32,800 nucleotides of DNA from Planctomycetota bacterium (GCA_003697045.1 RFGK01000058.1:1-32800); one strand, 5' to 3'. Shown: positions 1-32,800, numbered from the stretch's first letter. The notes: generated by a model from the letters alone, not told the origin. Made by a program: numbers and translations.

Positions 1-1052
1 GCCAGTCCGTCGAACGCCGTCTCAAGATCGCCCGCACGATCGGCCGCGACCAGCAGGCGACGTGTGGCGATCGGAAGCGATTCGACCTTTTCGATCAGCG
101 TTCGTAACACCCCGCCTTCAATCAGCTTGGATCGAAGCTGTCCCAGATCGCGTCGCAGGACAGGATGCGAGATCGCCTCAACCCCGATGCCCAAGGCATC
201 GGCCAGCGGGATGCCCGAGCGCGTCATCGCAGCCATGACTGTGAAGAATCGGGTCAGTTCCTGAGTGAGAACCACGTCGCGCATGCCGGGCATAATGCGC
301 ATGAGCTTCGCCAGGCCGCGACCGATCGACCGACGCACGATGAACGCCAGCACCAGCAACACCGCAAGAACCAGCAGGACCGGCAGGGCGTTCTCACGCA
401 GAAAGTTGCCCATTGCGAGCACCACTGCTGTGTACGTCGGCAGCTCGATGTTTGATTCTTGCAACGCATTTCCGATCTTCGGCACGATGAAAGTCATCAT
501 GAACGTGCCGGCGAGCACACTGATGGTCATTACAATCGCCGGGTAGATCATCAGTGTGACCGCCTTGCCCGAGATGCGAAGCTGGCGCGAGACGTTGGTT
601 GCCAACTGTTCGGCTGCACCGGCAAGGTCGCCGCTACGCTCGGCCGCCCGATACACAGCCACTGTCACGCGATCGAATGCGCCTGTCTTCTGGCAGGCAT
701 CGGCAAAGCTGGCGCCCGATGCGACTTCTTCGCGCAGACGCTCGATGATGGGACGGCCGCCGGAGGAGACGACATTCGCTGCCACTTCAAGTGCCTCAAC
801 CAGTGGCACACCCCGAGCCAGCAGCTGCGCGAGCTGCGTGTTCAACTCGGCATGGTCGCGGGCCCTGAACTTCTGAGCCGGGCTGAGCCACGAAGGCAGT
901 TTCCAAGTCTGCAGGAGCACGAGCTTGTCGCGTCGAAGGTGCTCGGCCAGGGCGCGCTCGCTTCTCGCCTGGCGCACGCCGAAAGTTCGGCCTCCGGTCG
1001 GCTTGGCCGCAAGGAAAAAGAACGATGCCACGCTGGGTGTGACTCTGCTCAT
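1..1052 (-). CDS. Type II secretion / type IV pilus inner membrane protein, GspF/PilC family (C-terminus off window)
   Basis: Manual minus-strand translation MSRVTPSVASFFFLAAKPTGGRTFGVRQARSERALAEHLRRDKLVLL...LNTQLAQLLARGVPLVEALEVAA...YPAIVMTISVLAGTFMMTFIVPKI...; duplicated GspF-type segments (LTRFFTVMAAMTRSGIPLADAL). It is open at the window edge, so absent from the ORF track. Confidence 0.85.
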   Translation of the reverse strand, partial: MSRVTPSVASFFFLAAKPTGGRTFGVRQARSERALAEHLRRDKLVLLQTWKLPSWLSPAQKFRARDHAELNTQLAQLLARGVPLVEALEVAANVVSSGGRPIIERLREEVASGASFADACQKTGAFDRVTVAVYRAAERSGDLAGAAEQLATNVSRQLRISGKAVTLMIYPAIVMTISVLAGTFMMTFIVPKIGNALQESNIELPTYTAVVLAMGNFLRENALPVLLVLAVLLVLAFIVRRSIGRGLAKLMRIMPGMRDVVLTQELTRFFTVMAAMTRSGIPLADALGIGVEAISHPVLRRDLGQLRSKLIEGGVLRTLIEKVESLPIATRRLLVAADRAGDLETAFDGL

Positions 1053-1237
1053 GCCCACCTGAGTGTACGAGCAAGCCTGGCCCAAGATTGCACGATCGGG
1101 GCAAGTGTGACGCTCACGTTACCCCCGGGCGCGGGCTTCAAGCAGGGGATCGGCAGCCAGACCGGGCTCGTTGATCCCCGGTCCCGGGTTGCACACAATA
1201 AGGCAAACGGACCTCGTTTCGGGGCTGGAGACTCAAC

Positions 1238-2311
1238 ATGACCGCTGCGCCCGCTCGATCGGAGACGTTGCCCAAGACCATGCGGGCTTTGTACAAGCAC
1301 CACGCCGGCGAGGGTTTGGCATTTGACCCGGCCCGCGCTGTCCCCACGCCAGGGCCTCGCGATGTCCTGATTCAGGTCCGCAAGGCCGGGATCTGTGGCA
1401 CCGACCGGCACATCTGGCAATGGGACGAGTGGGCTGCCAGTCGCATTCCCGTCGGGATCGTGACAGGACACGAGTTCGTCGGCACCATCGTTCAGGTCGG
1501 CTCGGCAGTCACGCGGTATCAGCCGGGACAGCGTGTCTCGGCGGAGGGGCATATCTGCTCCGGCACCGACTACAACGCCCGCACCGGAAACGCCCACATT
1601 GCCAGGGATACCCAGATCCTGGGAATCGACCGCGACGGCATCTTCGCCGACTACGTTTGTGTTCCCGAAGAAAACGTCTGGCCCGTCCACCCGGACATCC
1701 CCGACCACCTGGCAGCGACGTTCGATCCGCTGGGCAACGCCGTGCACACGGTCATGGAAGCCGGCGTGAGCGCCAAGACCGTGCTGATCTCGGGCGTGGG
1801 GATCATCGGGTTGATGGCGGTGACCGTCGCGCGGGCTGCAGGAGCAGCGCGCATTTTCTGTACCGACGTCAATCCGCCGAGACTGGAACTGGCAAAGAGG
1901 CTCGGAGCAGCCGAAGCCTACAACGCCCGCGACAGCTCGTGGATCGAGGACGTCAAGACCCAGACACGCGGCGAAGGCGTGGATGTGCTGCTCGAAATGT
2001 CCGGCGCTGACGCAGCCTTCGACCAGGGGTTCCGCGCCCTGCGCAATGGCGGACGAGCGGCGCTGCTCGGGCTGCCTGCCAAGAGCGTCACCTTCGATTT
2101 CAACCAGAACATCATCTTCAAGGGCTGTACCGTGCTCGGTATCAACGGGCGGCGCATGTGGGAGACCTGGTTCCAGATGGAAAAGCTCCTGCTTTCCGGA
2201 AGGCTCGAGCTCGACGAAATCATCACCCACGAGTTCCCGATCGAGGATTTCGAGACCGCGTTTGCGACCATGATGTCCGGCGAAGGCATCAAGGTTCTGA
2301 TGAATCTCTGA
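1238..2311 (+). CDS. tdh: L-threonine 3-dehydrogenase (zinc-dependent MDR family)
   Basis: MRALYKHHAGEGLAF..., GICGTDRHIWQWDEWA, GHEFVGTIVQVG, ISGVGIIGLMAVTVARAAGA, ending EGIKVLMNL; typical Tdh length. Confidence 0.9.
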   Translation: MTAAPARSETLPKTMRALYKHHAGEGLAFDPARAVPTPGPRDVLIQVRKAGICGTDRHIWQWDEWAASRIPVGIVTGHEFVGTIVQVGSAVTRYQPGQRVSAEGHICSGTDYNARTGNAHIARDTQILGIDRDGIFADYVCVPEENVWPVHPDIPDHLAATFDPLGNAVHTVMEAGVSAKTVLISGVGIIGLMAVTVARAAGAARIFCTDVNPPRLELAKRLGAAEAYNARDSSWIEDVKTQTRGEGVDVLLEMSGADAAFDQGFRALRNGGRAALLGLPAKSVTFDFNQNIIFKGCTVLGINGRRMWETWFQMEKLLLSGRLELDEIITHEFPIEDFETAFATMMSGEGIKVLMNL

Positions 2312-5098
2312 TCAGTCTCGATGGGGATCGCGCGTCAGGTCGGTCAACACACCGGCCTGATCGCCCAATGCCTCGCGCACCGTTCGCGCGCCGAGCACAC
2401 GAAGCAACTGCTGGACATCCAGCTCCACGCCCGCATCGCGCAGGCGAATCAGCTCATCGGTGAGTCCGCGCCGTCGAATCTCGGCACGCAGGGCCGCCAT
2501 GATCGTCTGACGCTGGTTGGTCTCATGCCAGCCGAGGATTCGCCGCTGGCGATTGACCACGGATTCAAGACTCAGCAAGCGATCGACGGAATGGTCGTCG
2601 AACGACGTTGATACCTGCGATGGAATGACACGCTGTTCAACGACACCCGAAGCAAAATGAGCCCGGACGATGTATTCGCGATCCGGGTCCACCCCTCCGA
2701 AATGGAGCCAGAACGGTCCGGCACCCATACCGTCGGTGCTCGAAATGTCACGCCGCGCGAGCAGGGTGTCGGTCTCCGGGTCAATCAGGTCAACGCGCGT
2801 TCCGATTGCTGCAGCGTTGATGCCCGATCCTCCAGATACGCGGACCTTGAGCCACTGATCGCTCTGGAGATCATTGCGCAGGAGCCTGGTTTCAAGCAGT
2901 CCAACGATGGACAGGTCCAAGTCCCCGTCGTTGTCGTAGTCAACCAGTCGCACATCACATGGATAGCGCGGCGATGGGATTTCTGTCCCGGCAGTCTCGA
3001 ACGCTCCCTGCCCGTCGTTGAGCCGGATCTGAACGGTGTTGTTGTAAAATGACCGCAGAACGATGTCGAGGTCGCCATCGTTGTCGAGGTCGCCGAAGGT
3101 TGCGCCATTCCATCGCATTTGGGCACAATCGGGAATCGCCGATTGCTCGAATGCAAAGGACCCTTGTCCGTCGTTGATAAGTATTCCATTGCCCGTGCCG
3201 TTGGGGTGTGCGCCGTTGAACAGGTCGAGGTCGCCGTCGTTGTCGATATCGGCAGCTGCGCACATGGCAAACACGAAGTAGTATCGGCCTGATATCGGGC
3301 GAGCCACTTGCTCCAGCTGATATCCCTGGGGACTGGAGAGCAGCGCCTGGATGCCGGTGCGATCGTCAGTATGGACGATGTCGGGATATCCATCATCATT
3401 GAGATCGACATCGAGGATCGAGCCGTAGTACCAGTGCACGCGAATACGCTCGAACAAGGCACTGAACCCGTCGGTCGCATATTCGATCATCGAATCGTTG
3501 GAATCGAGCCCCGTGTTGCGTGCAAAGACCGGGGTCCAGCCCAGCGTGGCGGCCAGGTCGCTCCATCCATCGAGGTCAAAGTCTGGAGCTGCAATCGCAA
3601 GACTGAATCTGGTCACTCCACCTGGAAACAGCCGGGGGGTGAACCGACCTCGGCCATCGTTCTCATACAGCCCTCGATACGCGGAGAGAAAGTCGAGATC
3701 GCCGTCATTGTCGACATCGCACATTGCAGCCTGGTAGTAGCTGATCGTGAGGGAATCAGATGAACGGGTGAACGAGCCGTCCGCTCCGCCCAGCAGGGCC
3801 GCTCCCCTGTATCCGCCGATGATGACGTCCAGATATCCGTCTCCGTTCAAGTCGTTCCATGCCTGCGACATGCTCAGCCAGAATGACTGGCTTCCCAGCC
3901 CGGAGTTGGCTGTGACGTCGGAAAACGCCAGGTCAGTCGATTCAGACTCGACGAATGCTGAGGGTGGAATGACCGACCATGTTTGTTCGCCCGGCCCGCG
4001 CCATTCCAGAATCATCGCCGCGACCCCGGTCCACTCAAACGCCCGGGCGTCGATCGTATGGATTCCTTCGTCCAGAACAGCCGCACCCGTGCGCGCACGG
4101 GGAGAGTGCCGCCCATCGTTCCAAATCACGATCTCGTTGTCGATACGCAGCGTCGAGCCGTCATCGCTGGTCAGGCGAAACTCCCATCGGCCGGACCGGG
4201 GCACCCGCAATGATCCGGTTGCCCGCCAGGCAAACCGATCATCGTCCAGCTCCGGATGGACACGTCCTCTTGTCGGAAGCCACGCGATCTGCCGCGCTCG
4301 ACCCGAGTGATCCGGAGAGGAAAAGCTGATCGACTCGACGGAGTCGCTCCTTGCGGGCAGGCTGACCCAGTCGACCGTGAGCGCTTCGCCCGGTTCGTCC
4401 AGATCCTCGGCCCGCACAACGCGCACGTTGTCGATCGCCCAGCTCTCACGCGATCCATCGCGTCGAAGTTCGGCATCGAAATCGATCTGAGTTTCCTCAT
4501 CTTCAGCCGTGAACCGCACGGTGACATCTCGAAAGACCATGTCCGTGCGGCGATCAAACCCGAGGTTCTCGTACCGATCGAGCCACATGACGCTCTGGTC
4601 AAACGTCTGGTTGTCGTAACTGTGTGAGAAGGCGTGACGAAAGACGGTCTCCCCGTTGATTTCGACGCAAAAGCGGTCCTCTTCATTCCGTCGCTTTGTT
4701 CCATTCCAGTCGTCGAAGACCGCCAGGTCAAAAACCAGCGCATATTCAACGCCTGGGCTTGTGTTCAACTGAAGGCGAACATCTCCGTCATTCTTGCCCT
4801 TGTCGTGGTCCTTGCCCTTGTCGTGGTCCTTGTCCTTGTCGTGGCCCTTGTCCTTGTCCTTGTCCTTGTCGTGGTCCTTGTCCTTGCCGTGGTCCTTGTC
4901 CTTGTCACGGCCTTCATCATCGAATGGCCCGAGCCAGATGCCCAGCCCGTCGATCTCCTCTGCCTCGTTCGTGGACCACTCCGGCCCCACGCCGTTCTCA
5001 AAGTCGGCTTCATACGGAATATCGGCAGCCTGTCCGAAGACAACACCGGCCGAACCGATGACAGCAATCAACGCACTGACGCGAATGTTCCAGCCCAT
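2312..5098 (-). CDS. Secreted protein: N-terminal beta-sandwich with Lys/Asp repeat, PA14-like domain, FG-GAP/VCBS repeats, ASPIC/UnbV-like C-terminal region
   Basis: Signal peptide MGWNIRVSALIAVIGSAGVVFGQA (start re-set from 5185 to 5098); GRWEFRLTSDDGSTLRIDNEIVIWNDGRH (PA14-like); repeated DxDxDGxxDL motifs; SDQWLKVRVSGGSGINAAAIGTRVDL (UnbV-like). Confidence 0.8.
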   Translation of the reverse strand: MGWNIRVSALIAVIGSAGVVFGQAADIPYEADFENGVGPEWSTNEAEEIDGLGIWLGPFDDEGRDKDKDHGKDKDHDKDKDKDKGHDKDKDHDKGKDHDKGKNDGDVRLQLNTSPGVEYALVFDLAVFDDWNGTKRRNEEDRFCVEINGETVFRHAFSHSYDNQTFDQSVMWLDRYENLGFDRRTDMVFRDVTVRFTAEDEETQIDFDAELRRDGSRESWAIDNVRVVRAEDLDEPGEALTVDWVSLPARSDSVESISFSSPDHSGRARQIAWLPTRGRVHPELDDDRFAWRATGSLRVPRSGRWEFRLTSDDGSTLRIDNEIVIWNDGRHSPRARTGAAVLDEGIHTIDARAFEWTGVAAMILEWRGPGEQTWSVIPPSAFVESESTDLAFSDVTANSGLGSQSFWLSMSQAWNDLNGDGYLDVIIGGYRGAALLGGADGSFTRSSDSLTISYYQAAMCDVDNDGDLDFLSAYRGLYENDGRGRFTPRLFPGGVTRFSLAIAAPDFDLDGWSDLAATLGWTPVFARNTGLDSNDSMIEYATDGFSALFERIRVHWYYGSILDVDLNDDGYPDIVHTDDRTGIQALLSSPQGYQLEQVARPISGRYYFVFAMCAAADIDNDGDLDLFNGAHPNGTGNGILINDGQGSFAFEQSAIPDCAQMRWNGATFGDLDNDGDLDIVLRSFYNNTVQIRLNDGQGAFETAGTEIPSPRYPCDVRLVDYDNDGDLDLSIVGLLETRLLRNDLQSDQWLKVRVSGGSGINAAAIGTRVDLIDPETDTLLARRDISSTDGMGAGPFWLHFGGVDPDREYIVRAHFASGVVEQRVIPSQVSTSFDDHSVDRLLSLESVVNRQRRILGWHETNQRQTIMAALRAEIRRRGLTDELIRLRDAGVELDVQQLLRVLGARTVREALGDQAGVLTDLTRDPHRD
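4793..4906 (-). repeat. Hexanucleotide-based tandem repeat encoding DKDKDHGKDKDHDKDKDKDKGHDKDKDHDKGKDHDKGK
   Basis: On the + strand, runs of cttgtc/cttgcc/gtggtc units over 114 bp (38 codons), in frame in the FG-GAP protein. Confidence 0.9.
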
Positions 5099-5277
5099 GT
5101 GGTACGCCCCTCCCCCAAGACTTCTTCCAGGACAATCGGCAGGATGGTCGGGGCCAACACCCCAGCATCCGACAAGTGCCGACAATGGAGTGCGGGCGCT
5201 CCCGTGTGTAGCGCCTGGAGAAAGTGCCGCGGCGCGGTTCTCGGACGTATCAGAGTTCTCTTTGGGATGAGTTCAGG

Positions 5278-5724
5278 CTAAGGCCTGACCCACGCCAGCC
5301 GATCGAGTTCGCGCACCAGCGGGTCGAGATCCAGCGTCTCGGCCGGGCCGATCGCGATGACTTTTCGTCGCCCCCCGGCACAGACGTACAGACTCAACGG
5401 CGTCGTGCCCATCGGAGCTGTCGATTCGGGCGACTTTTCGACGATCTGCGTCTCGACGAGGAGGTTGTACACCCGCTCCATCTCCCCGGGTGTCAACAGG
5501 CGCGTCGGTGCCGGGTACATCTGCCGGGTCACATCAGGGCCGGTCGCGGCACGGAGCACCCGGTCCGGCTCGACGATGTAGAGCGCCCCGGGACGTTGGT
5601 CGTCAGCAGCCACGCGCAGTTCGAGCGCAAAATCGCTCGGCACGGCTCCCACCCGAAGCTCCGGGCGCGTCGACGCACACCCCGCCATCCAGGCAGCCAA
5701 GATCATCGCCACGATCACTCGCAC
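5278..5724 (-). CDS. Small uncharacterised lipoprotein
   Basis: MRVIVAMILAAWMAGCASTRPEL: lipobox-like MAGC; 148 aa; divergent from pheT. Confidence 0.65.
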   Translation of the reverse strand: MRVIVAMILAAWMAGCASTRPELRVGAVPSDFALELRVAADDQRPGALYIVEPDRVLRAATGPDVTRQMYPAPTRLLTPGEMERVYNLLVETQIVEKSPESTAPMGTTPLSLYVCAGGRRKVIAIGPAETLDLDPLVRELDRLAWVRP

Positions 5725-5769
5725 GGCGTCCAGTCTAGACCAAATGTCCCGGCCCTATCCTTTCCTCCC

Positions 5770-7872
5770 ATGGATATCAGCTTGAAATGGCTCAATCGAT
5801 ACCTCAGTCCCGGCGATCTCGGCGTCGAAGAAGCCGACCGACTGCTCACGCAAGCCGGTTTTCCGATCGAGCAGACCCGCATAATGGACAACGGCGATGT
5901 CGTGCTCGATGTGGAGGTCACGTCGAACCGTGGCGACTGTCTGAGCCATATCGGTTGTGCCCGCGAGATTGCTGCCATGCATGGTGCGAGCAAGTCTCGC
6001 AGGCTCGTCTATCCCGAGCCGCGCGACCCGGCCAGGACCGACCCGATCGATTCCTTTCTCGCACTGGAGAATCGGCATCCGGATGTGTGCCCGCTGTTCA
6101 CCGCGCATCTGATCCGCGGGTGTCAGGTGGGTCCGAGCCCGGCATGGCTGGTTGAAGCGCTCGAAGCGGTCGGGCAGCGATCCATCAACAACGTCGTCGA
6201 CGTGACCAACTTCATCACCTTCGAGTTCGGAAACCCATGTCACGTGTTCGACCTTGCCAAGCTGGCCGGCCCGAAGCTCGTCATTCGCTTTGCCGAACGT
6301 GGCGAACCATTGACGACGCTTGATGGCAAAGCGCGCACGCTCGAGTCAAGCGACCTTGTCGTGGCCGACGCCGAGCGGGCGACATCCCTGGCAGGCGTCA
6401 TCGGGGGGCAGGATTCCGAAGTGGACGAATCCACGACCGACGTCGTCTTCGAGATGGCAACGTGGGACCCGATCACCATCCGCTCCTCGGCGCGGCGCAT
6501 GGGGATCCGCACGGATGCGGGCTATCGCTTTGAGCGCGGCGTGCATCCCGGGACAATCGCCGAAGCGGCCCGCCGGGCCGTGGCATTGATCTGTGAACTG
6601 ACCGGCGGGCTGTTGTGCAAGGGACATCTGGCTGCCGGAGCAGCGATTCCTGCGCCGGTGTGTGTGTCGTTGCGCCCAAGCCGGGCCGAGCGCATCATCG
6701 GGATCAGGATTCCAGTCTCCGACTCGATCGCAACCTTGCGGGCGCTTGAGATCGAGGTCGAGCAAGCCGACGAAGACGAGTTGGCCTGCACGATTCCTCC
6801 GCATCGGCTCGATCTGACGCGCGAGATCGATCTGATCGAGGAAATTGCTCGAACGCGCGGGCTTGATTTGGTGCCCACCGCCGATCGCCTCTCGTTGCGT
6901 CCACGGGCACTTCAGGCATCGGAAAGAGCGGTGCGCGAGATTGGTGCGGTGCTGACCGGGCTCGGATTCTACGAAACGGTGACCTTTTCGTTTACCAGCC
7001 CCGAGCAGGCAGAGGACTTCCTCGTGCCGGGCGCTGAGTTGGTCAATGTCGACGATGAGCGTCGCAAGGCCGAGCCGACCCTTCGCCCCAGCGTGCTCCC
7101 GGGATTGCTCCAGTGTCGGCGTGCCAATCGCGACGCGGGCGTTTGGCGCCCGGGGGGCGTGCGGCTGTTCGAGCTGGCTGCCAGCTTTGCGCAGGACAAG
7201 CACCACCGCTCGCTTGAGTCACGCTCGCTTGCGATGCTCATGGATGTGCCCGGCTCCGGAAGCAAGCGGTCGAGCGATGACGTGCAGACAGGTGTTCGGC
7301 TGCTTCGAGGCGCCATCGATGAACTTTGCCGGGCCATGCTCGGCCACGACGCGCGCGTCGACGTAGAGCCCTGCAATCCCAACACCAGGGCGTGGGATCG
7401 CAGCGCCTTTGCCACAGTGTCCGCGGGCGCGCCGGATTCCGAGTCGCGGCATATCGGGTGGTTCGGCCTGATCGCAAAGCCCGTGCTTGATCGCTATGGG
7501 CTCGATACGCCGGTGCTCGGGTGCGAGTTGGTGCTTGATGAGCTCATTGCGATGTATCCGCCGATTGCGCTGGCCGAGCGATTGCCAGCCTTTCCCGCCA
7601 TCCAGCGCGATCTGTCGCTCATCGTGCCCGAGCAAGTCTTGTGGGCTCAAATTGAGAGGACACTTGCAAGGCTCAATCTCGAGTTCAACACCCACCGCGA
7701 GTTCGTCGGCGCATTTCGAGGCAAGCAGATCGGCGCGGGCCGCAAGAGCGTGACCGTGCGCCTGCACTTCCGCGATCCGGCGCGCACACTTCGACATGAT
7801 GAGGTTGATCCTCAAGTCGAACGCGCCATGCAGGCGATGAAGGCCGATTTTGGGGCTGAAATCCGGGCATGA
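5770..7872 (+). CDS. pheT: Phenylalanyl-tRNA synthetase beta subunit, short form
   Basis: Start re-set to MDISLKWLNRYLSPGDLG; VTSNRGDCLSHIGCAREIAAMHG, SINNVVDVTNFITFEFGNPCHVFDLAKL, RMGIRTDAGYRFERGVHPG; C-terminal FDX-ACB region FPAIQRDLSLIVPE...SVTVRLHFRDPARTL. Confidence 0.93.
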   Translation: MDISLKWLNRYLSPGDLGVEEADRLLTQAGFPIEQTRIMDNGDVVLDVEVTSNRGDCLSHIGCAREIAAMHGASKSRRLVYPEPRDPARTDPIDSFLALENRHPDVCPLFTAHLIRGCQVGPSPAWLVEALEAVGQRSINNVVDVTNFITFEFGNPCHVFDLAKLAGPKLVIRFAERGEPLTTLDGKARTLESSDLVVADAERATSLAGVIGGQDSEVDESTTDVVFEMATWDPITIRSSARRMGIRTDAGYRFERGVHPGTIAEAARRAVALICELTGGLLCKGHLAAGAAIPAPVCVSLRPSRAERIIGIRIPVSDSIATLRALEIEVEQADEDELACTIPPHRLDLTREIDLIEEIARTRGLDLVPTADRLSLRPRALQASERAVREIGAVLTGLGFYETVTFSFTSPEQAEDFLVPGAELVNVDDERRKAEPTLRPSVLPGLLQCRRANRDAGVWRPGGVRLFELAASFAQDKHHRSLESRSLAMLMDVPGSGSKRSSDDVQTGVRLLRGAIDELCRAMLGHDARVDVEPCNPNTRAWDRSAFATVSAGAPDSESRHIGWFGLIAKPVLDRYGLDTPVLGCELVLDELIAMYPPIALAERLPAFPAIQRDLSLIVPEQVLWAQIERTLARLNLEFNTHREFVGAFRGKQIGAGRKSVTVRLHFRDPARTLRHDEVDPQVERAMQAMKADFGAEIRA

Positions 7873-7936
7873 TTGCCCATCGTCGCCGCGGACAGGCACG
7901 ATCCATAGGATATCGAGACAGAAAGGGGAGGCATCA

Positions 7937-8923
7937 ATGACGCAGGCAAGCGCGTTCACCTCACAGTCCACCACTGCCAATGACGCCGATCGCCCCCTGA
8001 TCTGGGTGAATGGCCAGTTGGTCCCGAAAAGCCAGGCTGCCATCAATGTCTTCGATCACGGGCTGCTCTACGGCGATGGGATATTCGAGGGCATTCGGGT
8101 CTACCGCGGTCGCATTTTCAAGGCCCGTCAACACCTGGACCGTCTCTACGGGTGTGCCGAGAAGATTTTCCTGAAGATCCCGTACACCAAGGACGAGATG
8201 CTCGCGATTCAGCGCCAGTGCATCGAAGCCAATGAGCTTGTCGAGGGGTATATCCGCCTTGTCGTCACGCGCGGCATCGGAACGCTGGGGCTCAATCCAT
8301 ACTCCTGCCCAGAGCCGGGCGTGGTCTGCATTGCCGATCAGATCGCACTCTACAAGCCCGAGATGTATGAGAAGGGCATGCGCGTCGTCGTGGCCAATCG
8401 TCCACGCATTCCGGTGGCCTGCCTCGATCCGCGCATCAAGAGCCTCAACTATCTCAACAATATTCTCGCCAAGTGCGAAGCGATTCACCTGACGCAAGAG
8501 CTTGGCATCACCAAGCCCGAAGACATGCTTCTGGAAGTTGTCATGCTCAACGTTGAGGGCAACGTGGCTGAAGGGTCCGGCGACAACATCTTCATGGTCA
8601 AGGACGGCGTGGTCATCACCCCGCCAGGTGAAGCCGGAATCCTCGAAGGCATCACGCGACGTTTCGTCCTGCGCGAGCTGTGCCCCCAGCTCGGCTTCAA
8701 GGCGGTCGAACGCGACTTCACGCTGCCGGAGCTGCTCGAAGCTGACGAGGTCTTCCTCACCGGCTCGGCAGCCGAGATCATCGCAGTGCGAGAAATCCTT
8801 CAACACGAGGATAACCGCATCACCGGCACACACAAGATCTCCGATGGTGAAGGCGAAATTACCGGGGCGCTGCGCTCGCGATTCCGCGAGATTGTGACGT
8901 CTGACCAGATCCCGGAAGACTGA
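7937..8923 (+). CDS. ilvE: Branched-chain amino acid aminotransferase (class IV)
   Basis: IWVNGQLVPKSQAAINVFDHGLLYGDGIFEGIRVY, IKSLNYLNNILAK, EGSGDNIFMVKDG, EVFLTGSAAEI; ggggagg upstream of the ATG. Confidence 0.9.
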   Translation: MTQASAFTSQSTTANDADRPLIWVNGQLVPKSQAAINVFDHGLLYGDGIFEGIRVYRGRIFKARQHLDRLYGCAEKIFLKIPYTKDEMLAIQRQCIEANELVEGYIRLVVTRGIGTLGLNPYSCPEPGVVCIADQIALYKPEMYEKGMRVVVANRPRIPVACLDPRIKSLNYLNNILAKCEAIHLTQELGITKPEDMLLEVVMLNVEGNVAEGSGDNIFMVKDGVVITPPGEAGILEGITRRFVLRELCPQLGFKAVERDFTLPELLEADEVFLTGSAAEIIAVREILQHEDNRITGTHKISDGEGEITGALRSRFREIVTSDQIPED

Positions 8924-9187
8924 GAAAGGCTGTGGACAAGCGCGGGTCCCCGTGCCCGTTGCCGGCGATCATGGGGTTGCCCAGCCGCACCGATGATCTG
9001 CCCGCAGCTCAATGCGATCGTGTTCTCCGCCGGGCAGGCCGCGATCCCGCCAACAAGTGCAAAGCTGGACTGATTCTCAACTTTGTCGGTGGCTTGGTCG
9101 TAACATCGTACACGATCTGGTTCGGTGTGAGCCGACTCGCAATGTCGCTGAGCGGCCCGCCTTGAGGAACATGAGCGGCGCATCCAC

Positions 9188-9655
9188 ATGCCTTCGAGAC
9201 TCGCACAGGAAGTCGGGAAAAAACAACCCTTCAACATCCCCGAGCAGGAAGCATTTCTCAACCTCCTGCGCACCACCAGCACGCTCGAAGCCGAGTTCAA
9301 GCGGCTCTTCCGCAAACACGGGCTCAGCCTGACCACCTACAACCTGCTTCGCATTGCCCGCGGCCATCGTCCCGACGGTGTACGCTGCTCGACCATTCGC
9401 GATCAGCTCATCGTCCGTGTGCCCGACGTGACACGCCTGGTCGATCGACTCATTGATCGCGGGCTCGTCCGCCGCGAGGTTGACCCGGACGATGCGCGCG
9501 CCGTCCGCATCCACATCACCCGCAAGGGGCTTCGCCTGCTCGACAAGCTCGATGAGCCGGTCGTCGAGCTTCACCGCGCTCAGCTTTCTCACATGAGCGC
9601 CGAACAGCTCAACACCCTGAGCGAGCTCCTTCAGGTTGCGCGAAACTCGACCTGA
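9188..9655 (+). CDS. MarR-family transcriptional regulator
   Basis: Winged-helix pattern LTTYNLLRIARGH...CSTIRDQLIVRVPDVTRLVDRLIDRGLVRREVDPDDARAVRIHITRKGLRLLDKL. Confidence 0.85.
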   Translation: MPSRLAQEVGKKQPFNIPEQEAFLNLLRTTSTLEAEFKRLFRKHGLSLTTYNLLRIARGHRPDGVRCSTIRDQLIVRVPDVTRLVDRLIDRGLVRREVDPDDARAVRIHITRKGLRLLDKLDEPVVELHRAQLSHMSAEQLNTLSELLQVARNST

Positions 9656-10047
9656 TCAGTCACGACCGCTTCAGCTTCGACTTCGACGAGCATGTCCGGG
9701 CGCACAAGCTTCGACACTTCGACCATCGTCAGACAGGGATGATGCCCCCGGAAAAACGCCCGATGCGCGCGCCCATATTCTGATTCGCGCGTGATGTCTG
9801 TGACGTACATGCGACAGCGCACGATGCAATGCCGACCCGCGCCCAGCTTCTCAAGCGCACGTTCAATCAGCGCATAGCATCGCGCCGTCTGCGACTCGGC
9901 GTCCCCGGGTGCAAAGGTGGCCCCGTCATCTGCGACAGGCGCGGTGCCCGCGGTGAATACCATCGGCCCGGCTCGCAACGCCCTGCAAAACCCGATCTCC
10001 TTCTCCCACGGCGAACCCGTGTACGCCCGCTCAAATCGGTCGGTCAT
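9631..10047 (-). CDS. RidA/YjgF family protein
   Basis: GPMVFTAGTAPVADDG...QTARCYALIERALEKLGAG...VRCRMYVTDI...HPCLTMVEVSKLVRPDMLVEVEAEAVV. Confidence 0.85.
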   Translation of the reverse strand: MTDRFERAYTGSPWEKEIGFCRALRAGPMVFTAGTAPVADDGATFAPGDAESQTARCYALIERALEKLGAGRHCIVRCRMYVTDITRESEYGRAHRAFFRGHHPCLTMVEVSKLVRPDMLVEVEAEAVVTDQVEFRAT

Positions 10048-10102
10048 CCTGGCTCTCCTTGCTCACACATCCCAGTCTACCGAGCAGACGTACGCTTCTC
10101 GC

Positions 10103-10804
10103 ATGCAAGCCCCCATGCTGACGACTGCTCAGGTCCGGGCGATCGACCGCCTTGCCGTTGAGCAATACCACATGCCTTCGATCCTGCTCATGGAAAACGC
10201 GTCGCTTGCGCTTCTTGCCGAGGCGCAACGCCTTGTTGAGCAAAAATCACTCTGCGGCGTGATCATCCTCGTCGGCCCGGGCAACAACGGTGGGGACGGG
10301 CTTGCCCTGGCACGACATCTCGCAAACGCCGAGATTCCTGTTCGCATCTTGATCACCCGCGAGCCGGATCAATACAGGGGTGACGCCAGGATCAATCTGG
10401 ACATCGTCCAGGCGATGGGTATTTCAATCACCCGGGTTGGTTCCCCCACCGACGCAGACGCCGCGGTGAGGGGGCTTGGCACGCCTCTGCTCATCGTGGA
10501 TGCGTTGCTCGGCACGGGGGTTGATCGCCCGGTCTCCGGGCTGCTGGCCGATCTGGTCGAGTGGATCAACACCGTGCCGCACCGGGTCGTCCTCGCGGTG
10601 GACGTGCCGACAGGCATGGATGCCGACCGCGGGCCGGTGCTTGGTCCCTGTGTGCGGGCCGACGTGACCGTCACGTTCGTGGCTCCAAAGATTGGGTTTG
10701 GCACCCCCGAGGCTGCCCGGGTCCTGGGGAGGGTGATCACCGGATCGATCGGTGCCCCGAAATCGTTGATCGGGAGAGTTCTGTCGGGTGAGGTGTCGAT
10801 TTGA
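10103..10804 (+). CDS. nnrE: NAD(P)H-hydrate epimerase (YjeF N-terminal domain only)
   Basis: MLTTAQVRAIDRLAVEQYHMPSILLMENAS, ILVGPGNNGGDGLALARHL, LLIVDALLGTGVDRPVSG, VDVPTGMDADRG. Confidence 0.87.
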   Translation: MQAPMLTTAQVRAIDRLAVEQYHMPSILLMENASLALLAEAQRLVEQKSLCGVIILVGPGNNGGDGLALARHLANAEIPVRILITREPDQYRGDARINLDIVQAMGISITRVGSPTDADAAVRGLGTPLLIVDALLGTGVDRPVSGLLADLVEWINTVPHRVVLAVDVPTGMDADRGPVLGPCVRADVTVTFVAPKIGFGTPEAARVLGRVITGSIGAPKSLIGRVLSGEVSI

Positions 10805-10859
10805 GGTTGACTCCAACCGGCCAAACCGCGAGTATGCCGATGGCTCCGGAGGTGCTCCA

Positions 10860-11318
10860 ATGCCCGTGCGCATGGAACTGGCTCGCATCCTGATTCGTGA
10901 ACTGGCCGACTACCAGATCATCGAGCTTCGAGAAGTGTTGCCCGAGCCTGACGAGCCGCTCGATGAGAGCGAGATGTACGAACGCTTGCGTGCTGCCCGC
11001 AAGTTTCCAATCGTCATCGGGCTGCCCGAAGCGCAGGCGATCGATCGTCGGCTCAAGAATATCCCCATCAAGCGCCCACAGACGCACGATCTGCTGGCCA
11101 ACGTGATGACTGAGCTTGGAGCGACGCTGGATTCGATCACAATCTCCGACCTCGATGATCACACGTTCTTTGCCACACTTGATGTCACGACCAAAGACGG
11201 CAAGAAGTTGCACATTGACGCCCGTCCCAGCGACGCGATCGCTTTGGGAATTGCCCAGCAGGTCCCGATCTTCGTTGAAGAGCATGTGCTCGAAAACGCA
11301 CTCCGCGAGGAGGCATGA
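10860..11318 (+). CDS. Bifunctional nuclease family protein (DUF151)
   Basis: FPIVIGLPEAQAIDRRL...RPQTHDLLANVMTELGATLDSITI...LHIDARPSDAIALGIAQQVPIFVEEHVLE; SD ggaggtg before ATG 10860. Confidence 0.87.
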   Translation: MPVRMELARILIRELADYQIIELREVLPEPDEPLDESEMYERLRAARKFPIVIGLPEAQAIDRRLKNIPIKRPQTHDLLANVMTELGATLDSITISDLDDHTFFATLDVTTKDGKKLHIDARPSDAIALGIAQQVPIFVEEHVLENALREEA

Positions 11319-12604
11319 GTCATTTTCCTGTGCACCACGGGCCCGAATCGCGCCACTTCGCAGACTCGGATGTCTATTTGACCAGCGACATCCCCCCGCT
11401 GGGGGGGACGATTCGCCAACGGCCTGAAGACTTCATCGTTGAAGAAGTGCCACTCTATCAACCCGCCGGCGAGGGGGAGCATGTCTATCTGTTCGTGCAG
11501 AAGGTCAACCTGACGACCGACCAGCTTGTGCGGATCATCGCCAGGCACTTCCGCGTGTCGACGCGAAGCATCGGCTTTGCCGGACACAAGGATCGGTTGG
11601 CCGTCACGCGCCAGCTCATCAGCGTGCACCTGCCCGGCCGATCGATCGATGAGTTCGGCATGATTGATCACCCACGCATTGACGTGCTCTGGGCCGACCG
11701 ACACACCAACAAGTTGCGCAAAGGCCATCTTCGCGCCAACCGCTTTTCCATTCGCATTCGCGATGTTCAGGCGACCGATGCGCCCAGAGCGGCCCGGTGT
11801 CTCAAGGTGCTCGAATCGCGCGGCCTGCCCAATCGCATCGGTATCCAGCGCTTCGGGTCAAGACACAACAACCACCTCGTTGGACGCGAGCTGGCGCGGG
11901 CAAGGCCCGACGCTGCGGTCAAGGCCCTGCTCGCGCCCGGTGCGGACGATGACCCACACGCCGAGGCGTGGAACCTTGCCGCAGCCGGCGCATTTCGACA
12001 GGCGGCTGAAAAACTCCCAAACTCGTTTCGCGTCGAGCGGCGAGTGCTTGAAGCACTCGGAGCAGGCGACTCACCCGCCCAGGCGTGGGAACGCATCGCT
12101 CCGTCCGATCGCGGGTTCTATCTCTCAGCCTTTCAGTCCGCGGTGTTCAATCTCGTGCTCGAACGCAGGCTTGCCGATGGAACATTCGATGCAGCCCTGC
12201 CCGGCGACCTGCTCTGCCGTGAGGATGGACGCGGGCTGGTGTCCGTGGACCCAGATCGCCCCGTCGACGAACAGACCGCTTCACAGGTTGCGAGCTTTGC
12301 GCTGACTCCGTCCGGACCAATGTGGGGTGGAAATATGCGCCGAGCGTCCGGAAGGGTCGATCAACTTGAAACCGAGGCTCTTTCAGCCTTCGGGCTTGTG
12401 CCGACGGATCTCATCGACGACGCCAGACAGGAAATGTCCGGAGGCACGCGCCGGCCGCTGCGCATTGGCCTGGGCTCTCCGGACGTTGAAGGCGGCATCG
12501 ATGAGCATGGCATGTACATCCGCTGCGCGTTTGATCTGCCCCGCGGCGGCTTTGCGACCGAAGTGCTCCGCGAAATCATGAAACGACCGGTGGATGGAGG
12601 GTGA
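11315..12604 (+). CDS. truD: tRNA pseudouridine synthase D
   Basis: GGTIRQRPEDFIVEEVPLYQPAGEGEHVYLFVQKVNLTT, SIGFAGHKDRLAVTRQ, NRFSIRIRD, GLPNRIGIQRFG; ATGA overlap with the upstream gene. Confidence 0.92.
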   Translation: MSHFPVHHGPESRHFADSDVYLTSDIPPLGGTIRQRPEDFIVEEVPLYQPAGEGEHVYLFVQKVNLTTDQLVRIIARHFRVSTRSIGFAGHKDRLAVTRQLISVHLPGRSIDEFGMIDHPRIDVLWADRHTNKLRKGHLRANRFSIRIRDVQATDAPRAARCLKVLESRGLPNRIGIQRFGSRHNNHLVGRELARARPDAAVKALLAPGADDDPHAEAWNLAAAGAFRQAAEKLPNSFRVERRVLEALGAGDSPAQAWERIAPSDRGFYLSAFQSAVFNLVLERRLADGTFDAALPGDLLCREDGRGLVSVDPDRPVDEQTASQVASFALTPSGPMWGGNMRRASGRVDQLETEALSAFGLVPTDLIDDARQEMSGGTRRPLRIGLGSPDVEGGIDEHGMYIRCAFDLPRGGFATEVLREIMKRPVDGG

Positions 12605-12605
12605 G

Positions 12606-13277
12606 ATGCCTGATGTGCGCGTCGTGTGCTTTGACTGGGGTGGTGTGATTGTGCGGATCTGCCGCAACTGGCGGGAGGGTTGCCTTCGGGCCGGGCTGCC
12701 CGTCTACGAAGCCGCCGGCACTCCCGAGGCGATCGCTCGACGGCGCGCCATCTCCGCCGAACACCAGGTCGGCAGGATTCGCTGCGATGAGTTCTACGCG
12801 CGCGTCGCCGAGGCAAGCGAAGGGCTCTACACGCCGGCCGAGATCAAGCAAATCCACGATGCGTGGCTCATCGATGAGTACCATGGCGCCGGCGACCTGA
12901 TTGACCAGCTCAACGCCACCGAGGGCATCACCACCGCGATGCTCAGCAACACCAATGCCTCGCACTGGGCGCGTCAGCATGACGGTCCCGGCGGCTTCGG
13001 GGCGGCAGCACGAATCAAGATTCGACTCGCAAGCCACGAGCTGGGGCTGGCCAAGCCGGATCCGGCGATCTATGAGGCTGCTCGTGCGCATTTCGGCGTC
13101 CGTGCAGAGCAAATCCTCTTCTTTGACGATCTTTCCGAAAACGTTCAGGCTGCACGCGACGCCGGGTGGCTTGCCCACCAGATTGATCACGCGGGCGATC
13201 CGACCAGCCAGATGCGTGCTGTTCTGCATGCGCTCGGCGTACTGGCCGACCTCAGTCCGTCCGGTCGCGCCGAATGA
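12606..13277 (+). CDS. HAD-like hydrolase
   Basis: VVCFDWGGVIVRI (motif I), AMLSNTNASHW, ELGLAKPDPAIYEAA, ILFFDDLSENVQAARDAGW. Confidence 0.82.
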   Translation: MPDVRVVCFDWGGVIVRICRNWREGCLRAGLPVYEAAGTPEAIARRRAISAEHQVGRIRCDEFYARVAEASEGLYTPAEIKQIHDAWLIDEYHGAGDLIDQLNATEGITTAMLSNTNASHWARQHDGPGGFGAAARIKIRLASHELGLAKPDPAIYEAARAHFGVRAEQILFFDDLSENVQAARDAGWLAHQIDHAGDPTSQMRAVLHALGVLADLSPSGRAE

Positions 13278-13560
13278 CGCGCACATTTCGCCGCCGGTCG
13301 AACAGGCCGTCCGGTTCGTGCGCACGTCCGATCAGCTCGCGCACCGCCGAGCGCAGCCACAGAAACCCGAGCACACCGGCGCCGAGCACCATGAAGGGGA
13401 TCAGCACGACCATCGCGATCCCGATGAACGCGAACAGCACGAGGAACGCAAAGAATCGGCTGAAAAACCCCGGTCGACGGCCGGCAACGTAAAAAACGCG
13501 CCGGGCGTACTCGCCCGCCGCGTTGGTGTAGACCGTGTATCGCTCGTTCCAGGGGCTCAT
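13252..13560 (-). CDS. Small predicted membrane protein
   Basis: 102 aa with one long hydrophobic stretch FFSRFFAFLVLFAFIGIAMVVLIPFMVLGAGVLGFLWL and a basic C-terminus. Confidence 0.55.
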   Translation of the reverse strand: MSPWNERYTVYTNAAGEYARRVFYVAGRRPGFFSRFFAFLVLFAFIGIAMVVLIPFMVLGAGVLGFLWLRSAVRELIGRAHEPDGLFDRRRNVRVIRRDRTD

Positions 13561-13585
13561 GGCCCCATCATATGACGCCCATCGC

Positions 13586-14257
13586 TCAGCGCTTGCGTGT
13601 TGCGAGCAGCGGCAGACCCATCAGGGCAAGTGCAGCGGCACCGGGAGCGGGCACTTGCGTCATGAAATCCTGGTAGCGCTCGTTCGTGAACGCAGCAAAC
13701 TGGTGTGGGTTGCTTTGTCCGAACTGCAGGCTGCCGAACATCTGGTCAACCAGATTCGAAATCGCGCCGGGCATGTGTGAGTTCCCTTTGCCGCTGGCAC
13801 GAAACGCGCCGCGGTTCAGATTGAGCGAGTCTGTCCCATCGTTCGGATCGAAGTCGAGGATCACTTCCCACACGGCCAACTGGAATGCGGACGCCAGATC
13901 GCGCGAGGCGTGCTCGCTCCAGATGTCCTCGCCGGCAAAGTGGGCCAGCTCGGCGACCGCATGGGCCTTTTCCTCTCCATAGGGCCGCGAAGAGAGCGCA
14001 TCGGTCAGGATGGTGCGCTCAAAGGTATTCGTGCCGGTCGAAGCCCACTGATCCGGGTCGATGCAGTAGGTCACGGTGCGTTCGCCGTCGATGTTGTGCA
14101 GGATGCTGCCCGCAAAGACGTTGTATTGCCGTCCTTCGTTGACGCGGATGGAGACATTGTGTCCCTGCAGCACGCCGCCGAACTGCATTTCAACAGTGTC
14201 TGCCGACGCGACGGCAGCGAACAGCCCAAAGCACGAAACGATTGCGGCGGTCTTCAT
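13586..14257 (-). CDS. Secreted protein with PEP-CTERM-like C-terminal tail
   Basis: Signal peptide MKTAAIVSCFGLFAAVASADT; C-terminus VPAPGAAALALMGLPLLATRKR (VPxPGA, hydrophobic helix, basic end). Start re-set from 14365. Confidence 0.75.
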   Translation of the reverse strand: MKTAAIVSCFGLFAAVASADTVEMQFGGVLQGHNVSIRVNEGRQYNVFAGSILHNIDGERTVTYCIDPDQWASTGTNTFERTILTDALSSRPYGEEKAHAVAELAHFAGEDIWSEHASRDLASAFQLAVWEVILDFDPNDGTDSLNLNRGAFRASGKGNSHMPGAISNLVDQMFGSLQFGQSNPHQFAAFTNERYQDFMTQVPAPGAAALALMGLPLLATRKR

Positions 14258-14543
14258 GATTGATTCCTCCTGATGCGGGGCCCGCTCCTGTGGCCCGACA
14301 CCATGAAGGTCAAATTCAAACGTCTTGAAGCCAACCCACTCGAGCAGGGGAATCCTCCAACACATCAGGTCGTGAGGGTTGCGAAAGAGGGGGTGTCAAC
14401 CTGGGGCAACCCTCCCGGCCAGAGGGGGACGGATCACGGACTTTCCGGACGCAAAAAGGTGGACAGCCTGTCGGAAACGTCCTGGCGGGGCTGAACGGCT
14501 GTAAAATGACTCCAACTGAGGTTTCTACAACAGGTGGTAGACT

Positions 14544-17500
14544 GTGACGCCCGAACCACAAAATCCTGATCAGGGTGCCGCTTTGGGTGCGGGCTTTGTC
14601 CATTTGCACCTGCACAGCGAATATTCGCTTCTGGATGGTGGAAACCGTCTGGACAAGTTGATCGAGCGTGTGCGCGAGTTGGGAATGCCGGCAGTCGCGG
14701 TGACCGACCACGGCAACCTGCACGCTGCTGTGAAGTTCTTCGAAAAAGCCCGCGCCGCGGGGATCAAGCCGATCCTGGGTGTGGAGGCCTACGTCGCACC
14801 CGGTGATCGCCGCGACCGCACACACACCGGGGTGGCCGACGGGGGATTTCACCTCGTGCTGCTGGCAGAGAACCAGACCGGCTGGCACAACCTGATGTAC
14901 CTGTGTTCGCAGGCCTATCTGACCGGGTTCTACTACAAGCCGCGGATGGATCGCGCTCTGCTCGAATCGCACGGGGAGGGCTTGATTGCAATCAATGGAC
15001 ACCTCGGTTCGGAGCTTGCCTTCCATCTGACGCAGTACGAGGCGACCGGCGAGCAACTGCACTGGGAGCATGCCCTCGATGTGGCGCGTTGGCACCGCAA
15101 GGTCTTTGCGCCCGTAGCGCCGGCCGATCCTGAGCAGTGGCGTGCATTGGGCGCGCTTGACAGAGACGGGCATCTTCCGCGTTTTTACGTCGAGCTCCAA
15201 CACCATGTGCCAGAGCAAAACGCGATCAATCGACATCTGGTTCGCCTTGCGCGCGAGCTGGACCTGCCTCTGGTCTGTGACAACGACAGCCACTTCCTGC
15301 GAGCCGAAGATCACGACGCCCACGACACACTGATCTGTATTTCGATGGGCAAGAACAAGTGGGACCCGGATCGGCTGCGCTATACCCCGGAGCTGTACGT
15401 CAAGAGCCCCGAGCAGATGCACGAGATCTTTGCTTCGCCCGAATACAACGAAGGCGAGTGGGCCGGCGCCGGGCTCGAGGCATTAGCCAATACGGTGCGC
15501 ATTGCCGAACGATGCAACGCCGAGATTGATCTGGACGCCAGCCATGCGCCGGTCGTGCGGGTGAAAACTCCGGACAAGAGTTTGCTGCCGAGTTTCGACG
15601 ATGAGCGTTACCGCGGGGATTTGACGGAGTGGTACAAGGATTTGTGCGCGCAGTTTGTGCTCGAGCCGGCTGATGATCCGACACTGAGCCAGTCGGCGCT
15701 CAAGAAGGATTGCGACCGGGCGCTGCGGGCGCTGGCCGAAGCGGGGATGATCTGGCGTTACGGGCCTCAGATCGTCGGACACAAGCATGATGCCATCGAA
15801 GGAACCGGAAAGGCTGAGAAGCTCCGCAGCAGCCCGGGCGTTGATGTCGAGGCGTTTGACAAGTGGGCAAGGCTCAATCGCGAACTTGCAATCCTCGCGG
15901 ACAAGAACATCAGCGCGTACTTCCTGATCGTGTGGGACTTCGTCAACTGGGGGCGCCAGCGGGGGATTCCCGCCAACGCCCGTGGCTCGGGCGTGGGGAC
16001 CATGGTCGGCTACGTGCTCGGGCTGTCCAACGCCTGCCCCGTGCGCTACGGGCTGCTCTTTGAGCGCTTCACCGACCCGGACCGAAGCGAATACCCCGAC
16101 ATCGACATAGACCTGTGTCAGGATGGGCGAAGCGAGGTGATCGACTACGTGCGCGAGAAGTACGGGCACGTGGCGCAGATCATCACCTTCGGGACGATGA
16201 AGGCGCGGGCGGCGATCCGCGATTGTGCGCGCGTGCTCGGCGTCTCTCTTCCCGTTGCGGACCGCATCGCCAAACTGATACCTGAAACCTTGAACATCAC
16301 GATCGACGGGGCGATTGAGGCCGAGCCTGATTTCGCTGCCCTTGTTCGCCTTGAGTCACGGGCGATGGACTTGGTCAACCGCGATCTTCCGGAAGATCAG
16401 CGTGTTTCTCCGGAGCGCGTCGAGCAGCTTATCAGCAATGCGCGCGTGCTGGAAGGACAGGCCCGGCACTGTTCGGTGCACGCAGCCGGCGTCATCGTGG
16501 CGACCCAGCCCCTGCATCAGATCGTCCCGCTCTACAAGCAGCCCGGCGCAGGCGAGCACGAGATTGTGACGCAGTGGGACGGGCCGACGTGTGAGAAGGT
16601 CGGGCTGCTCAAGATGGACTTTCTCGGGCTGCGCACACTTTCGATCATCGAGCGCGCCAAATCGCTCATTCGTGAGACGTTGTCAGACCAGGCCATCTGG
16701 CAGGCCGTCGGAAAAACCCCGCCCGGCGATGGGGGGCAATCGCGTGCCGGTCAGGTTGAAGCCCATCCTCTTGATCTCGATCGGCTGACGTACGACGACC
16801 CGCGTGTCTTCGAGATGTTTCAGCGTGGAGATACGACCGGCGTGTTCCAGTTTGAATCAGGCGGCATGCGCCGGCTGCTGGTTGAGATGAAGCCCGACCG
16901 TCTTGAGGATCTCATCGCGGCCAATGCGCTCTTCCGCCCCGGGCCGATGGACCTGATCCCCGATTACAACCGTCGCAAGCACGGGCAGGACCAGGTGCCG
17001 AAGGTGCATCCGATCGTGGACAAGTTCACCGCCGAGACCTACGGCGTGATGGTCTACCAGGAACAGGTCATGCAGATCGTGCACGAGTTGGGCGGAATCC
17101 CGCTGCGTGCTGCCTACACGCTGATCAAGGCGATCAGCAAGAAAAAGGCGAAGATCATCGACGCCAATCGTCCCAGGTTCATCGAAGGCGCAGTGTCAAA
17201 GGGGCTGGACAAGAAGAAGGCTGAGGAACTGTTCGAGCTGATCCTCAAGTTTGCCGGCTACGGGTTCAACAAGAGTCACTCGACCGGCTATGCCATCGTG
17301 GCCTATCAGACCGCCTATCTCAAGACATACTTCCCGGCCCAATACATGGCGGCATTTCTCAGCTACGAAAGCCAGGCGCAAAAAGTGAGCGACTGGATTC
17401 CCTACCTGGAGGATTGCCGAAAGACCCGGCGCATCGACGGCTCGACAGGCATCGAGGTGCGCCCGCCCGATGTGAATATCTCCGGGGCAAGCTTCACCGT

Positions 17501-18680
17501 TGCCTTTGACGCCGACGAACCTCGTGACAGCCTGCATGGGCACATCCGCTTCGGGCTCAAGGCGATCAAGGGTGCGGGCGACAAGGCCATCGAGGCGATC
17601 ATCAGAGAGAGAGACGGTCAGATCGAACATGGAGACGACCAGACAGGGCGCCAATCCGGGCCGTTCACGTCATTGTTTGACTTCTGTGAAAGGGTTTCTC
17701 CGCAGGTCGTGAACAAGGCGACGATCGAGGCGCTGATCAAGGCTGGGGCGTTTGACGCAGTGCACGGCCGGGAGCAGCGGGCCGCGATGATCGCGACCAT
17801 CGAGCAGGCGGTCAGCGCCGGCCAGAAGGCAGCTGCGGATCGGGCAATGGGCCAGGCGTCGCTCTTTGGCGGGCCGGAAGCCTCCGCCGCCGACTCTATT
17901 CCACAGGAACGCGCAGCGGCGCTCGTCCGCGCCAACGCATGGTCCGAAAGCGAAACGCTGCAACAGGAAAAGGAGACGTTGGGCTTCTATGTCTCGAGCC
18001 ATCCGCTTCAGCGATGGTCGGCCTGGACCCGGGCATTTGCTTCGACCGATCTTGCTGGTCTCAAGCAGTTTCCTCAAGATCGGCGTGTGCTCGTTGCCGC
18101 TTTGGCGCAGAGCGTGCGGCCCATCGTCAGCCGCAACGGCAAGAACGCCGGCAAGAAGATGGCAATCGTGACGATCGAGGATACCGTCGGAACGGCCGAG
18201 GCCGTGCTCTTTCCGGTCACATACGAGCAGTTTGCCCACATCCTCGAAACCGATGAGCCCTTCTTTGTCTCCGGGCGCGTCGATCACTCCCGCGGCGACC
18301 CGCAGGTCATCGTCGATCGGCTTGTGCCCATCGACGGCATGCCCAAGGAACGAGGTACCCTCACACTCTTTATTCGCGAGGACGCGCTCAATGGGCGTTC
18401 GGCTCCCGTGCTTGAAAGTGTGCGCAAAGCACTGGATCAGCACTTGACCAGGCCCGCGCCTGACACACCTGAGAAAATACCTCCATCTCCGGTTCAACTC
18501 GTCGTCGAAACGCCGACAAGCAGCGTCGTTCTGGAGCCGAAATGCGTGCCGAAAGTGCCGTTCACGCCGGACCTGGCCAAAGAGCTCGTCGCACTGCTGG
18601 GGGACGCGAGCGTGGTGTACGCCGGAGGCATGGCGATCGAGCTGAACAAGGACGATCGCAGGCGTTTTCGAAAACGTTGA
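14544..18680 (+). CDS. dnaE: DNA polymerase III alpha subunit (GTG start)
   Basis: PHP: FVHLHLHSEYSLLDG, AVTDHGNLHAAVKFFEKARAAGIKPILGVEAYVA; catalytic YPDIDIDLCQDGR and LLKMDFLGLRTL; GYGFNKSHSTGYAIVAYQTAYLKTYFPAQYMAAFLS; C-terminal OB region. Confidence 0.96.
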   Translation: MTPEPQNPDQGAALGAGFVHLHLHSEYSLLDGGNRLDKLIERVRELGMPAVAVTDHGNLHAAVKFFEKARAAGIKPILGVEAYVAPGDRRDRTHTGVADGGFHLVLLAENQTGWHNLMYLCSQAYLTGFYYKPRMDRALLESHGEGLIAINGHLGSELAFHLTQYEATGEQLHWEHALDVARWHRKVFAPVAPADPEQWRALGALDRDGHLPRFYVELQHHVPEQNAINRHLVRLARELDLPLVCDNDSHFLRAEDHDAHDTLICISMGKNKWDPDRLRYTPELYVKSPEQMHEIFASPEYNEGEWAGAGLEALANTVRIAERCNAEIDLDASHAPVVRVKTPDKSLLPSFDDERYRGDLTEWYKDLCAQFVLEPADDPTLSQSALKKDCDRALRALAEAGMIWRYGPQIVGHKHDAIEGTGKAEKLRSSPGVDVEAFDKWARLNRELAILADKNISAYFLIVWDFVNWGRQRGIPANARGSGVGTMVGYVLGLSNACPVRYGLLFERFTDPDRSEYPDIDIDLCQDGRSEVIDYVREKYGHVAQIITFGTMKARAAIRDCARVLGVSLPVADRIAKLIPETLNITIDGAIEAEPDFAALVRLESRAMDLVNRDLPEDQRVSPERVEQLISNARVLEGQARHCSVHAAGVIVATQPLHQIVPLYKQPGAGEHEIVTQWDGPTCEKVGLLKMDFLGLRTLSIIERAKSLIRETLSDQAIWQAVGKTPPGDGGQSRAGQVEAHPLDLDRLTYDDPRVFEMFQRGDTTGVFQFESGGMRRLLVEMKPDRLEDLIAANALFRPGPMDLIPDYNRRKHGQDQVPKVHPIVDKFTAETYGVMVYQEQVMQIVHELGGIPLRAAYTLIKAISKKKAKIIDANRPRFIEGAVSKGLDKKKAEELFELILKFAGYGFNKSHSTGYAIVAYQTAYLKTYFPAQYMAAFLSYESQAQKVSDWIPYLEDCRKTRRIDGSTGIEVRPPDVNISGASFTVAFDADEPRDSLHGHIRFGLKAIKGAGDKAIEAIIRERDGQIEHGDDQTGRQSGPFTSLFDFCERVSPQVVNKATIEALIKAGAFDAVHGREQRAAMIATIEQAVSAGQKAAADRAMGQASLFGGPEASAADSIPQERAAALVRANAWSESETLQQEKETLGFYVSSHPLQRWSAWTRAFASTDLAGLKQFPQDRRVLVAALAQSVRPIVSRNGKNAGKKMAIVTIEDTVGTAEAVLFPVTYEQFAHILETDEPFFVSGRVDHSRGDPQVIVDRLVPIDGMPKERGTLTLFIREDALNGRSAPVLESVRKALDQHLTRPAPDTPEKIPPSPVQLVVETPTSSVVLEPKCVPKVPFTPDLAKELVALLGDASVVYAGGMAIELNKDDRRRFRKR

Positions 18681-18702
18681 GGGATCCCACGGATCTGTTC
18701 GC

Positions 18703-18722
18703 AAGGGCACGCCGTGCGCCTT
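18703..18722 (+). terminator. Possible weak hairpin terminator between convergent dnaE and ubiX
   Basis: AAGG-GCAC-gcc-GTGC-g-CCTT stem with a single bulge, followed by only a short T run. Confidence 0.3.
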
Positions 18723-18753
18723 TCGAGCGGCGCGAGTCATCCCTCGCAGTTGC

Positions 18754-19422
18754 TCATTGTGTGTGTGGCTTCCACCTCGTCGCAAGCCCGTGTTCGACTT
18801 CGAGCAAGTCGAGGACCTTCCCCGCGATGAAGTCGACGATCTCGGCGACGGACCGAGGCAGCAGGTAGAGCCCGGGGTTGGTCGGGCACACGATTGCACC
18901 GGCCAGCGTCAGCGTGCGCATGTTCTCAATGTCGATGAGATTGAGCGGAGTCTCGCGATGACAGAGGATGAGTCGGCGTTGCTCTTTGAGCGTGACGGCT
19001 GCGGCACGAGCAAGCAGATTGCTCCCCGAGCCTGAAGCGATGGCGCCCATTGACGTGCTTGAGCACGGTACGATCACCATGCCGTCGTGCAGGAAGCTGC
19101 CCGAGGCGATGACCGCGCCGACATTCTTGTTCGGGTGGATGACCAGGCGCGATCGCCACAAGTCGGCGGGCAGAGCGGACGATCGGCGCACCAAACCGAC
19201 GGGGGGGGCTTCGGATCCGAAGCAGTGAGGCAGCAGGTGCTCGAGCTCGATGCGGGTCACGCCGGCTTCGTCGGCCAGGAGCTGTCGGCCGTATTCGGTG
19301 ACAACCAGGTGCACCTCGCAATCTGCTTCCAGCAGCAGTTCGAGCACGCGCAAGGCATAGGCAGCACCGGAGGCGCCGGTGATCCCGAGCACAAACCTGC
19401 GAGGAGAGGACGCGGTTCTCAT
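18754..19422 (-). CDS. ubiX: Flavin prenyltransferase UbiX
   Basis: RRFVLGITGASGAAYALRVLELLL, VIASGSFLHDGMVIVPCSSTSMGAIASGSGSNLLARAAAVTLKEQRRLILCHRETPLN; start re-set to 19422. Confidence 0.92.
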   Translation of the reverse strand: MRTASSPRRFVLGITGASGAAYALRVLELLLEADCEVHLVVTEYGRQLLADEAGVTRIELEHLLPHCFGSEAPPVGLVRRSSALPADLWRSRLVIHPNKNVGAVIASGSFLHDGMVIVPCSSTSMGAIASGSGSNLLARAAAVTLKEQRRLILCHRETPLNLIDIENMRTLTLAGAIVCPTNPGLYLLPRSVAEIVDFIAGKVLDLLEVEHGLATRWKPHTQ

Positions 19423-19495
19423 GGCGTGGGCAATCCTACGGCGGCGAGCGGGCCAGAAAAGGCGTACAGTGTGGAGGCTCAGGTGGAGGCAAGGC

Positions 19496-20035
19496 GTGCA
19501 AACAAAGCGGGCAATCGGCTCAGTTCTGATTTTGGCGGGCGTGTTGGCAACCGTGGCAGGGTGTGTGGGGTACTCCACATATCCGAGAGTCGAGGGCCTG
19601 GCGCCATCAAGCCCGAACTTTATTCACGTCAAGCCCGTGGTTACCGAGGCGCTGCGGGCGGTCATTGAGCGTTATCACCCCGAGGGTGCGGGGGCGTATG
19701 CGGTCAACCTGCCGGCGAGGATGACGGAAGTTGCACGACGCGAGATTCTCCTTGAGCTTGATGCCCAAGCATCACCATTGACGCACCGGACCGAGCACCT
19801 GCCCATCTATCACGTCGGGCGCGTGTGGATTCGGGGAACGCGGGCCAAGGTGGACGTGATTCGCCCGGTGCTCGAACTGGGCTCAGGCAGCTCAGCGGAG
19901 AGAGCGTATCAGGGCGTGACCGTGTGGCTGGAGGGCGGCCTGAATGACTGGGCGGTGGAGATGATCCAGCCCTGGTCGATCGGAGTGGTCGAGCCGCCCG
20001 CGCTGAACTATGTGGATGAGGGGACCGAGGGTTGA
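19496..20035 (+). CDS. Uncharacterised lipoprotein (probable GTG start)
   Basis: VQTKRAIGSVLILAGVLATVAGCVGYSTYP: lipobox-like VAGC; 179 aa; upstream in-frame starts exist, so the start is uncertain. Confidence 0.6.
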   Translation: MQTKRAIGSVLILAGVLATVAGCVGYSTYPRVEGLAPSSPNFIHVKPVVTEALRAVIERYHPEGAGAYAVNLPARMTEVARREILLELDAQASPLTHRTEHLPIYHVGRVWIRGTRAKVDVIRPVLELGSGSSAERAYQGVTVWLEGGLNDWAVEMIQPWSIGVVEPPALNYVDEGTEG

Positions 20036-20037
20036 GC

Positions 20038-21006
20038 GTGACGACGCCAAGAGAGTCCAGGCTGTCGGCTTCAACCGGCCGGCGTGTGCGACATTTGATG
20101 GCAATCTCAGGCGAGTCGATCGAACGTCTCAGGGGGATCGTGCGCCTGGCAAGCCGCATCGAGCCCGGCGACGTGCTCTCCGGAAAGACGGTTGCTACCG
20201 TTTTCTTCGAGGATTCCACCCGCACGAAGACGACCTTCGTGCTTGCGGCGCAGAACCTCGGCGCGCGAACTGTTGACCTTTCAACCGGCGCCAGCTCGGT
20301 GAATAAAGGCGAGACCATGATCGATACGGCTGCCACGCTCGCAGCGATGGGCGTGGATGCAATCGTGGTGCGCGCCAGGCAGGCAGGTGTGCCCGGGTTG
20401 CTCGCGCGGCATGTCCCCTCGCTTGCAGTCATCAATGCCGGCGATGGCCGACACGCCCACCCCACTCAGGCATTGGGCGATGCGCTGACGATCGCCCAGG
20501 CATTTGATCGAGATGATGTCGATCTTTCCGGGCTGCGCATCGCGATTGTGGGCGACATCAACGCGTCACGCGTGGCGCGATCAAACATTGCCTTGCTGAC
20601 CGGACTTGGTGCGTCGGTCGTGTGCTGCGGGCCGACGACGCTGGTGTCCCCGTCTCTCCGCTCGCTCGGAGTGGACGTCACGCATTCGATGGATGAAGCG
20701 CTGGACGGGGTCAATATCGTGATGATGCTGCGCATCCAGTTTGAGCGGTATGCCAGCGGGCGCGGGGCCATCTCATCGGAACGTGAATATCGTGAGATGT
20801 TCGGCATGACCGAAGAACGATCACGCCAACTCGGACCGGGCGTGGTTGTCATGCACCCGGGCCCAACCAATCGCGGGCTGGAAATCGACCCGGCAGCAGC
20901 CGATGGACTCGTCCCGGGAGGCGCCCGCTCGCTCATCCGCACACAGGTGACCAACGGCGTGCGCACGCGCATGGCAGTCCTGCTCGATTGTCTCAATCCG
21001 AACTGA
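20038..21006 (+). CDS. pyrB: Aspartate carbamoyltransferase catalytic subunit (start GTG 20038 or TTG 20032)
   Basis: ATVFFEDSTRTKTTFVLAA, STGASSVNKGETMIDTAATLAAMG, INAGDGRHAHPTQALGDALTI, MMLRIQFER, VVVMHPGPTNRGLEI. Confidence 0.93.
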   Translation: MTTPRESRLSASTGRRVRHLMAISGESIERLRGIVRLASRIEPGDVLSGKTVATVFFEDSTRTKTTFVLAAQNLGARTVDLSTGASSVNKGETMIDTAATLAAMGVDAIVVRARQAGVPGLLARHVPSLAVINAGDGRHAHPTQALGDALTIAQAFDRDDVDLSGLRIAIVGDINASRVARSNIALLTGLGASVVCCGPTTLVSPSLRSLGVDVTHSMDEALDGVNIVMMLRIQFERYASGRGAISSEREYREMFGMTEERSRQLGPGVVVMHPGPTNRGLEIDPAAADGLVPGGARSLIRTQVTNGVRTRMAVLLDCLNPN

Positions 21007-21289
21007 GCCCAAGCGCAGCAGCCGTGCTGTCGAGATCGACGCCCACAGCGACAAATGACTTCTCGGACGATGCGTGGCCGGCCACGATTGTGACTTCTCG
21101 TGCGCGCAGATTCAGCGCTTTGGCAAGCAGTCCAGCAATGGCGCGGTTGGCCTTGCCGGCTTCGGGAGGGGCAGCAACGCGGATCTTCAGTCGATCGCCC
21201 AGCCGGCCGACGATCTGGTCACAGCGTGCACCCGGGACTGCCTTGACACGAATGATCACGCCCTGATCACAGCGTTCGAGAATGCTCAC
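20993..21289 (-). CDS. DUF167 (YggU) family protein
   Basis: GVIIRVKAVPGARCDQIVGRLGDRLKIRVAAPPEAGKANRAIAGLLAKALNLRAREVTIVAGHASSEKSFVAVG. Confidence 0.85.
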   Translation of the reverse strand: MSILERCDQGVIIRVKAVPGARCDQIVGRLGDRLKIRVAAPPEAGKANRAIAGLLAKALNLRAREVTIVAGHASSEKSFVAVGVDLDSTAAALGLSSD

Positions 21290-21380
21290 CGGTCAGGATA
21301 TGCGTCCGAAAACCAGAAGTGCTGGGACTGCGTATCTGCTTGCGGTAGACTGTCCTTGCTCAAGGTCCGATGCGGAGGGG

Positions 21381-22973
21381 ATGATGTTTCAAAAGTGGAT
21401 GATGGCCGGGGCGCTGGTGTTGATCAGCATGCAGGCAGCAGCACAGCTTCGGCCCGACCAGGTGCTTGTGGTCTACGACTCACGCAGGGCTTCCGAGCGC
21501 GACGTGGCGGAGTTTTACGCAGGTTCGGCCAAGGTCCCCGGCGGCTCGGGCACGGAGCCGGGTGTCCACCCGCAGGTCCATGTATTCAACTTGCAGACTG
21601 CCGGCGTGGCTGCGGCCGGACCCGGCAACATCAGCCACGATGACTTCATCACGCTGATACGCGATCCGATTCGCGCACATCTTGAGTCGGCCGGGCTCGC
21701 AAAGCAGATTCGATGCATCGTGCTCACCAAGGGCATGCCGCATCGGATTCAGGATTGGGACAATCCGGCGGTTGGAGATCAGCCGACCAACATGTTCCAG
21801 GAGTTCCTCATGGGCGACGCCACTTGTGCAAGCGTCGACAACGAGCTGGTCATGCTCTGGCAGGACCTCGGCGACACCGAGGCCGGAGCCCGGGGAGACA
21901 GCTTCTCTGACGGGCTGATCCTCAATCCCTACCGACATGCTTCCGTGCCCATCGGCAGCTTCACAAACATCCATAACCAGGTCAAGAAGCCCTGGGAACG
22001 ATCGGGCAGTTCGCTCGGACAATACTGGGCGATCGATCCGGCCGCTGCGCCCGAAGACCAGTTCACCCCGGGCGACATGATCCTCGTCGTGCGGCTCGAT
22101 GGACACACGGTCGACGATGTCAAGGCAATGGTCAATCGGGCGCAAGGACTCATCTACGACGTGAACTCGGCAGCCTTCGTCTTCGATGAAAAGGACTCCA
22201 ACGGCATTGCCGACACCGGTGCCAACGCCGAGCTGGACAACCAGACCGGGCCAACAAGGGTCGAAGATGATTTCGAATCGGCACGCGACGCAATCCTCTC
22301 TGACGGACGCTTTGATCCGGCGCACATGCACTACGACGCGCTGGCGGGCACGGACAACTGGATCGTCGGGCCCAACGTCGATTATGGGGGCGAAGGGCTG
22401 TTGGTCACAGACGAGTTGATCGTGCTTTCCCATTACGGCTCAAACCATTCTCAAGCGCCCAACGGCGCCGGGATCAGCGCCAACGACACTTATGCGGAAA
22501 GTTTCAACTATCAGCCCGGCGCGATTTTCAACACGATCGAAAGCTACAACGCCAGAGCGTTCGGCCCGCTGGGTACCCGGTTCAACCAGGAGCAGATTGC
22601 GGACTTCATCGCGGCTGGCGGTACTTTCGGCATCGGACACTGCTGGGAACCGTTTGCCTACACGGTGACGGATACCGCCCCTCTGATCCGCAACTTCGTA
22701 CTTGGAACGATGACCTGGGCCGAGGCTGCGTACACCGCCATTCCGGCATTGAGCTGGCACTACATTGTCGTCGGTGATCCGCTGGCCCGGGCGTCGCGAT
22801 CCTGCGATGACATCGATGGAAACGGACGCATCGATATCAACGATCTGTACGCCTGGGAGCAGAATCCCATCGATATCAACCGCGACGGCGTCGCCGACGC
22901 GACTGATCGCAGGCTCGTGGAGACAAGCGTGCGGGCAAGCGTGTTTGAGGATCTGGGCAGCCGCGAGCGGTAA
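21381..22973 (+). CDS. TIGR03790-like secreted protein with C-terminal dockerin-like region
   Basis: MMFQKWMMAGALVLISMQAAAQ signal; PDQVLVVYDSRRASERDVAEFYAGSAKVPGG, IRCIVLTKGMPHRIQ, ASVDNELVMLWQDL; C-terminal DIDGNGRIDINDLYAWEQ...DINRDGVADATDRRLVE. Confidence 0.7.
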   Translation: MMFQKWMMAGALVLISMQAAAQLRPDQVLVVYDSRRASERDVAEFYAGSAKVPGGSGTEPGVHPQVHVFNLQTAGVAAAGPGNISHDDFITLIRDPIRAHLESAGLAKQIRCIVLTKGMPHRIQDWDNPAVGDQPTNMFQEFLMGDATCASVDNELVMLWQDLGDTEAGARGDSFSDGLILNPYRHASVPIGSFTNIHNQVKKPWERSGSSLGQYWAIDPAAAPEDQFTPGDMILVVRLDGHTVDDVKAMVNRAQGLIYDVNSAAFVFDEKDSNGIADTGANAELDNQTGPTRVEDDFESARDAILSDGRFDPAHMHYDALAGTDNWIVGPNVDYGGEGLLVTDELIVLSHYGSNHSQAPNGAGISANDTYAESFNYQPGAIFNTIESYNARAFGPLGTRFNQEQIADFIAAGGTFGIGHCWEPFAYTVTDTAPLIRNFVLGTMTWAEAAYTAIPALSWHYIVVGDPLARASRSCDDIDGNGRIDINDLYAWEQNPIDINRDGVADATDRRLVETSVRASVFEDLGSRER

Positions 22974-23185
22974 AGGCTCGAAGACCTTGGCCACCTGACG
23001 CCATGCTTGCCCCGGCGGGGCCGGTTCGGTCGCGTGGGTGCGTCTTCAAGGCGAGAACCGCAAGCCTGGTGTTTCCCGGCACGCCGGCCGTGGGCCGGTC
23101 GCGTGCGTCAACACCCGCTCGGAGTGACGTTGGACTTGGGCGTCAAGGAACGACAGCGCAAGTGTGTACGCACTACGCTGTTTTC

Positions 23186-24007
23186 GTGGGCGTTGACCTG
23201 CACAGGCTGTCAATACACACGATGACGACGCGTCCGTGGTCGTTGGCCGAGGCTGCGCAAGCCTGTGCGCGCGCAGGTGTCGGAGGCGTGTCGCCGTGGG
23301 TTGAGCACGTTGAACCGATCGGAGTGGGAGAAGCAGCGCGGATCATCGCCGATTTCGGACTGCGCGTGCCGGCGTATGTGCGGGGTGGTTTTTTTGTGCA
23401 CAGCGATGCGCATGAGCGCGCGCGGGCAATCGAACGCACCCGCCGGCTGATTGATGATGCGCGTGCACTCGGGGCAGAATCACTTGTGATCGTTGCGGGC
23501 TCACAGCCCGGCGTGGCGCTTGATGACGGTCGGGCGATGACTTGCGATGCGCTTGGTGTGCTCGTCGACCATGCAGCTGCGGCCGGTCTGAGACTGGCCG
23601 TTGAGCCGCTGCACCCGATGTACGCCGGCGATCGATCCTGTGTGAACACCATCGCCCAGGCGCGGGCAATCTGCGATCGCGTGGGGAGCCCCGTGCTCGG
23701 CGTCGCGGTCGACGTGTACCACGTCTGGTGGGACGACCGGCTCGAAGCGCAGATCGAAGCGCTCGGGCGCGAGGGTCGACTGTTCGGCTTTCACGTGTGC
23801 GACTTCAAGCCGGAACCTGCGCACCCGCTGCACGATCGCGGCTTGATGGGTGAGGGGTGCGCGCCGATTCGTGAGATTCGAGCGATGGTTGAGAGAGCCG
23901 GCTTTGACGGCATGATCGAAGTCGAGGTCTTCAACAGGAAGTGGTGGGCGACAGATCAGCGCACATTCTTGAGGGCGATCATCGAAGCGGCTCACGCACA
24001 CGCATGA
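23186..24007 (+). CDS. Sugar phosphate isomerase/epimerase-like TIM-barrel protein (start uncertain; GTG 23186 or ATG 23222)
   Basis: DLHRLSIHTMTTRPWSLAEAAQACARAGVGGVSPWVEHVE; putative metal ligands in AVEPLHPMYAGDRSCVNT, GVAVDVYHVWWDD, FGFHVCDFKPEP, GMIEVEVFNRKWW. Confidence 0.82.
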   Translation: MGVDLHRLSIHTMTTRPWSLAEAAQACARAGVGGVSPWVEHVEPIGVGEAARIIADFGLRVPAYVRGGFFVHSDAHERARAIERTRRLIDDARALGAESLVIVAGSQPGVALDDGRAMTCDALGVLVDHAAAAGLRLAVEPLHPMYAGDRSCVNTIAQARAICDRVGSPVLGVAVDVYHVWWDDRLEAQIEALGREGRLFGFHVCDFKPEPAHPLHDRGLMGEGCAPIREIRAMVERAGFDGMIEVEVFNRKWWATDQRTFLRAIIEAAHAHA

Positions 24008-24034
24008 CCTGCGCGAGCCTGTACCATACCCGGC

Positions 24035-25456
24035 ATGTCCGAGCGGATTCATCAAGGAGCGGATCGTCCCGAGCTGGAGCGCATTGGCAGACTCGAGCAG
24101 GCTTCGGGCATCGCACGGCTGTTCGGGTACCTGCGGCTCATGGGTCCCGGGTACATGCAAAGCGCAATGACACTGGGCGGGGGGACGGCGTTCTCGGCGA
24201 TTTTCGCAGGAGCCGCGTTCGGATATCGCCTGCTCTGGGTTGCGCCGGTGGGGATGTTGCTCGGAATCATTGTGCTCGCAGCCGTTGCGCACCAGACGCT
24301 GAGCACGGGGCGTGATCCCTTTGAAGCCATGAAGCAGCACGCCGGCTCGTTCTTCGCGTACGGCTGGGGCCTTGCGGCGATCCTGTCGTCGATCATCTGG
24401 CAGTTTGCCCAATACGCCCTCGCCGCCTCGATGTTGGTCCTGCTTGCGCGCGAGTTGGGATGGGAGAATGCACCTCGATGGGTGATGGGACTTGTCGCAC
24501 TGGTGTGGTGTGTGAGCGTCGGGTTGATGTACGACCGATCAGGCAAACTGATGCGCGTGTATGAAAACGTGCTCAAGGGCATGGTCTGGCTGATCATCGT
24601 GTGCTTTGCATTCGTCGTGATTCGTGCCGGCGTTCCCGAACCGGGCCAACTGCTCGCCGGGCTGATTCCCAACATTCCGCCCGATGCGACCCCCGCCGGC
24701 GGCGGCGAGCCGATCAGTTCGATCGTTGTTATTGTCTCCGGTCTGGCTGCTGCGGTCGGCGTCAACATGTTGTTTGTCTACCCGTATTCGCTGCGACGGC
24801 GAGAGTGGGGAAGGGAGCATCGCCGACTGGCGCGATACGACCTCATCTTCGGCATGTTCGTGCCTTATGCCATTGCGGCCAGCCTCATCGTCATCGCGTC
24901 TGCCAGCGTGCTGCACTTCGGTGAACCGGAGTTGTTTACGGGCGCCAAGATTCCGCCCGACCGTGTCGCCGAGATCCTTGCGTCTCCCGACAGACTCGGT
25001 CCTGTTGCTGGCGTGTGGGTGTTCGGGCTGGGGATCATCGCCATGGCGCTCAGTTCGATCACGATGCAGATGCTCTGTTCGGGCTTTGCGTGCGAAGTGA
25101 TGTTCGGCTGGAGGCGGGGTTCGCGTTTGCATCTCCTCGGCACGCTGCTGCCGGCAATCGGCGTGCTCGGGGCGGTCTTCTGGAGCGACGTTGCGATGTG
25201 GGTAGCTGTACCGACCAACATCATCTGCGGGCTGCTGATGCCGCTCGCCTACGTCGGGTTCATCATTTTGCAGCGAAGCCGTGCATACCTCGGCGATGAC
25301 CTGCCGACCGGCAGCCTGGCCGGCGCGTGGCTCGCCGGCATGGTGCTGTCAACGGTCGTATTGACAGCCGGCCTCGTGCTTGTCGTTGTACGCGAGGCTC
25401 CGGGATACGTGAGCAGGATCGCGCAGAGTCTGGCGCACTCGGAGTCGTCCCGGTGA
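24035..25456 (+). CDS. Divergent Nramp-like membrane transporter
   Basis: Multiple hydrophobic helices; Nramp-like MGPGYMQSAMTLGGGTAFSAIFAGAAFGYRLLWV, VNMLFVYPYSLRRREWGREHRRLARYDL, GVWVFGLGIIAMALSSITMQMLCSGFACEVMFG. Confidence 0.7.
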   Translation: MSERIHQGADRPELERIGRLEQASGIARLFGYLRLMGPGYMQSAMTLGGGTAFSAIFAGAAFGYRLLWVAPVGMLLGIIVLAAVAHQTLSTGRDPFEAMKQHAGSFFAYGWGLAAILSSIIWQFAQYALAASMLVLLARELGWENAPRWVMGLVALVWCVSVGLMYDRSGKLMRVYENVLKGMVWLIIVCFAFVVIRAGVPEPGQLLAGLIPNIPPDATPAGGGEPISSIVVIVSGLAAAVGVNMLFVYPYSLRRREWGREHRRLARYDLIFGMFVPYAIAASLIVIASASVLHFGEPELFTGAKIPPDRVAEILASPDRLGPVAGVWVFGLGIIAMALSSITMQMLCSGFACEVMFGWRRGSRLHLLGTLLPAIGVLGAVFWSDVAMWVAVPTNIICGLLMPLAYVGFIILQRSRAYLGDDLPTGSLAGAWLAGMVLSTVVLTAGLVLVVVREAPGYVSRIAQSLAHSESSR

Positions 25457-26634
25457 GTGATCCGACAGAACCACTGCTGAGTCTCCCGTTGCGCGATGAT
25501 CGCTGGGCCGCAGTTGAGGCGCGTCTTGATCCGCATGCTCCTGTGCCGCGGCTTGTCTTTGCAGCTGCCCACGTCGTGATGAAAGAGAGCTACGCGCGGA
25601 TTGGTCATGCCCCGGATCGACCCGGCCGACCCGCGGAAGTCCTTGAGCACATCGATTGGGAGGCAACGGCTCGCTTCCGCGTACACCTGGTTGCGCACGG
25701 ATTCGGCATCGCCGAAGCGATGGATACGGCCCAGCGCTACGAAATCGGATGGCACGCCGCGAGAGAGTTGATCGAGCGGTGCGGCCGCCTCGCGCCCGCG
25801 ACCGGTTTTATCGCCGGTGCCGGCTGCGACCAGCTCGAACATCTCGCTCGGGCGAGTGATCTCGTTGACGCCGTCGTCGAACAGTGTGCGTTCATTCGCT
25901 CGTGCGGCGGCTGGGCAATGATTCTCGCCATGCCCTGGCTGAGCATGCACAATGCGGACGAGCAAACGTATGTAGACGTTTACCGGGCAATCATCGAGCA
26001 GGTTGAAGGCCCGCTGTTCATTCACTTTCTCGGCCCCATGTTCATGCCGGAGCTTCAGGGCTACTTTCCCGGGCATGCGCTTCAGCGGATCATGGATCTG
26101 GACCCGGCCAAGATTCGAGGAATGAAGATCAGCATGCTCGATGCCGAACTCGAGCGCGTGTGGCGCAGGCGCCTGGCTGAGCGCGAGCAGATCATGCTCA
26201 CCGGCGATGATTTCCACTTCGGTCAGATGATGCTCGATGAAGATGTCGCCGGGGAGACGATGATCGATGGACGCCGGGCGGTATTCGGTGATGTGAGTCA
26301 CGGGCTGCTTGGAATCTTCGATGCCATCGCAGCCCCGGCGTCGATCGCCCTGCGCGCGCTGGGTACAGGAGATCGTGACTCATACACGCGCATCATGGAT
26401 GCGTGCGAAGAGTTGGGGCGTGTGGTGTTCGAGGCGCCCACGAAAAACTACAAGGCCGGGCTTGCGCTGCTGGCATACCTCAATGGGTTGCAGGACAACG
26501 CGATGCTTGTCAATCACGTGGAGCGAACGCGCTCGATCGAGCACTACCGGCGCGTGATTGAGGCTGCCAATCGTTGCGGCGCCATTGTCGATGCGCGGTG
26601 TGCCGAGTTGCGCATCCGGCGCTTGTTCGCGTGA
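25453..26634 (+). CDS. DUF993-like, dihydrodipicolinate synthase-superfamily protein (GTG start)
   Basis: FAAAHVVMKESYARIG...DWEATARFRVHLVAHGFGIAEAMDTAQRYEIGWHAARELI, FIAGAGCDQLEH, candidate Schiff-base Lys in KIRGMKISMLD; GTGA overlap with the upstream stop. Confidence 0.8.
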   Translation: MSDPTEPLLSLPLRDDRWAAVEARLDPHAPVPRLVFAAAHVVMKESYARIGHAPDRPGRPAEVLEHIDWEATARFRVHLVAHGFGIAEAMDTAQRYEIGWHAARELIERCGRLAPATGFIAGAGCDQLEHLARASDLVDAVVEQCAFIRSCGGWAMILAMPWLSMHNADEQTYVDVYRAIIEQVEGPLFIHFLGPMFMPELQGYFPGHALQRIMDLDPAKIRGMKISMLDAELERVWRRRLAEREQIMLTGDDFHFGQMMLDEDVAGETMIDGRRAVFGDVSHGLLGIFDAIAAPASIALRALGTGDRDSYTRIMDACEELGRVVFEAPTKNYKAGLALLAYLNGLQDNAMLVNHVERTRSIEHYRRVIEAANRCGAIVDARCAELRIRRLFA

Positions 26635-26660
26635 GAAGTTCGCACAGCACGTGGAGTTCC

Positions 26661-26693
26661 AAAAAAAAGCCCGCCGGGCCTGTTCGACCCGGC
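26661..26693 (-). terminator. Intrinsic terminator for the minus-strand FG-GAP gene
   Basis: Minus strand reads GCCGGGTC-GAACA-GGCCCGGC-GGGC-TTTTTTTT: 8-bp stem with one wobble, then an 8-T tract. Confidence 0.75.
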
Positions 26694-26745
26694 AGAGCTC
26701 GCGTCGCGGGCAAGAAGGATGCATGCCCGCTGGGGGAAGAGAGAG

Positions 26746-28005
26746 TTACGGGCAACCGGCGGAGAACACACTGAGGAACTCGAGAATATCGAAGAAGTTC
26801 AGTGTGCCGTCGGGAACGATGTCGGCTGCGGGATCGCCAGCCGTGAATGCACTGAGGAAGTCCAGGATGTCGAAGAAGTTGAGATCGCCATCGCCGTTGA
26901 AGTCGGCAGCACACGGCGGAATGCCCGAGTCTGCGTTGAAGTAAATGGTGGTGTTGTCCGAGTCGCGGTTGGGGATGGCCATGTCGGGGCTCAGGTTGCC
27001 GTCGAGGTCGGCGATCCCGATGCGCTGCGGGTTCAATCCTGTTGCAAGGATGGAAGCCGCCCCGAATGTGCCGGCGCCGGTATTGGCGAACACTGCAGCT
27101 GAGTTGCTCGCCTGGTTGAGGCAGACCAGGTCGATGGCACCATCCATGTCAAAGTCGGCGTTCGCAATTGCATCGGGGTTCATGCCGCCCGTGGCATAGG
27201 GGGCCGGTGCGCCAAACGTGCCTCCGGCACTGAGCCACACGGAAACAAAGTTACCCGCCGTGGCTGCGATGTCGGCCATGCCGTTGCCGTCGAAGTCCCC
27301 GGAGGTGATGCCCGACGGCCGATTGTTGAAGTTCGGCGTGAGAGAGGCGAAAAGTGTGAATGTCCCGCCCGTATTGGTGTAGACCTGCACGGCGCGGTCG
27401 TCGTGGGCTGCCACGATCAGGTCAAGGTCGCCGTCGCCGTCAACATCGCCCAGGTCGAGATGGCGCGGATCAGCACCGACGGGCATCGTCGAGGCGCTCA
27501 GCACGCTGCCGATGTTTGAGAGTATCGTCACCGTGTTGTCGCCGCGGTTGGAACTGATGAAGTCGATTGTGCCGTTGCCGTCGACATCGCCTGCGACCAG
27601 GTCGACCGGTTCAGAACCCGTCGCGGCCGACGAGCCGGCAGCGAAGAAGCCGCCCGTATTGATGTAGACCTGTGCCTGATTGACGTTCTTGAGCGCCACG
27701 ACGAGGTCGGGGTCGCCGTCGCCATCGACATCGGCCGCCTGAAGGGCGCCGGCTCCCGTGCCGGCGCCGGTAAAGATGTTGACCGGTCCGGTGAAGACAC
27801 CGCCGGTATTTGTGAAGATGCTGATCTTGTTGGGGTTATCGGTGGTGATGGCAAGATCGTTGTCGCCATCGCCGTCGAAATCGGCAGCGGCGACGCCGTC
27901 GGGCCGCTGTGGCGTGGCGATCGTACTCGGCGCGTTGAACGTGGGTGCCGCGGCAGCAAGCCCGGCAAGAGAGATCAATGTCAATGTGAATACGCTGCGC
28001 TGCAT
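26746..28005 (-). CDS. Secreted FG-GAP/VCBS repeat protein with GC-type dockerin-like C-terminus
   Basis: Signal MQRSVFTLTLISLAGLAAAAP; repeated DFDGDGDNDLA/DVDGDGDPDLV; C-terminus CAADFNGDGDLNFFDILDFLSAFTAGDPAADIVPDGTLNFFDILEFLSVFSAGCP. Confidence 0.87.
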   Translation of the reverse strand: MQRSVFTLTLISLAGLAAAAPTFNAPSTIATPQRPDGVAAADFDGDGDNDLAITTDNPNKISIFTNTGGVFTGPVNIFTGAGTGAGALQAADVDGDGDPDLVVALKNVNQAQVYINTGGFFAAGSSAATGSEPVDLVAGDVDGNGTIDFISSNRGDNTVTILSNIGSVLSASTMPVGADPRHLDLGDVDGDGDLDLIVAAHDDRAVQVYTNTGGTFTLFASLTPNFNNRPSGITSGDFDGNGMADIAATAGNFVSVWLSAGGTFGAPAPYATGGMNPDAIANADFDMDGAIDLVCLNQASNSAAVFANTGAGTFGAASILATGLNPQRIGIADLDGNLSPDMAIPNRDSDNTTIYFNADSGIPPCAADFNGDGDLNFFDILDFLSAFTAGDPAADIVPDGTLNFFDILEFLSVFSAGCP

Positions 28006-28281
28006 GCTGTGAGCTCCTTTTCTTCCTTCTTCCTCGGGGCAATCCGCCCCTGCATGTCTGAGTTGCCCGGTTCCAACAGGGCGTTCGTGTCTGGCACAGG
28101 TGATGCAACATCCATGCCAAAGCGAAAACCACACCGAATCGTGTTGAAACGACTATTTCGCGTGGACGCAATATGTGTTTGCGCGCTGCCCTGTACACTC
28201 TGGCCAAAGCACTGGCCACGCGCTCGACCAACAGATTGACTACCTCAGGAGTATCAAGTCTTGTGGGTCGCGGATCGGTGG

Positions 28282-28458
28282 AAGCCGCGGCCCGGATTGG
28301 CGCATACTGGCCGATGCAATAAGCTACACGCTTATCTGCAATAGGCCCGCGGCTTGGGCGCGCATTGAGAATTCAAACGAAAGGGCTTGCAAGGCCTCAA
28401 TGCCTGGCAGTATCATCACTCCATTTGGTAGAAGACCAACGGGGAGAGTTGATGGTCT
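28282..28458 (+). promoter_or_regulatory. Putative structured leader / regulatory region upstream of the pseudopilin operon
   Basis: Nested and tandem inverted repeats: AAGCCGCGG/CCGCGGCTT, TGCAATAAGC-tacac-GCTTATcTGCA, GCATTGAG/CTCAATGC, TTGGT-agaag-ACCAA, and an alternative pairing across SD and ATG. Confidence 0.45.
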
Positions 28459-29216
28459 CGAGGGTTCAGAATCGCGCAGCAGGATTTACGCTCATTGAGC
28501 TGATGGTGACGATCTCCGTCATCGCGCTGCTCATCGCGATCGTGGCGCCGGGACTTCGCATGGCTGTCGGCTCGGCGCGTGGATTCAAATGCCAGATGAG
28601 CCAGCGTACCGTCGCATTTGACTTTACGATCTTCGCCGACGATCAGTTGCATGGCGATCGAGGAGATGATCGGAGTCGGTCGGATTTCACCCTCGAGACC
28701 TTCCAGGAAAGCCAGTACGGTGTCGACGAGTTCTGGAACTGGGGAGCTGTCAACAGCGTAACCATGCCCGACCAGCAGGGCAATGACCCGATGCGTTGTC
28801 CGGAAGTGAGGCAGCCGCTTGTGCTCTCGGCCCGTGTGCCCTGCAGCAGTGGGGCGGTCGGTCCTCCCGAAGCGGTGTCGTTTGCCTTCAACCTCAGGCT
28901 GCACAGGGCCGAGATCACCGATGCTCACGGTCGTCCTCGCGCCCAGCAGGTTCGGCTTCGCAGCTCGATCGCCGAGCACGGGGACGTCCCGCTGCTCTTT
29001 GACGGAGACGGGGGCCGGGCATTTGAGCTCGGCGCCAATCCTCTGTATTCGGGTCCGTCGCTCGACAGCCGCATCTTTGCTGATGATCGCTTCTGGTTCC
29101 CCGCCGATCGGCACAACGGAGCCGGCAACTTCGCGTTCATCGACGGGCACGTGTCAACCTCTTCCGCTCCGCTTGAAGAGCCGGGGTGGCGTTGGGATTT
29201 CCAGCCCATACGCTAA
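28452..29216 (+). CDS. Type II secretion pseudopilin-like protein with H-X9-DG-type C-terminus (DUF1559-like)
   Basis: AAGFTLIELMVTISVIALLIAIVAPGL prepilin N-terminus; C-terminal DRHNGAGNFAFIDGHVS. Confidence 0.85.
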   Translation: MVSRVQNRAAGFTLIELMVTISVIALLIAIVAPGLRMAVGSARGFKCQMSQRTVAFDFTIFADDQLHGDRGDDRSRSDFTLETFQESQYGVDEFWNWGAVNSVTMPDQQGNDPMRCPEVRQPLVLSARVPCSSGAVGPPEAVSFAFNLRLHRAEITDAHGRPRAQQVRLRSSIAEHGDVPLLFDGDGGRAFELGANPLYSGPSLDSRIFADDRFWFPADRHNGAGNFAFIDGHVSTSSAPLEEPGWRWDFQPIR

Positions 29217-29222
29217 GAGGCG

Positions 29223-30698
29223 ATGCGCATCCAGCAGAAGTTTGGTCTTCTGTACGCCATGCTCGGCGTCACGGCCGCGATCAACCTCGCAGTCGCCGCA
29301 TGGGCCATTCGATTCCTGGCTCGAGAGCTCAGCTGGCCTCTGCAGAGCATTCAGGAAGTGATGCTCGGGCTCCACAGGGTCAAGCGCGGCGTCGAAGACC
29401 AGTCCGCCGCACTCGGGTTCGAGCGTGGTTCAGGCGCAAGTCTGATTGAATCGGCGGATGCGCTCGACTTTGCCCAGGCCGAGCAGGCATTCGCCACCGC
29501 ATTCGATCGAACTGGAAAGGCACTGGCCCACCTGGAAGAACGCCCGTCCTATCTTGTGCGCTCCGGCGTGAGCACGACGCGCAATCTGCGAGCACGGCTC
29601 GAATCGATCGGCTTGTTCGCGACGGAGTTCTGGCAAAGTCACGACCCGCAAGCCCGGGCGCGGGTCGGCGTGGAGCTCGGGGCATTGCACGAACTGATCG
29701 AACGGCTCGAAGGGCGCATTCTCGCCGATGCCTCGCTTGCCGTGGATCACGAGCGACACCTTCGGGCGGTGGTGACCGGCCTTCTGGTCTTCTCGGCCCT
29801 TGGGATCGTGCTCGCAAGTGCGCTGGCCGTCATCCTTGTGAGACGCTGGGTGATTCATCCCGTTGCACGCTTGCGCGAGGCTGCGATGCGCATTGCCGCG
29901 GGCGACTTGTCTTACCGTGTCGAAGTCCAGGGCAGCGACGAGCTTGCCATCCTCTCGCATGAGATGAACCACATGGCTTCGATGCTGGCACAGATGCAGG
30001 AAGAACGAATCGAGCGCGAGCGTCTTGCAGCGATGGGAGAAATGACGCGGCGCATTGTTCACAATCTGCGCAAGCCGCTTTCGGGCATCAGGGCGCTTGC
30101 CGAGACGACTCAAGCCGAGCTTCCCCCCGAATCAGATCTGATCGAAGTGCAGGCGAGAATACTCAAGGCGGTCGATCGGTTTGAAGAGTGGCTGCGCGAC
30201 GTGTTGCAGGCTTCGACGCCGCTCAGTCTGACCATTTGCGATGTCGAAGTGGAACCCTGGATTCGCTCCGTCCTTGATGCGCACCGTCCGCAGGCCGAGA
30301 TGCAGGGCGTAGAGCTTTGCTTTGAAATGCACAACATGCCGCCCAAAGTCAGGATTGATCCGATTCACATGGGCCACGCGCTGTCGGCCGTGCTCAGCAA
30401 CGGGATTGACTTCAGCCCGCCCCAGTCGAAGCTTGAGATTACGGTTTCGTCCGAGAACGGTCGCTGGTGGATCCGTGTCGCGGATGCTGGGCCGGGTGTT
30501 CCCGAAGATCAGGTCGAATCCATATTTCGTCTCTATGTGACCAATCGCCCCGCGGGCACTGGCATCGGACTTGCACTTGCCAAGCGTGTTGCCGAGCAAC
30601 ACGGGGGCTCGATACGGGTCGTGCCCCGCTCAGAGAGGGCAAACACGCCGGGTGGGGCGGTTTTTGAGTTTGAGTTGCCCTGGACTAGTGGCCAGTAG
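29223..30698 (+). CDS. Membrane sensor histidine kinase with HAMP domain
   Basis: Two hydrophobic segments; HAMP-like RRWVIHPVARLREAAMRIAAGDLSYRVEVQGSDELAILSHEMNHM; H-box RRIVHNLRKPLSGI; G boxes DAGPGVPEDQ and GTGIGLALAKRVAEQHGG. Confidence 0.9.
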   Translation: MRIQQKFGLLYAMLGVTAAINLAVAAWAIRFLARELSWPLQSIQEVMLGLHRVKRGVEDQSAALGFERGSGASLIESADALDFAQAEQAFATAFDRTGKALAHLEERPSYLVRSGVSTTRNLRARLESIGLFATEFWQSHDPQARARVGVELGALHELIERLEGRILADASLAVDHERHLRAVVTGLLVFSALGIVLASALAVILVRRWVIHPVARLREAAMRIAAGDLSYRVEVQGSDELAILSHEMNHMASMLAQMQEERIERERLAAMGEMTRRIVHNLRKPLSGIRALAETTQAELPPESDLIEVQARILKAVDRFEEWLRDVLQASTPLSLTICDVEVEPWIRSVLDAHRPQAEMQGVELCFEMHNMPPKVRIDPIHMGHALSAVLSNGIDFSPPQSKLEITVSSENGRWWIRVADAGPGVPEDQVESIFRLYVTNRPAGTGIGLALAKRVAEQHGGSIRVVPRSERANTPGGAVFEFELPWTSGQ

Positions 30699-32170
30699 TG
30701 GCCGAAGGTGAGGCAGTTTTGGCCAGAATCTTGGTCATTGAAGACGACGACGACCTGCGCTTCGGAGTCACGCGATCGTTGCGCAAGGACGATCACGAGG
30801 TCGATGAGGCTTCGACGCTGGCCGAGGCCCGCAAGGCGCTCGCTTCACACACCTACGACGTTGTCTTGACTGATTACAACCTTGGCCCCGACGATGGCGT
30901 GGCGCTGGTCAAGGAACTTCGAGACGACGGCTTTGCCGGGGCGGTGGTCGTCATGACCGGATTCGGCTCGATCGAGCTGGCCGTGCGCGCCATGAAGTTC
31001 GGAGCCGACGACTTTCTCGAAAAACCCGTCAAGCTCGACGAAGTGCGGGCACTCGTCGGCAAACTGATCGAACGCACCGCAGCAGAGAAAAGGCTCAAGC
31101 TCTACGAACGGCTCGACCGCCGACACGCCGAGTTGTCACGTCCGATCGGTGAGAGCGACCTCTGGAAGAAGACGCTCGACCTGTGCGAGAAGCTGGCCTG
31201 CATGCCAGTCATGAGTCGCGGCGCCGATCCGGGTTCCCCGGGCGGCGGAGCGCTGCCGACAATCCTCCTTCTCGGGGAAACCGGCTCGGGCAAGGGTGTG
31301 TTGGCACGTCATATTCATGAAGCGGGGACGCCCAAGGGGGCGCGACTTCCATTCGTCCACATCAACTGTTCGGCGCTGCCCCCGCAACTGGTTGAAGGCG
31401 AGCTCTTCGGACATGAGAAGGGCGCGTTTACCGATGCGCGCGAGGCCAAGGAGGGTCTTTTTGAAATGGCCGACGGCGGCACGATCTTCCTCGATGAAAT
31501 CGGTGACCTGCCGCTGGAGATGCAAACCAAGCTCTTGACCGTGCTCGAACAGGGAGTATTCCGGCGTGTCGGCGGGACGCGCGAGCGGACCGTGCGGGCG
31601 CGCGTGATCGCTGCGACGAATCACGATCTCGAAAAGGACGCAGCGGAAGGAAAGTTCCGCCGCGATCTGTTCTATCGACTCAATGCCTTTACGGTGACAG
31701 TCCCTCCTCTGCGTGCTCGGGGTAATGACGCCGTGCTCATCGCGCAGCGCATGCTCGAACGCTACCGCAGCGAGTACGGGCGTGGACCGGCCCGACTCAC
31801 CGCCGACGCTGAGGAAGCCATCCGCACGCACCCGTGGGTTGGCAATGTGCGCGAGCTGCTCAATGCCGTGCAAAGAGCAGCGATGCTCGTTGATTCCAGC
31901 GAGATCAATGCCTCTGACCTTGCGCTGTTCGGCGGCACAGACGCCGGCATGACCGAAGAGGCACCCGGGGGCAAGCTCCGCTTTGACTTCGACCATGGCA
32001 TCCACACGGCCGAAGAAGTCGAACGCGAACTCATGGTTCAGGCGCTCGCACGCACCCGCGGCAACGTCTCTCGGGCGGCCCGCCTCATCGGCATGCAACG
32101 ATCGAGCTTCCGCTACCGAATCGAACGGTATGGGCTCGGCGAGCTCATCCAGGAGCTGGCCCAACGATGA
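30698..32170 (+). CDS. NtrC-family response regulator (REC, AAA+, Fis-type HTH)
   Basis: ILVIEDDDDLRFGVTRSL, VVLTDYNLGPDDG, LLLGETGSGKGVLARHIH, GELFGHEKGAFTDAREAKEGLFEMADGGTIFLDEIGDLP, C-terminal NVSRAARLIGMQRSSFRYRIERYGL. Confidence 0.92.
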   Translation: MAEGEAVLARILVIEDDDDLRFGVTRSLRKDDHEVDEASTLAEARKALASHTYDVVLTDYNLGPDDGVALVKELRDDGFAGAVVVMTGFGSIELAVRAMKFGADDFLEKPVKLDEVRALVGKLIERTAAEKRLKLYERLDRRHAELSRPIGESDLWKKTLDLCEKLACMPVMSRGADPGSPGGGALPTILLLGETGSGKGVLARHIHEAGTPKGARLPFVHINCSALPPQLVEGELFGHEKGAFTDAREAKEGLFEMADGGTIFLDEIGDLPLEMQTKLLTVLEQGVFRRVGGTRERTVRARVIAATNHDLEKDAAEGKFRRDLFYRLNAFTVTVPPLRARGNDAVLIAQRMLERYRSEYGRGPARLTADAEEAIRTHPWVGNVRELLNAVQRAAMLVDSSEINASDLALFGGTDAGMTEEAPGGKLRFDFDHGIHTAEEVERELMVQALARTRGNVSRAARLIGMQRSSFRYRIERYGLGELIQELAQR

Positions 32171-32800
32171 GAAGTCTCCTCTTGCCTGTCCTTGTTCTTT
32201 CAGCCGCCTCGGGCGCCGCCGTCGCAGCACGCGGTTCCGACGGCGTCTGGATCGACGATCTCGGTGATGCCGCTTTCCGTCGTACCGACTCTGGCAACAA
32301 CGGCATGTTGCCCCCGGGCATCGATCCGATCGACCTTGTCGGCGTCACCGTGACTGGCTGGCAGACACTGACACCCACCACCGATCCGTATTCCGGCACC
32401 GTCGCCCAGGACGCGGACCTGATGCGGATTCGTCTGGAGTTCGACGGGCTGGTCGCACCTCCCGGGCCCATCGGCATCGGGCAGGCCGGCGGTGCGTATG
32501 ACCCCCTTCGGTTTGGAGACCGACCTGTCTACGGCTTCATCGATTTCGATATCGACGATGACAAGGACACCGGCGGCGAGCTCGCAGGAGCCGCCCAGAA
32601 TCGCTACCTGGCAAACGTCGGTCGATTCGGAATGACGCCGCACGACTCCATCTCCGAGCGCGTCGCCGTATGGAGTGAGGATCTCGATACAAACTTTTAT
32701 TCCGTGCCCCAGTACGAACGCACTGGGGCCGAGATGACCTTCGTCATGTGCGGGTGCTGGATACCCCAGATTATCTCGCAGGACGGCAACATGGACGGAC
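32167..32800 (+). CDS. Secreted protein of unknown function (3' end off window)
   Basis: MRSLLLPVLVLSAASGAAVAARGSDGVWIDDLGDAAFRRTDSGNNG...; signal peptide; ATGA overlap with the response regulator stop; open at the window end. Confidence 0.65.
   Translation, partial: MRSLLLPVLVLSAASGAAVAARGSDGVWIDDLGDAAFRRTDSGNNGMLPPGIDPIDLVGVTVTGWQTLTPTTDPYSGTVAQDADLMRIRLEFDGLVAPPGPIGIGQAGGAYDPLRFGDRPVYGFIDFDIDDDKDTGGELAGAAQNRYLANVGRFGMTPHDSISERVAVWSEDLDTNFYSVPQYERTGAEMTFVMCGCWIPQIISQDGNMDG

Follow-up and report, generated by a model that had tools for sequence, protein, structure and literature searches.

A candidate undescribed catabolic gene unit combining DUF993, a xylose-isomerase-like protein and an Nramp-like transporter without metal ligands in a Planctomycetota bacterium

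Described catabolic systems that resemble the locus analyzed here include levoglucosan degradation (LgdA/LgdB1/LgdC) and the A. tumefaciens GlycDH/AtOGE pathway, in both of which a xylose-isomerase-like TIM barrel (from PF01261 in Lgd) works alongside an NAD-dependent dehydrogenase. Such pairs of a Gfo/Idh dehydrogenase and a PF01261 protein carry out an oxidation followed by a β-elimination in levoglucosan and glycoside degradation, and the levoglucosan cluster also includes an importer (PMC10066097, PMC10628242). In another type of system, an Nramp-family permease (PxpT or YcsG) is encoded with the catabolic enzymes PxpABC; PxpT is needed for the use of 5-oxoproline in C. glutamicum (PMC13274462), and its homologue YcsG has been reported to be a Mn2+ importer (PMC10448178).

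The window, i.e., the whole stretch of 32,800 nucleotides from a Planctomycetota bacterium that was analyzed, contains three genes that share features with both types of system. ORFs read from the sequence placed all three on the + strand. The first gene, ISO (23186–24007; GTG start, TGA stop), encodes a xylose-isomerase-like TIM-barrel protein (PF01261, AP_endonuc_2; Pfam 8e-41); it is followed, after a gap of exactly 27 bp (24008–24034, + strand), by a gene (24035–25456) for an Nramp-like LeuT-fold transporter (PF01566, Pfam 9e-30), which its AF2 model and motifs assign to a clade without metal ligands. The third gene, DUF993 (25453–26634; PF06187, Pfam 1.5e-85), encodes a DHDPS/NAL-like TIM barrel, as indicated by PDB 4dnh (7e-54), an AF2 model, Foldseek, and alignment; its start codon lies within the stop of the Nramp-like gene in a GTGA overlap (25453–25456, + strand). 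These coordinates, strands, and junctions agree with an earlier note on this DNA, which had proposed a three-gene operon, and the family placements of that note held in profile searches, where all three products, including 25453–26634 in DUF993 and 24035–25456 in Nramp, scored well above the curated Pfam cut-offs. GC and GC3 of the three genes are those of the neighbouring genes, and a foreign origin by composition was rejected on this ground. Neither the upstream gene (21282–22973), which has no Pfam match, nor the downstream gene (26746–28134, − strand), which encodes an FG-GAP repeat protein, shows an apparent relation to the operon; a consensus scan gave weak evidence only for a terminator-like hairpin (26667–26696, − strand) between the operon and this convergent gene.

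To identify conserved partners of the three genes, planctomycete genomes were searched at the protein level, and tblastn was run on retrieved neighbourhoods. Among 350 genomes searched from the window's order were two (G509 and G687), both of the same family as the window, in which genes for an enolase-superfamily protein (ENO), a Gfo/Idh/MocA protein (GFO), ISO, the Nramp-like protein, and DUF993 form one run on one strand. ISO, the Nramp-like protein, and DUF993 of these genomes are 61–75% identical to those of the window; their GFO and ENO are 73–74% and 44–54% identical, respectively, to copies in the window's own genome (G000), where the ENO-GFO half is found on a separate contig (C132), with ENO cut by the contig end and overlapping the GFO gene. 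Very similar dockerin-like repeats terminate genes on both the window contig and C132, and the two contigs have the same GC content (0.619 and 0.622), so that they are very likely parts of one genome; the separation of ENO-GFO from ISO-Nramp-DUF993 may be either true or due to misassembly. Judged by the complete runs in the two relatives, the window's three genes form the 3′ portion of a unit of five genes, ENO-GFO-ISO-Nramp-DUF993, and the three-gene unit proposed earlier was too small, as GFO and ENO, located on another contig here, had been missed. The partnership of the five genes is not strictly obligate, since GFO-ISO pairs without DUF993 or a distant DUF993-like protein (DHX) are present in many planctomycetes. 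Two genomes of family f1 (G384 and G416) carry DHX instead of DUF993; the possibility that DHX always replaces DUF993 in genomes with GFO-ISO was rejected, because neither is present in most such genomes.

DUF993 was identified in 30 genomes of a 392-genome sample of the phylum, and the Nramp-DUF993 neighbourhood was found at 21 loci in this sample and at 11 more in the window's order, so the conservation in relatives that had been suggested as a check on the operon was indeed observed. Scanning named genomes revealed 80 DUF993 loci. GFO and ISO were present at 59 of the 66 DUF993 loci outside planctomycetes and acidobacteria (a count that is mostly Streptomyces and hence redundant), and GFO-DUF993-ISO occurs in five phyla (Actinomycetota, Pseudomonadota, Chloroflexota, Gemmatimonadota, and Deinococcota); the co-occurrence of DUF993 and the isomerase in Actinobacteria, which the earlier note had stated, was thus borne out. 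ENO was also present in Harenicola and Bradyrhizobium (ENO-GFO-DUF993-ISO), and acidobacterial loci carry DUF993 and an OYE-type flavoprotein (Oxidored_FMN; OYE) in the order OYE-DUF993. In Rhizobium, Janthinobacterium, and Sagittula, plasmid loci place DUF993 and an isomerase with acyl-CoA dehydrogenase, GMC oxidoreductase, and ABC-transporter or CoA-transferase genes, and this variety indicates that the module is not limited to a single wider context. Among the loci examined, only planctomycete ones showed an Nramp-like partner. The sporadic presence of the gene set, which is absent from two genomes of the window's own genus (G392 and G393), would be expected if three unrelated co-directional genes were neighbours by chance, but this reading is refuted by the conserved neighbourhoods, with the same order in two other genomes and partner pairs recurring in several phyla, and it is vanishingly improbable. 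Hydroxyproline(-betaine) catabolism, suggested by the proline racemase, DAO, 2Fe-2S flavoprotein, and DHDPS genes around the loci of family f22, was rejected as a general answer, because no such neighbours were found as conserved partners at the other loci.

OYE was found at 25 of the DUF993 loci in the 392-genome sample, with an Nramp-like gene at 21 of the 25 and ENO at most of them; the usual order is ENO-OYE-Nramp-DUF993. Within the same taxonomic order, family f4 has this arrangement and family f1 has ENO-GFO-ISO-Nramp-DUF993, with OYE in the slot of GFO-ISO. OYE and GFO/ISO never occurred at one locus among the planctomycete and named-genome loci compared, and genome-wide searches detected neither GFO (E ≤ 1e-30) nor ISO (E ≤ 1e-10) in any of the OYE-type genomes searched. 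The isomerase is therefore not obligatory; OYE takes over the slot of the dehydrogenase and the isomerase in most planctomycete loci. The OYE proteins contain an FMN-barrel domain only, with no Pyr_redox domain match. In the DUF993 tree, the window is placed inside the OYE-type clade with full support despite its GFO/ISO context, a combination that makes the window's family a bridge between the two forms. The exchange of OYE for GFO-ISO represents a natural experiment that limits the possible chemistry.

The Nramp-like protein scored 104 bits in Pfam (cut-off 29.8), and its AF2 model (pLDDT 84) shows a LeuT fold with DraNramp as the best PDB match (TM 0.82); it thus has the profile and fold of SLC11/NRAMP proteins but not their TM1 and TM6 ligand motifs. 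The metal ligands of SLC11 are located in DxxN (TM1) and A/CxxM (TM6), and the binding-site Asp has been called universally conserved, being kept in the Mg2+ branch as well (PMC8806188). In the window protein, DPGN of TM1 is replaced by GGGT (residues 48–51), MPH of TM6 by GVN (242–244), and A/CxxM by AxxG; alignments showed that the ligand Asp, Asn, and Met are gone in 40 of 40 clade loci checked. The motif of the Nramp-related Mg2+ transporters (NRMT; DxxG in TM1 and TxxA/T in TM6, as defined in PMC8806188) is not present either, the Asp being absent. Related clusters carry other importers, namely TctC/TctA in Harenicola and an NMT1-type ABC system in Bradyrhizobium, which by analogy suggests that the Nramp-like gene fills the importer slot; MFS or sugar ABC genes adjoin DUF993 at other loci. 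Given the loss of Asp, Asn, and Met at all 40 loci, the Nramp-like protein quite likely imports an organic substrate. Of the two roles that the earlier note had offered for this protein, substrate import is thus favoured and supply of metal to the isomerase disfavoured. A divalent-metal importer (Mn2+ or Mg2+) feeding the metal-dependent ISO and ENO would be consistent with the Nramp fold and PF01566 membership, with the metal-site residues in both enzymes, and with the Mn2+ import reported for the Nramp-like YcsG from a B. subtilis catabolic operon (PMC10448178); however, the clade-wide replacement of ligands, including an Asp that even the Mg2+ branch keeps (PMC8806188), the presence of organic-acid or sugar importers instead in related clusters, and the GHMP-type kinases that adjoin clade members without DUF993 at 3 of 6 loci make it decidedly improbable, and, with the ligands lost, it was set aside as the preferred reading. 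The occurrence of an Nramp-fold protein among catabolic genes had been called unexpected, but PxpT/YcsG in 5-oxoproline operons provide a precedent (PMC13274462), and their clade and that of the window are related at the level of the fold; among the subset of neighbours profiled, there was no 5-oxoprolinase-type Pfam match. If members of this clade import organic acids, as we favour, a family that is labelled as metal transporters by default is misannotated in many genomes.

ISO belongs to the orthologue group of S. meliloti SMc04130 and matches PDB 3ju2/3qc0 at 6e-66 to 8e-66. Its residues E140, D176, and E245 are invariant, and H203 nearly so, among 14 members; together they form the E/D/H/E site that accompanies the PF01261 profile and are the expected metal ligands. 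The GFO proteins, with the Rossmann and C-terminal domains of Gfo/Idh/MocA, form one tight group (54–59% identity to the window-genome copy across phyla), whose closest solved relative is PDB 3oqb (6e-210). The best NCBIfam matches of GFO, inositol 2-dehydrogenase and levoglucosan dehydrogenase, are sub-threshold, with 76 bits against an equivalog cut-off of 355 for IolG and 67 against 650 for LgdA. ENO shows the acid/base and metal pattern of the enolase superfamily, KxK / DxN / EQP / DE / K..K, with KxK on β-2, metal ligands of the D/E/E type, and, like muconate-lactonizing-type (MLE-like) members, a lysine on β-6; K129-K131, D163, E199, D226/E227, and K249/K252 are invariant in 19 rows. Its profile matches are weak only (MR_MLE_C, 3e-9; a PDB chloromuconate cycloisomerase, 2e-4), and it is remote from anything solved.

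DUF993 scored 288 bits in Pfam (cut-off 24), covering positions 26–377 of 382, and carries the family-invariant motifs AEAMDTAQR (residues 87–95), K225, GDD, and S282. Its AF2 model (pLDDT 93.6) has the predicted (β/α)8 fold of the DHDPS/NAL superfamily, and Foldseek with this model returned 4dnh first, followed by NAL (sialate lyases) and DHDPS, at probability 1.00 and a TM of target of 0.70–0.80. K225, invariant in 24 aligned DUF993 rows, is located on the sixth barrel strand of the model, the place that the Schiff-base lysine of the superfamily occupies; by this position, K225 is the predicted Schiff-base lysine. Because a profile-profile comparison with six near-identical DHDPS homologues, too narrow a set, gave no usable alignment, strand position and DHX bridge proteins, which keep a lysine aligned to K225, were used to place the lysine. 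One DHX protein matches both the DUF993 and DHDPS profiles, and through DHX the motifs GSLGEG (DHDPS-like), MDTGFG (DHX), and MDTAQR (DUF993) correspond. In place of the GxxGE carboxylate-binding motif and the β-5 catalytic Tyr, DUF993 has MDTAQR and H191, which points to a different substrate or outcome on the same scaffold, probably with the same imine chemistry; without this pyruvate-carboxylate motif and Tyr, a genuine aldolase step of the pyruvate type cannot be taken for granted. These replacements, in a superfamily that includes dehydratases and deaminases besides aldolases, would also suit a dehydratase, decarboxylase, or hydrolase with a Schiff-base lysine, so that DUF993 would act in the same catabolic operon other than as a C-C lyase; several DUF993 loci of proteobacteria have glycerate kinase genes nearby, which would agree with release of a C3 product by cleavage, although they are suggestive only, and we consider a non-lyase DUF993 somewhat unlikely.

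Enzymes of the enolase superfamily act beside a carboxylate, and those with the DHDPS fold on 2-oxo acids; these preferences, together with the known chemistry of GFO/PF01261 pairs, suggest that a hydroxy or sugar acid is imported, oxidized, isomerized or subjected to elimination, then passed through an acid-type elimination, and finally cleaved in an imine-type step. We thus lean toward a role of the three window genes and ENO-GFO in uptake and catabolism of a single organic substrate that probably carries a carboxylate and several hydroxyls. The Nramp-like permease would import this substrate, GFO would oxidize a hydroxyl in an NAD(P)-dependent reaction, and ISO, as a metal-dependent TIM barrel, may isomerize the resulting ketone or subject it to β-elimination; ENO would then abstract the proton beside the carboxylate and eliminate or rearrange to a 2-oxo-acid-like intermediate, from which DUF993, forming a Schiff base via K225, may yield central metabolites by retro-aldol cleavage or dehydration. 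The sub-threshold matches of GFO, the known action of GFO and PF01261 pairs (PMC10066097, PMC10628242), and the sugar-type ABC transporters near several plasmid DUF993 genes would fit a neutral glycoside or cyclitol that undergoes oxidation and β-elimination, in the style of levoglucosan or C-glycosides, with no carboxylate involved; this is unlikely, however, as carboxylates and 2-oxo acids are the normal substrates of ENO and of an enzyme with the DHDPS fold, and the ENO-containing Harenicola cluster includes TctC/TctA, typical of carboxylates. Returning to the acid substrate, we put forward only tentatively an undescribed route in which a ligand-less Nramp clade would be a dedicated organic-acid importer and, in addition, one OYE would be interchangeable with an NAD-dehydrogenase/isomerase pair (a non-homologous two-for-one replacement), the window's family linking the planctomycete and actinobacterial/proteobacterial forms.

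The claim of a candidate undescribed catabolic system stands. In the open-licence literature searched, neither a description of the system nor a paper on the function of DUF993 was found, and the one relevant item was a PhaR proteome table that lists SMc04132 and SMc04133 together (PMC12542648). The S. meliloti region SMc04130/SMc04132/SMc04133 and the deposited structures PDB 3qc0, 4dnh, and 3oqb represent close homologues of ISO, DUF993, and GFO, and the depositors gave these structures no function; DUF993 itself, with a solved structure, is common in soil bacteria (Streptomyces, rhizobia) and has no function in the literature found, and its fixed partner set turns this orphan into a testable pathway. 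Compared with the levoglucosan and GlycDH/AtOGE pathways, the unit has DUF993, ENO, and Nramp-like members that are not described there, and the window-genome GFO falls far under the LgdA and IolG equivalog cut-offs. DUF993 shares the TIM barrel and the lysine on β-6 with the DHDPS/N-acetylneuraminate lyase aldolases and dehydratases, and differs from that superfamily in the changes of GxxGE to MDTAQR and of Tyr to His, in being about 100 residues longer, and in belonging to an uncharacterised family. The unit also resembles the non-phosphorylative Entner-Doudoroff pathway and its 2-keto-3-deoxy-acid aldolases in its logic of dehydrogenase, dehydratase, and aldolase.

Orthologues of the Gfo/Idh/MocA oxidoreductase (GFO) were found in 31 of the 392 planctomycete genomes sampled (loci L226–L245). 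Because the xylose-isomerase-like protein (ISO) accompanies GFO at most of the loci read among these, and because both DUF993 and the distant DUF993-like proteins (DHX) are absent from nearly all of these GFO-bearing genomes, GFO-ISO is an independent module. DHX represents a small family, intermediate between DHDPS and DUF993 (L062:8976-10085 and L061:8727-9683; also L244 and L264); GFO adjoins DHX in all four genomes where DHX was found (G121, G274, G384, and G416).

Members of the Nramp clade lacking metal-ligand residues that occur without DUF993 are encoded next to GHMP-type kinases (L107, L108, and L111), and at L111 a Gfo/Idh gene also adjoins the clade member. A diverged Nramp-like form (~500 aa, with an insertion of ~60–80 residues) was observed in L052–L055, where DUF993 and the flavoprotein OYE are encoded on one strand and this form on the other. 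The convergent gene downstream of the operon (window:26746-28134) and a gene on another contig (L077:2-919) both terminate in dockerin-like double repeats that closely resemble each other (NFFDILDFLSAF / DFFDVLAFLDDF) and are probably a surface-anchoring tail specific to the lineage.

DUF993 loci on rhizobial and other plasmids (L063–L070) have varying sets of companions (i.e., acyl-CoA dehydrogenase, SDR, GMC oxidoreductase, aldehyde dehydrogenase, enoyl-CoA hydratase, CoA-transferase, and glycerate kinase), and probably represent a different, wider pathway employing the DUF993 step. In planctomycete family f22 (L035–L039 and L051), an ENO-OYE-Nramp-DUF993 block (ENO, enolase superfamily) is embedded in a larger cluster encoding proline racemase, a DAO-type oxidase, a 2Fe-2S/Pyr_redox flavoprotein, DHDPS, and periplasmic-binding/ABC proteins; this enclosing cluster resembles one for hydroxyproline catabolism.
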